Below, in pieces: positions 1-64,000 of a stretch of DNA of 64,000 nt. The number at the start of each line of letters is the position of its first letter. The first letter of the stretch is position 1. The DNA comes from Vulcanisaeta thermophila (lineage in GTDB: Archaea; Thermoproteota; Thermoprotei; Thermoproteales; Thermocladiaceae). Where the stretch lies: the NCBI RefSeq assembly GCF_001748385.1, contig NZ_BCLI01000001.1, positions 1 to 64,000 on the forward strand. The letters are read 5' to 3'. The position numbers and the translations under genes were made by a program. Below the pieces are notes generated by a model that did not search any database, was not told where the DNA came from, and worked only from the letters and a program-made list of their open reading frames with translations.

Positions 1-86
1 ACCAAAACCCACAGGATGCGTATAATATTGGTTGAGAATTAATCGAGGTTTTTAAAATACTTGCTAACACTCTCATTAATAAGTTA

Positions 87-503
87 TTATATGAATAGTG
101 TCACGTTGGCGTCGCTGGATCTCTCGAGGAATGATGCGGCGCCCACAACATCATCTACGAAATCCGCCAAATCCTCCCTCTTAAGTTTCAGTAGGTCCAT
201 TGTTGTGGAACATGCGTAAATCTTAACTTTACCCATCTCCTTAGCCTGCTTAAGTAGTTCCCACCAGGGTGGTAGTCCCACGCTTTGTATTGCTGAACCC
301 ACTGCGCTGGCAAACTGCGTGTAGTCACTGCTAATTCTTTCCATGGTCTTAGGCATGTAATTCTTGGATATAGCCAACAAGCCCCAGAAGGTGAAGAACA
401 CCTCCACCTCCCAACCACTGGCTGCGGCTGCGGATGTTAGTATGGCCACTGGGTATAGTTTATCTGCCGTGCCTGACCATGCTATTATTGATAGTTTTGC
501 CAT
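87..503 (-). CDS. DsrE/DsrF family sulfur-carrier-like protein
   Basis: 138-residue protein of the DsrE/DsrE2 fold. Family members carry persulfide sulfur on a conserved cysteine and exchange it with TusA and rhodaneses in the cytoplasm. Visible here: an N-terminal beta strand, a helix with small residues (about 18-30), an aromatic strand (about 32-40), and the segment YACSTTMDLL with Cys98 at the position of the active cysteine. An ATG 15 nt further upstream is possible. I chose the inner ATG at 503 because a TATA box (526-535) lies about 26 nt upstream of it, so the transcript would be leaderless. It diverges from the cytochrome-b gene of the sulfur island. The family call is firm; the exact partner is inferred. 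Confidence 0.8.
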   Translation of the reverse strand: MAKLSIIAWSGTADKLYPVAILTSAAAASGWEVEVFFTFWGLLAISKNYMPKTMERISSDYTQFASAVGSAIQSVGLPPWWELLKQAKEMGKVKIYACSTTMDLLKLKREDLADFVDDVVGAASFLERSSDANVTLFI

Positions 504-525
504 CGTATTTAGATGCATATAGTCC

Positions 526-561
526 TATTTAAATAATATTTCATATAGTGCAGAAAATGCA
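526..561 (-). promoter_or_regulatory. TATA box and TGCA-N5-TGCA element upstream of dsrE-like gene
   Basis: TATTTAAATA (526-535) sits about 26 nt before the ATG at 503. Upstream of it lies TGCAGAAAATGCA (549-561), a symmetric TGCA-N5-TGCA. The same 13-mer with one difference lies upstream of the rhodanese gene at 8824, at the same distance from its TATA box. This position, just upstream of the TATA/BRE region, is typical of archaeal activator sites. It could also act on the divergent gene at 672. The function is inferred. Confidence 0.55.
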
Positions 562-671
562 TAATTAATAGTCAAGGTTAGTGTTCAATGCTTACCTAAT
601 ACTGATGTAACCATGTATGCCATGGTGCATATGGAATAATGCTAATTTGCTCAACTCAATACCATGGGTCA

Positions 672-1472
672 ATGGCATCCACACTATTCACAGTGGTCTT
701 CGGGTATATACCATACCTAGTGGTCCTAATATTCATATTAGGTATAATTTACAGGTTAGTCTCGTGGATAATGTCCCACGGGCTCACTGGGCTTTATAGC
801 GTTGCTGTGATGCCCTATAGGGATAACTATGGTAAGGTCACCACGGAGGTCCTAAAGAGGATATTCCTATTCTACACATTGAATACCGCCGATAGGGAGT
901 TACTCATTGGCTCCGTGTTATTCCACTGGGGCATTTGGATAGTACTCCTGGGCCACTTAGGCGTAATACTCCCAGAATCCACACTGGCTGGTTTCGGCAT
1001 TACACCCAGCCTGCACATACTAATTGCCAAGTACCTCGGTGGCGCTGCTGGCCTCATGGCGCTCGTGGGCCTCTTGATACTACTGGCTAGGAGGGTTCGT
1101 GGGTCTTACATAAATGTTTATGAGTTCAGGGTTAGGGTTGCCGTGCCAATGCTGAGTTACCTAGATGATTACTTCGCCCTATCAATACTGCTTGCAATAG
1201 TGATAGTAGGCTTAGCGCAGACGCTTTGGCTCGAATCCGTACAACCCGGCTTCTTTGAGTATGATGTAACTCCATGGATTAACTATCTGGCGTCCTTCAA
1301 CATATCTAAGGCTGTGGCTTACATATCCTCAGCACCACCAATAACCCTGGCCCACGTTATACTGGCCATGATATTCATAGCCTACTTCCCATGGGGTAAG
1401 TTGATACATCCCCTCTCCTTCTTATTAATGCCCACAGTAACAAGGCCCTCTATTAAGATTAGGCAGGTATAA
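672..1472 (+). CDS. DsrM/NarI-like membrane cytochrome b subunit
   Basis: 266-residue integral membrane protein resembling NarI, DsrM and HdrE, the heme-b quinone-linked subunits of respiratory complexes. About six hydrophobic segments are visible (12-34, 76-100, 112-140, 168-186, 224-240, plus a weaker one near 205-220). Candidate heme ligands lie inside or at the ends of helices: His85, His95, His115 and His228, with His246 near the C-terminus. It would move electrons between the quinone pool and the iron-sulfur protein encoded next at 1555. The start at 672 places Met just before the first helix; an ATG at 639 in the same frame is an alternative. Gene order cytochrome b then CCG iron-sulfur protein is that of DsrMK and HdrED. 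Confidence 0.75.
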   Translation: MASTLFTVVFGYIPYLVVLIFILGIIYRLVSWIMSHGLTGLYSVAVMPYRDNYGKVTTEVLKRIFLFYTLNTADRELLIGSVLFHWGIWIVLLGHLGVILPESTLAGFGITPSLHILIAKYLGGAAGLMALVGLLILLARRVRGSYINVYEFRVRVAVPMLSYLDDYFALSILLAIVIVGLAQTLWLESVQPGFFEYDVTPWINYLASFNISKAVAYISSAPPITLAHVILAMIFIAYFPWGKLIHPLSFLLMPTVTRPSIKIRQV

Positions 1473-1554
1473 TATTATTCCTACATATTAAGCTGCATAT
1501 TAATTATTAGATGAGAAATAGTGAATTTATTTTAATATAAACTCCACGTTATGG

Positions 1555-2961
1555 ATGCCCGAGGAGCCCCATACGGAGTTTAAGTACGGTGATACGTCTG
1601 GGATAAAGCCCTTCTGGGCTAGGGAGGACCTTGTAAAGAGGCTGCATGATAAGGTGGGGCTGAAGTTGCCAGGTAAGGAGGATAGGGCATTGGTATTCAA
1701 GCACAGGTTGCTTGAGGAGTATGGTAGGAATAGGAATGTCAAGATGGCCGTGGAGGTGTGCGTACACTGCGGTGCATGCCTAACCGCATGCCCCACGTAC
1801 ATAACCACGGGCGATATACACAACTCGCCAGTGGGTAGGGCTGACCTGATTAGGTCCGTTATAAAGGCTGAGAAAATAAGTGGTAAATTATTCGGTAAAC
1901 TCGTGGGGGCCACTAAGGTGCTTGATGATGAGTACCTAATGAAGGTGGCAACATACTACTATCAATGCCTCGAGTGTAGGAGGTGCTCCTACGTGTGCCC
2001 CTTCGGTATAGACCAGGCTGATTTGACGAGGACCGTTAGGTCAATACTCTACGAGGTGGGTATCATATCCAGGTACGTGGCCACCGTAATAGACACGGTT
2101 TACAGAACAGGGAATAACCTGGGGATAACACTAAAGGCCCTGTACTCAATAATTGACTTCGTAAAGAAGGAGATTAAGGAGGAGAAGGGGGTGGACGTTA
2201 AGGTAAAGATTGACGAACCAGCCTACGCACTATTGGTACCACCATCCGCGGACTTCTTCGCAAACATCGAGACCCTTAAGGGCTACATACTATTCCTAAA
2301 CGCCATAGGCATGGACTTCACATTCAGCAGTGCCGTCCTGGAACACGCAAACTTTGGGTTATTCGTGGATGAGAGGCACATGAAGGCCATTGGGGAAAAG
2401 ATCGTAAATGAAGCCAAGAGATTAGGCGTTAAGCTAGTCATTGCAGGTGAGTGTGGGCATGGATGGAGGGCAATCAAGAATTATGTAATACCAAGGCTCA
2501 GGGAGGAGGGCATGGACGGGGTCCACATATTCCACCTCGTGGTTGACGCTATAAAGAAGGGCGTGATAAAGCTGAACCCAGAGGCCAACGGAGACATAGT
2601 CTACACATTCCAGGACTCCTGCAACTACGCCAGGGGTGGCGACCTGACTGAGGAGCCCAGGTTCATAATGAAACACGTAGTAAAGAAATACGTAGAGCCG
2701 AGGAATGGCCGCGAAAAAACATGGTGCTGCGGCGGTGGGGGTGGGTTATTAACTGATGAGCTGATGCCCATTAGAATACAATACGCGAGGCTATGGTACG
2801 AAGACGCATTGAGCGTTGGTGCACAGCATGTAGTTAGGGCATGCGCAATATGTAAGGCTCAATTAGGCTATGTAATACCCCACTTGAATAAGATGTATCA
2901 AAGGAACATAACATACTCAGGGCTCATGGACCTACTTTACAGGGCATTGGTTACTAAATAG
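1555..2961 (+). CDS. DsrK/HdrD-like iron-sulfur (CCG-domain) protein
   Basis: 468 residues. The N-terminal ferredoxin-type part has two [4Fe-4S] motifs: C69-x2-C-x2-C-x3-C79P and C138-x2-C-x2-C-x3-C148P. Two cysteine-rich CCG-type regions follow: C300 (GECGHGW), then C356, C391-C392 (WCCGGGGG), C430 and C433. This is the architecture of HdrD and DsrK, where the non-cubane CCG cluster reduces a disulfide or trisulfide (CoM-S-S-CoB or DsrC). Paired with the upstream cytochrome b it forms a DsrMK/HdrED-like quinone-linked module. DsrC and DsrAB are not in this window, so the substrate is unknown. A TATA-like TTTTAATA at 1530 supports the leaderless ATG at 1555. It ends with TAG used as a normal stop. 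Confidence 0.85.
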   Translation: MPEEPHTEFKYGDTSGIKPFWAREDLVKRLHDKVGLKLPGKEDRALVFKHRLLEEYGRNRNVKMAVEVCVHCGACLTACPTYITTGDIHNSPVGRADLIRSVIKAEKISGKLFGKLVGATKVLDDEYLMKVATYYYQCLECRRCSYVCPFGIDQADLTRTVRSILYEVGIISRYVATVIDTVYRTGNNLGITLKALYSIIDFVKKEIKEEKGVDVKVKIDEPAYALLVPPSADFFANIETLKGYILFLNAIGMDFTFSSAVLEHANFGLFVDERHMKAIGEKIVNEAKRLGVKLVIAGECGHGWRAIKNYVIPRLREEGMDGVHIFHLVVDAIKKGVIKLNPEANGDIVYTFQDSCNYARGGDLTEEPRFIMKHVVKKYVEPRNGREKTWCCGGGGGLLTDELMPIRIQYARLWYEDALSVGAQHVVRACAICKAQLGYVIPHLNKMYQRNITYSGLMDLLYRALVTK

Positions 2962-3010
2962 ATGCATGAGGCGAAATACATTTATACTCTATAACTACTT
3001 AAATACACAG

Positions 3011-3832
3011 ATGATTATTTCTAGAGAGAAGGATAATGAGGAGTTAAGGGGGATTCAAGGCATTATTAAGGATTACCTTAGGGTTAAGCGCATGGATGAT
3101 TTTGTAAAGCGAATACTTAGTTATATAATCATGAGGGGGTCGGTGACCCTTTATAGGGTAGCCGTTGACCTGGGGATGAACTTCTCAACGGTTTATAAGA
3201 AGGCTAATTACATGGTTGAGGAGGGGTTAATAAGAAAGGCGCGGTTTAAACCCACGAGTTACCGCTATGAAAGCACAATCAAGGGACTACTATCGTGTGT
3301 GGCTTACGAATGCGCGGATTACAATTACGTGGTAAGCGCATTAAAGCGGAAATGGGGCCTCCCACAACTAAGGGATGAAGATGTGGCGGCACTACTCCAC
3401 GTGTTAACATCATTCATAACTAGGAACAACTTCTCATTGGAATTACTGGAGATGCCGTTGAATACAGTATTCCTACTTTATAATAGCTGCGGCTCTGACA
3501 TTTACAAATGCCTACTTAGCTATGGTGTAAGCAATGATGTGGCTAGTAGGATTAGTAATGTCTTTGCCTATTACATGGTTAGGTTCATGAGGAATTTAGT
3601 GGGTGAGTGGGGATACTTCGTAGAAACCGATAAGTACCAGGTGCTCATTGATTCAAAGGGCTTCGTGATAGCAGCTCTCTGCACGCTATGCGGTAGTACC
3701 AGGTACTGCACTGGTGAATTTGTATGCTCGAAGCTTTATGATAACCTACAGGGCATAATTAAAAGGGTGAAAACAATAAGGATTAATAATTCTAAACTAG
3801 ACCTGAAACCGGATAATGAGCCTTGGTGGTAA
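3011..3832 (+). CDS. Winged-helix DNA-binding protein with C-terminal Cys cluster
   Basis: 273-residue protein. Residues about 33-80 form a plausible winged helix-turn-helix: a turn around SVTLYRVAVDLGMN, then a recognition-helix-like STVYKKANYMVEEG and a short wing. The middle part is helical and unrecognised. Near the C-terminus four cysteines (C224-x2-C-x5-C-x5-C239) could bind a metal or cluster or form a thiol sensor. An ATG at 2966 is in frame, but a TATA-like ATTTATACT at 2980 lies inside that extension and about 26 nt before ATG 3011, which argues for the inner start. The 3' end overlaps the next gene by 17 nt, so the two are co-translated. Its place inside the sulfur island makes it a candidate regulator of it; this is inference. 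Confidence 0.6.
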   Translation: MIISREKDNEELRGIQGIIKDYLRVKRMDDFVKRILSYIIMRGSVTLYRVAVDLGMNFSTVYKKANYMVEEGLIRKARFKPTSYRYESTIKGLLSCVAYECADYNYVVSALKRKWGLPQLRDEDVAALLHVLTSFITRNNFSLELLEMPLNTVFLLYNSCGSDIYKCLLSYGVSNDVASRISNVFAYYMVRFMRNLVGEWGYFVETDKYQVLIDSKGFVIAALCTLCGSTRYCTGEFVCSKLYDNLQGIIKRVKTIRINNSKLDLKPDNEPWW

Positions 3833-5018
3833 TAATGGGGAACTGAATAAGGAACAAATACCCAACACCAAACTATTGGCACTACTATACCTTGTGGAAT
3901 TGTTAAGTAGTGATTCTAGGGAGAACATAATTCGCATTTTTAACGTAAGTAATGAAAAACCCATGGAACAGATAATGGGGTTTGCCCTAAACAACGGGTA
4001 CTTAATGTACGTTAACAACCAACTTAAAATAACCCAAAGATCCCATGAAATACTCATGAATATACCTTGTGACGTACGTAGGAAGTCATTAAAATATTTA
4101 TATAGGGTATGCCTACATTATTTAAAATTAAATCCAAGCAATGGCGAAGAATTTGAGAAATGCATTATGGTGGTTAATAATGTATTGCGGGAATTGTTGA
4201 AGATCGAGGGCAATCCACAACGTGCCATTAAGTACTTAAGACCATTGAGGACATTATACAATAATGTCCCAAATATTAATGATAAGGTTAGTATCTACCT
4301 GACCTACATTGATGGTTTAATTCAACTTGAACTTTATGATAAAGCCGTAAAGTCCCTGAGGAGGGTTTTGAAGAATATACAGGATATTAATTATGAGGGT
4401 ATAGATAAGTTGAGGGCCATGCTATTTAATAGGCTTGGGGATATTGAGTATGAGATGGGTAAACTGGATACTGCAGTTCTTGATTATGAAGATGCATTGA
4501 TGCATTCATTAAAGGCCAATGATCCTAACCTAATCGCCATTAGCATGTTCAACTACTATAGGTTGAGGGCCATGCTCTGTGAGTTATGTAATGATTATGA
4601 GAATATGCTGAGTTTCGTTGGTGAATGGGATATTAGGAACATCGCGATGAATAGTGGTGTTAATGATGAAATATCCACTAGGCTGAGGAAATTACTTGTA
4701 ATATTACTACTGGGCGTGGGTAGGTATAGCGAGGCGGCTAATGTGCCGCTGGGCTATGACGAGGTCTCGCAATTCCTAAAGTCACTCATTGATGTGGCAC
4801 TTGGTAGGGGTGAGTCCATGGGTACGGCGTACTCCAATGCCTTACTTAGTAAGTTGGCTTCCTTGGTTAATTCAATTCTAAATATAGAGTGCCCATTAAT
4901 TCCAGGCGCTAAGAAACCCCTTGAGTACATGCTCGATGACACATGCAACACGCTGGAAAGGGATAAGTTAATGCTCATAACATGCATGATACCTAAATCA
5001 TTACTAACTATCATATAA
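3816..5018 (+). CDS. Helical-repeat (TPR-like) protein of unknown function
   Basis: 400-residue, mostly helical soluble protein with no membrane segment. The N-terminal part (about 10-75) resembles a winged-helix region. Residues about 120-270 show repeated helix pairs with TPR-like spacing, for example LYDKAVKSLRRVL and LDTAVLDYEDAL. I do not recognise the family. Bacterial and archaeal regulators that combine an HTH with TPR repeats have this general look, so a scaffold or sensor role beside the upstream winged-helix protein is possible. It overlaps that gene by 17 nt and shares its operon. The start ATG at 3816 is the first in frame. Confidence 0.5.
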   Translation: MSLGGNNGELNKEQIPNTKLLALLYLVELLSSDSRENIIRIFNVSNEKPMEQIMGFALNNGYLMYVNNQLKITQRSHEILMNIPCDVRRKSLKYLYRVCLHYLKLNPSNGEEFEKCIMVVNNVLRELLKIEGNPQRAIKYLRPLRTLYNNVPNINDKVSIYLTYIDGLIQLELYDKAVKSLRRVLKNIQDINYEGIDKLRAMLFNRLGDIEYEMGKLDTAVLDYEDALMHSLKANDPNLIAISMFNYYRLRAMLCELCNDYENMLSFVGEWDIRNIAMNSGVNDEISTRLRKLLVILLLGVGRYSEAANVPLGYDEVSQFLKSLIDVALGRGESMGTAYSNALLSKLASLVNSILNIECPLIPGAKKPLEYMLDDTCNTLERDKLMLITCMIPKSLLTII

Positions 5019-5041
5019 CCCTAACAATCCGTATTTTATGG

Positions 5042-5069
5042 TGCATAAATAATAAGCCTTATATAAATA
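5042..5069 (+). promoter_or_regulatory. Promoter with TGCA half-site before second dsrE-like gene
   Basis: TTATATAAATA (5059-5069) precedes the ATG at 5089 by about 25 nt from its centre, giving a leaderless start. A TGCAT half-site (5042-5046) lies about 13-16 nt upstream of the TATA box, close to the position of the full TGCA-N5-TGCA element at the promoters near 530 and 8800. The second half-site is absent here. Confidence 0.45.
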
Positions 5070-5088
5070 TACATAGGTAAGTGCATGC

Positions 5089-5475
5089 ATGTCCGCCACC
5101 AGTGTAACTCAGGAGAGTGGCAAGGGGAGCAATAAAGTAGCGTTCTTTGTAACAGCACCACCCGCTGATGAGCCTAGGTACGAGACCATGCTTGGCTACG
5201 CATTAGCGGCTGCCGCCATGGGCTTCGAGGTACTGATATTCTTCACATTAGACGCGGCGCTAACCGTTAAGAAGCAGGTCTTTAGTAAAATGAACCAGAA
5301 GATTAGGGAGAGGGTTCAGGAGGCGATGAAGATGGGTGTTAAGTTCGCCGCATGCTCATCAGCAATACAGACGTATGGTATTAAGCAGGAGGAGATCATA
5401 GACGGTGTTGAGGTTTGGGGTATAGCATCATTCTATGACTACGCCGCCAATGCCAAGATGGTTATATCATGGTGA
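5089..5475 (+). CDS. DsrE/DsrE2 family sulfur-carrier-like protein
   Basis: 128 residues, a second DsrE-fold protein in the island. After a short polar N-terminus (1-15) comes strand KVAFFVTAPP, a small-residue helix, the strand EVLIFFTLDA and the segment KFAACSSAIQTYGI with Cys89 at the active cysteine position of DsrE2 proteins. Family members accept and donate persulfide sulfur with TusA or rhodaneses in the cytoplasm. It is followed at 58 nt by the thiolase gene, which has its own TATA-like box. The presence of TusA and rhodaneses within 4 kb supports a sulfur relay. Exact partners are unknown. Confidence 0.8.
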   Translation: MSATSVTQESGKGSNKVAFFVTAPPADEPRYETMLGYALAAAAMGFEVLIFFTLDAALTVKKQVFSKMNQKIRERVQEAMKMGVKFAACSSAIQTYGIKQEEIIDGVEVWGIASFYDYAANAKMVISW

Positions 5476-5532
5476 ATAAATAAACTATTTACCACAAAGC
5501 AATATTAACCTTATAATGTCACCTTAAAATCG

Positions 5533-6726
5533 ATGGGGGAGTATAGGGAAGCATACATAGTTTACTTCAAGAGGACAGCGTTCTCAAGAGTTAAGAGGGA
5601 GGATCCAAAGTTCGATGTCTTCTACGACATAAGCGGGCCCACGTTATTCTCGAAACTCATGGTAAGGGCTGTGGAGGATATTGGGATAAAACCCGAGGAG
5701 GTGGATCACGTAATCGTGGGCAACGCACTGCAGGGGGGTGATAATTGGAGTATGGGGGGTAGGATACCCGTATTCCTAGCCAAGTTCCCAGTCACGGTGC
5801 CCGCAATGGCCGTGGACATGCAATGCGCCTCATCCTTCGACGCCATTGGCATAGGCGCCATGGAGATATGGACGGGGCAGGCGGACATCGTGTTCGCGGG
5901 TGGTTACGAGCACATGTCCAGGGTACCCATGTACAACAACCCATACATAGTACCGCACCTAAACCTAGCCACTGACCCTGAGTATAAAATGTACGATATG
6001 GCCACGGGCTACGTAATGGGATTAACAGCGGAGAAGCTGGCAGCCCTCAAGGGAATAACCCGTGAGGAGATGGATAGATGGGCCTACAGAAGCCACATGC
6101 TGGCGACTAAGGCTTACGAGGATGGCTACTTCAGGGATGAGATACTACCCATTGAGGTGGTTAAGGATGGGCAGAGGATAGTGGTCGACAGGGACCTAAG
6201 CGTCAGACCCAACACATCCCTAGAGGCACTGGCCAAGTTACCACCCGCCTTTAAGCCCGGCGGTGTTATAACGGCTGGGAACTCAGCCCCCCTGAACTCG
6301 GGCGCATCACTGGTGGTCCTCATGTCAGGGAAGAAGGTTAGGGAATTGGGCATAAAGCCCCTGGCCAGGGTAGTCTCGCTGGGTTGGGCCGCCGTGGACC
6401 CATCAATAATGGGCGAGGGACCAGTACCAGCAAGCAGGAGAGCCCTAGCCAAGGCTGGGCTTAGGGTTGAGGATATTGATATTTGGGAGATAAACGAGGC
6501 ATTCGCAGTGGTGACCCTCAACGCCATCAAGGAACTGGGCATTGATGAGAATAGGGTAAACCCAAGGGGCGGTGCAATAGCCATAGGGCACCCCTTGGGG
6601 GCCACGGGGGCAAGGCTCGTGGGAACACTGGCCAGGCAGTTGCAATTAACGGGTAAGGAGTATGGCCTAGCCACGGCATGCGTGGGCGGTGGTCAGGGCT
6701 ATGCAGTGATTATACAAAGAGCATAG
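5533..6726 (+). CDS. Acetyl-CoA C-acetyltransferase (thiolase)
   Basis: 397 residues, full length for a degradative/biosynthetic thiolase, which interconverts acetoacetyl-CoA and two acetyl-CoA in the cytoplasm. Catalytic residues are visible: Cys98 in MQCASS, His353 in GHPLGATG, and Cys383 in ACVGGGQG. The NEAF motif of the family is also present. In Thermoproteales this step closes the dicarboxylate/4-hydroxybutyrate cycle, or it can serve fatty-acid-type degradation. A fused hydroxyacyl-CoA dehydrogenase/enoyl hydratase that would supply acetoacetyl-CoA is encoded at 47070. The residue set is that of catalytic thiolases and not the SCP2-type archaeal partner of HMG-CoA synthase. It lies inside the sulfur island without an obvious functional link. 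Confidence 0.9.
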   Translation: MGEYREAYIVYFKRTAFSRVKREDPKFDVFYDISGPTLFSKLMVRAVEDIGIKPEEVDHVIVGNALQGGDNWSMGGRIPVFLAKFPVTVPAMAVDMQCASSFDAIGIGAMEIWTGQADIVFAGGYEHMSRVPMYNNPYIVPHLNLATDPEYKMYDMATGYVMGLTAEKLAALKGITREEMDRWAYRSHMLATKAYEDGYFRDEILPIEVVKDGQRIVVDRDLSVRPNTSLEALAKLPPAFKPGGVITAGNSAPLNSGASLVVLMSGKKVRELGIKPLARVVSLGWAAVDPSIMGEGPVPASRRALAKAGLRVEDIDIWEINEAFAVVTLNAIKELGIDENRVNPRGGAIAIGHPLGATGARLVGTLARQLQLTGKEYGLATACVGGGQGYAVIIQRA

Positions 6727-6771
6727 AGCATAGGAATAAAGTATTTAATTGATACCAAGGAAACGATTGTA

Positions 6772-7086
6772 ATGAGCCAAGTAATGATTAAGGACATTAT
6801 TAACTCATTACTAACTGGAACCTCAACAATGGATAAGAAGGAATTAGACATAACGATTAAGGAGGCAACCCAATGCCTACTCTGCGCACTCTACGGCGTG
6901 TCCACCAACGTGCAGCATGAGATCAAGCCCATAAATGGATTAGTGGGATTAATACAGGCGCTCAATGACCCCTACGTCAGAAAGGGCCTGGGACTCCTCA
7001 TTGAATTAGAAGGAGCCTGGGCGGGTGCATCGATGCCGCTGAGAAGGTTAAGAGCCTTAGCGATGGAAAATCCACATGCTCCGTAG
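6772..7086 (+). CDS. DUF1641 family small protein
   Basis: 104 residues. The C-terminal half, GLVGLIQALNDPYVRKGLG followed by a hydrophobic helix, matches the pattern of DUF1641 proteins. These small proteins of unknown role are often encoded beside formate dehydrogenases, Hdr-like or sulfide/quinone redox genes. Two cysteines (QCLLCALYG) occur in the N-terminal half. A TATA-like GTATTTAATT at about 6739 supports the ATG at 6772 as a leaderless start. It converges on the interrupted rhodanese gene. Family membership is judged from pattern memory only. Confidence 0.6.
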   Translation: MSQVMIKDIINSLLTGTSTMDKKELDITIKEATQCLLCALYGVSTNVQHEIKPINGLVGLIQALNDPYVRKGLGLLIELEGAWAGASMPLRRLRALAMENPHAP

Positions 7087-7187
7087 ACATACCCTGCCAC
7101 TACATAGCCTTCAAATTAAGTGTTAATAAGAATGAAGAGGATAATTCATGATTTTAAAGGGGTTGGTTAATGTATTTCATTATTAAA

Positions 7188-8075
7188 CTAAGGCTCTGGC
7201 CCCTTCTTTACTGGCACACCAACGGCATTACCCCACTCGGCCCAGGACCCATCATATACCCTAACCGCTGGGTAACCCAGTAGGTACTTGAGGACGAACC
7301 ATGTGTGGGAGGCCCTTTCCGCAATCCTGCAATACGTGATTACTTCCTTGTCTGGGGTTACGCCGTATTGTTCGTAAAGCCTCCTTAGCTCCTCAGCAGG
7401 TTTAAACCTCCCCGTGTCAGGGTTTACGGCTAAGCTCCAGAGTATGTTTACGGCACCTGGTATGTGACCGCCCACCTGGGCGTGTTCATTGGGGTACTTG
7501 GGTGGTGCGGTTATTTCACCCGCGTACTCCTTAGGCGATCTAACATCCACGAGAACCAGGCTCTTACCCACCTCACCCTTGTTCAATCTCTGGAGTACTT
7601 CCCATAGGTAGACCCTGTGCCCGCCCTAATCAACCCTCTTAACCACGTACTTAGCCCCAGACTCCCTGTAGTAGTGTGGTTCCTGGTGCCCACTGCATGT
7701 GGGTCTGTTCTCCTTGGCCCACTTAGTACGCCCACCATTCAGTAACCTAACGTCCTCATGACCGTACACCTTGAAAACCCAGAAGGCGTAGGCCGCGAAC
7801 CAGTTATTGTGGTTGCCGTAGAGGACGGCCGTTGTGTCGTTGGATATGCCCCTTTCTTCCATGTACTTGGCGAATTGCTCGGGCTCCACGAAGTCCCTCC
7901 TCACAGGATGCCTAATGTGGTCCCTCCACGTGAGCAGCGAAGCACCAGGTATATGCCACGCATAATAAGCCGTGTTTGGGTCATAATCCACCTCCACTAT
8001 CTTAACCTTGGGATCCTTAAGGTGCTGAACCACCCACTCGGTGTCCACCAAAACCTCTGGGTGTGCGTACCCCAT
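7188..8075 (-). pseudogene. Two-domain thiosulfate sulfurtransferase gene interrupted by in-frame TAG
   Basis: The frame encodes a 295-codon two-domain rhodanese that would transfer sulfane sulfur from thiosulfate to a thiol acceptor. The N-terminal, non-catalytic domain (codons 1-149) ends at an in-frame TAG (7626-7628). The same frame then continues without a shift through [14 protein letters not shown] into the catalytic domain with the active Cys at about codon 249 ([10 protein letters not shown]). The second half could start alone only at weak codons such as TTG at 7586. The start at 8075 is supported by a TATA box (plus-strand 8098-8108) 26 nt upstream. Either the gene is dead by a point mutation, the TAG is read through, or the base is a sequence error. 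An intact paralogue is at 8824. Confidence 0.75.
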
Positions 8076-8097
8076 ACAGGTGGTTGTACCTTGGGTT

Positions 8098-8135
8098 GTA
8101 TATAAATCTGTTTTCATATGCATTTAACTGATGCA
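8098..8135. promoter_or_regulatory. Divergent promoter region with paired TGCA sites
   Basis: On the minus strand a TATA box (8098-8108) drives the interrupted rhodanese. Upstream of it are two TGCA sites (8119-8122 and 8132-8135) in the palindrome-like TGCATTTAACTGATGCA. The spacing (N9) differs from the N5 seen at two other island promoters, but the position is similar. The gene at 8148 diverges from here. Confidence 0.4.
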
Positions 8136-8147
8136 ATTTGAATATAA

Positions 8148-8456
8148 ATGAGTAAGGTTTATAAGGCAAATTTAAGACAAGGCGATGTGGGTACTGAGGA
8201 GATCAGGATCATGGAGACCCTAATATTCGATAGGAATGAATCATGCGAGCAGGGGTTAAGGCACCCGCTTTACCAAATAATTGATGATGCGAGGGAATTA
8301 AGGCCTGGCGAGGGTATTAGGGTCTTGATTAATGATTATGACTGGATCATGGTGATAAAGAACTCCTTAAAGCTCATTGGCGAGGGGATTGACATTAAGG
8401 ATAATGGGAAGGCCATGGGGGATTTCACGGAATTAATAATCTACAGGAAGCAATGA
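8148..8456 (+). CDS. Small conserved-looking protein, TusA-like fold possible
   Basis: 102 residues, not confidently recognised. The C-terminal two thirds (HPLYQIIDDARELRPGEGIRVLINDYDW and onward) alternates helix and strand as in TusA/SirA-like beta-alpha-beta proteins, but the CPxP sulfur-carrier cysteine is missing; the only cysteine is Cys31. It lies between the interrupted rhodanese (divergent) and a TusA-like gene (convergent, 4 nt away), so a role in sulfur transfer is a reasonable guess. ATG 8148 was used; a GTG at 8187 with a TATA-like GTTTATAAGG at 8155 is an alternative that would remove 13 residues. Confidence 0.5.
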   Translation: MSKVYKANLRQGDVGTEEIRIMETLIFDRNESCEQGLRHPLYQIIDDARELRPGEGIRVLINDYDWIMVIKNSLKLIGEGIDIKDNGKAMGDFTELIIYRKQ

Positions 8457-8460
8457 GGCA

Positions 8461-8697
8461 TCACCTCCTACGCCTAATTAAAAACCTATACCAACCATCA
8501 CCAGCGTAATCAACCAATACCAACTCATTGCCAGTGTACCTGGCCCAGACCTTAATATCATCCTTGGAACAGGGATCATTACTTAGTATCTCCAAAATAC
8601 CCCCAATGGGCACCTCCCTAATTGCCCTATTAACCTCCACAGGGCTCAGGCAACCAACCCCAGAAATCCTAATGCTTCTATGGGGCTTTAACTCCAC
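8461..8697 (-). CDS. TusA/SirA-family sulfur carrier
   Basis: 78 residues matching the TusA fold: strand RISGVGCL, helix SPVEVNRAIREV, strand GGILEILSND, helix CSKDDIKVWARYTGNE, then two strands ending in RFLIRR. TusA carries persulfide sulfur on the cysteine of its CPxP motif. Here the cysteine (Cys16) is kept, but the motif reads CLSP, so the first proline is lost. The segment SNDPCSKDDIKVWA corresponds to the family's D-P-A-S-x-x-D-I region. GTG start with a TATA-like box at plus-strand 8720-8728, about 26 nt upstream. Likely partner of the DsrE and rhodanese proteins around it. Confidence 0.75.
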   Translation of the reverse strand: MELKPHRSIRISGVGCLSPVEVNRAIREVPIGGILEILSNDPCSKDDIKVWARYTGNELVLVDYAGDGWYRFLIRRRR

Positions 8698-8770
8698 GGC
8701 GATTCCTCATGCAGTGCCATATAAGCGTTATTCTATATTAATGTGGAAATAACTAGATAAATAGTTAATA

Positions 8771-8805
8771 TGCAAAAAATGCACACATACCAATGCTTTT
8801 AAATA
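8771..8805 (+). promoter_or_regulatory. TGCA-N5-TGCA element and TATA box before rhodanese gene
   Basis: TGCAAAAAATGCA (8771-8783) matches TGCAGAAAATGCA at 549-561 in 12 of 13 positions. The TATA box TTTTAAATA (8797-8805) follows with the same gap of about 13-14 nt. The GTG start at 8824 is then at or near the transcription start. A third TGCA-like half (ATGC) is near 8793. The divergent TusA gene uses another TATA at 8720. Confidence 0.55.
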
Positions 8806-8823
8806 CGACGGGTAGCCCAGTAT

Positions 8824-9630
8824 GTGCGTGCATTGGTGAGCGTACAGTGGCTTTATAAGCACCTAAACGATGCGTTGATTATCGAGGTGAATAGGGAACC
8901 GCACATGGGTTATTACCAATGGCATATACCCAACTCAAGGTTTCTACATGATGATTTGGTTTATGAATTACTAAGGTCAGGTAAATCACCGAGAGAGCAA
9001 TACCTAAAGGGCCTCATGGATGCCGTGGGCGATGACACCGAGAGGACCATGGTACTTTATGACGAGGGTGATGGCAGATCCGCAACACTTACATACCTAT
9101 TATTAAGATCCCTTGGGTATAGAAATGTGGCCATACTCAACGGAGGCAAGAGGGCGTGGCTAACCCAGGTAGGCCTTCAATGCACATGCGGTGGTAAACT
9201 CCACAACGAACCCACAGGGACCAGGGCGCAACCATCACCGAGTATCGCCATTAACGATATTGTGAGCAGGGATGAATTACTGAGGGCACCGCCCAGGGTT
9301 GGCGAGACCCTAACGTTAATAGACGCCAGAACCCCGGAGGAGTACGAGACAGCGCACATACCAGGTGCCATAAACATACCCTGGACCGTGGTGTATAATG
9401 ACGATGGGACCTTCAGGGAACCCAGCGAGATAAGGAAGGTACTCTCAAGCCATGGGGTAAATGAGGATAGCAACATAATCATATACTGCAGGACAGGGCA
9501 TAGATCCTCAGTACTGTGGTTCACAATGAAGGAGCTACTGGGTATGCCCAACGTTAAGGTATACCTAGGTTCGTGGGTTGAGTGGTCATCAAACCCAGAA
9601 TCACCGGTAAAAACAGGGCCCAACCCCTAG
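8824..9630 (+). CDS. Two-domain thiosulfate sulfurtransferase (rhodanese)
   Basis: 268 residues with two rhodanese domains in tandem. The first (about 1-125) lacks the active-site cysteine. The second (about 145-265) carries IYCRTGHRSS with Cys222 as the persulfide-forming residue. The enzyme moves sulfane sulfur from thiosulfate to cyanide in assays and to carriers such as TusA in cells; cytoplasmic. It is the intact paralogue of the interrupted gene at 7188-8075, with shared features such as MGYYQWHIP and the C-terminal KxGPxP ending. The GTG start fits a leaderless transcript. An overlapping ATG at 8822 is in another frame. Confidence 0.88.
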   Translation: MRALVSVQWLYKHLNDALIIEVNREPHMGYYQWHIPNSRFLHDDLVYELLRSGKSPREQYLKGLMDAVGDDTERTMVLYDEGDGRSATLTYLLLRSLGYRNVAILNGGKRAWLTQVGLQCTCGGKLHNEPTGTRAQPSPSIAINDIVSRDELLRAPPRVGETLTLIDARTPEEYETAHIPGAINIPWTVVYNDDGTFREPSEIRKVLSSHGVNEDSNIIIYCRTGHRSSVLWFTMKELLGMPNVKVYLGSWVEWSSNPESPVKTGPNP

Positions 9631-9681
9631 CAAAAAATAAAAACCACAACAGCATAAGCCAAACACGTGGCTGCGCCAAAA

Positions 9682-9760
9682 GCGGCGGTGGTCTAGCCTG
9701 GTCCAGGATGGCGGCCTTCCGAGCCGCAGAACCCGGGTTCGAATCCCGGCCGCCGCACCA
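9682..9760 (+). tRNA. tRNA-Gly (anticodon TCC)
   Basis: Cloverleaf: acceptor GCGGCGG pairs with CCGCCGC. The anticodon stem GCGGC/GCCGC encloses loop CTTCCGA with anticodon TCC (9718-9720). The T arm is CCGGG-TTCGAAT-CCCGG. The CCA end is encoded (9758-9760). No intron. Confidence 0.92.
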
Positions 9761-9948
9761 AAATCCTGCCAGGAAGGATTAATTAGTGAACCCTTAATCT
9801 CACTCACCATGAACTTGGTAAGTACCGTAGAACCCACGGAGCTCCGTAATTATTAGTAGTGAGGTAGCAATTACCACATGGTTAGGGCAGGGGATTCGCC
9901 CAGGAATCATTTTAAATACCCGATGCATAGCCTAACCGGTGCACCCAG

Positions 9949-10358
9949 TTGGAGAGGGACGTGAGGGTTAGGGCTTTCCCTTGAGGATGCCAGGGACTCC
10001 CTTAAAAGGGGGCTCTGAGGAGCTTGAGGAAGGTATTAGATTGGGTGACCAGATCCGCATTAGGGATGCTGCCGAGAAACTCTGGAACGCTGTTATCAAT
10101 GCAACCAACGCATTGATACTCCATTACCTGGGCATCGTCCCAGCGAGCCATTGGGAGAGGAGGAAACTGCTCGTGAGACCCGAGGACATGAACCCCAGGA
10201 TTAGTGAGCTGGGCTTCAGGGATAGGTATGGAGCCAGGGAGAGGTACCTACACGAGGTGACATTCTATGACGGCACAATAGACCCCGACATGCTAAGAAG
10301 GGAAGTTACGAGCGTTAAGAGATTCATAGAGGACGTAGAAAAACCAATCAAACTTTAA
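9949..10358 (+). pseudogene. PaREP1-family protein gene with frameshifted 5' end
   Basis: The downstream frame (from about 10013) encodes a PaREP1-like helical protein: SEELEEGIRLGDQ, then a conserved-looking AAEKLWNAVINATNAL, HWERRKLL and a C-terminal helix. PaREP1 proteins are abundant in Thermoproteales and have no known function; the fold resembles HEPN-like helical bundles. Upstream the reading continues in two other frames. Removing one C from the CCC at 9978-9980 and one G from the GGGGG run near 10010 gives one continuous protein starting TTG at 9949 and reading ...AFLEDARDSLKRGSEELEEG. A TATA box at 9910-9918 fits a start near 9940-9950. An intact shorter protein could start at TTG 9981 with an unrelated N-terminus. 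Confidence 0.6.
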
Positions 10359-10695
10359 AAATATCAGAAAGTGAGTGCGGTATTGATGAGGCTTGGTTTA
10401 CGTGCTTTGTTAGTTGTTATGTTTATTTATACCTCCCTCTTTGTTTATGTTCATTTTTAGGTTTGGTTGGCCTGGTTATTTTGTTGAGTATACATGGGCG
10501 CCTTTTAAACTAACCTGATCCTGTGGAAATGAGACGTGCACCACAATAAGGCCTAATCGGCCCTGGTGGTGCCCACGGGGATGATTTAACCCGAGACCCA
10601 CGTGAGACCTTAACTAATCCTTCACCTATCCATACCAAGAATCAAAAATAATTAAACCAGGAATTCACGTGGAATTTGAGGAATCACGGAGGTTT
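10359..10695. other. Intergenic stretch without a supported protein gene
   Basis: 337 nt between the PaREP1 gene and tRNA-CAT. It holds only very short frames, the longest hydrophobic one being 24 codons at 10386. A TATA-like TTTTAAAC at 10503 is followed by the hairpin-rich segment listed separately at 10532-10605. Confidence 0.5.
10532..10605 (+). ncRNA. Candidate structured non-coding RNA
   Basis: The first hairpin pairs GCACCAC (10538-10544) with GTGGTGC (10566-10572), and an inner stem pairs GGCC (10550-10553) with GGCC (10559-10562) around a 5-nt loop. A second small hairpin pairs CGGG with CCCG around ATGATTTAA. A TATA-like box at 10503-10509 lies about 26-30 nt before the segment. 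No family recognised. It could equally be a regulatory or chance fold. Confidence 0.3.
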
Positions 10696-10794
10696 TGGTG
10701 CGGGGGCCGGGATTTGAACCCGGGACCTCCCGGTTATGAGCCTTACGCGGGGCCTTGGCCCCAGGGCGCTCCAGCCAGGCTGAGCTACCCCCGC
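10696..10794 (-). tRNA. tRNA-CAT (elongator Met or Ile2) with non-canonical intron
   Basis: On the minus strand: acceptor GCGGGGG/CCCCCGC, D arm GCTC..GAGC, T arm CCGGG-TTCAAAT-CCCGG, discriminator A and encoded CCA (10696-10698). The anticodon CAT is at 10736-10738 in loop CTCATAA. The 5' anticodon stem is complete only after about 21 nt (10743-10763) are removed, which restores CCCGG against CCGGG. The intron therefore lies in the anticodon stem, not at the usual 37/38 site, as is common in Thermoproteales. It is not the initiator, since the first acceptor pair is G-C. Met versus lysidine/agmatidine-type Ile2 cannot be decided here. Confidence 0.8.
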
Positions 10795-10960
10795 TTTTGT
10801 TGAGCGTGGTTATATATGTGTGGTTTTTGTTTTGGTTTTTAAGTTCTTTGTTTCGTTGTTGGTTTATGGTTTATGGTCTTTGTGATTTCAGTCGTGGTTT
10901 TGGGTGTTCGTGGGTTTCCTCATTACCTGGGTTGTTTATTTGGTGACTTTTGATTTTTAA

Positions 10961-11797
10961 ATGGCGTGTCCTGGTTATCCTGTGGTTGTCCTTGCCTTTA
11001 AGGTTTTTTATGATGGGACGTTGTTTAGTGGGTTTAGTGGTGGTTTTGGCTCTGTGGAGTATTATTTGAGGAGGGCCCTTAGTTACTACCTTGGTGGTGA
11101 TTATAGGCTTAGTAAGGCTTCTAGGACTGACCCTGGGGTTAGTGCTGTGGGTAATGTGGTTTCCGTGGTCACCAATGGGGATGCTGAGTTGGTGCCTGGT
11201 ATGCTTAATTCCCGCTTGCCCCGTGGTATTAGGGTTTGGGCCTCCGCTAGGGTTGGTGATGACTTCAATGCCAGGAGGGCTAGTTCAAGGACTTATGTTT
11301 ACCTGGCACCATGGGGTGGTGAGGACGTGGGCGTCATGGCTAGGGGCGCTCGGTTGTTCATTGGGACTCACGACCTCGTTAATTTCCAGGTTAGGGAGAG
11401 GGGTGTGCCCACTAGGGTTACTATAATGGACCTAAGCGTCTCCAGGGTTGGTGATTTGCTGGTTTTTAGGGTTGTGGGTAGGGGGTTTAGGAATAAGATG
11501 ATTAGGAAGATTGTCAATGCCCTACTCATGCTGGGTAATGGGTCATTAACGCTTGATGTCCTTGAGGGGTTGATTAATAATTCCGTGAGCATGCCCATAC
11601 CGCCCGCACCACCCCATGGTCTGTTCCTCCTCAGGGTTGATTATGGTGAGAGGGAGCCCCGTTGGGTCGTGGATTTGGGCTCCATTATTGACATTATTAA
11701 TTTTGTTAAAAATAGGCTTCTTTACCTATCCATGAGCCTTAGTACCACTATGATGATCTATCAAGAGTTTGTGGGGTTAGTTAATGTATTTATGTGA
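10961..11797 (+). CDS. truA: tRNA pseudouridine synthase A (TruA family)
   Basis: 278 residues. TruA makes pseudouridine in the anticodon stem-loop (positions 38-40) of tRNAs. The catalytic aspartate is Asp57 in SRTDPGVSA, the family's RTDxGVxA motif. Other family features: FKVFYDGTLFSGF near the N-terminus, and GRGFRNKMIRKIVNALLMLG, corresponding to the family's FxxxMVRxxVG segment. A C-terminal extension after about residue 225 is poorly conserved-looking. ATG 10961 directly follows a T-rich stretch. The next gene begins just downstream (alternative starts overlap), so the two may be co-transcribed. Confidence 0.88.
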   Translation: MACPGYPVVVLAFKVFYDGTLFSGFSGGFGSVEYYLRRALSYYLGGDYRLSKASRTDPGVSAVGNVVSVVTNGDAELVPGMLNSRLPRGIRVWASARVGDDFNARRASSRTYVYLAPWGGEDVGVMARGARLFIGTHDLVNFQVRERGVPTRVTIMDLSVSRVGDLLVFRVVGRGFRNKMIRKIVNALLMLGNGSLTLDVLEGLINNSVSMPIPPAPPHGLFLLRVDYGEREPRWVVDLGSIIDIINFVKNRLLYLSMSLSTTMMIYQEFVGLVNVFM

Positions 11798-11819
11798 TTT
11801 TAAAATCCCACCCGCCCAA

Positions 11820-12527
11820 ATGTTTAAATATGTTGTTGAGGTGATCCCTAATGGGGATTTTGTGGAATTAACATACATAGATGAGGCGTGCAGGGAAGGC
11901 GTGGGGGATAAGAGGCTCTATGTCATTGTTCAGGGCCTAGTCTCCTCATTGAGCGAGGACCTGGAGCCTGGGGAGGTGGATTTCCTAACCAACTACGCCT
12001 TTCAAGACCTGAAGCATTACTTAATTGTTAAGTTTGGCCTAACCCGTAAGAGTGAGGAGGAGGCTTCCCTGGAGCTTTGTAAGAGGGTGTTGAGTGAGGA
12101 GGATAGGGTGAGGGAGTTGGCTAGGGAGTGGTTTGGTTGGTGGATTGTTAAGTGGAGGCAGAGGGTTAAGTTAGATTTTAAGAACGAGGTAAACAGCAAC
12201 GCCAATGCCCTGGATCCCAACGTGGAGAACATAATCAAGTCCCTACCCAAGGATAGGTTGAGGAGTTTACGTAGGGATGTCATTGAGGAGTTGATTAGGG
12301 AGGGTGAGGTTTGTAGTTTAGATGTGGTTTCCGACTTCATAATAAGGTCGGTACTGAACGAATTAATTAATGAGTATGGGCCAGACAGGACTAGGGAGAT
12401 TATTAATAATCCCGTTGCGTTTAAGATGAGGGTGCTTAGTAAGATCATGGAGATAAGGAACTCGGACCAACCCTTCGTTATACTCAGGGTTAGGTTAAAC
12501 CCATACCAAGGCTACGCACCCTGGTGA
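11820..12527 (+). CDS. Hypothetical protein, charged and helical
   Basis: 235 residues, not recognised. The N-terminus (MFKYVVEVIPNGDFVELTYIDEA) looks like a beta-rich start; the rest is highly charged and helical with Trp-rich REWFGWWIVKWRQ near the middle. No membrane segment or obvious catalytic motif. An ATG at 11784 overlaps truA by 14 nt; the inner ATG at 11820 is preferred because a TATA-like GTATTTATG lies about 30 nt upstream. The downstream radical SAM gene starts 3 nt after the stop, so these genes likely form one transcript. Confidence 0.6.
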   Translation: MFKYVVEVIPNGDFVELTYIDEACREGVGDKRLYVIVQGLVSSLSEDLEPGEVDFLTNYAFQDLKHYLIVKFGLTRKSEEEASLELCKRVLSEEDRVRELAREWFGWWIVKWRQRVKLDFKNEVNSNANALDPNVENIIKSLPKDRLRSLRRDVIEELIREGEVCSLDVVSDFIIRSVLNELINEYGPDRTREIINNPVAFKMRVLSKIMEIRNSDQPFVILRVRLNPYQGYAPW

Positions 12528-12530
12528 CCC

Positions 12531-14075
12531 ATGGTAATACCAAGGTCCTTCAGGAAGGGAATGATAAAGGTGGGCATTGCATACCCATCAAACTCCAGGG
12601 TAGCCCTTCAATCACTATCAATACATGTGTTGAGGAGGGTGGTGGATGGGTACGGTGGTACGTACACGGACTTCATATTTATGGAGGACCCCCATGGGGA
12701 GCCCAGGGGGCTCCACACGGGCATGAGGCTGAGGGATTTCGACATAGTGCTCTTTTCCGTGCATTACGAGCTTGATTACCCAAATATTGTGAGGATGCTC
12801 ATTAACGGTGGGCTGAAACCCCTGAGTTCCGAGAGGGGGTTGGGTGATCCCGTGATTGTGGTTGGTGGGCCCACGGTGATGGCGAACCCAGAACCCCTGG
12901 CTCCCTTTGTTGATGTGGTCACCATTGGGGATGCCGAGGTTCTGGTGCCAAGGGTCCTCAGGGCCTACGAGGATTATGGCAGGGACTTTAGTGAGTATGC
13001 GAGTGTTAAGGGTTTGTACGTCCCATCACTGGGTAAGTACAGGGTTGAGAAGGCATTCGCTGTGGATTTGATGGAATCCGTGAGGCTCATTCACGATACG
13101 GCACTATCGCTTAGGCATGCAGGTATAGAGCCCGTCTTTGGTCATTCCGGTATTTTGGAGGTTATGAGGGGGTGTGGTAGGGGTTGTTTATTCTGCATGG
13201 AGGGCTACGTTATGAAGCCCCTTAGGTACGCCGATATTGAGGGGATTAAGGATGTGGTTAGGCGTGATGTGGCCTCGAAGGTGATAGATAGGGTGGTCCT
13301 GATGGGGCTTTCCGTGGGTGATCACCCAGGATTTAGGGAGTTGATGAAGTTCCTGGTTAATGAAATGGGGCTGAGCGTCTCAGTCCCATCCCTAAGGGTG
13401 GATTCGCTGGATGAGGAGGTTATGGAGCTCATGGTAAAGGGTGGTCAGAAGGTCCTCACGATAGCCCCCGAAACCAGTGAGAGGCTCAGGGCACTGCTTG
13501 GTAAGGGGTTCACCAACGAGGACGTGGTTAAGGTGGTTAGGAGCGCCGTGAAGCTGGGCTTTGACCATGTGAAGCTTTACCTCATGGTTGGACTCCCTGG
13601 CGAGGGCCCTGGGGATATTAAGGACATTAAGGATTTGCTAGGTTCCATAAAATCCCTGGGTGCCAGGGTTCACGTGTCCTTAAACCCATGGATCCCAAAA
13701 CCCCACACACCACTTCAGTGGTTGCCCATGGATAGGCTTGAGCCCCTTCAATCAAAGATGAGGGAGATCAGGGATTCCAAGCTCTATGATGAGTACTTCG
13801 AGTACAACCCCGTGGACGCCACGGTCCAGGCCCTGTTCTCATTGGGTGATAGGGATGTGGGTGATGTCATTCTGAGCGTTGCGTTGAGTGGTGTTGGTAG
13901 GGGTGTTTGGAGGAGGTTAATGAGGAGGTATGGGGAGTTGTTCGAAAAATACGTGTACTCACACAAAGACCTTAACAAGCCACTGCCCTGGAGTCACATC
14001 ATAATCCCAGGGGCTGAGGAGGAACGATTAAGGGCATTACTAAGTGCATTCCTCTCTAAAATAAATACACACTGA
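12531..14075 (+). CDS. B12-binding-type radical SAM protein
   Basis: 514 residues. Residues about 10-150 have the layout of a cobalamin-binding-like Rossmann domain (DIVLFSVHYELDYPNI, VVGGPTVMANPEPL, VTIGDAE). The radical SAM core follows with C215-x3-C219-x2-C222 (CGRGCLFC), which binds the [4Fe-4S] cluster that cleaves S-adenosylmethionine. Later motifs LTIAPET, GLPGEG and LNPWIPKPHTPLQW are typical of the archaeal/bacterial B12-radical SAM group that contains methyltransferases and methylthiotransferases. The substrate is unknown. It is in an apparent operon with truA and the gene before it, which hints at RNA modification, but weakly. Confidence 0.8.
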   Translation: MVIPRSFRKGMIKVGIAYPSNSRVALQSLSIHVLRRVVDGYGGTYTDFIFMEDPHGEPRGLHTGMRLRDFDIVLFSVHYELDYPNIVRMLINGGLKPLSSERGLGDPVIVVGGPTVMANPEPLAPFVDVVTIGDAEVLVPRVLRAYEDYGRDFSEYASVKGLYVPSLGKYRVEKAFAVDLMESVRLIHDTALSLRHAGIEPVFGHSGILEVMRGCGRGCLFCMEGYVMKPLRYADIEGIKDVVRRDVASKVIDRVVLMGLSVGDHPGFRELMKFLVNEMGLSVSVPSLRVDSLDEEVMELMVKGGQKVLTIAPETSERLRALLGKGFTNEDVVKVVRSAVKLGFDHVKLYLMVGLPGEGPGDIKDIKDLLGSIKSLGARVHVSLNPWIPKPHTPLQWLPMDRLEPLQSKMREIRDSKLYDEYFEYNPVDATVQALFSLGDRDVGDVILSVALSGVGRGVWRRLMRRYGELFEKYVYSHKDLNKPLPWSHIIIPGAEEERLRALLSAFLSKINTH

Positions 14076-14433
14076 CGCATTAAACTTACACCATGCCGAT
14101 ACATACACCTAAAATTATAATTTGTAATATCTTACCTCGGAAGTCTTAATAAGTAGGTTACCGCTTTCTATTAAATGACTTGGAATTGCGTGCATTCCAA
14201 TACTAGATGCAGTAATCTCAGAGAGTTTATTTAATGCTCCACGTGTGGCTTGAATTAATTCACTAAAAAATAAACCCAAGCTTTGGATTTTAGTCCCTTA
14301 ATGACTTGCTCCGTAATGTGAACTCCAAGGAACTAATTGTGCTGGCATTTATATATCCGGGCCGCCTGGTATGGGCGCCATTCCGTACAACCCATAGAAG
14401 GGTTAATTAATTCCCACATCTGGTAACCCCTGA
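14076..14433. other. Intergenic stretch, possibly gene remnant
   Basis: 358 nt with no supported gene. It contains a perfect hairpin TTGGAAT-N7-ATTCCAA (14180-14200). On the minus strand a frame of about 57 codons is open without a good start, preceded by stops in all frames. It could be a decayed gene, but I cannot name a family. A TATA-like ATTTATATAT near 14347 may serve the aIF6 gene with a leader of about 60 nt. Confidence 0.4.
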
Positions 14434-15132
14434 ATGGGTGCTTCACGTAGGTTTGAGGTGACGCCGTTGAGTATTTACGGAACATCAACCATAGGCGTGT
14501 TCATATACGCCAATAATAAGGTAGCCCTGGTACCCCCTGACGTGCCGGATAAGGTGGTTAATTCCATCAGGGATACCCTGGGCACTGAGGTGATTAAGGC
14601 ATCCATTGCCAAGTCACCCCTGATTGGAATATTCGTGGTGGGTAATGACAATGGGCTGCTGGTCCCGGGCATAGTCACGGATGAGGAACTAAACCTTCTC
14701 AGGAGTAGTGGGTTAAACGTGACCGTGGTTGGGACTAAGTACACGGCCATAGCAAACCTGGTGCTCACCAATGATAGGAAGACCGTGGTCTCGCCAATAA
14801 TTGAGAGGGAGTTCATACCGCTGATCAGGGATGCCCTGGGCACCGAGGTCATTGTGGATAACCTATGCGGTACATACCTAGTGGGCTCGATAGCCGTGGC
14901 CAACAACCGAGGGGTCCTACTAAGCCCAGAGGCTAAGGAGGAGGATGTTAAGAAGGTTAGGGACTTCTTCAACCTTAACGTTGACGTGGGGACTGTAAAT
15001 CGGGGTAGGAGCTTCGTGAGGGGCGGCCTCGTGGTTAATGACCGTGGGGCGATCGTTGGTGTGGATACCACGGGATTTGAAATTGTTAAGATAATGCAAA
15101 CATTGGGTGGTGAATTTAGGGATTTGAAATGA
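14434..15132 (+). CDS. eif6: Translation initiation factor aIF6
   Basis: 232 residues, full length for aIF6. It binds the 50S subunit and blocks premature joining with 30S. The pseudo-fivefold repeat of about 45 residues is visible through recurring pieces such as TSTIGVFIYANNKVALVP, PLIGIFVVGNDNGLLVP, YTAIANLVLTNDRKTVVSP, YLVGSIAVANNRGVLLSP and SFVRGGLVVNDRGAIVG. The stop overlaps the next gene by 4 nt (ATGA). Many archaea encode L39e and L31e beside aIF6; they are not seen here. Confidence 0.95.
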   Translation: MGASRRFEVTPLSIYGTSTIGVFIYANNKVALVPPDVPDKVVNSIRDTLGTEVIKASIAKSPLIGIFVVGNDNGLLVPGIVTDEELNLLRSSGLNVTVVGTKYTAIANLVLTNDRKTVVSPIIEREFIPLIRDALGTEVIVDNLCGTYLVGSIAVANNRGVLLSPEAKEEDVKKVRDFFNLNVDVGTVNRGRSFVRGGLVVNDRGAIVGVDTTGFEIVKIMQTLGGEFRDLK

Positions 15133-15599
15133 GGGGGCGAACCCTCCTAATAACCGCACTCCTGGTGGTCACTTACCTATACGACATGTGGGTCATCATT
15201 AACCTGGGACTCTGGGCATTCCTCTATTACTCTCTGGCGCCCACCGTGATCGTTCTCTTAATCTCATACGTTATTTACAGGGCCTCAGGGAGTGCCGAGG
15301 GCACGGATCTGGGGAATAACTTGGCATTGCCTGGCATGGACAGGGCCATTGAGAGGCTGAAGCGTGAGGTGGAGGAGTTGAGGCTAGGTGGGGTTAGTGA
15401 GGAGTTGGTGAGGCTTGAATTGGTCCTTGTGGATAACTTGGTGAGGACTGGGCGGTATGAGGAGGCTTGGGAGGTACTTAGGATTGCTGAGGATGACATG
15501 AGGGCCCTTGGGGCCGCGGTCAGTAAGGAGTTGAAAAGGCAGTACAGTCGCATTCGTAAAAGCGTGAAAAGACGTCTCAAACACCGCCAAGCTCCCTAG
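15129..15599 (+). CDS. Small membrane protein with C-terminal helical domain
   Basis: 156 residues. Two membrane helices (about 6-24 and 28-52) are followed by a charged cytoplasmic helical part (about 68-156) with a helix pair like a single TPR unit (LELVLVDNLVRTGRYEEAWEVL) and a basic C-terminus. Overlaps aIF6 by 4 nt, indicating translational coupling. Function unknown. The 3' end overlaps the convergent FAU-1 gene by about 23 nt. Confidence 0.7.
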   Translation: MRGRTLLITALLVVTYLYDMWVIINLGLWAFLYYSLAPTVIVLLISYVIYRASGSAEGTDLGNNLALPGMDRAIERLKREVEELRLGGVSEELVRLELVLVDNLVRTGRYEEAWEVLRIAEDDMRALGAAVSKELKRQYSRIRKSVKRRLKHRQAP

Positions 15600-17037
15600 C
15601 CCTGGATAGGCAACCCTCGGCCATGGCCCTGGCATTAACCCTCAACGTCTCCATTAATTTATTAACCTCATAAACAATCTCCCTGGGCACCACACCCTCA
15701 TTGACAAACCCCATGAACTCCTCATAATCAAGAACCCTCACATCGTTAGATCCCCATGTTGATGCCAGGTCCACCGAGAGGTCTATGTACATTATGTTGT
15801 TGCCCGTGAACTCCACGGGCGTGTTAATGTTTATGTATAAGCCCTTGGGTTCACCGCGACTATTCAAGTAAACGTGGATTAGGTGGTTGCTCCCCAGTGA
15901 TGTGCATGTTAGGGCCATGTCACCCTCCTCCTTGGGTATGCCGAGGCCGTCGTAGTAACCACCACCCCTAAGTCTCCTCTGTAGTACTATCTCGTTGGGG
16001 TCCAGCTTGATTACGTCTGCTGTCCCGAGCTTTATCACTTTACCGCTCAGCTTCACATGGATAATACCAACCCTTGACCTCCTACTCATTAATTGCCTCA
16101 TGAACTCCTCGCTAAAGCCCTTCCTATCGCTGCAGTGAGACAGCAATGATTCCACTAGGTCCAGCAGTGCCGTCCTCCTCTTGAGCGCTTTGTACGTATG
16201 GTGGCCTATCAATGTGGGTATCACGTTATTCCTAATATTGTCCAGTGCAACCTTGGCACTACCCCCGAGGGCCAACTCCACAACGCACTCCCCATCCTGA
16301 AGGACCAGGGGTGCGGTACCGGTTTTACTTCTCTCAATCAATTCCCCCAGTAAGTCCACGGCCCTCCTCAACTCCCTCTCAGCCTCCTCCTCACTGAGGA
16401 ACTGGGCACTGCTCCTCCACTTAATCCCAAAGCCGTTGAGGAACCTTACGTACTTAAGTCCAATACTCAGGAGGCGCGCCCTGGCCTCTTGATCCCTAAT
16501 GTGCCTGCTGATGGTCACCCTGTCACCGGGCACTATAGAGACGTAGTCCGTATCCACCCTAACACCCTGGGCTAGTACCACCTCATCCCCAGGGAACAAC
16601 GCCGTCTTGGCAACGTACACGGGCACCACATCACCCACCGCATAACCGCCCTGGAGGTGCCTGAGCACGCCCACGGAATCACCCAGGTGGACCTTGTACG
16701 TGCCCTCACCAACCTCACTAATGATGCCAAGGTAAACCCTGTGCAGTGGGGTTTTGGATCTCCAGGTAAACACCTCGGGACCCACCGCCCTCATTAACCC
16801 ATTAACCAGCGCGTCCACGGCGTTGCACTTCCCAATCAGCACTAAGCCCCCTGGTATTGCCTCGGAGTCCTTTATTGTCACGTCAGGTGCGCTGTTATTA
16901 ATGGGTATCCCGAACCTACTCACTATTACGTCTGAGGGTTGAACCACGGTGTGTCCCAGGTCTAGGATTAATTTAGTAATGGCCGTGGCATACCTACCCC
17001 TAATTCTCACCTTGTACGTCCCTCCATCCATGCCCAA
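15577..17037 (-). CDS. FAU-1-type RNA-binding protein / probable ribonuclease
   Basis: 486 residues, close to the usual 470-480 of FAU-1. This archaeal family binds AU-rich RNA and has a ribonuclease E/G-like N-terminal part and a C-terminal DUF402 domain; a role in rRNA maturation has been described for it. Visible: N-terminal KVRIRGRYATAITKLILDLGHTVVQPS, an S1-like segment VYLGIISEVGEGTYKVHLG (about 105-125), and the C-terminal DUF402-like region LYININTPVEF...YIDLSVDLAS...YEEF. The start at 17037 sits about 25 nt from a TATA box centred near 17062, which is apparently shared with the divergent ParA-like gene. Confidence 0.85.
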   Translation of the reverse strand: MGMDGGTYKVRIRGRYATAITKLILDLGHTVVQPSDVIVSRFGIPINNSAPDVTIKDSEAIPGGLVLIGKCNAVDALVNGLMRAVGPEVFTWRSKTPLHRVYLGIISEVGEGTYKVHLGDSVGVLRHLQGGYAVGDVVPVYVAKTALFPGDEVVLAQGVRVDTDYVSIVPGDRVTISRHIRDQEARARLLSIGLKYVRFLNGFGIKWRSSAQFLSEEEAERELRRAVDLLGELIERSKTGTAPLVLQDGECVVELALGGSAKVALDNIRNNVIPTLIGHHTYKALKRRTALLDLVESLLSHCSDRKGFSEEFMRQLMSRRSRVGIIHVKLSGKVIKLGTADVIKLDPNEIVLQRRLRGGGYYDGLGIPKEEGDMALTCTSLGSNHLIHVYLNSRGEPKGLYININTPVEFTGNNIMYIDLSVDLASTWGSNDVRVLDYEEFMGFVNEGVVPREIVYEVNKLMETLRVNARAMAEGCLSRARELGGV

Positions 17038-17054
17038 TACCTAGGCGGTTAGCA

Positions 17055-17067
17055 CCTTATTAAAATT
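17055..17067. promoter_or_regulatory. Single TATA box shared by two divergent leaderless genes
   Basis: CCTTATTAAAATT is the only clear TATA-like element in the 47 nt between the FAU-1 gene (start 17037, minus) and the ParA-like gene (start 17085, plus). Its centre is about 25 nt from both starts, so TBP bound in either orientation could serve both leaderless genes. Confidence 0.5.
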
Positions 17068-17084
17068 CCTGCCTTATCAATAAT

Positions 17085-17807
17085 GTGATCATTAAATGCC
17101 TGGCCTCAGGTAGTAAGGGAGGCACTGGGAAGTCCACACTGGCAATAATCGCCTCGAGGATTGCCAGGGCCCTTGGCATTAGGATTGGCGTTCTCGACCT
17201 AGCCCTTGGCAACCCCAGCACCACAGTAGCATTACTCGGTCAGGCGCCGAGGCACAACCTAGCGACGTACCTAATGGGCATCTCCAGCGTCACTGATGTG
17301 GTGCTGGAGGTACCCACCTCTAGAGGGCCCATTTACCTGGTGCCCTCGGGTCGCGGTAGCAGTGAGTTAGTTGCCAATGTTCGGTATGCTCTGGATAGGT
17401 TCGAGGCTTTAATCTCCACCCTAGAGGGTAGGTTACACCTTGACCTCGTTATTATGGACTTTCCAGCCTTTAATCCCTACGTTGATGGGTTATCACCATC
17501 TCTCCTAAAGTACTGCGATGTAGTGCACCCAGTCCTCGTGCAGGACTATGGATCCCTGATCGCGGCTTATGAGCTGGTTAGGTTCTGTGGTGAGGGTCGT
17601 GTTAAAACTGGGGTTTCTGTGTTGAACATGGTTAGGGAGGTCATGGGTAATGGTTGGGTTAAGTCCGTGGGTAAACTCCTTGGGCGTGAACCCTTCGTGA
17701 TTCACTACGACCCGTGGATCACGAGGCTCATCCTCAATGGGGAGTTTAGGGATACGCAGGGCGTTAGGGAGTTGCTTGGCTTCGTATTAAGGTACCTGCT
17801 TCATTGA
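17085..17807 (+). CDS. ParA/MinD/CobQ-like P-loop ATPase
   Basis: 240 residues. The deviant Walker A motif KGGTGKST (11-18) marks the ParA/MinD family of dimerising ATPases. VLDLALGNPSTT follows as the switch-I-type region, and LDLVIMDFPAFNPYVDG corresponds to the Walker B-like strand. Such proteins position DNA or complexes, or load metal clusters. No ParB-like partner or plasmid genes are nearby. GTG start 23 nt from the centre of the shared TATA box. The metallophosphoesterase gene follows at 37 nt, so they may be co-transcribed. Confidence 0.8.
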   Translation: MIIKCLASGSKGGTGKSTLAIIASRIARALGIRIGVLDLALGNPSTTVALLGQAPRHNLATYLMGISSVTDVVLEVPTSRGPIYLVPSGRGSSELVANVRYALDRFEALISTLEGRLHLDLVIMDFPAFNPYVDGLSPSLLKYCDVVHPVLVQDYGSLIAAYELVRFCGEGRVKTGVSVLNMVREVMGNGWVKSVGKLLGREPFVIHYDPWITRLILNGEFRDTQGVRELLGFVLRYLLH

Positions 17808-17844
17808 GTAAAGTTCATAATAACCCACCGAGGCGCCTATCAAG

Positions 17845-19447
<1,603 letters not shown>

Positions 19448-19534
19448 CAAGCCATTTAATGAATACGTGCTCAACCCTTTACATGAAAATAATGCTGCTT
19501 TTTATTAATTAAAGGCCCTGCCTTTTAAGGCGAG

Positions 19535-22258
19535 TCACTGTTGTTTACGGTGGCTCCTTATTATTTGCCTCAGCACGTACTGGAGTATCCCTCCATTTAG
19601 GAAGTACTGAACCTCCATCTGAGTGTCAAGCCTAACCAGCAACTTAGTCCTTATCTCACGCCCATCGGGCTTGTGAATCACCAACTCCACGGTCTGCCTG
19701 GGCTTAAGCCCCTGGGATAACCCCACTATGTCGAAGGTCTCCTCACCCGTTATCCCCAGTTTCTCGGCATCCTCACCCTCCATGAACTGAAGCGGTAATA
19801 TCCCCATCTCCACAAGGTTACTCCTGTGAATTCTCTCGAAGCTCTTGGCAATGACTGCCTTGACGCCAAGGAGCTTGGGGCCCTTGGCAGCCCAATCCCT
19901 GCTTGAGCCGGCACCGTAGGTGGAACCGGCGAGTATAATTAGTGGTGTACCCTCCTCCTTATACCTCATGGCTGCATCGAAGACCGTCATTAACTGCCCA
20001 TCGGGCCAGTGCACGGTGTACCCACCCTCGAGCACCTTACCACCCATTCTATTCCTCACACCCTTATTCCAAAAGGCACCCCTAACCATGACCTCCCAAT
20101 TACCACGCCTCGCACCAAACGTATTGAATTCCTGAGGCTTAACGCCAAGGGACATCAGATACTTACCGGCGGGTGAGTCGGCGGGTATTGAGCCCGCCGG
20201 TGATATGTGGTCCGTGGTTATGGAATCACCAAGGATAAGCAACGCCCTGGCACCCCTAATGTCCCTGACCTCCACAAGCCTATCCGGGTCAAAATCATCG
20301 AAGAACGGTGGCCTCCTTATGTACGTATTCTTGGGATCCCACTGGTACAGGTCGCCACTGGGCGCCTTTAATTGATTCCACTCATCAGGGACCAAATCAC
20401 CAATCCTTGTGTACTTCTCAACAAACTCGTCCTTAGTCACGTACTTATTCACGTACTCCCTAACCTCCTCATCACTAGGCCATAAATCACTTAAGTAAAC
20501 CGGCTTACCGCTGGGTGTTGTGGTTATGGGTTCCCTGGTTATGTCCTTATTAACCGTGCCTGCCAATGCGTAAATAACCACCAGGGGCGGTGATGCCAAG
20601 TAATTAGCCCTAACGTCTGGGTGAACCCTATTCTCAAAGTTCCTATTACCACTGAGTACAGCCGCCGCTACTAAGTCGTTCTCCCTAATGGCCCTAGCCA
20701 CGGGCTCCGGCAACGGCCCCGAGTTGCCAATGCACGTGGTGCATCCAAAGCCCACTATGGCGAAGCCTATTTTCTCGAGGTACTGAAGCAAACCAGCCCT
20801 CCTTAGGTACTCCTCCACAACCCTGGACCCTGGGGCCAGGCTGGTCTTCACGTAGGGTGGTGGTGATATGCCCAGCTCCACAGCCCTCTTGGCCACGAGC
20901 CCAGCGGCCATGAGTAGGTATGGGTTGCTGGTGTTGGTGCATGAGGTTATTGCGGCTATTGCCACAAACCCATCCTCAAGCTCCACCTTCCTCCCATCAA
21001 TCTCAATGACAACCTTCTTCCTACCACTTATGTTCCTCTTCCTATTCCTATCCTCAATAATGGGCTCCAGGCTCTTGGGAACCTCACCCAACCTCCTCCT
21101 CTGCCAGGGTAGTGATGGCCCAGAGACGCTGGGCTCCACGTCTGATAGGTCAATATTAATCACCTGGCTATACTCCACATCACCCTCCCTCGGCGACCCA
21201 AAGACCCCCTGCTCCACGTAGTACCTCTCCACAAGCGATATCAACCACTCATCCCTACCCGTGAGCCTCAGATAAGCCAGTGTCTGCTCATCCACTGGGA
21301 ATAAGCCGGTGGTTGCCCCGTACTCAGGGGCCATGTTAGCTATGGTTGCCCTATCGGGCACGGGCAATGCCGCAACGCCCTCCCCGAAGAACTCCACGAA
21401 CTTATCAACCACGTTGTACTTCCTCAGGGTCTCGGTTATGTACAGGACAATGTCCGTGGCGGTGACCCCAGGCCTTGGCTTGCCATAGAGGTGAACACCA
21501 ACCACCTGAGGCGGTGGCAGCGCGATTGGTTGACCCAGCAGGGCCGCCTCAGCCTCAACACCACCCACACCCCAACCCACAACACCCAGCCCGTTTATCA
21601 TTGTTGTGTGGCTGTCCATGCCCACCACGGTATCGAAGTACGCCAGCTTCTCACCGGGCCCTAGGTCCTCGGTCATCACCACCCTGGCAATGTGCTCCAG
21701 GTGTACCTGGTGTATGATGCCCGTGCCAGGCGGGAATACCCTGAAATTCCTAAAGGCGTTTTGAGCCCACTTGAGGAACTCGTACCTCTCCCTATTCCTC
21801 TCCACTTCCAACTTAATGTTGAGACGCAGGGCGTTGGGTGTTCCCCAGTAATCCACCTGGACGCTGTGGTCTATCACCAGGTCCGTGGGTACCTGCGGAT
21901 TTATTACCCTGGGGTCAAGGCCGTACTTCGCCACCACCTCCCTCATAACCGCCAAATCCACGAGTGCCGGGACCCCCGTGTAGTCCTGCATCAATACCCT
22001 GGCCACCTTTATGGGGACCTCCCTAGTACCTGGGTTCTTGGGGCTCCACTTGAGTATGTTCTCAATGTCCTCCTCGGTTATTGACTGCCCATCGAAGTTC
22101 CTAAGCATGTTCTCAATGAAGACCTTTATTACGTATGGGAACCTCGACACATCAAAACCAGCCCTCTCAAGGGCCTTCAATGAGTAATAACGCACCTTAA
22201 CACCGCCAACTTCCATGGTGGATAGCGTATTCCACGGGTTGGGTAACGACCTACTCAC
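19535..22258 (-). CDS. acnA: Aconitate hydratase (AcnA/IRP type)
   Basis: 907 residues, full length for AcnA. It isomerises citrate and isocitrate with a [4Fe-4S] cluster in the TCA cycle. Cluster ligands are visible in AITSCTNTSNP and FGCTTCIGNSG. Substrate-binding pieces include VGMDSHTTMINGLGV, SGNRNFENRVHPD, STYGAGSSRDWAAKGP (the swivelling C-terminal domain) and FERIHRSNLVEMGILPL. Leaderless GTG start: TATA box TTTTTAAATAG (plus-strand 22279-22293) about 26 nt upstream. The gene stands alone, with unknown secreted-protein genes downstream of the intergenic region. Confidence 0.95.
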   Translation of the reverse strand: MSRSLPNPWNTLSTMEVGGVKVRYYSLKALERAGFDVSRFPYVIKVFIENMLRNFDGQSITEEDIENILKWSPKNPGTREVPIKVARVLMQDYTGVPALVDLAVMREVVAKYGLDPRVINPQVPTDLVIDHSVQVDYWGTPNALRLNIKLEVERNRERYEFLKWAQNAFRNFRVFPPGTGIIHQVHLEHIARVVMTEDLGPGEKLAYFDTVVGMDSHTTMINGLGVVGWGVGGVEAEAALLGQPIALPPPQVVGVHLYGKPRPGVTATDIVLYITETLRKYNVVDKFVEFFGEGVAALPVPDRATIANMAPEYGATTGLFPVDEQTLAYLRLTGRDEWLISLVERYYVEQGVFGSPREGDVEYSQVINIDLSDVEPSVSGPSLPWQRRRLGEVPKSLEPIIEDRNRKRNISGRKKVVIEIDGRKVELEDGFVAIAAITSCTNTSNPYLLMAAGLVAKRAVELGISPPPYVKTSLAPGSRVVEEYLRRAGLLQYLEKIGFAIVGFGCTTCIGNSGPLPEPVARAIRENDLVAAAVLSGNRNFENRVHPDVRANYLASPPLVVIYALAGTVNKDITREPITTTPSGKPVYLSDLWPSDEEVREYVNKYVTKDEFVEKYTRIGDLVPDEWNQLKAPSGDLYQWDPKNTYIRRPPFFDDFDPDRLVEVRDIRGARALLILGDSITTDHISPAGSIPADSPAGKYLMSLGVKPQEFNTFGARRGNWEVMVRGAFWNKGVRNRMGGKVLEGGYTVHWPDGQLMTVFDAAMRYKEEGTPLIILAGSTYGAGSSRDWAAKGPKLLGVKAVIAKSFERIHRSNLVEMGILPLQFMEGEDAEKLGITGEETFDIVGLSQGLKPRQTVELVIHKPDGREIRTKLLVRLDTQMEVQYFLNGGILQYVLRQIIRSHRKQQ

Positions 22259-22421
22259 AAAAACCCAATGGGAACTCCCTATTTAAAAATTTGCGTTAAT
22301 TACTCAAAAATAATCATACGAGGCCGTGGACACACGCCCATTGACCCAAGGAACCCCGTGAGTAATAATGACCCAATGATTTGATTAATTTAACCTAAGG
22401 ATAGGATGAGTAATGGGTTCC

Positions 22422-23843
22422 TCACTTGGCCAATTGCACATAGCCTGAGGCATTAACATTGTAATAAGTTAGATCCCACGTCAATGGCGCACTTAACTCG
22501 AAGGGTATCATGTAGTTGGCCGGTAGCGTTGCCGTGGTCCCGTTTAGGTAAGTAACCTCTATGTCGAACATCGTGCCATTGAACACGTAATCATATATGG
22601 GGTACTTAGTGTAGGCGTACTGGAACTCCAATTGCGTGTAGGTTGCGTAGAATGGGGTTCCGCTGTATGGTATTTCGTGAATCCACACCTGGCTTGTGTT
22701 GTAGTCCACAATCTCGAAGACAATCTCCTTAGCGCTCATGTTATAGTAAATCATGAACTTAAGCAGTGTGTTATTGGGTGTGGGTACCCCGGGTAGGACT
22801 GCTGGGTTCATGGTGGTCTCATTGAAGTAGTAATGGGCTATACAGTTCTTACCTGGTACGTACCAGGGCGCTATGGTACCGTTGGGGTCAAGGTCAATCC
22901 CTATTTGGAAGAAGCCCACGCATGAGGATCTGGTGGCTCCGTAGTAATTCATGGCATTTATTTGGAAGCTTAGGATACCAACCTGCGGTGTTTTCCGATA
23001 CCTGAGGAGGACCAGGGCCGTTAGGTTGTAGAATGGTGGGAGTAATTGAACAAGTAAGCCGGAGCCCTGTCCATAACCCTCCATGTTATTGTACTTGACC
23101 AGGTAAATGGGTATTTGGAGGGTGGTTAGTACTATGTTTGTGTAGTAAACGGTGCCATTAACGTTTATTATGGCTGCCGTGTAGTAATTACCCGCATTGG
23201 GCACGGAGACCTCGAATGGGGGTTCATCAGTCTCATCCACAAAGACTTGCATCACCCACCCAGCAGTCTTATTGTATGGTGTGCTTGCATTGTAAACATT
23301 CACCATGATCAAAACCCAACCAGGTGGGTATAGCGCATTGGTTAGGTTGGCTAGGGGTATCACGGGCTTTAGGTCCGTTAGGTTTGGCCCAGCCCATACA
23401 TACCCATTGGCGACGCCAACAATGGCCACTGGTTGGTAATTGCTATTAACGAGGCCGAAGAACCCGGAACCCTGTTGTGCATTTATGGCCACCTGGAATG
23501 ATAAGAACTGGTCACCCCTAACCACTAGGTTTGGGTTGACTATCAATTCTTGGTAACCACTAACACTTAGCGATGGCTCACCCCAGTAATTTGGGTAGGT
23601 GACTATCTGGGGCTGTGTGGGTGAACTTACCACGGGGATTAATCCATAGTAACTCAACGGCTCATTTACGAACTCAAAATTAGCAACATAGGCAAAGGCA
23701 CCCACTAACGAGGCGGCGGGTGCCTTCCTAGGTAGTAAATCATGAACCCTCACCTGAGCGTTCCCATGAAACATGGGTGTTACCACGGCCATAACCACCA
23801 TCAGAATTAGTGGCAACATACCTATTATGTAACGCCGGGTCAC
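22422..23843 (-). CDS. Secreted or cell-surface protein of unknown function
   Basis: 473 residues with a signal-peptide-like N-terminus (basic MTRR, then a hydrophobic stretch to about residue 25 ending near GNAQ). The mature part is beta-rich with many Tyr, Asn, Pro and Gly and numerous N-x-S/T sequons, as in glycosylated extracellular crenarchaeal proteins. No catalytic motif recognised and no C-terminal anchor seen. An in-frame ATG 57 nt upstream exists, but a TATA box (plus-strand 23862-23875) falls inside that extension and 26 nt from GTG 23843, so the inner start is chosen. Concanavalin-like lectin or glucanase folds are possible for such beta-rich proteins but not shown. Confidence 0.65.
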   Translation of the reverse strand: MTRRYIIGMLPLILMVVMAVVTPMFHGNAQVRVHDLLPRKAPAASLVGAFAYVANFEFVNEPLSYYGLIPVVSSPTQPQIVTYPNYWGEPSLSVSGYQELIVNPNLVVRGDQFLSFQVAINAQQGSGFFGLVNSNYQPVAIVGVANGYVWAGPNLTDLKPVIPLANLTNALYPPGWVLIMVNVYNASTPYNKTAGWVMQVFVDETDEPPFEVSVPNAGNYYTAAIINVNGTVYYTNIVLTTLQIPIYLVKYNNMEGYGQGSGLLVQLLPPFYNLTALVLLRYRKTPQVGILSFQINAMNYYGATRSSCVGFFQIGIDLDPNGTIAPWYVPGKNCIAHYYFNETTMNPAVLPGVPTPNNTLLKFMIYYNMSAKEIVFEIVDYNTSQVWIHEIPYSGTPFYATYTQLEFQYAYTKYPIYDYVFNGTMFDIEVTYLNGTTATLPANYMIPFELSAPLTWDLTYYNVNASGYVQLAK

Positions 23844-23944
23844 AATACCCAGTATTAACCACCCTTTATAAAAATTACCTAGTTCATGGATTATCACCAT
23901 CTTAGTTCTTGATACATGACTAATGAGCCTTATTTTTATTTCTG

Positions 23945-24598
23945 TTATTGCTCGCCAAGTAGTATGCGTTCCTCAGCCATAACCTCCTCCTCGGAATCCG
24001 CCCTCAACCTCCTTAATTGCACCCCCTCTGGTGTGAAGAGCAGGAGCCTTAGTGATGCACCATCCTCACCGAACCTGGTTAGGTACCTTATTAAGACCTT
24101 ATTAGCGATAACAATGCCTATGTACTGGGTCTTACCATTTATTGATATACTCTGGTGATAATGCCAAACCTCCTTCCTGGTCAGTATATTGAATTGCTTA
24201 ACTATTGAGTCCCTATAATCATCCAGGACCAGGTTGTATATTGTTAAAACCCTCCAAATCCTCTTGATGGGGTTTATCTCACCGTAAATAACCACCACGG
24301 GCCTCTCGGTCTTCCTATCCTTAATCCTAGCCTGGTATATGGACGTGACCACGGGCTTTGAATCAAGCATTAATAAGTCCTTAAGCGGTTGCCTATACCT
24401 AATGACGGCTGCCATGAATGGCATGAGGAGCCTAAACCTAAACTCAGTCCCATTAGGTATCCTAATGCTATCAAAATTACAGTTATGACAGTGAATCCTG
24501 ACAATGGCTGGTGTGGGGTCAACAATCCTCTTAATATAATCTGGGGATTCCTGGATTAAGTCCTTGCTTTCCTCACCGGGTTTATTATCTAAGGACAT
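23945..24598 (-). CDS. Hypothetical cytosolic protein
   Basis: 217 residues, not recognised. No signal or membrane segment. The N-terminal 30 residues are polar. HCHNCNF (about 36-42) might bind a metal, but only this one cluster of Cys/His is present. The rest alternates strands and basic segments (RYRQPLKDLLM, KDRKTERPVVVIYGE, FTPEGVQLRRLRADSEEE). A TATA-like ATTTAATAAG (plus-strand 24625-24634) about 26 nt upstream supports the ATG at 24598 as a leaderless start, so it is probably expressed. Confidence 0.6.
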   Translation of the reverse strand: MSLDNKPGEESKDLIQESPDYIKRIVDPTPAIVRIHCHNCNFDSIRIPNGTEFRFRLLMPFMAAVIRYRQPLKDLLMLDSKPVVTSIYQARIKDRKTERPVVVIYGEINPIKRIWRVLTIYNLVLDDYRDSIVKQFNILTRKEVWHYHQSISINGKTQYIGIVIANKVLIRYLTRFGEDGASLRLLLFTPEGVQLRRLRADSEEEVMAEERILLGEQ

Positions 24599-24800
24599 TA
24601 TAATTTCCAGTTTTATGAATCTTATTAAATTTATGTTTCATAGTTATGACGGTCTCAATGGAAGAAATATTCATGTGTAGTTTATAATTATTGTTTGCAT
24701 AATACCCTTGGTCATAGTTAAAGTGGGCAATAAAGTGCAATCTCAGCACTTAAATAAAGGGTTATAAATTAGTTACTATAAGTATGACCTGGGGTTAGTA

Positions 24801-24971
24801 ATGATAACCCGCGTTGGGGTTTACGTAACCTCTGAATACTTATTACTATGGCCCAGGGTGATTGTTAGGGTTAGGGATCACGTGTTCACCGTGGTTAATT
24901 ACGTAACCCCAAGACTACCCATCACCCTGAGTAGGCCCAGGCATTCGATGCTAAGTACCATGGCTGGTTAA
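24801..24971 (+). CDS. Possible small protein (56 residues)
   Basis: Short frame starting ATG at 24801 with a TATA-like GTTATAAATT about 30 nt upstream. The peptide has alternating hydrophobic residues (YLLLWPRVIVRVRDHVFTVVNYVTP) that suggest a small beta protein. It overlaps the end of the convergent NAD-kinase-like gene by 21 nt. No family recognised. It may be noise. Confidence 0.35.
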   Translation: MITRVGVYVTSEYLLLWPRVIVRVRDHVFTVVNYVTPRLPITLSRPRHSMLSTMAG

Positions 24972-25949
24972 TTTACCCGAGAGTGAGTAAACAATAACGG
25001 GCTTGTTACCCCTCAAAATGGTCTGCTTCGTCACCAAGCCCTTACGCATGAGAAGGTTCAGTGCGTACCTAATGGTCCTGCCCGGGAGCATGGTCTTCTC
25101 GGAAATCTCCCTCTGGGTTAACTGTCCCTCGTACTCAAGCACCTTCATTATAAACTTGGCACTGGGTGGTAGGTCCATGTTAGCGATTAGGTTAATCTTC
25201 CTCTCATACCTACCAATGGTGCTTGATGCGCCGTTGAACCTAACGAGCCTCAGGGCATTACCCCTCATTATCCTCACCTCATCACCAGCATAGGCCCTAA
25301 CACTACCATCAATAATAACCTCAACCCTGGACCTGGAGACCAAGTCCTTAATAACCACTGTACACTCATCGGGAATCACTATGGGCACCCTGGCCAGGTT
25401 GGTGCTATTCACAGGAACCACCTCGAAAACCCTGGCCTTGGCATGTATCAGGGGACCCCCTGCGGACATGGCGTATGCCGTGGAGCCCGTGGGTGTGGAC
25501 ACTATGATGCCATCAGCCACATCATGCCATATGTACTCATCATCAATGTAGAGGTTATACTCAAGGGTTGTGGCGCTCTTTGAGGGGAATATGGCCACCT
25601 CATTTATTGCGTGTGGTAATGACTTACCCTTAATCACGGCCATTAGCCTGGTTATCTCCTCAACCTCATAATCACCGCCCTTAATGGCATCAATGGCGCC
25701 CCTGAGGTTTGGTAGGTCCACTGAATTCAGGAACCCAGTGCCAAGTCCTATTGTGAGTATGGGCTTATCCACATCATTGAGCTTATGCAGGCTCGTTATT
25801 ATGAACTTATCAGTGCCCGCAATGCCGATTACATCGTAATCCTGCACCTTGACCCCACCAACATCAGTCACAACATCAGCAACTCCAGAACCTAGCTCCC
25901 TCTTTAGCGAATCCGCAATGCTCGGCATTGAGATGATGAGTAACCTCAT
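24951..25949 (-). CDS. NAD-kinase-fold protein fused to a C-terminal helix-turn-helix
   Basis: 332 residues. Residues about 1-260 follow the NAD kinase fold: a core strand ending at AGTD (44-47), LTIGLGTGFL (about 65-74), AINEVAIF with the Asn-Glu pair (116-117), STPTGSTAYAMSAGGP (151-166) and a beta-sandwich half with IDGS. The family's GGDGT loop, which holds the catalytic aspartate, reads AGTDK here, so the Asp is displaced by one position. Residues about 265-330 form a winged HTH (ISEKTMLPGRTIRYALNLLMRKG). It may be a divergent NAD kinase with autoregulation, or a nucleotide-sensing transcription factor that has lost activity. TATA box 26 nt upstream supports the start. Confidence 0.75.
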   Translation of the reverse strand: MRLLIISMPSIADSLKRELGSGVADVVTDVGGVKVQDYDVIGIAGTDKFIITSLHKLNDVDKPILTIGLGTGFLNSVDLPNLRGAIDAIKGGDYEVEEITRLMAVIKGKSLPHAINEVAIFPSKSATTLEYNLYIDDEYIWHDVADGIIVSTPTGSTAYAMSAGGPLIHAKARVFEVVPVNSTNLARVPIVIPDECTVVIKDLVSRSRVEVIIDGSVRAYAGDEVRIMRGNALRLVRFNGASSTIGRYERKINLIANMDLPPSAKFIMKVLEYEGQLTQREISEKTMLPGRTIRYALNLLMRKGLVTKQTILRGNKPVIVYSLSGKLTSHGT

Positions 25950-26062
25950 TTATGTAATGAACCATGGGTATCTTATTAAATTTTTGCTAGGGGTACAACG
26001 TAAAGTGGTAATTAATGATCAGAGTTAGGCATTTAATACGTGGATAATACGTAATAAGTGCC

Positions 26063-26332
26063 ATGTTCCCAGCATACATAGTGGGGGTAATGGGCCTAGT
26101 CTTCATAGTCGTTGGGTGGGCAATGAGTATTGGGGACGTGCCACCCCTCAAATTAACACTGCCATACCTAGTGGGTAGTGCGCTCCTCACGGTATACTCA
26201 GTGCTGGATTGGAACATAATCTTCATAATACTCAATGGCCTGGCCACGGCCTTATCCGGCGTTAACATGGTACGTGGAATCACCAAATCGAGGACTAGGG
26301 ATAGTGAGCCTAAGAGGCCATGCTCAACCTGA
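26063..26332 (+). CDS. Small membrane protein, three helices
   Basis: 89 residues with hydrophobic segments at about 5-23, 31-47 and 51-68, and a basic C-terminal tail. No family assigned. The start is well supported: ATG 26063 lies about 26 nt after the TATA box GCATTTAATACG (26030-26040), giving a leaderless mRNA. The antisense frame across this region has no such promoter and looks like a shadow. The 3' end overlaps the convergent gene at 26310 by 23 nt. Confidence 0.6.
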   Translation: MFPAYIVGVMGLVFIVVGWAMSIGDVPPLKLTLPYLVGSALLTVYSVLDWNIIFIILNGLATALSGVNMVRGITKSRTRDSEPKRPCST

Positions 26333-26876
26333 CGTTAAAGGCATTGCATAGTAATTGAACTTCCCTAATGAGGTCACCCTCCGCTATGTAGGCACTTCCC
26401 CAATCAACCCCACGGTACACATCCACATCGAGGAGTAAAGTGCCCCTAGCAGTGCCCCTGCCAATGACCAGAAACACTGAATTATCAGGTTGGAGCGAGG
26501 CCACGGTGTAATTAACGCCAGGGCTAACCTTAACATCTAGCGTCAACTCAACGGCACCCCTCACACCCATTATCCTAAAGGCCCTAAAGCCAAGACTCAT
26601 TAACGACTGGAGAAAGTCCTCCCTGATGTGCCTAGAAACCCCGAGCGCAATCCTCAACAAGCCCGGTATCAGGGGTTTCTCCGTGTAGATCGCGTCGGCC
26701 CTGGGCTTTACGGAGACCCTGATAACTCCAGCCCTGTTGCATGATCCATCGTAATCCGTTATGACAACAACATCCCCAGGCCTTAGGTCGCTGCATTGCG
26801 TGACCACCTTGTAATCATCCACCTTAGTTATTAACTTAATCAGGGCATCGTCTAGGGGCCCCACCACGTATATCAA
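26310..26876 (-). CDS. Hypothetical protein co-encoded with RpoL
   Basis: 188 residues, not recognised. The N-terminal part (MIYVVGPLDDALIKLI, LRPGDVVVITDYDGSC) resembles a small alpha/beta unit. The C-terminal half has a conserved-looking VIGRGTARGTLLLDVDVYRG. No signal or membrane segment. Its ATG overlaps the rpoL stop by 4 nt (ATGA), so it is translationally coupled to an RNA polymerase subunit; this suggests a role in transcription or RNA metabolism, which is inference only. Confidence 0.6.
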   Translation of the reverse strand: MIYVVGPLDDALIKLITKVDDYKVVTQCSDLRPGDVVVITDYDGSCNRAGVIRVSVKPRADAIYTEKPLIPGLLRIALGVSRHIREDFLQSLMSLGFRAFRIMGVRGAVELTLDVKVSPGVNYTVASLQPDNSVFLVIGRGTARGTLLLDVDVYRGVDWGSAYIAEGDLIREVQLLCNAFNVRLSMAS

Positions 26877-27151
26877 GGCCCTCCACCCAGGAATCCCTTC
26901 TCCATCTCCTCAACATCCTTCAGAATCTCCCCAATGGTCTCCTTAAGAACCTCCAGGGCAGGCTTACCCCTGGTCTTAATCCTAAACCTAACATTCCGTG
27001 TAAGTGGGTGGTCCACATCGTACATTGCGTACTCCACATTGGGGTTTCTAAGGAGGTAGTCAATGAGTGGTGCGAATAATGTGTATGTCTCTCCCTGAAC
27101 CACAGCCTCTATGTAATTCTCCTCAGCCTTAACTATACTAATCTTAATCAC
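26873..27151 (-). CDS. rpoL: DNA-directed RNA polymerase subunit L (Rpb11 homologue)
   Basis: 92 residues, the size of archaeal RpoL, which pairs with subunit D in the assembly platform of RNA polymerase. Visible: IKISIVKAEENYIEAVVQGETYTLFAPLIDYLL, NPNVEYAMYDVDHPLTRNVRFRIKTRG (the Rpb11 H-P-L region) and a long C-terminal helix. GTG 27151 is preferred over GTG 27166 because a TATA-like CTTTTAATAG (plus-strand 27172-27182) centred at about 27177 sits 26 nt upstream. The downstream gene overlaps it by 4 nt. Confidence 0.88.
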   Translation of the reverse strand: MIKISIVKAEENYIEAVVQGETYTLFAPLIDYLLRNPNVEYAMYDVDHPLTRNVRFRIKTRGKPALEVLKETIGEILKDVEEMEKGFLGGGP

Positions 27152-27240
27152 AACCCACGTTACCACGGGGCTATTAAAAGCCTTTCACTAACGCCAGAGC
27201 CGCTGTGAGGAATGCCTTAATAATCCCTCCATGGGTTAGC

Positions 27241-27300
27241 CCCACGTGATGAGAGCTCCCGGCACGGATTGGTGAGGAATTCACGTACCGGCTGATCCTC
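27241..27300 (+). ncRNA. C/D box guide sRNA
   Basis: The box layout of archaeal C/D sRNAs is present with the right spacing: box C GTGATGA (27246-27252), 12 nt, box D' CGGA (27265-27268), 3 nt, box C' GTGAGGA (27272-27278), 13 nt, box D CTGA (27292-27295). Such RNAs guide 2'-O-methylation with L7Ae, Nop5 and fibrillarin. The guide before box D contains TCACGTACCGG, whose complement CCGGUACGUGA resembles, from memory, a conserved stretch of archaeal 23S rRNA (helix 90-92 area). Ends are approximate. Confidence 0.6.
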
Positions 27301-27359
27301 AGCCGTTGGCGTTCTAATCACGGTTCATTAAAGGGTACGTTCATCACCAACGGGCTTGA

Positions 27360-28511
27360 TCACTCAGTGGGTGGTCCACCCCTAAGCCTACCGCCCCTCC
27401 TTATGTCCCTCATCCTGCTTATGTTCCTCTCGACCCTCTTCATGAGTGTTTCGAAGGCATACCTAACGGCGTTTATTGGGTCCCAATCAACCTCATTCAC
27501 TGTGTATGTGGAGTTATCATCCTTAAGCATGAGGTGGACCGAGTACTTACTGCGCTTTTCCCCACCACCCCCCTCGTACCTCTTGATATTCACCTTGAGG
27601 TCTATTATGTTGGTCATCCTGTTGAGCTTAGCCACGTAATTACTAACCACCTTCTCAATGAGCGCCTTTGAATCCTCATCCACATCAACCAGCCTGGCCT
27701 CTATGGGCACCTCCTCAAAGGGCTTAATCACAGCCCTCAGTATGTCATAACCCGACACCACACCAACCACCGAGTCACCACTTAGCACGGGCATCCCGGA
27801 AATACCCTTACTAAGCATTAGGTCAACCACGTAGTTAAGGTCATCACCCTCCTTAACCGTAACCACGGGTGTCGTGGCCAAAGCCCTAACGGGCGCCGCC
27901 AGTATATCATCCTCAGTACCCACCACATCACCCCTCTTACTGCGCCTTGGCATTGAGGCGTAGTAAAGCCTCTCTATGATGTCCCTCATCGTAATTATAC
28001 CGTATAGTTTACCGCCATCGAGTACGGGGAGCCTCGTGATTCCGTGGCGAATCATCAACCACTTGGCCCTGGCCACGGCCTCATCGGCATTGATCGTTAT
28101 GGCCGGTTTAGACATCACAGCACCCACGCTAGCCCTGGGCAACCTATTACTCTCCCGTAGGTACCTAAGCAGTGACTCCCTGGTGAGTAGCCCCCTGAGA
28201 CCCATGGAGTTGTCAACCACGGGCAAAGCCCTAACCCTGAGACTCAGTATCTTCTCAATACCCTTAATGTAATCAGCACCCTCATTTATTGAGTACGGCG
28301 GCGACATTATACTCGACACCTTGGACTTAAGCCCCACCCTCCTCTCCAGCAAATCCCTATACGACACCACACCCACGAGCTTACCATTATCATTAACCAC
28401 GGGCGCAAGCCAAATCCTCCTCTCACGCATCTCGGAAATAACCCTAGACACCAAGTCCTTGGGCTTAACCACAACAACCGCACTCTCCATTAACTCAGAA
28501 ACACTGGGCAT
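27360..28511 (-). CDS. Four-CBS-domain protein with hibernation-factor-like C-terminal domain
   Basis: 383 residues. Four CBS domains in two pairs span about 1-255; recognisable pieces include WLAPVVNDNGKLVGVVSYRDLLE, VRALPVVDNSMGLRGLLTRESLL, ITRLPVLDGGKLYGIITMRDIIE and ISGMPVLSGDSVVGVVSGYDILR. CBS pairs bind AMP, ATP, SAM or related ligands. Residues about 265-370 resemble the S30AE/HPF (RaiA) fold of ribosome hibernation factors: a helix with YVAKLNRM, strands IDLKVNIKRYE and YSVHLMLKD, and a C-terminal helix AVRYAFETLMKRVERN. Together this suggests a ligand-controlled ribosome-binding or stress protein. TATA box (plus-strand about 28537-28545) supports the leaderless ATG. Confidence 0.8.
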   Translation of the reverse strand: MPSVSELMESAVVVVKPKDLVSRVISEMRERRIWLAPVVNDNGKLVGVVSYRDLLERRVGLKSKVSSIMSPPYSINEGADYIKGIEKILSLRVRALPVVDNSMGLRGLLTRESLLRYLRESNRLPRASVGAVMSKPAITINADEAVARAKWLMIRHGITRLPVLDGGKLYGIITMRDIIERLYYASMPRRSKRGDVVGTEDDILAAPVRALATTPVVTVKEGDDLNYVVDLMLSKGISGMPVLSGDSVVGVVSGYDILRAVIKPFEEVPIEARLVDVDEDSKALIEKVVSNYVAKLNRMTNIIDLKVNIKRYEGGGGEKRSKYSVHLMLKDDNSTYTVNEVDWDPINAVRYAFETLMKRVERNISRMRDIRRGGRLRGGPPTE

Positions 28512-28784
28512 ACAACTTAATATTAAGAGAACCCCTTTTAATAACTACTTACCACATACACCCCGAAAACCAGGATAAAACACCACTTCGACTAACAATG
28601 ACTAGCTGAAAAATAATAAGACCAAATCTCCTAAGCCTAACGAGATAACCTAATGACATAATACCCATGAAACCCTCCCTACCTAACGAAATCCCCTAAT
28701 CACACCCCAACCCTTATCTCCAAACCATGGATTATTGCTCATTCAGAATAATAGTGAAAATGATAAAAAGGGAGAGTTTGGGTT

Positions 28785-30323
28785 ATGGTGAGAGTTATGG
28801 CTGTGCAATTATATGCGAGAGTGAGAACAGCGATTATCCTAACCCTGACCGTGGCCCTGGCGGTTATGGTTACGGTGATTACCACAGCAACAACCCACAC
28901 AGGGGTTAAGCCCACATACCCACCAACAACACAGCAATCCATTACACAGCCCAGTGATGTTTCCATCATAGTCATTGGACCACCCACCTTCGTGGAGTAC
29001 ATTGACAAGGCCATACCAACCGCAGAATCCCTCTCCCTGAGCTCCATCCAGGAAAGCCCCGCGGACTCCGTGTTCATTGTGGACTGGAACTACCTGGTTA
29101 GCCAAGTAGGCATGAATGGGGCCTTGAGTGATTTATCTTTCCTGTTTAGGAGGGGTGATCTTGTGGTTGTTTACTCCAACAATTCGTTCTTGGCTGCTTA
29201 TGAGTTGGGTAGGGCCTGGGCTTTGGCGAATGGGGTTAATTTCACGGCAGTACCCGCAGGCAGTGGCGGGGTCTTCGTGGCAGCCTTCGGAAACCCAAAA
29301 CACCTAATATACACATCATTCAACAAACCCACAGAACTATCGGGAATCATAACCAAATACCTAGAGCTGGAGCAGGCATGGCAATCAATCGGGCAAATAA
29401 CCGAACCAACCTACACACTCTCACCCATAGCCCCATCATTACAGCCCGTAGGGACCACCAATCTCAATCCCTGCTATCAATACGAAATAGAGCCTCCCAG
29501 TAACAGCATAATCATCAATTACCTTCCGGAATACAATAATGCATTTAGTGCAGCCTATTCAGATGGCAATGGAACCTTCTATTACGACACATGCATATTC
29601 ATATATAATGGAATCTTCTATACAGCTGATGGTACCCCATACATGTACGTTATTCCAACTGTCTGGATTGCGTATGTACCATCAAGTAACATGGTGAATA
29701 ATGGTGGCTTCATAAACTACTACGTGGGAACCATCGACCACGAAATAGGGTACTATGATTACGAAGCCGGCACAACTAACTCACACATAGACTACGCCGG
29801 CTACTACAGCCCAGGAAGCACACTGGGAAAGTACCTCTCATCATTCAACGTGACCTTCTGGATTTCACCGTCGGGGCCATTCATAATAACGTACATGGAG
29901 ACCCCATTACTCGTTAGCGTATATTACAAAAACACGGGAGGAACCCAGCCCGCTACCATTAACAATACGTGGACCTTCTACTTCCTGGGATACCCCAAAG
30001 CCAATCTAACGTATGAAGAAAGCTTCACGGATGAATCCCGCTGGATGTTAACCCAAGGCACTAATAATGAAAACACCGCATTGTTAGGTGATGAGGTTGG
30101 TGTTGACCTAATGACCAGTGCCTACTACTACCCATCCTTCCCATGTCTCGAGTACGTCCTTAATTACGAGTACATATACGTAAACTTCACGTGGCTCTTA
30201 ATCCATAACCCAGGGCGAACCCCCACATACAACGCCACAACCCACCCAATAACAAGTGACCCATTCATAACGGGCATAACCTCATACTCACAATCCATAC
30301 CCATACTCTGCCTTGGACCGTGA
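28785..30323 (+). CDS. Secreted protein of unknown function
   Basis: 512 residues. Signal-peptide-like or signal-anchor helix at about 14-38 after a basic start. Residues about 50-200 form an alpha/beta domain (VSIIVIGPPTFVEYI, VFIVDWNYL, DLVVVYSNNSFLAAYELG). The rest is Tyr-, Asn- and Gly-rich beta structure with many N-x-S/T sequons and a few cysteines (such as NPCYQYE, DTCIF, FPCLEY), as expected for an extracellular glycoprotein. It resembles in style, but not obviously in sequence, the secreted protein at 22422. No catalytic motif recognised. Confidence 0.6.
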   Translation: MVRVMAVQLYARVRTAIILTLTVALAVMVTVITTATTHTGVKPTYPPTTQQSITQPSDVSIIVIGPPTFVEYIDKAIPTAESLSLSSIQESPADSVFIVDWNYLVSQVGMNGALSDLSFLFRRGDLVVVYSNNSFLAAYELGRAWALANGVNFTAVPAGSGGVFVAAFGNPKHLIYTSFNKPTELSGIITKYLELEQAWQSIGQITEPTYTLSPIAPSLQPVGTTNLNPCYQYEIEPPSNSIIINYLPEYNNAFSAAYSDGNGTFYYDTCIFIYNGIFYTADGTPYMYVIPTVWIAYVPSSNMVNNGGFINYYVGTIDHEIGYYDYEAGTTNSHIDYAGYYSPGSTLGKYLSSFNVTFWISPSGPFIITYMETPLLVSVYYKNTGGTQPATINNTWTFYFLGYPKANLTYEESFTDESRWMLTQGTNNENTALLGDEVGVDLMTSAYYYPSFPCLEYVLNYEYIYVNFTWLLIHNPGRTPTYNATTHPITSDPFITGITSYSQSIPILCLGP

Positions 30324-30410
30324 AGGTAATCCCCATTGCCTAGTTTAAAACGGGCCCGTTGGCGCACCACGGGTTCAATACTTAAATAGGGATTCTGCGA
30401 TGCAGTAGCC

Positions 30411-30860
30411 GTGGACTGCCAGGAGGCGGTTAATGAGGTAATAGCGGTGATACACAACCCATCCAGCGTGGGCAAACTACTGGACTCGGTAAGGGTGGCC
30501 CTGGGATTTGGACTAAGGAACATAGTGATCACGAAGGCCACAGGATCCGCTGCTCAGCAGGGGGTGCCCGAGGCCTTTAAACTAGCCATTAAGTCTGGGG
30601 CCACGTTGATGGTACTGCCTGACCTGAGGGATGCCGTGGAGCTCCTGAGGCCCGTGGCCACGTACCTACTAAGCACCAGGGGTGAGCCACTGGATAGTGT
30701 AAGTGGTAGGTCACTACTCGTAATGAACGCCTCAGACCAACCCTTCACACCCAGCGAGTTAAACCTGGGCAGGCAGGTTAGGGTGGTTGGTAGGGATGTG
30801 GGGGGCACGGCATTACTCACCCTGGCGCTGTACAAGCTAATGGGTAAGTGCATCGAGTAG
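30411..30860 (+). CDS. SPOUT-fold-like protein (annotated in relatives as RecB-family nuclease)
   Basis: 149 residues. It resembles a small archaeal family often labelled predicted RecB-family nuclease with a SpoU-like fold. Features: an HNPSSVGKLLDSVRVALGFG start, IVITKATGSAAQQGVPEAFKLA in the middle and LMVLPDLRDAVELL. The label is inherited and no nuclease motif is visible, so I treat the function as unknown. A TATA-like CTTAAATA at 30381 supports a leaderless GTG at 30411. It stands alone, upstream of the nuo genes, which have their own TATA box. Confidence 0.6.
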   Translation: MDCQEAVNEVIAVIHNPSSVGKLLDSVRVALGFGLRNIVITKATGSAAQQGVPEAFKLAIKSGATLMVLPDLRDAVELLRPVATYLLSTRGEPLDSVSGRSLLVMNASDQPFTPSELNLGRQVRVVGRDVGGTALLTLALYKLMGKCIE

Positions 30861-30930
30861 TAACGCCCAATTACCCTTCCCGTGTGGCAATCTAATAATG
30901 CTTTTAAATGTGTAAATACTCACAAGCCCG

Positions 30931-31329
30931 ATGTCCGCGTTTGTGGATGCATTGGCGGTGTTGATTGTACTAATCGTAATAGCCCTAATAACCGACGCGG
31001 CGCTCATGTTCGTGGTCAGGAAAATAGCCGCCAGGAACCCCAATGTGGTTAAGCTCCAGCGTTACGAGGCGGGGAACCCGCCGGTGGGTGATGCCCGTTA
31101 CGTGTTCCCAATACAGTACGTGGGCTTCCTCATAATGTTCCTGGGCATAGAACCCGTGATAGTGCTGCTCCTAGTCCTCACATCGGCGCTGGCACCAACG
31201 ATGCCCCTGGCAATCATGGTACTACTCATACTGGTGCTCTCACTACCCAGCATATACGTGGCCTATAAGTACGCATTAAAACTGGCATACCCAAGTGATT
31301 TATTAAGGAGGAGGGCCAAACAGGGGTGA
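30931..31329 (+). CDS. nuoA: NADH-quinone oxidoreductase subunit A-like (NuoA)
   Basis: 132 residues with three membrane helices (about 6-30, 65-90, 92-112). The conserved loop RYEAGNPP...FPIQYVGFLIMFLGIEP is diagnostic of NuoA/NDH-3, a membrane subunit of complex I near the quinone channel. A TATA box (30902-30910) gives a leaderless ATG. The stop overlaps a GTG of the next frame. It starts a short nuoA-nuoBC-nuoD cluster. Confidence 0.92.
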   Translation: MSAFVDALAVLIVLIVIALITDAALMFVVRKIAARNPNVVKLQRYEAGNPPVGDARYVFPIQYVGFLIMFLGIEPVIVLLLVLTSALAPTMPLAIMVLLILVLSLPSIYVAYKYALKLAYPSDLLRRRAKQG

Positions 31330-31334
31330 GCCCG

Positions 31335-32501
31335 ATGTCACTGGACACATTCAAGAAATGGGGAACCAAATTCTCAATATGGCCAGTGCACCTCGTAACG
31401 GCTTGTTGCGGGGTTGAGATGGCCCACACATGGGGCCCCGCGTATGATGCCGAGCGCCTGGGCTCACTACCCTGGCATGCACCGAGGCAGACGAACATGA
31501 TACTCGTGGAGGGCACCATAACCTTCAAGATGGCGAGGGTCCTCAGGATGGTTTGGGAGCAAATGAATGATCCCAAGTTCGTGGTGGCCATGGGCTCCTG
31601 CGCTGCGGAGGGAGGCATATTCTGGAACTCCTACCACACAGTCCCCGTCAATAAGGTGGTGCCCATAGACTCCTACGCAGTGGGCTGCCCACCAACCCCA
31701 GAGTCCCTCATTGCCGCATTGAGGATTCTGCAGAGGAAGATAGAGAGTGGTGAGGCCAAGGCCAACGTGAAGCCCAGGACCATAGACCTAACCACCATAT
31801 TCAAACCCACACCCACAAAACAACCAGCGCCCAACCCACCCCACAGGATAACCCCAAACCCGCACGTACCCATTTGCGTGGAAAAGAAGGTGGAGTGGCC
31901 CCTTGGTTATGAACTCATAAACAACCAACTAATGCCCGCCCTGAAGGAGAGCGCCAGCAAGATAGTGGTTACCGACGTGAACAGGATATGCGTAATGAGC
32001 GACCCCAGGAGGATAACCGGGGCGGCCAAGGCACTTTATGAGCTGGGCTTCGACCACGTTAAGTCAGTCAACGTGGTAGATATACCACACGAGAACAAGT
32101 TCGCGGTTGAATACTGGGTATCAAGCTACAGCAAGAGGGAGCTAATGCCAATACTCGTATCCCTAATCGCCGAAGTACCCAGGGACAACCCAAGGATACC
32201 GAGCCTAATTGAAATATGGCCATCCGCGGACTACATGGAGAGGGAGATGTACGACTTCTTCGGGGTATGGTTCGAGGGGAACCCATGGATGGGTAGGAAC
32301 TTCCTCCTGGACCCGGACACACCAGTGAAGTTCCCCTTGAGGAAGGACGTGCCGGTAGTCCGCGAGTTCTACCTAGTGGATAGGGAATTCCCAGGGGTGC
32401 CACAGGCGCCCCAGCCAAAGCCAGCCCAGGCACAGCCACCGCAGGTAAAACCGGCACAGCAGGCACAGGAGAAGCCCAGTGGACAGGGTGGTGGCTCATG
32501 A
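31335..32501 (+). CDS. nuoB: Fused complex I subunits B and C (NuoBC)
   Basis: 388 residues in two parts. The N-terminal 150 are NuoB, which holds the terminal N2 [4Fe-4S] cluster; its four ligands appear in ACCGVEM, GSCAAEGG and GCPPTPE. After a Pro/Thr-rich linker (about 150-180) comes a NuoC-like domain (about 195-345) with IPSLIEIWPSADYMEREMYDFFGVWFEG and FPLRKD. A Pro/Gln/Ala-rich tail of about 45 residues ends the protein. ATG 31335 is chosen over GTG 31326 because GGGGTGA lies 5-6 nt upstream of it. The next gene overlaps by 4 nt. Confidence 0.9.
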   Translation: MSLDTFKKWGTKFSIWPVHLVTACCGVEMAHTWGPAYDAERLGSLPWHAPRQTNMILVEGTITFKMARVLRMVWEQMNDPKFVVAMGSCAAEGGIFWNSYHTVPVNKVVPIDSYAVGCPPTPESLIAALRILQRKIESGEAKANVKPRTIDLTTIFKPTPTKQPAPNPPHRITPNPHVPICVEKKVEWPLGYELINNQLMPALKESASKIVVTDVNRICVMSDPRRITGAAKALYELGFDHVKSVNVVDIPHENKFAVEYWVSSYSKRELMPILVSLIAEVPRDNPRIPSLIEIWPSADYMEREMYDFFGVWFEGNPWMGRNFLLDPDTPVKFPLRKDVPVVREFYLVDREFPGVPQAPQPKPAQAQPPQVKPAQQAQEKPSGQGGGS

Positions 32502-33766
32502 GTAATGAGAGGTACGTTGAGTTACCCGTGAGGATGGACATACCCGAGGAATTTGTTAGGAACTTCGTACCAATACCCAAGGAGTACGTTGAGGAGGCAT
32601 ACAGGAGTGATGAGTACCTGGTATTCATAGGGCCCCAGCACCCTGGCAGTGGGCACATGAGGATAATACTTAGGCTCAAGGGTGATTACATAGTGGATGC
32701 CATACCTGATCCTGGCTATGTGCACAGGGGCGTTGAGAAGCTGGCCGAGACCAGGCTATTCATACACGTAATACCCCTTGTGGAGAGGCCCACGATACAG
32801 GACAGCGCCAACATAGACCTGGGCTACTCCAGGGCTGTGGAGAAGCTGGCCGACCTGGACGTGCCCAGGAGGGCCATGTACATAAGGGTAATACTGGCGG
32901 AGCTCAGTAGAATCGCCAATCACCTCTACGACACCGGGATACTCTCGGTCTTCCTGGGCCACAGCACAGGTTACATGTGGGCCTTCGGACTTAGGGACGT
33001 GATTAATGAGGCCTTCATCAGGGTGACGGGAACCAGGACCACCCTAAGCTATACAATACCGGGCGGTGTTAGGTGGGATGTGGATCAGGACACCCTGAAC
33101 TTCATCTACGAACTCACCAATTACCTGGAGAGGAAGTTTGCGGAGATGGATTCCATATTCATAAAGAACCCGGTGACGATACATAGGCTCAAGGACGTGG
33201 GCGTCCTAACCAAGGATGAGGCCATTAAGTACGGGCTTGTGGGGCCATTCCTGAGGGCCTCGGGTGTGGAGTATGATGTGAGGAAGGTGGAGCCCTACGA
33301 GGTTTATAACGAGTTTGAGTGGGACATACCAGTGGCTGATGAGGGTGACGCCTACGCGAGGTTCCTGGTGAGGGTTGAGGAAATGAAGCAAAGCCTAAAA
33401 ATCATAAGGCAGGCCGTGAAAAACATACCAGACACACCAATACTAAGCGAGAAAATACTAAGCAGAATACCACCAAAGGACAGGCCCAGGGCTGCGAAGG
33501 ACGTGAGGACATTCCTAACGAAAACCCACGTGGGACTAACACCAAGCGCAGGCGAAGCCACCACACTAACCGAGGCCTCAAGGGGCACCCTACTATTCAC
33601 CCTAATAGCCGATGGGCACAGTAACGTGCCGTACAGGCTGAGGATGGTGACCCCATCCTGGATGGTCCTGAGAAGCTTCATGGAGGCCCTCAAGGGCTAT
33701 AGGCTTGCTGATGTGCCTGCAATCTACGGCTCATTCGGTTACTTCCCACCAGAGGCTGATAGGTAG
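32498..33766 (+). CDS. nuoD: NADH-quinone oxidoreductase subunit D-like (NuoD)
   Basis: 422 residues, the 49-kDa subunit of complex I that forms the quinone site with NuoB. Typical pieces: GPQHPGSGHMRI near the N-terminus (quinone-site His), YVHRGVEKLAE, SRIANHLYD, PGGVRWDV, and the C-terminal PSWMVLRSFMEALKGYRLADVPAIYGSFGYFPPEADR ending. The second hydrogenase-type cysteines are absent, as in true NuoD. It is the last of the nuoABCD genes here; the membrane pump subunits and NuoI are not in the window, and NuoEFG are not seen, so the electron donor may be ferredoxin. Confidence 0.92.
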   Translation: MSNERYVELPVRMDIPEEFVRNFVPIPKEYVEEAYRSDEYLVFIGPQHPGSGHMRIILRLKGDYIVDAIPDPGYVHRGVEKLAETRLFIHVIPLVERPTIQDSANIDLGYSRAVEKLADLDVPRRAMYIRVILAELSRIANHLYDTGILSVFLGHSTGYMWAFGLRDVINEAFIRVTGTRTTLSYTIPGGVRWDVDQDTLNFIYELTNYLERKFAEMDSIFIKNPVTIHRLKDVGVLTKDEAIKYGLVGPFLRASGVEYDVRKVEPYEVYNEFEWDIPVADEGDAYARFLVRVEEMKQSLKIIRQAVKNIPDTPILSEKILSRIPPKDRPRAAKDVRTFLTKTHVGLTPSAGEATTLTEASRGTLLFTLIADGHSNVPYRLRMVTPSWMVLRSFMEALKGYRLADVPAIYGSFGYFPPEADR

Positions 33767-33790
33767 TTATTGCTAAATCAATCCCCATCC

Positions 33791-34882
33791 TCATAGGTAG
33801 CCCCTTCTCCTTCTCCCCCTCCTGAGTAGTGCCTTGGCTAAGTAAGCGAGGAGGATGACGAAGAAGACAGCGATGAGGGCTGTGGAGGTGGACAGGGCAG
33901 GTGACTGAAGCGTCGTTGATGATGGCGACGATGAGGGCGTTGATGTTGATGATGCGGAGGTTGAGGGCATGCCAGCCCAGGACTCAATGACGCTAGCCAC
34001 CTCATTGGCTATGACTGGGTTCTCGATGATGATGCCCAGCTCCCTATTCTCATGCAGTGACGTGTAGTCTAGGTTTACCGAGCCCACGTAGATGTAGTCG
34101 CCAACCACAATGGCCTTAGCAGTCAACCCGCTAATCATTTCAGCACCGAGCTCGCTAACCGCGTATTGGTTCTCACCGTGGCTCCCCACCAGGACTAGCC
34201 TCTGGGTGTGCTGTTGGATCAAGCCGTACATGCCTGAGGATGGGTAGAGCTCCTCCATGGCCATGACCAAGGGCCCAGGCTGACTGAGCAATTCACTCAA
34301 GTACTCCTGCGAGTTTATGGGTGAGACCACGACCCCGGGGTAGCCCACGGCCTCCAGGGTTTTGTTGTAGTAATCGCTTAGGATTATGGAGGCGAACACC
34401 CTGGCAATGGTTGAGTTGTGAATCACCAGGTCAATGCCCAGGTCCCTTGTGAAGCCGTAGTAGGTGGGGTTTATGGAGCCCAGGATTACGGTCTCATTAT
34501 CAATAACAAAAACCTTACTGTGCACGTACTCATAAAGGCAGTTGAAACTCACGTGGGCACCGGCCATCCTCAGTTCACCCACGGCGTTGAGCTCGCCCTG
34601 GGGTACCCCGCCGTACACATTGCATGAGAGGACTACGTAGACTGCGACGCCGTGCCTAGCCAAGCTCACTAACTCATTAATGAGTGGTGTGTAGGTTAGC
34701 TCGTAAACCTCCATGTAAACCGCCTCCCTGGCCTCACCCACGTAGTTCAGGACAACGCTTGAGTTTGTGGGCCCAACCACTAGGGAGACCTGGGTGGTGT
34801 TCAGTGCCACGTACCAACTGGCCCCGTGGACCACACTGGCCATTAATAACGTGAGAACCAGGGCTGGCACCACAGTCCTCAT
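33791..34882 (-). CDS. Membrane-anchored extracellular phospholipase D-like protein
   Basis: 363 residues. Signal peptide (about 1-20), two PLD-like halves, a Ser/Thr/Pro-rich stalk (about 305-332), a C-terminal membrane helix (about 335-352) and a very basic tail (RRGRRRR). The first half has a complete H-x-K-x4-D motif with downstream GS-x-N (HSKVFVID, GSINPTY). In the second half the histidine is replaced (TAKAIVVGD, GSVNLD), so two such proteins might be needed to form one active site, or the activity differs. PLD-family enzymes cleave phosphodiesters in lipids or nucleic acids. The active domain would face outside. TATA-like box about 26 nt upstream. Confidence 0.75.
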   Translation of the reverse strand: MRTVVPALVLTLLMASVVHGASWYVALNTTQVSLVVGPTNSSVVLNYVGEAREAVYMEVYELTYTPLINELVSLARHGVAVYVVLSCNVYGGVPQGELNAVGELRMAGAHVSFNCLYEYVHSKVFVIDNETVILGSINPTYYGFTRDLGIDLVIHNSTIARVFASIILSDYYNKTLEAVGYPGVVVSPINSQEYLSELLSQPGPLVMAMEELYPSSGMYGLIQQHTQRLVLVGSHGENQYAVSELGAEMISGLTAKAIVVGDYIYVGSVNLDYTSLHENRELGIIIENPVIANEVASVIESWAGMPSTSASSTSTPSSSPSSTTLQSPALSTSTALIAVFFVILLAYLAKALLRRGRRRRGYL

Positions 34883-34923
34883 ACCAGTGCATTAGCCCAG
34901 GGAGAAATAAAAACTAAATACGG

Positions 34924-34939
34924 AACAAAGAGCTTAAAA
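34924..34939 (+). promoter_or_regulatory. tRNA-Lys promoter (BRE/TATA block)
   Basis: AACAAAGAGCTTAAAA ends 24 nt before the tRNA-Lys gene. The identical 16-mer ends 24 nt before tRNA-Leu (39379-39394). GCTTAAAA is the TATA-like part. Confidence 0.65.
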
Positions 34940-34963
34940 ACAACCAGTGCCCACAAGAACCAA

Positions 34964-35040
<77 letters not shown>

Positions 35041-35129
35041 AACTGAATCACAATTTCCCCTGTGCTTGTCCGTGCATTGTTGTTTGTTTTCTGGGCAATG
35101 TTTAATAGGTGGTTTGGTTTCGGGGGTCT

Positions 35130-37247
35130 GTGCCTAGGGTTGATGTTCTTGGTGTATTGAGGGGTGAGAGGACGTTTGTGGATGATTTTCCATTTAGTGG
35201 TAAGTACGGTGTGTTCGTGAGGAGTCCATACCCGCATGCCAGGATTGTGGGTATTGATGTTTCGAGGGCTGTCAGTAACGGTGCCTTGGTACTGACGGGT
35301 AGGGATTTGGCCATGAGGCTTGGGGGCTCTGTTGAGAGGGAGGGTGCTTCCCTGGAGACGCTGCCCATGGCTGTGGATAAGGTTAGGTATCAGGGGGAGC
35401 CCGTTGCCCTGGTCATTGCCGATGACCCCTACAGGGCCGCTGATCTTGCGGAGCTTGTGGATGTCCAGTACGAGCCCCTTAAGCCCGTTAGGAATGTGGA
35501 TGATGCCCTTAGGAATGAGTCCCTGGTCTTCGAGGAGTTGGGTACCAATGTGGTTCAGCAGCAAACCATTGAGTTCGGCACCATGCCCACCGGTGACAGG
35601 GTGCTGGAGCTCGAGCTTTATTGGAGTAGGAGTTCGGGGAACCCCATAGAGACCTTCGCGGCTATAGTGAAGCCTGAGGGTGACGGTGTAACCATAATAT
35701 CAAACCTACAGGGGGGCTCGTCGACGGTTAAGGAGGTCGAGAGGTCCCTGGGGGTTCCCGTGAACCACGTCTTTGTTAGGCACGGTGGTTCGTTCGGGAG
35801 TAAGTTCTCCCTGGTTAGGCACCTAGTGGTGCTTGCCTACGCTGCTTTGAGGTTTAAGGTGCCCATTAAGTGGGTGGAGACAAGGACCGAGCATTTGATG
35901 GCATCAAACTCCAGCGGGCCCGAGAGGAGGTTTAGGGTAAGGGCTTACTATAGGGGTGATGGGACCGTGACTGGGCTTGACATGACCATTTACGAGGACG
36001 CGGGGGCCACGAAGAGCAGTGGGCAGGCCTTCAAGCCCCTGGGTATACTGGCTGGGCCTTATAAGATTAGGAACATAAGGTACACGGCCTACGTACTGGC
36101 CACGAATAAAAACCCAGCGGGCGCGTTTAGGGGTGCTGGGACGCCGCCGCACACCTGGGCCCTGGAGAGGATTATGGATGCTGTGGCTGATGAGTTGGGT
36201 ATGGATAGGGCTGAGGTTAGGATGAGGAACCTAATCGATTCATTCCCATACGAAGCACCCTACGCCTACTACGACTCGGGTAACCCCAGGGGGTTGCTGC
36301 AAATGGCTTTGTCTAGGACGGACATACTCTCAATGAGGGATGAGGTGACGGGCGTGGGCATAGCCGTGTCCACAGACCCATCAACACCACAGGGTGGTGA
36401 GGGCGTGAGGATTAGGATAAGGAATGGTAAGGTGATTGTGGGGTTGGGGTTTGGTGGTGAGGGGCAGGGTAATGAGCACACGGCTGTTGAGTTGGTATCC
36501 AAGCTCCTCGAGGTGCCCATGGAGAACGTGACCTATGAGTACCTACCAAGCAATGAGGCGCCCCAGGCCTTTGGACCCGGCGGTAGTAGGATGGCCGTGT
36601 TCACCGCAGGCGCCGTGATTGGCGCTGTGGAGGAGTTGAGGTCTAGGCTCGCCAATAAGGCTGCTAGGGTTCTCGGTGGTAATGTTAGGTATGAGAAGGG
36701 CTACTTCTACTCGGGTAACTCTAGGGTGAGCATCTTCGAGATTGGCGAGGGTGAGGAGTCAACGTACGTATACACTGCGGAGGCTAGGAAGGGTAGGTTT
36801 ACGGCCTACCCATTCGCGGCGGACATAGCCGTGGTTAGGCTTGAGGAGGGTAAGATAAGGCCCATTAAGCACGTTGTTTACATAGACCCTGGAACCCCAA
36901 TAGATGAGGAGTTGGTTAAGGAGCAGGTCATGGGTGGGACTGCCACGGGCATTGGATTGGCACTATACGAGGCTTACAGGTACGATGAGGATGGAAACCT
37001 ACTCACACTGAGCCTTGGGGATTACGGAATGCCCAACGCCATGGACATCCCAGAGATAGAGGTTCACATAGTGCCCACACCATCCCCAGCGACCCCCATG
37101 GGGGCTAAGGGCATTGGTGAGATACCAGTGGGTGTGGCCGCGGCTGCGGTGACCGCGGCTGTTGAGGATTTACTTAGGAGGCGTGGTAGGCGTGTCTTCA
37201 TAAGTAGTGTTCCCATTGACCCAGAGTTATTTGTAGGTATTGAATAA
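35130..37247 (+). CDS. Molybdenum hydroxylase large subunit (xanthine dehydrogenase/CO dehydrogenase family)
   Basis: 705 residues, similar to the large, molybdopterin-cytosine-dinucleotide-binding subunit of aldehyde oxidase/xanthine dehydrogenase/CoxL enzymes, which hydroxylate aldehydes or N-heterocycles. Visible: N-terminal a/b-hammerhead part (FSGKYGVFVRSPYPHARIVGID), GGSFGSKF, AFRGAGTPPHTWALER, a QG-rich cofactor segment GGEGQGNEH, and GAKGIGEIPVG near the C-terminus with the catalytic Glu. Length is somewhat below the 750-800 usual. The medium (FAD) and small (2Fe-2S) subunits are not adjacent. GTG 35130 is preferred to GTG 35109 because a TATA-like GTTTAATAG near 35100 lies 26 nt upstream of it. 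Confidence 0.85.
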   Translation: MPRVDVLGVLRGERTFVDDFPFSGKYGVFVRSPYPHARIVGIDVSRAVSNGALVLTGRDLAMRLGGSVEREGASLETLPMAVDKVRYQGEPVALVIADDPYRAADLAELVDVQYEPLKPVRNVDDALRNESLVFEELGTNVVQQQTIEFGTMPTGDRVLELELYWSRSSGNPIETFAAIVKPEGDGVTIISNLQGGSSTVKEVERSLGVPVNHVFVRHGGSFGSKFSLVRHLVVLAYAALRFKVPIKWVETRTEHLMASNSSGPERRFRVRAYYRGDGTVTGLDMTIYEDAGATKSSGQAFKPLGILAGPYKIRNIRYTAYVLATNKNPAGAFRGAGTPPHTWALERIMDAVADELGMDRAEVRMRNLIDSFPYEAPYAYYDSGNPRGLLQMALSRTDILSMRDEVTGVGIAVSTDPSTPQGGEGVRIRIRNGKVIVGLGFGGEGQGNEHTAVELVSKLLEVPMENVTYEYLPSNEAPQAFGPGGSRMAVFTAGAVIGAVEELRSRLANKAARVLGGNVRYEKGYFYSGNSRVSIFEIGEGEESTYVYTAEARKGRFTAYPFAADIAVVRLEEGKIRPIKHVVYIDPGTPIDEELVKEQVMGGTATGIGLALYEAYRYDEDGNLLTLSLGDYGMPNAMDIPEIEVHIVPTPSPATPMGAKGIGEIPVGVAAAAVTAAVEDLLRRRGRRVFISSVPIDPELFVGIE

Positions 37248-37308
37248 TTAACGCCTTATCAATAAAATGAAAAGGATTAAATAATAATGGCGGTACGCTG
37301 TAAGTGCC

Positions 37309-39216
37309 ATGAAGGGTATCAATGGTGTTGTAGGCTTCGTTAACCTATCCACGGGTGAGGTAAGGAAGATACAGGTTCCCGAGGAGGTTTATAGAAACTT
37401 CCTGGGAGGTTACGGCCTGGGCGTGTGGTTCCTATACACGCACATGAAGCCCAGGGAAGACCCACTGGGCCCAGGTAACATACTGGGCATTATAAGCGGA
37501 CTTCTCAATGCCACGGGCATACCCATGACGGGTAGGTCCATGGCCGTGGGTAAGTCACCACTGACGGGTGGCTGGGGCGATAGTAATGCGGGTGGTAGGT
37601 TTGGGCCAAAGCTAATGGAAGCTGGATTAGACGCCATATTCGTGACAGGCGTTTCAGAGAAGCCAGTCTACATACTGATTGAGAACGGCAACATAACCAT
37701 AGAGCCAGCCACGGACCTATGGGGCAAAACCACCAGGGAAACTGAGGACGAGTTAAAACGCAGACACAGGGGCGCCCAGGTGGTCACCATAGGGCCTGCT
37801 GGTGAGAGGCTTCAGTTGATTGCGGCTATAATTAACGAGTACGGTAGGGCATACGGTAGGTCAGGGCTGGGCGCAGTCATGGGTAGTAAGAGGCTCAAGG
37901 CCATAGTCGCTGTTGGCGATAGAAAGCCCGAGATACACGATAGGGACCTGCTCAGGCAGAGGATTAAGGAGATGCTGGATGCCCTGAGGACCACGAGGGC
38001 CAGGGCATACGAGATTTGGCATAAGTACGGCACCATAAGCACCCTGGACACCTCAGTACTCTCTGGGGACACGCCCATTAAGAACTGGGCGGGTATTGGC
38101 GTTAGGGATTACGGGACTAAGAATCTGGAGAGGTTTGGGACGAACACGGTGATTAAAGATAACGTGAAGCCCTACGGGTGTGCCAGCTGCCCAGTGGCCT
38201 GCGGCGCGTGGATCAGAAGGAACACCAGGTATGGACTTGTGGACATGGGGCACAGGCTGGAGTACGAAACCGCATCCCTCTTCGGACCAGCCCTGTTAAA
38301 TGCTGACCAGGACTCCGTGGTCTACGCTGGGGAGTTATGCAACCTGTACGGGCTAGACACAATATCCACAGCTAATGTTGTGGGATTCGCCTTTGAACTG
38401 TATGAGAGGGGAATACTCACCGAGAGGGATGTGGGCTTCCCACTTAAGTGGGGTGATCCAGATGCTGTGGTTAAGTTGGTGGAGTTAATAGGCAAGGCTG
38501 AGGGGATAGGCAAGGTGCTGGGGCAGGGCGTTAAAAGGGCCGCGGAGATCATAGGCAAGGGCACCGAGCAGTACGCAATGCACGTGGGTGGGCAGGAATT
38601 ACCAGCGCACCACCCACAGTTCCTCCCTGGCTTGGCAATTACCTACACAGGCGATCCCACGCCCGCGAGGCACACGGCAGGTGGTGTTCACTGGTGGGGT
38701 GAGGGTGGTAAGAGGCTTTGGGCACCCTTTGACTTGGGCATGGACCTCGGAGCATCCCCTAAGTATGAGTATGCCGAGAAGGGTCGCAAGGCCGCCATAA
38801 TAGCCATGTCCACACAGGTGGAGAACTCCCTGGGCTTTTGCCAATTCGCCTCGCAGGTAATATACAGGACTCTACCATACATAGACCTAATATATGCGGT
38901 GACCGGCGTAAAGTATACACCCCAGGAATTACTCAGGGTGGGGCATAGGATACATACCCTGAGGCAGTTATTCAACGTGAGGGAGGGCCTAAACCCAGGC
39001 AGTGACTTCAAACTCCCCAAGCGCGTCCTCGAACCATTCACAGAGGGCCCACTGGCCAATGTGAAGTTGACCGAGGAGGACGTGTTAAGGATGAGGAGCG
39101 AGTACTGGGAAACCCTGGGTTGGGACCCAGTGAGCGGTTACCCAAGGAGAAAGACCGTGGAGGAGCTAGGCCTCGCCGAAATAGCCAGTGACGTAATAAA
39201 CATACTACCACCATAG
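37309..39216 (+). CDS. Aldehyde:ferredoxin oxidoreductase (tungsten AOR family)
   Basis: 635 residues, full length for AOR. It oxidises aldehydes to acids with ferredoxin as acceptor, using a tungsten bis-pterin and a [4Fe-4S] cluster. Cluster cysteines are in YGCASCPVACG; pterin-binding pieces include GRSMAVGKSPLTGGWGDSNAGG and AYGRSGLGAVMGSKRLKAI; HVGGQELPAHHP and YTGDPTPARHTAGG are family-like. The last cluster ligand is expected near NSLGFCQF. TATA-like box at about 37276-37283, 26 nt upstream. It lies 61 nt after the molybdenum hydroxylase gene; both act on aldehyde-type substrates. Confidence 0.92.
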   Translation: MKGINGVVGFVNLSTGEVRKIQVPEEVYRNFLGGYGLGVWFLYTHMKPREDPLGPGNILGIISGLLNATGIPMTGRSMAVGKSPLTGGWGDSNAGGRFGPKLMEAGLDAIFVTGVSEKPVYILIENGNITIEPATDLWGKTTRETEDELKRRHRGAQVVTIGPAGERLQLIAAIINEYGRAYGRSGLGAVMGSKRLKAIVAVGDRKPEIHDRDLLRQRIKEMLDALRTTRARAYEIWHKYGTISTLDTSVLSGDTPIKNWAGIGVRDYGTKNLERFGTNTVIKDNVKPYGCASCPVACGAWIRRNTRYGLVDMGHRLEYETASLFGPALLNADQDSVVYAGELCNLYGLDTISTANVVGFAFELYERGILTERDVGFPLKWGDPDAVVKLVELIGKAEGIGKVLGQGVKRAAEIIGKGTEQYAMHVGGQELPAHHPQFLPGLAITYTGDPTPARHTAGGVHWWGEGGKRLWAPFDLGMDLGASPKYEYAEKGRKAAIIAMSTQVENSLGFCQFASQVIYRTLPYIDLIYAVTGVKYTPQELLRVGHRIHTLRQLFNVREGLNPGSDFKLPKRVLEPFTEGPLANVKLTEEDVLRMRSEYWETLGWDPVSGYPRRKTVEELGLAEIASDVINILPP

Positions 39217-39378
39217 GGAAACATGACGAGAACCCACAACACCTCAGGAATTCGGTCATTCAAGGCCATGCCTAAATCCAGGGGTTAGGTAATGAGAAAT
39301 TAGGCAAGAACGGCAATAACCAGGGCCTGGGAGAACCTATAAACGTGAGCAGAACCATGGATTACACAATCCCGATGA

Positions 39379-39394
39379 AACAAAGAGCTTAAAA
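39379..39394 (+). promoter_or_regulatory. tRNA-Leu promoter (BRE/TATA block)
   Basis: Identical 16-mer AACAAAGAGCTTAAAA as before tRNA-Lys, again ending 24 nt before the tRNA 5' end. Confidence 0.65.
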
Positions 39395-39418
39395 GCCATT
39401 AATGGCACTACACGTAAA

Positions 39419-39506
39419 GCGGGGGTGCCCGAGCCAGGTCAAAGGGGACGGACTTAAGATCCGTTGGCGAAGGCCTGCGTGGGTTCAAATCCCACCCCCC
39501 GCACCA
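39419..39506 (+). tRNA. tRNA-Leu (anticodon TAA)
   Basis: Class II tRNA with a long variable arm. Acceptor GCGGGGG/CCCCCGC, anticodon stem ACGGA/TCCGT with loop CTTAAGA (anticodon TAA), variable arm TGGCGAAGGCCTGC region, T arm GTGGG-TTCAAAT-CCCAC, discriminator A and encoded CCA. No intron. Confidence 0.92.
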
Positions 39507-39600
39507 AAACCTACCTGCTCATTAAGCCATCACAGGCTGGGTCTTTTTCTGGGGAATTGACGCTGAACCTTTATATTTCAGTTAAAAAAGGAATAGATTG

Positions 39601-40155
39601 ATGAAGCCCCTGTTACTACTTGCAATAGTGGGACTGGCCTTCGCAGGCGGTGTTATGGCTGCGGGTTTCATGGGTTATGGTCCACTGGCCTTCATAACGT
39701 ACAACGTTGTGGTGCCTAGTGTAAATGCGACTACGACTGTAATACCTGCCTATCTGAACCTGGGTAACCTAACCCCCGGTGCCTCGGGCTCCGTGACGGC
39801 TAATGCTAAGGTTACCATCGGCGTGAACGGTACCTACACCATAGAGCTTACTCATGAGGATGCCCTTGATCACGTGTTTTCCGTGTTTAATGTGACGGTT
39901 AGTATTGGTAATGAGACCGTAACCCTGAACCTGGAGCATGATGAGGCGAAGGTTTACCTCACCGCGGGTACCTATGACGTGACGATAACCGTTAACTACT
40001 TAGTAAAGACGCAACCCGAGCCTCCCTACACTGTCCATGACATGCCATTCCTGGTGTTGCACCTTAAGGGTGATCATGAGGATCACGGGGTTGGTGGTAA
40101 TTCGCAGGTTAACGGCATTTCACAGGGAGGGGATAATGATAATGAGGGCGATTAA
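39601..40155 (+). CDS. Secreted beta-rich protein
   Basis: 184 residues with a signal peptide (about 1-20, hydrophobic LLLLAIVGLAFAGGVMAAG). The mature part is a beta-sandwich-like domain with several N-x-S/T sequons and a C-terminal His/Asp/Gly/Asn-rich tail (GDHEDHGVGGN, GGDNDNEGD) that could bind metal. Not recognised. A TATA box CCTTTATATTTC (39569-39580) about 26 nt upstream supports ATG 39601 (a TTG directly before it is possible). Strong-looking promoter, so possibly an abundant surface protein. Confidence 0.65.
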   Translation: MKPLLLLAIVGLAFAGGVMAAGFMGYGPLAFITYNVVVPSVNATTTVIPAYLNLGNLTPGASGSVTANAKVTIGVNGTYTIELTHEDALDHVFSVFNVTVSIGNETVTLNLEHDEAKVYLTAGTYDVTITVNYLVKTQPEPPYTVHDMPFLVLHLKGDHEDHGVGGNSQVNGISQGGDNDNEGD

Positions 40156-40303
40156 TGGGCTCTTATTGTGATTCCATAGTTTCGTAAAAACCGTTCCACC
40201 ATTAATTCCCCATCCTACGACCATGGATATCTTATTCAAAATTGATGATTAGTTTTTGGTCTTGCGAAAGTTTTATTTAGGATTCCGATAACGGATTCCT
40301 AAA

Positions 40304-41203
40304 ATGGACACACCCATATTATTTGATCATGTTAGTAAGAGCTTTGGTAGGATTAGGGCCATTGATGATGTTTACCTCGAGGTTGGGGAGGGCTAGTTGG
40401 TGGCCCTTGTGGGGCCCAATGGTGCTGGTAAAACCACACTGCTTAGGTTGGCCGCTGGTGTTTTACTGCCGGATAGCGGTAGTGTTAGGATTTACGGTGT
40501 CGAGGCCCATAAACCAGGGGCTAAGCGGCGTGTGGGTTTTATGACGCCCATGGATAGGGGTGTTTATTGGCGATTAACCGCGCTCGATAACCTGGTATTC
40601 TTTGGCACATTGTACGGTATGTCCATTGGGGATGCCAGGAGGAGGGCTTGGGAGTTACTGGATGAGCTTGGGCTTAGGGATAGGGCCAATGATTGGGTGG
40701 CCACGTACAGTACCGGAATGATGAGGAGGCTGGAGGTGGCGAGGGCGTTGATGCATGACCCAGACATTTTACTCCTTGATGAACCCACCAGTGGTATTGA
40801 TGTTGATGGTAAAAGAACCATACTGAGCTTCATTGAGAGGTTGCGGGGTGAGAAGACCATAGTAATTGCGTCTCATGATCCGCAGGAGATTGAGCTTGCC
40901 ACCAGGGTTGTTTATCTTAATAGGAGGGTTATTAATGAGAGCCCTGCCCTTAAGATCGTAAGGGTCCTGGTCAAGGGCCCCGCCATGGACTTGGGAAGGC
41001 TTGGCTTTAGTGTTAGGGCTTTGGGTAATGATGAGTATGTAATAACCACCGAGATTTCAAGGTTTAATGAGCTCATGAGGGGCTTGGTTTCATTGAATGG
41101 TAGTGTTAAGGTTCTCGATATAGATGTGGAGGTTGCCGTGGCTGAGGGTAATGCTAGGAGGGTTGAGAGGGTTATGAGGAGGGGTGATTGGGCGTGGGCT
41201 TGA
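40304..41203 (+). pseudogene. ABC-2 type exporter ATPase gene with in-frame TAG at codon 31
   Basis: 300-codon frame for an ABC ATPase that would power the permease encoded next. Codons 1-30 read MDTPILFDHVSKSFGRIRAI then DDVYLEVGEG, a normal ABC start. Codon 31 is TAG (40394-40396) where the family usually has a residue such as Glu. The same frame continues with LVALVGPNGAGKTT (Walker A), YSTGMMRRLEVARAL (signature), ILLLDEPTSGID (Walker B) and ASHDP (H loop). A TTG right after the TAG (40397) is preceded by GGGGAGGG, so a protein lacking the first strand could be made by re-initiation. TATA box at 40269-40279 supports ATG 40304. Mutation, readthrough or sequence error are all possible. Confidence 0.75.
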
Positions 41204-41988
41204 TTGATAGGCTCTATGCCTTCATTGTACTACGTGGGTGGAAGATGTGGGTTAGTTACCGTACGCAGGTGCTGCTCACGATTATTAATTGGGTCATTCC
41301 CGTATTTATATACTTCTTCATTGGCTTGACCCTGGGCTTTAGGAGGGTTGAGGTTATTAGTTACACGTCGTTCGTTGTTGTGGGTATTGCCTTCCAGGGG
41401 TACTTCTCAGCATCCGTGACCACCCTGGCGGGTAGGATTAGGAATGAGGAATTGATTGGTACCCTAGAGTACCTCTTCGCAACCCCCCTTAGCCCATTGA
41501 CGCTATTCCTCTACTCAAGCCTTTGGGGCTTGGTGGTTAACGTGATAAGTACCGTGTTGACACTACTCATTGGTATTGGCCTTGGCGTTAGGTTTAATGT
41601 GAATCCCATATCCACAGCCGTGATCCTGGCACTCTACATACTCTCAATACTGGGGCTTAACCTAATAGCGGGCTCCGTGGTCCTGATAGTGAAGCAGGGG
41701 AACCCCATCGCCCTATTCACGTCGGTAGCAAGCAACCTACTTGGTGGTGTCGTATTCCCAGTAACCGTATTACCCACCTGGCTTAGGTACATTAGTTATG
41801 CACTCTCAATAACCTGGGCCCTAGATGGCTTAAGGGCCTCAATGCTTAATGATGCCCCCCTAATGTCCATTTGGCCCTTCGTATGGCCCCTAGCCGTACT
41901 AACCACGGTTTACCTGGTAATTGCACTGGTCCTTGTCTCCTACGCATTCAGGAGGGTTATGGTTGAGGGTAGTGTCAGGATGTACTGA
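41194..41988 (+). CDS. ABC-2 type transporter permease
   Basis: 264 residues with about six membrane helices (for example 28-48, 60-85, 108-135, 145-170, 175-200, 230-258), the layout of ABC-2 exporter permeases. ISYTSFVVVGIAFQGYF and LEYLFATPLSPLTLFLYSS are family-like, and VFPVTVLPTWLRYISYALSITWALDGLR is the typical segment before the last helix. It partners the ATPase just upstream, overlapping it by 10 nt. GTG 41194 is chosen because GGGGTGA sits 6 nt upstream; TTG 41188 is an alternative. The substrate is unknown; drugs, lipids or polysaccharides are typical. Confidence 0.82.
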   Translation: MGLIDRLYAFIVLRGWKMWVSYRTQVLLTIINWVIPVFIYFFIGLTLGFRRVEVISYTSFVVVGIAFQGYFSASVTTLAGRIRNEELIGTLEYLFATPLSPLTLFLYSSLWGLVVNVISTVLTLLIGIGLGVRFNVNPISTAVILALYILSILGLNLIAGSVVLIVKQGNPIALFTSVASNLLGGVVFPVTVLPTWLRYISYALSITWALDGLRASMLNDAPLMSIWPFVWPLAVLTTVYLVIALVLVSYAFRRVMVEGSVRMY

Positions 41989-42082
41989 AAATTGCGAAAT
42001 GGATTTATTTCTAACTTTTCACGGAGATTTCACGAAACCTTTCAACCCATTCCTTAAATAAGCCACGGTGCAACCATGCTCA

Positions 42083-43993
42083 ATGAATACCAGAGGGGTA
42101 GTGACCCTGGGGGTTGTGGTGGCGTTACTACTGAGTATAGTGGTGCTGGCTCAGTCAGCATCGACAAACTCCACCGCAAGTATCAACACCGGCATTTCAA
42201 TATCAACACCTGGGTTAGTGATATCCTACAAGGCGCATTTATTCATTGCTGAGGAGTGGGTGGCTAGGTTAAATGAGAGTGGTATAAACTCCATCCCAGT
42301 TCTCAACCTAATAAGTAAGGCTAAAGCCGAGGCGTCACAGGGCGATTACCTAAATGCCATACTGACCCTGAACCAGGCCATAAGAACGGCGGCTCAGTTA
42401 ATGGCCCAGTCCCATGTGAATAATACGGGGGTGTTGATTAGTAGTTATGAGGGGTTAACAGGCACTGTTAATAACACCGCAGAGGCAGTGCTAACCTCCA
42501 ACGAGACTGTGGCCAGGATGGCCCTCAACCTACTATCCTATGGTGAGGCGCGTGCCAATACCACCCAGGGTATTAATGAGGATATTAATGACATAAACAT
42601 TGCAATAGATATATTAACGCAGTTAATGGGTCAGGCCAGAACAGAGACTCAAGTGGGTGCTATCAATGGCACGATAAACCTATTAATTACTATAAGGAAT
42701 TATTTAAGGACAGCGTTAGAGAACAATAACCCCGAGGTGGCCCTGGGAGCCATGGCCATGGGGAGGGCGGGTATTGCGGCGCTGCTTGAAACCAACAAGA
42801 CCGCTAGATACCACGAGGTATCCATGTCCGTGAGCCCGGCGGTCCTGAACCTAAGGGGTCAGTTAATAAATTACCTGGGGCTGCTCTCTGGGGAATTGAA
42901 CGCATCAGTACCTGAGCAGCCATACCTCTCATGCCTATCTCAGTTGAATAGTACGTTGGAGGCCATGGAGTCCCTGGGCCCTGGACTTGGCCTGGTGGGT
43001 ATTAATGAGAGCGTTAATTCTGGAGTTGAGGCATACCTTAACTGTGTTAGTGAGGCTCATGAGGTCCATGAGGTGTACGTCAACACCACTCACGTGATTA
43101 ATGAATTCAATGAAATACTCAATGAGTTAAGTGCCAAGGGCTTAGTTAATTATACACCCGTGCTAAGCATGGCATACCTACAGTGCAGGTCCCAGCTGTC
43201 CTCGGCATTGTACACGGGCAACCTATCATTAGTGGAGGACGCCTTGGCCCAGTGCCACTCTGAGCACTTGTACAGGGCTCGGGAGGCGCTTCAGTTCATA
43301 AACTCGGTCATGAATTACCTAACTTACCTAAATAACACAATAATCAACATAGCCACCTCCCACGGAGTCCCAAGCCACGTCGCCATGATCTGCATGGTCA
43401 TGCTGAGGGGCAATGTGACTAATGAACTCACTAACGTACTTAAGCTTATGCTGAATGGAACCATAACTCCCCTGCAGGCCCAGGAAATGATTAATGATTA
43501 CTTAAATAGTGTTAGTAACGCCACGGTGATAGCCAGATGCTTAGGTATGCCAGGGGGTTACCACGGTATAATTCCCATGGGCACTGGCACGGCACCTCAG
43601 GTAGTGGCTTATGGGAGTTTAATTACCATGGGTAATGGTGCGTCTTTATTAATTCATGTGATTAACATGGGCCAGGGCGCATTATCAATAACGGGCCTTG
43701 CAATTGGGGGCCTTGAGTGCGAGTTTTCTAATGCCATAAACATAGCGTCCCAGGGCTCCGCGGACATTGAAATCTCGCTGGAGCCCACTGGGTTCTTAAC
43801 ATACACGGCAACTGGGGCTGAGGTTAATGGTGAGGTAATGACAGGCCTAACCTGCACTGGCTCATTATCCATAAGCCCTGGGCAGGGATCATTAAGTGCA
43901 TCCTTAATGCTCAGCACGGGTTCCTCAATAACCTTCAATGTGGGGTTGATGTCGATGATCAGCGCGCAAACCTCGGGCTCACCCTTTGGTTAA
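42083..43993 (+). CDS. Large secreted helical protein
   Basis: 636 residues. N-terminal hydrophobic helix (about 5-24) ending at ALAQS-like residues suggests a signal peptide. The body (about 40-480) is helical with many N-x-S/T sequons and heptad-like leucines, followed by a beta-rich C-terminal part (about 510-636) containing Gly/Ser/Thr repeats and only a few cysteines (GGLECEFS, GLTCTG). Not recognised. The start was moved from GTG 42068 to ATG 42083 because the TATA box CCTTAAATAAG (42052-42062) is centred 26 nt upstream. It follows an ABC-2 exporter and may be a surface-layer-associated protein. Confidence 0.65.
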   Translation: MNTRGVVTLGVVVALLLSIVVLAQSASTNSTASINTGISISTPGLVISYKAHLFIAEEWVARLNESGINSIPVLNLISKAKAEASQGDYLNAILTLNQAIRTAAQLMAQSHVNNTGVLISSYEGLTGTVNNTAEAVLTSNETVARMALNLLSYGEARANTTQGINEDINDINIAIDILTQLMGQARTETQVGAINGTINLLITIRNYLRTALENNNPEVALGAMAMGRAGIAALLETNKTARYHEVSMSVSPAVLNLRGQLINYLGLLSGELNASVPEQPYLSCLSQLNSTLEAMESLGPGLGLVGINESVNSGVEAYLNCVSEAHEVHEVYVNTTHVINEFNEILNELSAKGLVNYTPVLSMAYLQCRSQLSSALYTGNLSLVEDALAQCHSEHLYRAREALQFINSVMNYLTYLNNTIINIATSHGVPSHVAMICMVMLRGNVTNELTNVLKLMLNGTITPLQAQEMINDYLNSVSNATVIARCLGMPGGYHGIIPMGTGTAPQVVAYGSLITMGNGASLLIHVINMGQGALSITGLAIGGLECEFSNAINIASQGSADIEISLEPTGFLTYTATGAEVNGEVMTGLTCTGSLSISPGQGSLSASLMLSTGSSITFNVGLMSMISAQTSGSPFG

Positions 43994-44048
43994 TGACTCA
44001 GGGCATCACCCCTTAAATGCTTAAAATCCTCATCACCACACCACACCA

Positions 44049-44807
44049 ATGGGTAGGTTGGATGGTAAGGTTGTACTGGTGACAGGGGCCTCTAGGGGGA
44101 TTGGTGGGGCGATTGCTAGGGCGGTGGCTTTGGAGGGGGCGCATGTAATCATTAATTACAGGCAGGATGTCGAGGGGGCATCGAGGCTCAAGGCTGAGCT
44201 TGATAAAATGGGGCTCAGCGCCACATTGATCAAGGCCGATGTTTCCAGTGAGGATGAGGTTAGGGATATGATGAGGAGGGTGAGGGAGATCTACGGCTCA
44301 CTGGATGGCTTGGTCAACAATGCTGGGCATGGCTCCAGCGTAATCTGGAATAAGAGATTCCATGAGTTGACGTGGGAGGACTTCATGAGCGTTATCAATG
44401 TGGATCTCAAGGGCACATTCCTATGCTCCAAATACGCACTGGACCTCCTCAGGGATGGGGGCTCCATTGTCAATGTGACCTCAATACCCGTGAAATCCGG
44501 CGATACCGTGGGGATACCGTACCTGGCGGCCAAGGCCTCGGTATACGCCCTGACCAAGTCCATGGCCCTAGCCCTAGCCCCCAGGGTCAGGGTTAACGCT
44601 GTCATGCTCGGCAGTATAGAGACTGGGTGGATTAACTGGGTTAGTCAGGAGGAGCTTAGGAGGATAGTGGGTTCAATACCCATGGGCAGGCTTGGTAAGC
44701 CCGAGGAGGTTGCTAGGGCCGTGGTTTTCCTACTCAGTGATGACTCGTCATTCATCACGGGCCATGTATTGGTGATAGATGGGGGTGAGTGCCTGGCGTG
44801 TGATTAA
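44049..44807 (+). CDS. Short-chain dehydrogenase/reductase (FabG-like)
   Basis: 252 residues, classical SDR. NAD(P)-binding TGASRGIG (13-20), NNAG at about 90, the catalytic Ser in NVTSIP, Tyr-x3-Lys in YLAAK, and C-terminal SSFITGHVLVIDGG are all present. Such enzymes reduce 3-oxoacyl or other ketone/alcohol substrates. TATA-like GCTTAAAATC (44020-44029) supports the ATG. Neighbouring MFS carrier and isocitrate-lyase-family enzyme suggest use in catabolism of a small organic acid or sugar, but the substrate is unknown. Confidence 0.88.
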   Translation: MGRLDGKVVLVTGASRGIGGAIARAVALEGAHVIINYRQDVEGASRLKAELDKMGLSATLIKADVSSEDEVRDMMRRVREIYGSLDGLVNNAGHGSSVIWNKRFHELTWEDFMSVINVDLKGTFLCSKYALDLLRDGGSIVNVTSIPVKSGDTVGIPYLAAKASVYALTKSMALALAPRVRVNAVMLGSIETGWINWVSQEELRRIVGSIPMGRLGKPEEVARAVVFLLSDDSSFITGHVLVIDGGECLACD

Positions 44808-44835
44808 TAAGGGTGCCCTGGTTAATTAGGTAATC

Positions 44836-46026
44836 ATGAAACGCAATGCGCTGGTATTAATACTCACCAGGGCCATTAGGAGCGCAGCCTTTGGCTACCT
44901 AGCATTCGTAGTACCCCTCTACCTAAAGAGCCTCGGCTTCAGTGCAGTCCTAGTTGGTATTTACTTCATGGTGGCCACCATATCCTCGGCGGTCCTCGTT
45001 CTGGTCTCGGGGTTCCTGGGCGATATCATTGGGAGGAGGGACTCCTTAATGATAATGTCAAGCTTGTTCGTAGTGGCCATGGCCATTTATAGCTTCACGG
45101 ATAATAAACTAATCATTTTCCTAACATCAATCCTGGGCGTAACCACAGGGGTTGGTGGTGGGGGTGGTGCGGGTGGTGGTCCCGTGGCCCCGTTATTAAC
45201 ATCATTGCTTGCGGATCACACGGAGCCCAGCGAGAGGGTTCGGGTGTTTAGTATTAATACCTCCGTGGCTGTCTCATCCTCCTTCGCAGGCTCCCTAATG
45301 GCATCCCTACTCCTTAGCCTTGGCTTTAGTGACCAATTCCTATTTAGGTTATCCCTAGCCCTGAGCCTCATCTCCCTAGCCCTGCTGCTACTGGTGGATA
45401 GGGATCCACGTAGGGTCAGCGCCAGGTCAGTATCCAGTGTGGTTAGGCTTAGGTCCGTGGGTAATGTGGCCAGGATATCCATAGCGGGCTCACTGGGGAG
45501 TCTTGGGCTTGGTATGGTGACGCCATTACTACCACTTTGGTTTAGGCTATACCTCCACGCCACGGAGGTTGAGGTTGGCGAGGTCTACACAGTGTCTTAC
45601 CTGGCTTCCGTGGTGGCTACGTTAATGGCATCGCACGTGGGTAAGTTCCTGGGTAGGGTTAGGGGCATTGCACTCTTTAGGTCCTTCTCAACCCTACTCT
45701 TCGTGGTGATGGCCCTGGTGCCCAATTTCATCATTGACGCCGTGCTCTACGTACTAAGGGCCTCACTTTACATGCTCACGCTACCGCTTAGGCAGTCCGT
45801 GTCCGTGGAGGTTATTGATGAGGATGAGAGGGCCAGGGGCTTATCAATAACTGGGCTCGCCAGGAGGCTGCCCTACGGTATTGGTAGCTCCCTGGCCGGC
45901 CTATTCATGGACGCCTCACTCTATGCGTTATCCATGATCGTGGGTGGTGTAATAGCGACCATGGACCCAATCCTTTACTACGTATTCTTTAGGAAGTTGG
46001 ACTCTGGCGTGCGTAGTAATCATTAA
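44836..46026 (+). CDS. Major facilitator superfamily transporter
   Basis: 396 residues with about twelve hydrophobic helices in two halves. The first-half loop contains GDIIGRRDS, the MFS G-x3-D-x2-G-R-R motif after helix 2. A striking glycine run (GVGGGGGAGGGP, about 103-114) lies in helix 4. The second half contains SLGLGMVTPLLPLWFRL. The start lies 28 nt after the SDR gene. The substrate cannot be predicted. Confidence 0.85.
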   Translation: MKRNALVLILTRAIRSAAFGYLAFVVPLYLKSLGFSAVLVGIYFMVATISSAVLVLVSGFLGDIIGRRDSLMIMSSLFVVAMAIYSFTDNKLIIFLTSILGVTTGVGGGGGAGGGPVAPLLTSLLADHTEPSERVRVFSINTSVAVSSSFAGSLMASLLLSLGFSDQFLFRLSLALSLISLALLLLVDRDPRRVSARSVSSVVRLRSVGNVARISIAGSLGSLGLGMVTPLLPLWFRLYLHATEVEVGEVYTVSYLASVVATLMASHVGKFLGRVRGIALFRSFSTLLFVVMALVPNFIIDAVLYVLRASLYMLTLPLRQSVSVEVIDEDERARGLSITGLARRLPYGIGSSLAGLFMDASLYALSMIVGGVIATMDPILYYVFFRKLDSGVRSNH

Positions 46027-46052
46027 ATTCCACAAAACCACTTAACTACACC

Positions 46053-46994
46053 GTGCAGTCAGTACTACTCAGGAGGGATAAGAGGGATCCCCGTGAGGTG
46101 AGGGCTTGGTTTAGGGAGAGACTGTCAAAGCCTGGCATTGTCATTGCCCCAGGGGCCTTCGACGCCTTTGTGGCCCTGATGATACAGCAGTTGGGGTTCG
46201 AGGCTGTTTATGTTTCCGGGGCTGCATTCAGCTCCTCACTGGGCCTGCCAGACCTTGGGGTCTTTACCCTCGAGGAACTTGCCAGGTTTACTAAGTACAT
46301 CACCGATGCCGTGGACATACCCGTCATTGTGGACACGGACACAGGCTTTGGGGAGACACTAAATGTTGTTAGGACCGTTAGGGAGTTCGAGTCCATAGGC
46401 GCCGCGGCAATACACATTGAGGATCAGGAACTACCCAAGAAATGTGGCCACCTCTCCGGTAAGCATGTGATCCCCGCTGACGAGATGGTTAAGAAGATAA
46501 GGGCCGCCGTGGAGGCCAGGAGGGATGAGAACTTCCTAATCATAGCCAGAACGGACGCGAGGGGTGTTTATGGGCTTGAGGAGGCCATTTGGAGGGCCCA
46601 GGCCTACGTGGAGGCCGGCGCCGATGTCATATTTCCAGAGGCCCTGGAGAGTAAGGAGGAGTTTGAGAGGTTCGCCAGGGAGGTTAAGGCTCCACTGCTT
46701 GCCAACATGACAGAGTTTGGTAAATCACCGTACCTAACGGCTAAGGAGTTTGAGGAGATGGGTTACAAGATAGTTATATTCCCCGTGACCACATTCAGGG
46801 TCGCCATGAAGGCCGTTAGGGATGCCCTCATTGAGTTGAAGGAGAAGGGTACCCAGAGGGATTTACTGAGTAGGATGCTCAGTAGGCAGGAGCAGTATGA
46901 GGTTATTCATTACTGGGAGTATGAGGAGTGGGACAAGGAATTGAATGAAAGGGTCACCAGGGAATTCTCAACAAAATTAAAACTCAAGCAATAA
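46053..46994 (+). CDS. prpB: Methylisocitrate lyase-like enzyme (isocitrate lyase/PEP mutase superfamily)
   Basis: 313 residues. Catalytic motif KKCGH (Cys131) and metal-binding DTDTGFG (Asp94, Asp96), with HIEDQE, identify the isocitrate lyase superfamily. Length and the KKCGHLSGK sequence fit methylisocitrate lyase, which splits 2-methylisocitrate to pyruvate and succinate in the methylcitrate cycle; other members cleave related hydroxy acids. Leaderless GTG start with TATA-like CATTAAATTCC at 46021. No methylcitrate synthase or dehydratase gene is in the window, so the pathway assignment is inferred. Confidence 0.85.
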   Translation: MQSVLLRRDKRDPREVRAWFRERLSKPGIVIAPGAFDAFVALMIQQLGFEAVYVSGAAFSSSLGLPDLGVFTLEELARFTKYITDAVDIPVIVDTDTGFGETLNVVRTVREFESIGAAAIHIEDQELPKKCGHLSGKHVIPADEMVKKIRAAVEARRDENFLIIARTDARGVYGLEEAIWRAQAYVEAGADVIFPEALESKEEFERFAREVKAPLLANMTEFGKSPYLTAKEFEEMGYKIVIFPVTTFRVAMKAVRDALIELKEKGTQRDLLSRMLSRQEQYEVIHYWEYEEWDKELNERVTREFSTKLKLKQ

Positions 46995-47069
46995 TCAATA
47001 AGTGACGCAGGTACATGCCAAGATCAAAATAGGGTTATACTTTAATTACTAAGTAACGAAACATTACCA

Positions 47070-49055
47070 ATGCAGACAACAATTAGAAGGGTTGCGGTTC
47101 TCGGGGCAGGTACCATGGGACATGGTATAGCTGAGGTCTTCGCCATAGCGGGCTTCGAGGTTTACGTCAGGGATATATCCGAGGAAATCCTCAGGAACGC
47201 CCTTAGCAGGATTAGGGACAGCCTGGAGAGGCTTGCCAAGAGGGGTTCGCTTAGGGAGGACGTTAATACGGTAATGGCGAGGATCAAGACCACACTGGAT
47301 ATTAGGGAGGCGGTCGAGGGCGCGGACTTCATAATCGAGGCAATACCAGAGGATGCCAGGTTGAAGAAGGAGTTGTTCTCGGAAGTTGATAAGTACGCGC
47401 CGCCCCACGCAATAATAGCGTCTAACACAAGCACAATACCAATAACGGAACTCTCCAAGTCCACATCAAGACCTGATAGGTTCATTGGGATGCACTTCAT
47501 GAACCCACCACCACTCATGCCCCTGGTGGAGGTGATTAGGGGTGATTACACAAGCGAGGAGACCCTGAGGATAACCCTAAACCTCGTTAAGGTATTGGGT
47601 AAGGAGCCCGTGGTTGTTAATAAGGATGTGCCAGGTTTCATAGTTAATAGGGTACTCTTTAGGATAATGGTTGAGGCATGCCGCGAAGTCACTCAGGAGG
47701 GTGTTAAAATAATCGACCTAGACGCCATGGCCAGGAACAAGCTGGGCCTGCCCATGGGACCCTTTGAACTACTGGACTACATAGGGCTGGACACGAGCCT
47801 ATTCATAATAAAGGCCATGAGCGAAAGAGGCTACAAAACACACACATGCACATTATTGGAGGATCTCGTGGGTAAGAGGAAGCTTGGCGTTAAGTCTGGC
47901 GAGGGATTCTACAAATACCCAGCGCCAGGTCAGTACGCGAAGCCCAGGGTACTCCCTGACCAGGGTATTGAGCTGGACCCCGTTAGGTTAATGGCGCCCG
48001 CCATTAACGAGATGGCTTGGTTGATCAGGGAGGGCGTGGCCACGGTGGATGATGTAGACAAGAGCGTTAAGTTGGGCCTCAACTTCCCCTTTGGACTCTC
48101 CGAATTCGCTGATGAGGCAGGCATAGACAACGTGGTTGATGCGTTGACGAGGCTCAGGGAGACCACTGGATGGGAGGAGTATGACCCGGACCCACTGCTC
48201 CAGGGGATGGTTAAGGAGGGTAGGTTGGGTAGGAAGAGTGGTAGGGGGTTTAGGGAGTATCCAGGGGTTTCGGAAAGGCCATTTAAGGAGTTAATACTTA
48301 GGCTGGACCCACCCATTGCCTGGATAGTGCTGAATAAACCCGATAAGCTCAATGTACTAACGCCCAGCATGGCCGATGAGGTGGTACAGGCCCTGAGGGC
48401 TGTGGAGGATGACCCGAACATCAGGGTTGTGGTTATAACGGGTAGTGGCAGGGCCTTCTGCGCGGGTGCTGATATCAATCAATTCCTAAATGCAACACCC
48501 ATACAGATGTTCAAGGCCATGAGGCATTACCAAGCCATGACCCTGGAGATAGAGTACTACACAAAACCAGTCATAGCCGCAATAAACGGCTACGCACTGG
48601 GTGGAGGGCTCGAGATAGCAATGGCATGTGACATTAGGGTGGCCAGTGAGGATGCAGTGCTGGGGCAGCCCGAGATTAACCTGGGCATCATACCAGGGGC
48701 TGGGGGGACACAGAGGCTACCCAGACTCACAAACATGGGCATTGGCAAGGAATTAATACTCAGGGGCAATCAGATAAGCGCGGCCACGGCGCTTAGGTAT
48801 GGCTTAGTGAATAGGGTGGTTCCCAAGTACGCGCTTGAGTATGAGGTTAGGAAACTAGCTGAGGAGTTGGCCTCAAAGCCCCCGTTAACCCTTGCGCTGG
48901 CGAAGTACGCGGTTAGCTACGGCTATGAGGCACCAATATGGAGTGGACTGAGTGGGGAGGCATCATTGTTCGCAACAGCAATATCCACTAAGGATGCTCA
49001 GGAGGGCGTTAGGGCATTCCTGGAAAAGAGGAGGCCCAGGTTCACGGGCGAGTGA
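47070..49055 (+). CDS. Bifunctional 3-hydroxyacyl-CoA dehydrogenase / enoyl-CoA hydratase
   Basis: 661 residues, two enzymes in one chain. The N-terminal dehydrogenase (about 1-385) has the NAD motif GAGTMG (11-16), NTSTIPIT, and GMHFMNPPPLMPLVEVI with catalytic His, then two C-terminal helical domains (VNKDVPGFIVNRV, KSGEGFYKY). The C-terminal hydratase (about 410-661) has GSGRAFCAGADI, INGYALGGGLEIAMACD and QPEINLGIIPGAGGTQRLPRL with the two catalytic Glu. Archaea with this fusion use it as crotonyl-CoA hydratase and (S)-3-hydroxybutyryl-CoA dehydrogenase in the 4-hydroxybutyrate part of CO2 fixation. It would feed acetoacetyl-CoA to the thiolase at 5533. TATA box about 26 nt upstream. Confidence 0.93.
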   Translation: MQTTIRRVAVLGAGTMGHGIAEVFAIAGFEVYVRDISEEILRNALSRIRDSLERLAKRGSLREDVNTVMARIKTTLDIREAVEGADFIIEAIPEDARLKKELFSEVDKYAPPHAIIASNTSTIPITELSKSTSRPDRFIGMHFMNPPPLMPLVEVIRGDYTSEETLRITLNLVKVLGKEPVVVNKDVPGFIVNRVLFRIMVEACREVTQEGVKIIDLDAMARNKLGLPMGPFELLDYIGLDTSLFIIKAMSERGYKTHTCTLLEDLVGKRKLGVKSGEGFYKYPAPGQYAKPRVLPDQGIELDPVRLMAPAINEMAWLIREGVATVDDVDKSVKLGLNFPFGLSEFADEAGIDNVVDALTRLRETTGWEEYDPDPLLQGMVKEGRLGRKSGRGFREYPGVSERPFKELILRLDPPIAWIVLNKPDKLNVLTPSMADEVVQALRAVEDDPNIRVVVITGSGRAFCAGADINQFLNATPIQMFKAMRHYQAMTLEIEYYTKPVIAAINGYALGGGLEIAMACDIRVASEDAVLGQPEINLGIIPGAGGTQRLPRLTNMGIGKELILRGNQISAATALRYGLVNRVVPKYALEYEVRKLAEELASKPPLTLALAKYAVSYGYEAPIWSGLSGEASLFATAISTKDAQEGVRAFLEKRRPRFTGE

Positions 49056-49059
49056 GAAA

Positions 49060-49257
49060 TCAATGACGCCTTAACTCCCTCGGCGTCTTTAACTTAATAA
49101 GCAATTCCCTGGCCTCCCTACCATTCCTAGCCCTACCCATTATAGTCACCTCCTCAACCCTCATGACATAACCGCAGTATGGGCACTGATGTGATTTAAC
49201 GCCCTCCCTCATCACCGACAGGTTACCGCACCTGGGGCACACAACCACTAGGTACAT
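49060..49257 (-). CDS. Small zinc-ribbon protein
   Basis: 65 residues. A zinc ribbon with VCPRCG (Cys8, Cys11) and QCPYCG (Cys25, Cys28) is followed by a basic helical tail. It resembles the archaeal DUF1922-type single-ribbon proteins, of unknown function. The start is supported by a TATA box (plus-strand 49279-49292, ATATAT core) about 26 nt upstream. It converges on the hydroxyacyl-CoA dehydrogenase gene with 4 nt between stops. Confidence 0.7.
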   Translation of the reverse strand: MYLVVVCPRCGNLSVMREGVKSHQCPYCGYVMRVEEVTIMGRARNGREARELLIKLKTPRELRRH

Positions 49258-49385
49258 AATTACTGGGGGTTGGGTGAAAGTGATATATATTCCTTACGAG
49301 TCTAACCGTTACTACTTATTTTGTCTGTTTCGGCTTTAATAAAAGTAATTTAAATACTCGCGTGCAAATCTATAGTGAAGGAGTA

Positions 49386-52031
49386 GTGAGTACGAACATC
49401 CGGGTAATAAAAAGGAGTGGAAAGCTAGAGGAGTTCAACACCGAGAAGCTACTCAGGAGTTTAAAGCTAGCCCGTACGCCAGACCCTGAAATTGTGATAA
49501 AGGAGCTTGCGCTAAACGGTAGTGTAAGTAGTGCTGAGATTTTTGATAGGGTTCAGTTGGTCATGCTTAATAGGGTTGTTGAGGATTTGAGGTGGCATGA
49601 TGCCGCTAGGAATTACCTGTTATGGAGTGTTTACAAGCAGGTTTGGGATAAGGATGTGGTTAGGAGGGTTAATGATGGTGAGTTAAGCCTTGCTGATGCC
49701 TATAGGGAGGGGTTTAGGGCTTGGTTTAGGACTGGGCTTGAGCTTAGGATTTGGGACTCCGAGATGAGCGCTTGGTATGCGCAGCACATTGATGAGCTCG
49801 CCAGCTACATAGACCCGGGCAGGGACTTACTCCTAACCTACAACGGTGTTAGGACGTTGATGAGTAGGTACTTGCTCAAGAGGCTTGATGGCACGTTCTT
49901 CGAGGCGCCCCAGTACATGTGGATGCGCACCGCAATGGGTGTTGCGTATGCTGAGTTGAAATACGGTGGCGACCCAATCACATGGGCCAGGAGGTTTTAC
50001 GACCTCATGAGCCAGTTGAGGTTCATACCCAACTCACCCACGCTTTACAACGCAATGACCAGGCTTGGGCAGTTATCAGCGTGCTTCGTGGTACCCGTTG
50101 ACGACTGCCTATCCAGGGAGAGCGATACGAATAGGGATGATACGGAGTGCGGTTTCGGAATAATGGACGCACTGAGGCTCGCAGCCCTAATATTCCAGAG
50201 TGGTGGTGGTGTGGGTTATAACTTCGGTAAGTTAAGGCCCGAGGGGGACATTGTTAGGAGCACCACTGGCATTGCCTCCGGGCCCCTGAGCTTCATGAGG
50301 CTTTTCGACACGTTGGTGGACACGATAAAGCAGGGTGGTAAGAGGCGCGGTGCCCAGATGGGCATGCTCTTCTGGTGGCACCCAGACGTTGAGAAGTTCA
50401 TAACGAGTAAGAGTGGTGAGTCCAGGGACACAGCACTGCAGAACTTCAACATAAGCGTAGCCATAGATGATTACTTCATGAGGAAGGTCCTCAACGGTGA
50501 GGACATATACCTAATAAACCCCAGGGAGTGCCCATGCCTATACAAGACATGGGGTGAGGAATTCGCGAGGTGCTATGAATCATGCGTGGAGAGGATTAGG
50601 GAGGGCAGGGTGAGGATTTGGAGGAAGGTAAACGCGAGGGAGCTGTGGGGAAAGATTGTGAAGTCAGCCTGGGACAGTGGGGACCCAGGGCTGTGGAACA
50701 GGGACCTGGCAAACCTAGTAAACAATGAGAAGTTGCCTGGCGAGGTGATAAACGCCACGAACCCCTGCTCTGAGGAGTCCCTTTACGACTTTGAGAGTTG
50801 CAACCTGGGTAGTATAAACCTCGTGAGGTACGTGAGGGGTGATGGGTTTGACTGGGACTCACTGGCTAGGGATGTCATGCTCGCTGTGAGGTTCCTGGAC
50901 GACGTCATTGACGTTAATAAGCTACCCCACGAGATGCTTAGGAAGCGTGTGCTGGAGACCAGGAGGGTTGGTCTTGGGGTTAATGGGTTCTCAGACGCCT
51001 TAATAGCCCTTGGGCTTAGGTACGACTCACCCCAGGCACTGGCCTTCGCAGACACCCTGGCAAGCTTCGTTAGTCACATGGCCGTTAGGTCAAGCATAGA
51101 GCTGGCTAGGGAGAGGGGTGCCTACCCAGCCTATAAGCACAGTGACTGGGCTGATGGTGTACTCCCATGGACCAAGCATAGGGAGAGGCTTGAGGAATTC
51201 TCCGCCAAGATAGACCAGGGGGCTGTTAATGATTACCTGGGCACACTGAAGACTGGGTATGCGGATCCGAGGATCAAGGCACTCAGTGAGGAGGCCACCG
51301 CAGTGCTCAGAGGGTACAGGGCGCTGGACCCCGAGCTCAGTGTTGATGTGAGCACCGTGGGTGTGAGGAATGGCTCAATAATGAGCATAGCACCAGAGGG
51401 TAGTAGGAGCCTCATTGCAGGTGTTAACTCGAGCATTGAACCATTATTCGCAATAGCCTACATTAGGAACCTGAGCATTGGTAGGCTCATTGAGTACAAC
51501 TACACAGCACTCAAGCTACTCCTGGCCACCAAGACCCTTGATGAGGGGACCAGGAGGTTCGTTGAGGAGTACGGTGTACTGCCAAGGAATCACCCACTGG
51601 TCAACCTACTCAGGACAGCCCACGAAATACACTGGAGGTGGCACGTGTACATGCAGGTCACCTGGGCCAGGTGGAATGACTCAGGCGTGAGCAAGACAAT
51701 AAACATGCCCAGCGAGACCCCAGTGGAGGATGTGGAGGAGGCCTACAGACTGGCCTGGCTGCTCGGGGCCTTTGGGATAACGGTGTACAGGGACAGGAGT
51801 AAGTCGGTGCAGGTGATATACACGGGCATTAAGACAGAGCCCAAGCCCACTGTTGAGGTTAAGGAGGTCACCGTCGAGGCAAAGCCCAAGACCACCTACA
51901 CATCACTAACAAACCTAAAGGACAAACTGGTGAGGATTAAGGGCGACAGCGGCGGTAGTATTGAGGAGGAGATGCGTGAGGAGCTTGGGGAGACAGACGA
52001 CCCATACTGTAAAACAGGCGCCTGTGGTTGA
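49386..52031 (+). CDS. nrdJ: Adenosylcobalamin-dependent (class II) ribonucleotide reductase
   Basis: 881 residues from GTG 49386. An N-terminal ATP-cone allosteric domain (IRVIKRSGKLEEFNTEKL) is followed by the ten-stranded barrel with RFIPNSPTL, QLSACFVVP, FQSGGGVGYNF, NPCSEESLYDFESCNLGSINL (active cysteine region) and VGVRNGSIMSIAPEGS. The C-terminus ends in a Cys pair (DDPYCKTGACG) for reduction by thioredoxin-like proteins. No separate radical-generating subunit is adjacent, consistent with B12 dependence. The frame is open to GTG 49362, but the TATA box AATTTAAATA (49347-49356) places the transcript start near 49378, so 49386 is preferred. Confidence 0.92.
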   Translation: MSTNIRVIKRSGKLEEFNTEKLLRSLKLARTPDPEIVIKELALNGSVSSAEIFDRVQLVMLNRVVEDLRWHDAARNYLLWSVYKQVWDKDVVRRVNDGELSLADAYREGFRAWFRTGLELRIWDSEMSAWYAQHIDELASYIDPGRDLLLTYNGVRTLMSRYLLKRLDGTFFEAPQYMWMRTAMGVAYAELKYGGDPITWARRFYDLMSQLRFIPNSPTLYNAMTRLGQLSACFVVPVDDCLSRESDTNRDDTECGFGIMDALRLAALIFQSGGGVGYNFGKLRPEGDIVRSTTGIASGPLSFMRLFDTLVDTIKQGGKRRGAQMGMLFWWHPDVEKFITSKSGESRDTALQNFNISVAIDDYFMRKVLNGEDIYLINPRECPCLYKTWGEEFARCYESCVERIREGRVRIWRKVNARELWGKIVKSAWDSGDPGLWNRDLANLVNNEKLPGEVINATNPCSEESLYDFESCNLGSINLVRYVRGDGFDWDSLARDVMLAVRFLDDVIDVNKLPHEMLRKRVLETRRVGLGVNGFSDALIALGLRYDSPQALAFADTLASFVSHMAVRSSIELARERGAYPAYKHSDWADGVLPWTKHRERLEEFSAKIDQGAVNDYLGTLKTGYADPRIKALSEEATAVLRGYRALDPELSVDVSTVGVRNGSIMSIAPEGSRSLIAGVNSSIEPLFAIAYIRNLSIGRLIEYNYTALKLLLATKTLDEGTRRFVEEYGVLPRNHPLVNLLRTAHEIHWRWHVYMQVTWARWNDSGVSKTINMPSETPVEDVEEAYRLAWLLGAFGITVYRDRSKSVQVIYTGIKTEPKPTVEVKEVTVEAKPKTTYTSLTNLKDKLVRIKGDSGGSIEEEMREELGETDDPYCKTGACG

Positions 52032-55000
52032 TCAGTCCGCCTTCAATATTCCCTTACTCACTGCCTCGTTAAATAATTCCATGAGTACGTCCATGTAGTC
52101 CTTCTCTCCATACTCCACCTCATCCATTAATCTCTCGACCATCCTGGTCCTATCCTCATTAACCAAGTCCCTGAACCTCTCATTCTCCCTGGTTAGGTAC
52201 TCATAGACGCTGCGCCCTAGGTTTGTGGGTACCACGTACTGTATCCTCTTCCCAATGACTATCGCGTACCTCCTCTTCAGTATCACATCCACTATCTTAG
52301 CGTATGTACTGGGTCTACCAATACCCCTCTCCTTCATTAACGCTATTATATCGCCCTCCCTCAGAGGCGGTGTCCTGCTCACCTTCCTTATGTACTCAAC
52401 CTTAACATTACCATACTCACCTGGCGCTAAGCCCTGGTATTCATAACCCTCCAGGTAGCCCCAGATCTTTGTGAAGCCTGGATCAATTACCTGCGCAACC
52501 CTCTCCACATCCTCAGAGTATTCCTCACTGCCATTCAGTACTAGGGAGACCCTCAGTTTCTCCTTAATGACCTTGGCGGGCTTCATTTGGCTCGCCATGA
52601 ATCTCCTGAATATTAAGTCATAAACCCTGTAATGATTCGGTGTCAATTTAATGGCCAGTTGAAGCATCCCCGTATTTATTAAGTTCCTGAGCTCATCAAC
52701 GTCAACGGGTCTCGTGGGCCTTATACACTCATGGGCACCCAACTCCTTACCGGCCCAGGACCTCCCCACGAATAATTCCTCACCTAATTTATTACTTATG
52801 TAGTCCTTGGCCACGCCAATGCCTGTGGTGGATACCCTGGTACTATCCGTCCTATGGTACGTTATTAGGCCTGACTCGAATAATTCCTGGGCTATTGCCA
52901 TGGCTTGCTCCACACTCAGCCCCAGTATGTTGGATGCGTCCCTTAATAGGGCGTCCGTGGTGTAGGGTGGCTGTGGGTTAAGCTCCTCAATACCCTCGCT
53001 TACCCTCTTAACCACAACCTTTAGGTCTATCCCCTCGGTCCTGCCCCTGTGTAGGGATTTTAGGGCCTTTATCAATTCCTCCTTATCAGGGGGTATGTTT
53101 AACCTAACCCTTACGTTATCGTTTAGGGATATGACCGTGGAGTAAACCTTATCCTTCCTACTTACATCATATCTTTCAATTATCCAACCAAGCACGGGCG
53201 TCTGAACCCTACCCGCTGACAGGGTCCTCCTACCAAACCTCTCCTGAACCTTCTGACTAAGGCCAAAGCCTATCCACCTATCCTCAATCCTCCTAACCAA
53301 CTGGGCACCCACCATGCGCTTATCAATGTCCCTGGGGTTCATTATGGCATTTATAATGGCCCTCTTTGTGACCTCGTGGAACTCAATCCTCATTATATTA
53401 TTCACGTATGGCCTAAGCATAAGGTAGACATCCCAGGCTATCTTCTCACCCTCCGAGTCAGGGTCTGTGCCTATAAGTACCTGGTCAACCTCGGTGGCCA
53501 GGTCCCTTAGGGCATCAACAATGGACCTGGCATCTATTAACTCCACATTGTGTACCTTACAGTAACTCACATCCTCAGTATAGGTCTCGCCACCCCTGGG
53601 ACACCTCTTAATGGTTCCGTAAACAGGCACAAACATGTCATTATTAACCCTGAGTATTCCGTGATAATCCACAACCTTTCCATTGTATATTTTGCTCAAT
53701 TCCTCATCTTCACCCATGGCCATGGGTATTAAATCCCACATATGCCCCTTAGTGGCCGTTATCAACATGTACAGGTCCCCAAGGGTCGCCTCATAAATCA
53801 CAAGGGGACCCACCTCTCTCCTAGTGGGCACCCCAAAGAAGCTGGCAATGGTCCTGGCCTTCGTGGGTGACTCCACTATTATCAATGCAGTTCTCATGGG
53901 ATCCCTCTCAAGGAACTTATTGGGTATCCTCCCCTCAATTATATCCCTAATAAGCGCCCTCTCACTCTTAATCTCCCTAATCAACTCATCAATGTTGACC
54001 TCATCAATACTTTGTAACTTAACATCCTCAAGCCTATACCTAAGGTTCTTAATCAGCCCATTGAAGACCTTCTCATTATCCACTATGAGGACCGAGAGGC
54101 CCCTGGAGATTCCACCCACGTAAAGCCTGGAGGTCCTGCCGCTACCCTGTATGTAAGTTGTTGAGTCTGGAATTACTATGTATAACTCATTGTTTATATA
54201 CTCAAGGCCCACATCCGCCGACTTCTCTATGGCGGACCTAATACTGGGATCCCTTAACAATTTGTTTACCAGGTCCAGCGACTCCTTAATAACATCCGCC
54301 GCGTACGCCTCAAAGCCCTCCAGTTTCTCGTTATTCTCCAGAGCCTTGAGTATCCTGCTCAACTGTTCCTGGTTAAGTGCCGATATATTCCTGAGCCTAA
54401 CTATTACCCTGTCAATATCATTCCTCAGGTATTGAGGGACCACGTTCCTAATGTTGAATAAGAGCATTAGGTACTTCATGGGCGTGAATTCCTCCACATT
54501 CACCCTAAACCTAATCCTCGGGACACCCACGAATACCACGTAGGCTATCCTCTGGGGTAGGTCAATGCCCCTAACCAATGATGATCTTGAGGTTGCGAGG
54601 CCTATCAACACGTCTATTTTGCCGTTCAGGAAATCCTCAAGTACTGATTTTTTGGGTTTTAGGTATAGGGATGATTTGATGCCGTTCTCATTCAATTTAT
54701 TATTAATAGCCTCGGCTAGATCCTTCATGTCCGGTGGTAGGTATATGATGCCACCATCACCAAGCCTCCTAACGATACTAACCACCTCATCAATAATGTC
54801 ACCCCTGGGCTTCACGTAAACGTCAACCACGTTCCTCAAACCCTCAGCCTTACCTCCTGTTTCAAATCCAAGGAACCTCCTGAAGAGGAAGAGTCTGGCG
54901 GTTCTCCTCATCCTCGTTAAGGCACCCGATGCTATTAGGATACCTATCCTATTCTCACTAACGTACCTGCTTAACTCATCATTCAACTGCTTAATCTCAG

Positions 55001-55820
55001 CCCTCAACTTGCTAATTTCCTCCTCACTAGCCCTGAACCTAATGGCCTTGGTTAACTTCTTCATTAGGTCCACAACCCTAAGGGCCTTGTTTAGGGCGTC
55101 ATTATCAATACCCAGCAGCAGTAATAACCTGTCTATGTTCTTACTTGAAGCCTTGAGAACGCTATCCACATCATCAACGAATATCAATGAGAACCTATAC
55201 TTACTGAGGATGTTCATGTTCCTGGGTAGGAAGGCATTGGTAACTATTAACACGTCGAAATTCCCAGTATTGATTGCATTCATTGAAGCCTCAACCTCCT
55301 GCTTACCAAGTATTGATGATGCCAGCACAACCCTTAAATTAACCCCGGCCTTGCCCAGGTAGTTGAGGAACCTCCTGTAAACGTCATAGGCAAGGGTTGA
55401 TGTGGGGAGTACAATTAGGACCTTACCGCCCAGTCTGGTTGCGGTGTATATTGAGGCTATTATTCCAAAGGTTGTTTTGCCACTGCCCGTGGGGGCCACT
55501 ATGGCGAAGCTCTTACCCTTAATCAACCTCCTGGCCCACAGCCTCTGGGCACCCCACATTCTCGAGCCCACAACCTTACTAAACAACTCACTAACATACT
55601 CATACTCCCTGGCGAGGCGCTCCATAGCCCTTAGCCTATTTATCGTGCCCAGTTTATTCAACGCCTCAATTACTCCATTAATATCAACCCTACCGTGGGA
55701 AGGCTCGGGCAGGCACTTATTACATGGTAATCCCATAGCTAGCCTATCCGAGAGTATGTCGCCTCCACAGTTGGGGCATGCGCCTTTATAAAGTACGGTT
55801 GGTTCCCTAACCGGCCTCAC
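52032..55820 (-). CDS. rgy: Reverse gyrase
   Basis: 1262 residues. N-terminal zinc finger (C15, C18, C33, C36), a helicase-like half with Walker A APTGSGKT (about 109-116) and motif II DDVD (216-219), then a topoisomerase IA half from about residue 640: ALIIVESPTKARTIASFFG (Toprim), DPDSEGEKIAWD, and the catalytic Tyr in LITYHRTDST. The second zinc finger region is degenerate (RCPRGG, YCKVH). Reverse gyrase introduces positive supercoils and is the hallmark of hyperthermophiles. Leaderless GTG start about 26-30 nt from a TATA-like box. No in-frame stop or intein seen. Confidence 0.96.
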   Translation of the reverse strand: MRPVREPTVLYKGACPNCGGDILSDRLAMGLPCNKCLPEPSHGRVDINGVIEALNKLGTINRLRAMERLAREYEYVSELFSKVVGSRMWGAQRLWARRLIKGKSFAIVAPTGSGKTTFGIIASIYTATRLGGKVLIVLPTSTLAYDVYRRFLNYLGKAGVNLRVVLASSILGKQEVEASMNAINTGNFDVLIVTNAFLPRNMNILSKYRFSLIFVDDVDSVLKASSKNIDRLLLLLGIDNDALNKALRVVDLMKKLTKAIRFRASEEEISKLRAEIKQLNDELSRYVSENRIGILIASGALTRMRRTARLFLFRRFLGFETGGKAEGLRNVVDVYVKPRGDIIDEVVSIVRRLGDGGIIYLPPDMKDLAEAINNKLNENGIKSSLYLKPKKSVLEDFLNGKIDVLIGLATSRSSLVRGIDLPQRIAYVVFVGVPRIRFRVNVEEFTPMKYLMLLFNIRNVVPQYLRNDIDRVIVRLRNISALNQEQLSRILKALENNEKLEGFEAYAADVIKESLDLVNKLLRDPSIRSAIEKSADVGLEYINNELYIVIPDSTTYIQGSGRTSRLYVGGISRGLSVLIVDNEKVFNGLIKNLRYRLEDVKLQSIDEVNIDELIREIKSERALIRDIIEGRIPNKFLERDPMRTALIIVESPTKARTIASFFGVPTRREVGPLVIYEATLGDLYMLITATKGHMWDLIPMAMGEDEELSKIYNGKVVDYHGILRVNNDMFVPVYGTIKRCPRGGETYTEDVSYCKVHNVELIDARSIVDALRDLATEVDQVLIGTDPDSEGEKIAWDVYLMLRPYVNNIMRIEFHEVTKRAIINAIMNPRDIDKRMVGAQLVRRIEDRWIGFGLSQKVQERFGRRTLSAGRVQTPVLGWIIERYDVSRKDKVYSTVISLNDNVRVRLNIPPDKEELIKALKSLHRGRTEGIDLKVVVKRVSEGIEELNPQPPYTTDALLRDASNILGLSVEQAMAIAQELFESGLITYHRTDSTRVSTTGIGVAKDYISNKLGEELFVGRSWAGKELGAHECIRPTRPVDVDELRNLINTGMLQLAIKLTPNHYRVYDLIFRRFMASQMKPAKVIKEKLRVSLVLNGSEEYSEDVERVAQVIDPGFTKIWGYLEGYEYQGLAPGEYGNVKVEYIRKVSRTPPLREGDIIALMKERGIGRPSTYAKIVDVILKRRYAIVIGKRIQYVVPTNLGRSVYEYLTRENERFRDLVNEDRTRMVERLMDEVEYGEKDYMDVLMELFNEAVSKGILKAD

Positions 55821-55930
55821 TACGGCTCAAGAACCAAACCCTAAGCCCCTTAATAAATCTTCGTTACCCAACACCCTTAATTAATTGTTAGGGTTAAATA
55901 TCAATATTACATGAGTAACTCTTGAGTGCT

Positions 55931-56470
55931 ATGTCGGTTAATACAGGGGGGTTTCAGGATTATGTTAGGTACATCTACATAATGTCATTACTCTCTGCCC
56001 TCTCCATGGCTGTGTCCCTGGACTACGTACTGATAAGCCTGTGGCTGTATGGGGAGGCAAACCTAACAATTTTAATAGTGATGCCAATCTTCATGTTCAT
56101 GCTCTCCATGCTAGTAATATCCTCAATAACCATGATTAGGCAGTTAAGGGGTGGTTTTGGGAGTATGAGTACTAGGGCTAAGGCGTTAATGACCATATAC
56201 ATACTATTCTTCATGGCAGCACTACTATACTTTACATACATATCAGTAATACACTACGTAAACCTGGGGCTTGTGATAACTGATTACCAATTAGTTGGGG
56301 ATCATTACCTGGGGTTTGGACTGGCGCTTTACAATGCCGGTGTCCTCACGACCTCATGGCAGTTAATTGAGGATTTAATTAATGGTAAATCCCCATCACT
56401 TTACAAATTGTTCATGAGCATGTTCAAACGCGATTCTAATGATGATGACGATACCATAGTGATTAATTAA
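55931..56470 (+). CDS. Four-helix membrane protein of unknown function
   Basis: 179 residues with membrane helices at about 13-38, 45-68, 85-110 and 128-146, and an acidic C-terminus (DSNDDDDTIVIN). No family recognised. ATG 55931 was chosen over TTG 55922; TATA-like elements at 55893 and 55902 could serve either. Divergent from reverse gyrase. Confidence 0.55.
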   Translation: MSVNTGGFQDYVRYIYIMSLLSALSMAVSLDYVLISLWLYGEANLTILIVMPIFMFMLSMLVISSITMIRQLRGGFGSMSTRAKALMTIYILFFMAALLYFTYISVIHYVNLGLVITDYQLVGDHYLGFGLALYNAGVLTTSWQLIEDLINGKSPSLYKLFMSMFKRDSNDDDDTIVIN

Positions 56471-56561
56471 ATGTAAACTCAATAACGCAGGCTTATTATT
56501 ACGTAAATACCCTGTAACTGTGGGATTCAAACTTAAAAATCCAACCACCTCATAATTACGA

Positions 56562-56921
56562 ATGTCTGGGAGCATTGCTGGTTTAATTGTGGACCTACTA
56601 ATGAGGACTTGCAACGCCACGTCTGTGGAGAGGCAGGCATTCACCAGTGGGTCTAGGTACATGGTTAGATTCTATGGTGAGCACCACATGGAGGTTCACA
56701 TAGTTAATAAGGACGAGAGATTATTCGCGGAGTTCTGGATACCCACGTACGCAACGCCCATAATGATCATTGAGTACTTCAGCCACGTGGAGCCCCAGGA
56801 AATATGTAGGGAGATTTGTGACATGGTCCATGTGATGCACGAGGCCATGAGGGCTGGGAAGTCCACCGAGGGGGATAGGGCTACCTTAGGAAATCGAGTA
56901 TACCACCCCTCGCCTCCCTAG
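56562..56921 (+). CDS. Hypothetical small cytosolic protein
   Basis: 119 residues, not recognised. It looks like a small alpha/beta protein (RYMVRFYGEHHMEVHIVNKDERLFAEFW) with several His and two Cys (EICREICDMVHVMH) near the end that could bind metal. A TATA box ACTTAAAAATCC (56530-56541) 26 nt upstream supports a leaderless ATG. The 3' end overlaps the convergent gene at 56881 by 41 nt. Confidence 0.5.
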   Translation: MSGSIAGLIVDLLMRTCNATSVERQAFTSGSRYMVRFYGEHHMEVHIVNKDERLFAEFWIPTYATPIMIIEYFSHVEPQEICREICDMVHVMHEAMRAGKSTEGDRATLGNRVYHPSPP

Positions 56922-57219
56922 CCCCACTGCCTGGTTTTAATTCATTAATCAGGGAATTCACAAGTGAATCCCAGGTAATACTCCCCCTAATGGCCCAGTC
57001 AATCAATTCCTGCGTATGCCTACCCAGTAACTCCAGGAATCCCTGCCATGTAATGCCCATTCTACGTAGTTCACGACTCCAGTAACTCCATAAGTAACTG
57101 GCTAACTCATTACCAAACCAAACGGCGAATCGGTCACAACCCTCACCTGAACATGCACCCCTCCTCTTAATTATCCTCTCCTTAATGTCATGGGGCTCGG
57201 GTGGTATTGATAAGGCCAT
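56881..57219 (-). CDS. Hypothetical small helical protein
   Basis: 112 residues, not recognised. The N-terminal part is basic with two cysteines (GACSGEGCDRF); the rest is helical and Trp-rich (YLWSYWSRELRRMGITWQGFLELLG). A TATA box (plus-strand 57240-57249) 26 nt upstream supports the ATG. The 3' 41 nt are antisense to the end of the gene at 56562. Confidence 0.5.
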   Translation of the reverse strand: MALSIPPEPHDIKERIIKRRGACSGEGCDRFAVWFGNELASYLWSYWSRELRRMGITWQGFLELLGRHTQELIDWAIRGSITWDSLVNSLINELKPGSGAREARGGILDFLR

Positions 57220-57250
57220 TTATTGATTGCTGATCCCAAACTTAAAATTG

Positions 57251-58207
57251 CTAATGCTTATACTCGCCCTCCAACTCCTCGATAAGTTTCTTCCCACCAA
57301 TCAATAACCAGCCATCCGAATCCTCGGTCACATCCTTAACCCTGGCCCTCCTAATAATAACGTTGAGGAGGGCCTTGGATTCGTAAACCTCGACCTTGAG
57401 CTCCCTGCTGAAGTACCTATTTATATTCTCAATATCCCTGAGGAGGAACTCCAGGGCATTTGGGTGGTCACTCCTAACCGCGCTGCCCCAGTCTATGATC
57501 ACTAGTTCGGACCCAGTATTCACTATGTTGTACTCGCTCAGGTCTGCGTGCACAATCTTACCCAGTATGAATGCCCTCTCCACGTACTTAAGTACGGTTT
57601 GGTACGCATTGAGTGGATCCTCGGGTGGGTACTCCTTGATGGGTGGTGCAGGTATGCCCCTTTGGCCCTGGTAATTTATAAACTCCATCACCAGTATATT
57701 CTTGTTGAAGGCAATGGGTTTGGGGACCCTAACCCCGGCCTCGTAGGCGTTCTTTAGGTTTGAGTACTCCTTCCTACACCAATACTCTATTAATTTGGTT
57801 GTGTTGGTTATTTTTATGCCCGTAAACCTTGGATCACCCATTAAGTACTTATACCTACCCCTTATGAACTGTGCCGTTGTTGTGTAGAATATCTTCAGGG
57901 CTATGTCATTACCATCACCATCCAATGCCCATATGACCTTGGCCTCCTTACCCTGGGCCACGGGCCCGTAAACCTCACTCACAATGTTCCTACTCATCAA
58001 CTCCCTAAGCGCATTTATTGTGTATTGATTGAAGACGTCGTCGACAGTCTTGAGTTGGTCCACATCCTTAATCCTAAACCTCCTACTATCAACCCTGGCC
58101 CTCTCAACCCTCTCCACATCCCTAAAATCCCCACTCACTGTGTATGGACTAGCCCGTGGGCTTATAAGGCTATTTGCCCATACCTTAATAACATAGCCAC
58201 TGCTCAA
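57251..58207 (-). CDS. rio1: RIO1-type protein kinase
   Basis: 318 residues from TTG 58207. RIO1 kinases are atypical Ser/Thr kinases/ATPases that act in late maturation of the small ribosomal subunit. Visible: a phosphate-loop-like VAQGKEAKVIWA, Lys in ALKIFYT, catalytic loop IVHADLSEYNIV, and the metal loop IIDWGSAV. The frame is open further upstream to 58369, but that extension is antisense to the ferredoxin gene and the protein-like sequence fades. A TATA-like ATTTAAAATT (plus-strand 58235-58245) supports TTG 58207; GTG 58138 is a further alternative. Confidence 0.82.
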   Translation of the reverse strand: MSSGYVIKVWANSLISPRASPYTVSGDFRDVERVERARVDSRRFRIKDVDQLKTVDDVFNQYTINALRELMSRNIVSEVYGPVAQGKEAKVIWALDGDGNDIALKIFYTTTAQFIRGRYKYLMGDPRFTGIKITNTTKLIEYWCRKEYSNLKNAYEAGVRVPKPIAFNKNILVMEFINYQGQRGIPAPPIKEYPPEDPLNAYQTVLKYVERAFILGKIVHADLSEYNIVNTGSELVIIDWGSAVRSDHPNALEFLLRDIENINRYFSRELKVEVYESKALLNVIIRRARVKDVTEDSDGWLLIGGKKLIEELEGEYKH

Positions 58208-58234
58208 TGAGGATTGTATAATTGAAGAAGAGAA

Positions 58235-58265
58235 AATTTTAAATAATGGAGTACAATAAATAATT
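58235..58265. promoter_or_regulatory. Divergent promoter between RIO1 and the kor operon
   Basis: AT-rich segment with AATTTTAAATAATGG (58235-58249) and ATAAATAATTAA (near 58255-58265). The first box is placed for RIO1 on the minus strand and one of the two for korD on the plus strand. Confidence 0.5.
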
Positions 58266-58276
58266 AATGATACACC

Positions 58277-58624
58277 ATGAGTATGCTTGTCCAGGATGAG
58301 ACTTGGACGATGCGCAGGCTGGTGAACCTGCACAAGATGAAGAGGCCCATTGGTAAGATCCTGGTCCAACCCGATCTTTGTAAGGATTGCCGCTTCTGCA
58401 TTGAACTATGTCCTAATGGGGTCCTTGAGGAGTCCAAGGACGTGAACTTCAAGGGTTATCATTATCCAGTGGTTAAGCCTGGCAAGGAGTTGGACTGTGT
58501 TGCGTGTAGGATGTGCGAGAGGGTTTGCCCGGACTTCGCAATAAGCGTGGTTTCTGAGGAGTACATAACATACGATAAGTACTACGGTGTGAATAGGGTG
58601 GTGGGGCATGCCCACAGTGGCTGA
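58277..58624 (+). CDS. korD: 2-oxoacid:ferredoxin oxidoreductase delta (ferredoxin) subunit
   Basis: 115 residues. Two [4Fe-4S] motifs, C35-x2-C-x2-C-x3-C45P and C74-x2-C-x2-C-x3-C84P, separated by a 28-residue insertion, as in OorD/KorD. It carries electrons from the catalytic subunits to ferredoxin. It is the first gene of a D-A-B-C operon, the order typical of 2-oxoglutarate oxidoreductases. The 3' end overlaps korA by 17 nt. ATG 58283 (MLVQDE) is an alternative start. Confidence 0.88.
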   Translation: MSMLVQDETWTMRRLVNLHKMKRPIGKILVQPDLCKDCRFCIELCPNGVLEESKDVNFKGYHYPVVKPGKELDCVACRMCERVCPDFAISVVSEEYITYDKYYGVNRVVGHAHSG

Positions 58625-59789
58625 GCTTTACAAGAAGGACCTGGATAAACTGATAAAGCCAGGTATTCACTTCCTAGACGGTAACACAGCCACGGCGGAG
58701 GGGGCCATAACGGCTGGCTGTAGGTTCTACGCGGGCTACCCAATAACACCCTCTAACGAAATTGCCGAGTACATGTCCTACAGGTTACCCCAGGTGGGTG
58801 GTAAGTTCATACAGATGGAGGATGAGATAGGCAGCATAATGGCCGTACTGGGCGCCTCCGCAGCAGGCGTTAAGTCAATGACCGCAACCTCAGGCCCTGG
58901 ATTCTCACTAATGCAGGAGGAGATAGGCCTTGGCTCGATGATGGAGATACCCGCGGTTATTGTGGATGTAATGAGGGCCGGGCCATCCACGGGGATACCC
59001 ACATTAATAGGTCAGGGCGATGTGCTCCAGGCCAAGTACGGATCTCACGGCGACTATGAAGTAGTGGCGTACCTACCAGCCAACCCACAGGAGGCCTTTG
59101 ACTTCACAATAAAGGCCTTCAACGCCGCTGAGAAGTACAGGGTGGTTGCCATTGTGCTCTCGGACCAATTAGTGGGGCATATGTACGGTAAGGTGAGGGT
59201 TCCTGAGTATGATGAGATTGAGATTGTGGAAAGGCCAAAGCCCACCGTACCGCCAGACCAGTACTTACCCTATGACAGTAGGTACTTGGTGCCACCCATG
59301 GCCATTGCAGGCGCTGGTTACAGGGTCAATAATGAATCATTAACACACACGGACAAGGGATACCCAACCACTGATAGGGATGCATCCTTCAAGCTTGTCA
59401 TGAGGCTTGTTAGGAAGATTAGGGAGAATGAGAGGGAAATTGCCGAGTGGGAGGAGTACATGCTTGATGATGCCGAGTACGTATTAGTATCTTACGGGTC
59501 AACATCGGGCTCCGTGAGGAGGGCCATAAAGATACTGAGGGCTCAGGGCTACAGGGTTGGGATGCTGAGGCCAAAGACCGCCTGGCCATTCCCAGGCTGG
59601 GTTGTGGAGAACCTGGCATCGAGGGGTGTTCAGAAGTTCATAACGGTTGAGGTTAACATGGGCAAGATGTTCCATGTGGTTAAGGAGTTCTCCAGGGGGG
59701 TTCCCGTGGAGCACATACCTTACGCACCCGGTTACATACCGGACCCAGATTACGTGGTAAATAATGTGGTGAAGGTGATCGGCAGATGA
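58608..59789 (+). CDS. korA: 2-oxoacid:ferredoxin oxidoreductase alpha subunit
   Basis: 393 residues. GNTATAEGAITAGCRFYAGYPITPSNEIAEYMS is the typical KorA/OorA start, followed by QMEDEIGSIMAVLGASAAG and SGPGFSLMQEEIGLG (pyrimidine-domain side of the thiamine diphosphate site) and a transketolase C-terminal-like domain (VSYGSTSGSVRRAIKIL, TVEVNMGKM). The enzyme makes the CoA ester from a 2-oxoacid with reduction of ferredoxin; 2-oxoglutarate is most likely from gene order. GGTGGGG lies just before the ATG. Overlaps korD by 17 nt and korB by 4 nt. Confidence 0.92.
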   Translation: MPTVAELYKKDLDKLIKPGIHFLDGNTATAEGAITAGCRFYAGYPITPSNEIAEYMSYRLPQVGGKFIQMEDEIGSIMAVLGASAAGVKSMTATSGPGFSLMQEEIGLGSMMEIPAVIVDVMRAGPSTGIPTLIGQGDVLQAKYGSHGDYEVVAYLPANPQEAFDFTIKAFNAAEKYRVVAIVLSDQLVGHMYGKVRVPEYDEIEIVERPKPTVPPDQYLPYDSRYLVPPMAIAGAGYRVNNESLTHTDKGYPTTDRDASFKLVMRLVRKIRENEREIAEWEEYMLDDAEYVLVSYGSTSGSVRRAIKILRAQGYRVGMLRPKTAWPFPGWVVENLASRGVQKFITVEVNMGKMFHVVKEFSRGVPVEHIPYAPGYIPDPDYVVNNVVKVIGR

Positions 59790-60625
59790 GTGTGGAGGCT
59801 GAGGTAACAACCACGGGGATAAAGGTTGAATTACCCAAGTCGTACGAGGACATTAAGGATCTAATCAGGATTGATAGGCTACCCCACATTTGGTGCCCTG
59901 GGTGTGGATTAGGAATACTACTTAAGCTGCTGGCAAGGGCCATTAAGAATTCGGGGATACCCATTGAGAAGCACGTGATAGTGACGGGGATAGGCTGCAC
60001 AGGTAGGATAGGCGGCTACCTAAAACTAGATGCTTACCACGTAACCCACGGCAGAGCCATACCCTTCGCGGTGGGCCTTAAGATGGCAAACCCAGAGCTC
60101 GAGGTCACCGTGGTAGGCGGCGATGGCGACATACTGGCTATTGGCGGTAATCACTTCATACATGCGGCCAGGCGTAATGATGATATAAACGTGATAATAG
60201 TGAATAACTTCATATACGGAATGACCGGGGGTCAGTACTCACCAACAACGCCAAAGGGTGCCAAGACCACAACATCGCCATACGGGCATTATGAGAACCC
60301 ATTTAATATACCATTACTCGCATACGCCGCTGGCGCCTCGTACGTGGCTAGGTGGTCCGTGCTTCATCAGAATGAACTTTACCAGTCACTGCTGGAGATG
60401 TTTAAGGTTAAGGGGTTTGCGGTGGTAGAGGTGCTTTCACCCTGCATTATATACACCGATAGGAATGCCATGGGCGATGCCGTTGACCTAGTGAAGATAC
60501 TGAAGGAGAGGTCAACAATAGACCATAACGCTAACCTGGCGGATTTAGACATTGATTTTAGCATGAAGAAGATAATCCTAGGAAATTTTGTGAAAAGAGA
60601 GAGGCCAGTCTCGTATGAGAAGTGA
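59786..60625 (+). CDS. korB: 2-oxoacid:ferredoxin oxidoreductase beta subunit
   Basis: 279 residues. Binds thiamine diphosphate and a [4Fe-4S] cluster: HIWCPGCGLGIL and GIGCTGRIGGYL carry cysteines, and the TPP/Mg motif is GGDGDILAIGGNHFI followed by NNFIYGMTGGQYSPTTP. Works with KorA, KorC and KorD. ATGA overlap with korA shows tight coupling. An unusual 106-nt AT-rich spacer with inverted repeats separates it from korC. Confidence 0.93.
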   Translation: MSVEAEVTTTGIKVELPKSYEDIKDLIRIDRLPHIWCPGCGLGILLKLLARAIKNSGIPIEKHVIVTGIGCTGRIGGYLKLDAYHVTHGRAIPFAVGLKMANPELEVTVVGGDGDILAIGGNHFIHAARRNDDINVIIVNNFIYGMTGGQYSPTTPKGAKTTTSPYGHYENPFNIPLLAYAAGASYVARWSVLHQNELYQSLLEMFKVKGFAVVEVLSPCIIYTDRNAMGDAVDLVKILKERSTIDHNANLADLDIDFSMKKIILGNFVKRERPVSYEK

Positions 60626-60648
60626 TCCTTAAATTTGGAAATTTTTCT

Positions 60649-60730
60649 TTAAATTACGAATAATTTAAAATAACTTTCGTCAAATTAGAAAAATTTATAA
60701 AAATCCTAAATTATTTATTAGTTGACGAAA
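60649..60730 (+). promoter_or_regulatory. AT-rich promoter with inverted repeats inside the kor operon
   Basis: Between korB and korC: a perfect hairpin-like TTAAATTA-CGAA-TAATTTAA (60649-60668), and a separated inverted repeat TTTCGTCAA (60675-60683) / TTGACGAAA (60722-60730) whose right arm ends one base before the korC ATG. A TATA-like AAATTTATAAAAA (60690-60702) lies between the arms and about 26-30 nt from the right arm. This suggests a regulated internal promoter; the first palindrome could also end the upstream transcript. Confidence 0.5.
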
Positions 60731-60731
60731 T

Positions 60732-61316
60732 ATGCAGCTAGACCAGGTACGCATTAGATTAATGGGACTCGGTGGCCACGGCATAGTCTTTGCGGGCAGG
60801 CTTTTGGGTACGGCCGCGGCCATGAGCGGCCTTGATTCCGTACTCACGATTACCTATAGCCCAGAGCAGAGGGGTGGTTGGTCCAGGGCTGATGTTATAA
60901 TTGCTAAGGAGATGGTGGATTACCCATTGATTGATGAAGCTGATGTCTTCCTAGCAACCACCCAGCAGGCATTTAGCCTTGAGTTTAAGAGCCTACGTAA
61001 GGGTGGCGTCTTTATTTATGAAAGCACTATTTACAAACCCTCAATCCCCAACACCAATGACTACACAATAATACCCGTACCAGCCACTGAAATTGCTGAG
61101 AAGGTCACGGGTAGGAGATTGACAATGAATGTGGTGCTCGTGGGCGTTGTCATTTCGGCCCTGGAACCATTGATAAGTGAGGACTCAGTAATAAATGCCA
61201 TTAGGAGCATGACAAGGAGGGCAGGTAGACTCGATGCTTCCATTCAGGAAATGAACATCAAGGCATTCCAGGCGGGGCTTGAATACGGCAGGAAATACCT
61301 AAAAGGCCAGGGGTGA
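60732..61316 (+). CDS. korC: 2-oxoacid:ferredoxin oxidoreductase gamma subunit
   Basis: 194 residues. VRIRLMGLGGHGIVFAGRLLGTAAA and YSPEQRGGWSRADVIIA are the characteristic start of KorC/PorG-type subunits, which complete the oxidoreductase. The internal promoter before it would let korC and the HdrA fusion be made apart from korDAB. The HdrA-like gene follows after 4 nt with GGGGTGAT (including the korC stop) as Shine-Dalgarno. Confidence 0.9.
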   Translation: MQLDQVRIRLMGLGGHGIVFAGRLLGTAAAMSGLDSVLTITYSPEQRGGWSRADVIIAKEMVDYPLIDEADVFLATTQQAFSLEFKSLRKGGVFIYESTIYKPSIPNTNDYTIIPVPATEIAEKVTGRRLTMNVVLVGVVISALEPLISEDSVINAIRSMTRRAGRLDASIQEMNIKAFQAGLEYGRKYLKGQG

Positions 61317-61320
61317 TGCC

Positions 61321-64000
61321 ATGCCCAGCAATAGAATTCTAATCATAGGCGGTGGCATTGCCGGTATCGAGGCTGCTTTGGCTTTGGCTGGTATGGGTTA
61401 CAAGGTCACCCTTGTTGAAAAGTCCCCCGCCATTGGGGGTAAGATGGCAATGCTAGACAAAACATTCCCCACACTAGACTGTAGCATATGCATAGAGGGA
61501 CCATTAATAAGCGATGTGGCAAGAAACCCCAATATTGAATTACTGGCGCCTTCGGAGCTCCTTGAAATAACTGGATCGCCAGGGGAGTTTAAAGCGAAGA
61601 TACTGGTCAAGCCCAGGTACGTGACAGATGACTGCACTAAGTGTGGGCAGTGTGAGGATGTGTGCCCTGTGCTGGTTCCCAACGAGTTTGAGGCTGGTAT
61701 TGGGGCTAGGAAGGCCATTTACCTACCATTCCCACAGGCAGAACCAGGAATATACGCCATAGATATAGACCACTGCCTAAATAAACCACCAAACTACTTC
61801 CCCTGTGACCGCTGTGCCAGGGCTTGTGATAGGAATGCCGTGGTCTACACAATGCTGCCCAGGGTCATTGAGAGGGATGTGGCCGCTGTGATAGTGGCCA
61901 CGGGCTTCGAGCTGGAGAAGGGCGACATACTGGGTGATTATGGTTATGGTAAGTACATGGATGTGGTGACCTCTCTAGAGTTCGAGAGGCTTGTGACTGC
62001 GTCGGGGCCCTCGGGGGGTGTTGTGATTAAGCCTAGCACTGGTGAGGAACCCGAGAACCTACTCCTAATCTCCTGCGTGGGCTCCAGGAGTGTGAGGGGT
62101 AATGACTACTGCTCAGGCTTCTGCTGTACATACCTACTGAAGCAGGCTATATATGCTAAGGTGCTTCACGGAATTAAGAATGTAACCATAATGTACATGA
62201 ATGATGTCAGGACGTATGGAAAGGGCTTCGAGGGCTTCTTTGACAGGGCCTTGAAGGAGGGCATAAACATAGTGTGGGGTAGGCCTGAAATTCTCGGTGA
62301 GAGTAATGGTAAGATTAAGGTTAGGTTTGAGGACACCAGGAATAGGAGGGTTGTGACTAACGAGTACGACATGGTGGTGCTGGCACCCTCAGTGAAGCCC
62401 GTTAGTGACATGGGCAGGTTAAGCAAGATACTGGGTATATCATTAAATAATGTTGGGTTTGTGGCCACGGACCCAACCAACCCCACACAAACCACAAGGC
62501 CTGGCATCTTCGCCGCAGGATCCGTGAGTGGTCCCAAAGACATTTCGGAGTCGGTCATCACAGGACTAGCCGCTGCCATTCAGTCAATTAGGTATGCGGG
62601 GCCAGGTACCATTGAGGAGGAGAGGTTTGAGGAGACCATAGACCCAAGGCCCATGAGGATAGGGGTCTTTGTGTGTCATTGCGGTACTAACATAGCTGGT
62701 GTGGCTGATGTGCCGTACCTGGTCGAGGAGGCCAAGAAAATGCCTGATGTGGTTCACGCCGAGGACTTACAATATGCATGTGCCAAGTCATCACTTGATA
62801 GGATAACCCAGGTAATTAAGGAGAAGAACTTGACGAGGGTTGTGGTGGCATCATGCTCACCCGTAACCCACCTTAGGTTTTTCCAGGATGCTGCTAAGAG
62901 GGCTGGTCTTAACCCGTACCTAGTAACCATGACTAACATCAGGAACCTGGATACGTGGGTGCATAGCGATAGGAAGGTGGCCACGGAAAAGGCAAAGGAC
63001 ATGATAAGAATGGCCGTAGCCCAAGCCCACCACCTAGTGCCGCTGCAGCAGATAAAGTTACCAGTAATTAAGAGGGCGCTCGTAATTGGATGCGGACCCG
63101 CTGGGCTAGCAGCCGCCACTGGGCTTGCCAGCGCCGGTGTGGAGACGATACTGGTTGAGAAGGAGCCTGAGTGCGGTGGTATGCTTAGGAAACTAGGTAA
63201 ACTGGAGCCCGAGGGTATTGAGGCCAGGAAGTTGCTTGATAGGATGGTTGAGGAGGCCAGGGAGGTTGGGGTTAAGTTCATCACTGGAGCTACGATTAAG
63301 GATGTTAGTGGGTTTACGGGTAACTTCCACGTGGTCCTCACCAACGGTATGGAGTTCGACGTGGGCGCCATAATAGTGGCCACGGGCGCCAAGCCCTACA
63401 TACCCACGGAGTTTAATTACGGTAAGGACCCAAGGGTGCTAACGACGTTGGACCTGGAGATGGGTAAGAACGTTGAGGGTAAGAACGTAGCCGTCATAAA
63501 CTGTGTGGGATCCAGAACAAGCGGTAGGGGCTGCTCAAGGTACTGCTGTGCCGTAGGGCTTAGTAAGGCTATTGAGCTTAGGAATCAGGGTAAGAACGTT
63601 GTGGTGATTTACAGGGACATAATGGGCGTGAACCCCGAGGTTGAGGATTTGTATAAGAAGGCCAGGGAGGCTGGCGTGTTATTCATCAGGATACCCAGAA
63701 AGGCTGAGTTAACAGAGGCCATTAAGATGGACACTAATAAACTAATAGTTAGGGATACAGAGCTTGGGGATGATGTTGAGGTGCCTTTCGACAACATAGT
63801 ACTCAACATAGGGTTAGTACCCAGTGAGGATACTGACGAGGCCGCTAAGATAATGAGGCTATCTAAGGATCAGGAGGGCTTTCTTATGGAGGCTCATCCT
63901 AAGCTTGGTCCTGTGGATACCATGACCCCCGGGATATTCATTGCAGGTACCGCAAGGGGCCCCAAGGGTGTGGGTGAGGCCATTGCTGAGGGCTATGCAG
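61321..64000 (+). CDS. Tandem HdrA-like flavoprotein (partial at window end)
   Basis: At least 893 residues, 3' end beyond the window. The first module (about 1-440) is HdrA without its N-terminal domain: FAD motif GGGIAGIEAAL (about 9-19), CSICIEGPL, a [4Fe-4S] motif from C105 (CTKCGQCEDVCP), a second Cys set (HCLNKP, CDRCARAC) and CVGSR...YCSGFCC. A full HdrA starts near residue 445: IGVFVCHCGTNIAG, VVASCSPVTH, NIRNLDTWVH, FAD motif GCGPAGLAAATG (about 588) and CVGSR...YCCAVG. HdrA flavoproteins handle or bifurcate electrons between ferredoxin and other carriers. No HdrB or HdrC is seen before the edge. Co-transcribed with korC. Confidence 0.88.
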   Translation, partial: MPSNRILIIGGGIAGIEAALALAGMGYKVTLVEKSPAIGGKMAMLDKTFPTLDCSICIEGPLISDVARNPNIELLAPSELLEITGSPGEFKAKILVKPRYVTDDCTKCGQCEDVCPVLVPNEFEAGIGARKAIYLPFPQAEPGIYAIDIDHCLNKPPNYFPCDRCARACDRNAVVYTMLPRVIERDVAAVIVATGFELEKGDILGDYGYGKYMDVVTSLEFERLVTASGPSGGVVIKPSTGEEPENLLLISCVGSRSVRGNDYCSGFCCTYLLKQAIYAKVLHGIKNVTIMYMNDVRTYGKGFEGFFDRALKEGINIVWGRPEILGESNGKIKVRFEDTRNRRVVTNEYDMVVLAPSVKPVSDMGRLSKILGISLNNVGFVATDPTNPTQTTRPGIFAAGSVSGPKDISESVITGLAAAIQSIRYAGPGTIEEERFEETIDPRPMRIGVFVCHCGTNIAGVADVPYLVEEAKKMPDVVHAEDLQYACAKSSLDRITQVIKEKNLTRVVVASCSPVTHLRFFQDAAKRAGLNPYLVTMTNIRNLDTWVHSDRKVATEKAKDMIRMAVAQAHHLVPLQQIKLPVIKRALVIGCGPAGLAAATGLASAGVETILVEKEPECGGMLRKLGKLEPEGIEARKLLDRMVEEAREVGVKFITGATIKDVSGFTGNFHVVLTNGMEFDVGAIIVATGAKPYIPTEFNYGKDPRVLTTLDLEMGKNVEGKNVAVINCVGSRTSGRGCSRYCCAVGLSKAIELRNQGKNVVVIYRDIMGVNPEVEDLYKKAREAGVLFIRIPRKAELTEAIKMDTNKLIVRDTELGDDVEVPFDNIVLNIGLVPSEDTDEAAKIMRLSKDQEGFLMEAHPKLGPVDTMTPGIFIAGTARGPKGVGEAIAEGYA

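Follow-up and report, generated by a model that had tools for sequence, protein, structure and literature searches.

What becomes of an NAD kinase whose phosphate-donor loop has been altered and whose C-terminus carries a DNA-binding domain is the question raised by a single gene of Vulcanisaeta thermophila. The gene lies in the 64,000-nucleotide stretch of DNA analysed here (the window), where an initial annotation had recognized, at positions 24951-25949, an NAD-kinase fold with the NE and TPTGSTAY motifs and a winged helix-turn-helix (HTH) over the C-terminal 65 residues, and had proposed a dinucleotide-sensing transcription factor or, alternatively, a kinase regulating its own gene. A single open reading frame of 332 residues does occupy these positions, on the minus strand as can now be added, and it encodes both motifs (N116-E117 and T152-Y159) and the HTH. 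The features of the locus are as follows:

24951..25949, minus strand: NAD-kinase-like/winged-HTH gene encoding P0001, read from 25949 to 24951, 332 amino acids (open reading frame; orthologs)
25230..25844, minus strand: putative sensor domain of NAD-kinase fold, residues 36-240 (Pfam, phmmer, hhalign, AlphaFold/Foldseek)
25803..25817, minus strand: altered loop GTDKF, residues 45-49, aligned on GGDGT, with Asp47 kept and Gly2 and Gly4 lost (phmmer and alignment)
25599..25604, minus strand: NE motif, N116-E117 (alignment of family and canonical kinases)
25473..25523, minus strand: conserved region II, residues 143-159, with D143 (family-specific), D146-G147 and TPTGSTAY (alignment)
25404..25415, minus strand: PVNS, residues 179-182, in place of the canonical P-x-P-[HF] loop (alignment)
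24981..25175, minus strand: C-terminal winged HTH, residues 259-323 (Pfam HTH_24 at 267-307, AlphaFold)
25973..25980, minus strand: TATA-like box TTTAATAA, 24-31 nt upstream of the ATG (promoter sequence)

Domain Architecture of the Fused Protein

Pfam searches placed NAD_kinase_C (PF20143) at residues 116-230 (E=1.6e-27, 96 bits) and HTH_24 at residues 267-307 (E=4e-5), both above their cut-offs, the winged HTH as a whole taking up about the last 65-75 residues; in the same searches, a Nudix domain was absent, as were NMN-adenylyltransferase and ribosylnicotinamide kinase domains. The curated NCBIfam cut-offs for NAD kinases are missed, the best score being 137 bits where 326 are required. 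Solved NAD kinases match residues 38-231 by phmmer, and when the AlphaFold model (mean pLDDT 88.6) was submitted to Foldseek, the top PDB matches were all NAD kinases (E about 3e-23 to 1e-18). Given its distance from the ATG, the TATA-like box would suit a leaderless transcript.

Similar winged HTHs were also observed on other proteins. A (2R)-phospho-3-sulfolactate synthase (ComA) carries one at its C-terminus (L102:2331-3305, plus strand; L103:3941-4915, minus strand), a further case, within this archaeal class, of an enzyme fused to an HTH, and a protein encoded near a thioredoxin-reductase-like gene (L354:1629-2501, minus strand) carries one at its N-terminus, fused to a domain that matches nothing in Pfam.

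The Donor Loop and Its Register

The initial annotation had read the loop as AGTDK, with the catalytic aspartate moved by one position. The letters are correct, at residues 44-48, but the displacement was a register error, AGTDK having been matched to GGDGT one residue out. G45-T46-D47-K48-F49 aligned without gaps on GGDGT by phmmer against solved kinases, by hhalign of the family against canonical kinases, and in a 180-sequence alignment, where the Asp47 column is invariant in 86/86 members of the fused family and 92/92 canonical kinases; in the AlphaFold model, a strand spans residues 40-45 and a helix starts directly at residue 47. The loop is thus superposed normally on the catalytic Asp, and the loop argument of that annotation fails.

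By this alignment, the actual change in the window protein is the replacement of Gly2 by Thr and of Gly4 by Lys, giving GTDK in place of the GGDG motif. Both glycines are invariant in the 92 canonical kinases. Among the 86 family members, Gly4 is replaced in 83 (by Arg in 52, Lys in 23, Ser in seven and Cys in one) and kept in three, with Lys or Arg present at this position in 75; Gly2 is replaced in 61 and kept in 25. Three further features, D143, N181-S182 and R187, are specific to the family, N181-S182 being found in 85/86 members; the canonical Pro-His/Phe that follows position 181 is lost. The C-terminal winged HTH is present in 86/86 members and in none of the 92 canonical kinases, and 24 columns are invariant across 29 divergent orthologs of the fused protein.

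Mutagenesis of Ppnk from Mycobacterium tuberculosis identified Asp-85, Asn-159, Glu-160, Thr-200 and Tyr-202 as vital (PMC8553519); the corresponding Asp47, Asn116, Glu117, Thr157 and Tyr159 are all present in the fused protein. With the catalytic Asp and most of the residues needed for activity kept, the protein may have some kinase activity. Its pocket for NAD(P) (Asp47, Asn116, Glu117, Asp146 and TPTGSTAY) is retained and the glycines of the phosphate-donor loop are gone; with both glycines replaced, loss of kinase activity is plausible.

A Canonical NAD Kinase in the Same Genome

The second, canonical NAD kinase for which the initial annotation had suggested a search was found in the window genome (G000:C4). 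This 266-residue protein (P0002) has an intact GGDGT loop and no HTH, and its presence rules out the fused protein as the sole NAD kinase of the organism. A second match to PF20143 was likewise found in nearly all of the fused-protein genomes checked, the exception being G065 (91% complete); in G006 (67% complete), there is one NAD_kinase_C match only. Two complete genomes (G028 and G075) keep the canonical kinase and lack the fused protein. Nine genomes (G048, G049, G057, G112, G208, G252, G264, G324 and G389) encode a third NAD_kinase_C protein, with an open frame of about 353-424 residues in several of them.

Two further matches to the NAD_kinase domain, at 564-568 kb of C1 in the window genome, are without PF20143 and were set aside as AcoX-like. 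Both proteins (G000:C1:564387-567729; L002, L003 and L054) show a weak N-terminal match to NAD_kinase, and their genes adjoin pyruvate/acetoin-dehydrogenase-like E1 genes.

Distribution and Ancestry of the Family

The nearest named records of the fused protein are from Vulcanisaeta (64-69% identity), and orthologs extend across the order, the class and the phylum: among the 398 Thermoproteota genomes sampled, the family was detected in 150, of which 15 belong to ammonia oxidisers as confirmed by AmoA. Given this conservation, the altered loop is neither chance nor a sequencing error. The gene is split into several frames in Vulcanisaeta drafts (L166, L168, L022 and L023); since it is intact in the complete genomes of the genus, these breaks are probably sequencing errors. 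The copy in G012 carries four stops.

The family is monophyletic (FastTree support of 0.992), the sole mismatch being a fragment from one Vulcanisaeta draft. Sister to all other members is L169, from a metagenome-assembled genome labelled Diapherotrites, in which the HTH is the same, the GGDGT loop is intact and the gene has nadC beside it, and which is the only NAD_kinase_C match of its assembly. As this basal protein combines the HTH with the intact loop, its position in the tree suggests that fusion preceded loop loss, and L169 would be an apparent surviving intermediate between kinase and sensor.

Linkage to Genes of NAD Synthesis

When open reading frames around 80 family genes were clustered, nadA (PF02445), nadC (QRPTase) and nadX (aspartate dehydrogenase) emerged as adjacent genes in six GTDB families (f3, f8, f14, f16, f20 and f55). 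The orientation is mostly divergent, and co-directional in two genomes (L117 and L118) that are presumed to be Pyrobaculum-like. In the window genome, the fused gene is away from the nad genes and a nadA-nadB-nadC operon lies elsewhere; in ammonia oxidisers (L135-L164), the fused gene is preceded not by nad genes but by a PfkB-family kinase gene, and often by one for a CDP-alcohol phosphatidyltransferase.

The complete genome G028 lacks the fused protein as well as nadA. It does contain a scar (L104:4067-4942, minus strand), an open reading frame that opens with the ~90 N-terminal residues of the fused protein and continues as NadX, apparently as if a single deletion had taken most of the regulator plus nadA and nadC. 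The fused protein also occurs without nadA (in G018, G040, G042, G252, G112, G186, G131, G300 and others), and in those genomes it would therefore act on other targets, perhaps salvage genes.

A Candidate Operator Upstream of nadA

The palindrome GGCAA-N3-TTGCC is common to the intergenic regions of loci at which the fused gene and nad genes diverge (L087, L130, L132 and L163), the window locus not being one of these. Allowing at most one mismatch within 250 bp upstream of nadA, it was found in 26/35 nadA promoters where the genome encodes the fused protein and in 0/23 where it does not (Fisher 3e-9, a value that overstates independence because ammonia oxidisers have mutually related nadA promoters). 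Ten genomes, nine of ammonia oxidisers and one (G002) of the same family as the window genome, carry an exact copy about 90-125 bp upstream of nadA; in three genomes of that family without the fused protein (G007, G008 and G011), the nadA promoters are 3-4 mismatches from the palindrome. The site of the window genome, GGCAAATTATGCC (L337:10070-10082), precedes the start of nadA in the nadA-nadB-nadC operon by 84 bp, and variants of the form GGCA-N5-TGCC stand equally far from nadA in other Vulcanisaeta. No clear palindrome was found upstream of the operon in which the fused gene is joined to nadA in L117 and L118.

Whole-genome scans returned between zero and eight exact sites per genome. In L089 and L133, where the fused gene is unlinked to nadA, its own promoter contains the palindrome, and the single exact match in the G050 genome is also at that position. 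The remaining exact matches inspected fall mostly within open reading frames, the few others being at L272, L339, L347 and L350. In Vulcanisaeta, the palindrome is absent from the fused gene's own promoter and autoregulation through it was rejected. The alternative of a kinase that regulates genes may apply to L169, with its GGDGT loop and sole NAD_kinase_C match.

Archaeal repressors more often cover the TATA box or the start site. In several groups, the palindrome lies upstream of the TATA box of nadA, and in ammonia oxidisers upstream of the TATA-like CTTTAAAT; with the site so placed, activation at low cofactor supply is no less possible than repression.

Proposed Function and Its Alternatives

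The fused protein is probably a dedicated transcription regulator that controls NAD synthesis de novo, in which a retired NAD kinase would serve as the sensor and the winged HTH would act on the palindrome of nadA, the first gene of the pathway. The transcription factor proposed by the initial annotation is thus well supported, on the comparative evidence of the second canonical kinase, the nadA, nadC and nadX neighbours, and an operator found only with the fused protein; the basis given for it, a shifted aspartate, was wrong. NAD kinases depend on dimerisation for their NAD site (PMC8553519). In the proposed mechanism, the kinase fold would dimerise and the two C-terminal winged HTHs would bind GGCAA-N3-TTGCC upstream of nadA; on taking up NAD(H) or NADP(H), the dimer would alter the spacing of its paired HTHs, and hence DNA binding, such that quinolinate synthesis would be matched to cofactor supply. 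The Lys or Arg at loop position 4 may contact the 2'-phosphate of NADP, a placement that would favour NADP(H) as the ligand, although this choice is a first guess. Comparative evidence for the operator at nadA is strong; DNA binding itself, the ligand, the sign of control and the loss of kinase activity are what we infer from sequence.

A working NAD kinase, perhaps with polyphosphate as donor or NADH as substrate, could instead also bind DNA at nadA in a manner comparable to NadR, a repressor that retains enzyme activity. The retention of every residue that matches one vital in Ppnk (PMC8553519) is consistent with such a bifunctional protein. So is the basal L169, whose GGDGT-bearing protein is the only one of its kind in the assembly, but the same donor-loop glycines that never vary in canonical kinases have been replaced in most of the family, Gly4 almost throughout, and nearly all carriers possess a separate canonical kinase. 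We take Gly82 of the related sphingosine kinase to be equivalent in position to the NAD-kinase loop glycine. The analogous Gly to Asp substitution in that enzyme (G82D) renders it catalytically inactive (PMC7599897), and a bifunctional role for the window protein is on balance unlikely.

Ownership of the palindrome by another regulator, with the fused protein a co-inherited enzyme or acting as a regulator elsewhere, would account for the genomes that have the fused protein without nadA and for nadA-linked ones without a clear site. It is very improbable given that the site is missing from all 23 nadA promoters of genomes lacking the fused protein, those of G007, G008 and G011 in the same family included, and that the only exact match in G050 sits in the fused gene's own promoter. 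That the gene is a decaying, functionless duplicate is hardly credible: the lost loop glycines and the four stops in G012 would fit decay, but most carriers are intact, the invariant columns and the HTH have been maintained across the family, and the breaks in Vulcanisaeta drafts are absent from complete genomes of the genus. For the preferred reading of a regulator, a broader history may be drawn, to which we give an even chance: an NAD(P)-responsive regulator spanning the phylum would have arisen first as a bifunctional HTH fusion, still seen in L169, and then become a pure NADP(H) sensor through the Lys or Arg replacement in the donor loop.

Relation to Known Regulators and Significance

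NadR of the Enterobacteriaceae is an NAD-liganded repressor with an N-terminal HTH and NMN adenylyltransferase and ribosylnicotinamide kinase domains (PMC6800001). Like NadR, the fused protein would be a regulator of NAD synthesis assembled from a domain of NAD metabolism and an HTH, cofactor sensing being proposed here; unlike the bacterial protein, it is archaeal, its enzyme domain is an NAD kinase and its winged HTH is C-terminal. At least one NrtR (Nudix-related transcriptional regulator) has lost its hydrolase activity. The combination of an enzyme-derived sensor with a winged HTH, and at related loci divergence from nad genes with a palindrome between, are shared with NrtR, but the Nudix sensor of NrtR is absent from the fused protein. 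In mycobacteria, nrtR and nadABC are divergent and the region between them contains a palindrome (PMC6800001), the operator being GTTTTCGA-N7-TCGAAAAC. With NiaR and other winged-HTH repressors of NAD genes, the fused protein would share control of NAD biosynthesis; NiaR differs in being bacterial and in its sensor domain, which responds to nicotinic acid. The resemblance to NAD kinase (NadK/PpnK) comprises the fold, the NE/D motif, conserved region II and the catalytic Asp, and the differences are the loss of GGDG, P-V-N-S in place of P-x-P-[HF], the fused winged HTH and the canonical kinase encoded alongside.

To our knowledge, no regulator of NAD synthesis has been described in archaea, and no description of one was found in the open-licence full-text literature. 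If the proposal is correct, the fused protein would join NadR and NrtR as a third design in which control of NAD derives from an enzyme, and the production of NADP should not be assumed for genes annotated as "NAD kinase" in these genomes. The family would also provide a case of an essential kinase turning into a sensor with an apparent intermediate surviving, and its regulatory role would span both hyperthermophilic crenarchaea and the abundant ammonia-oxidising archaea.
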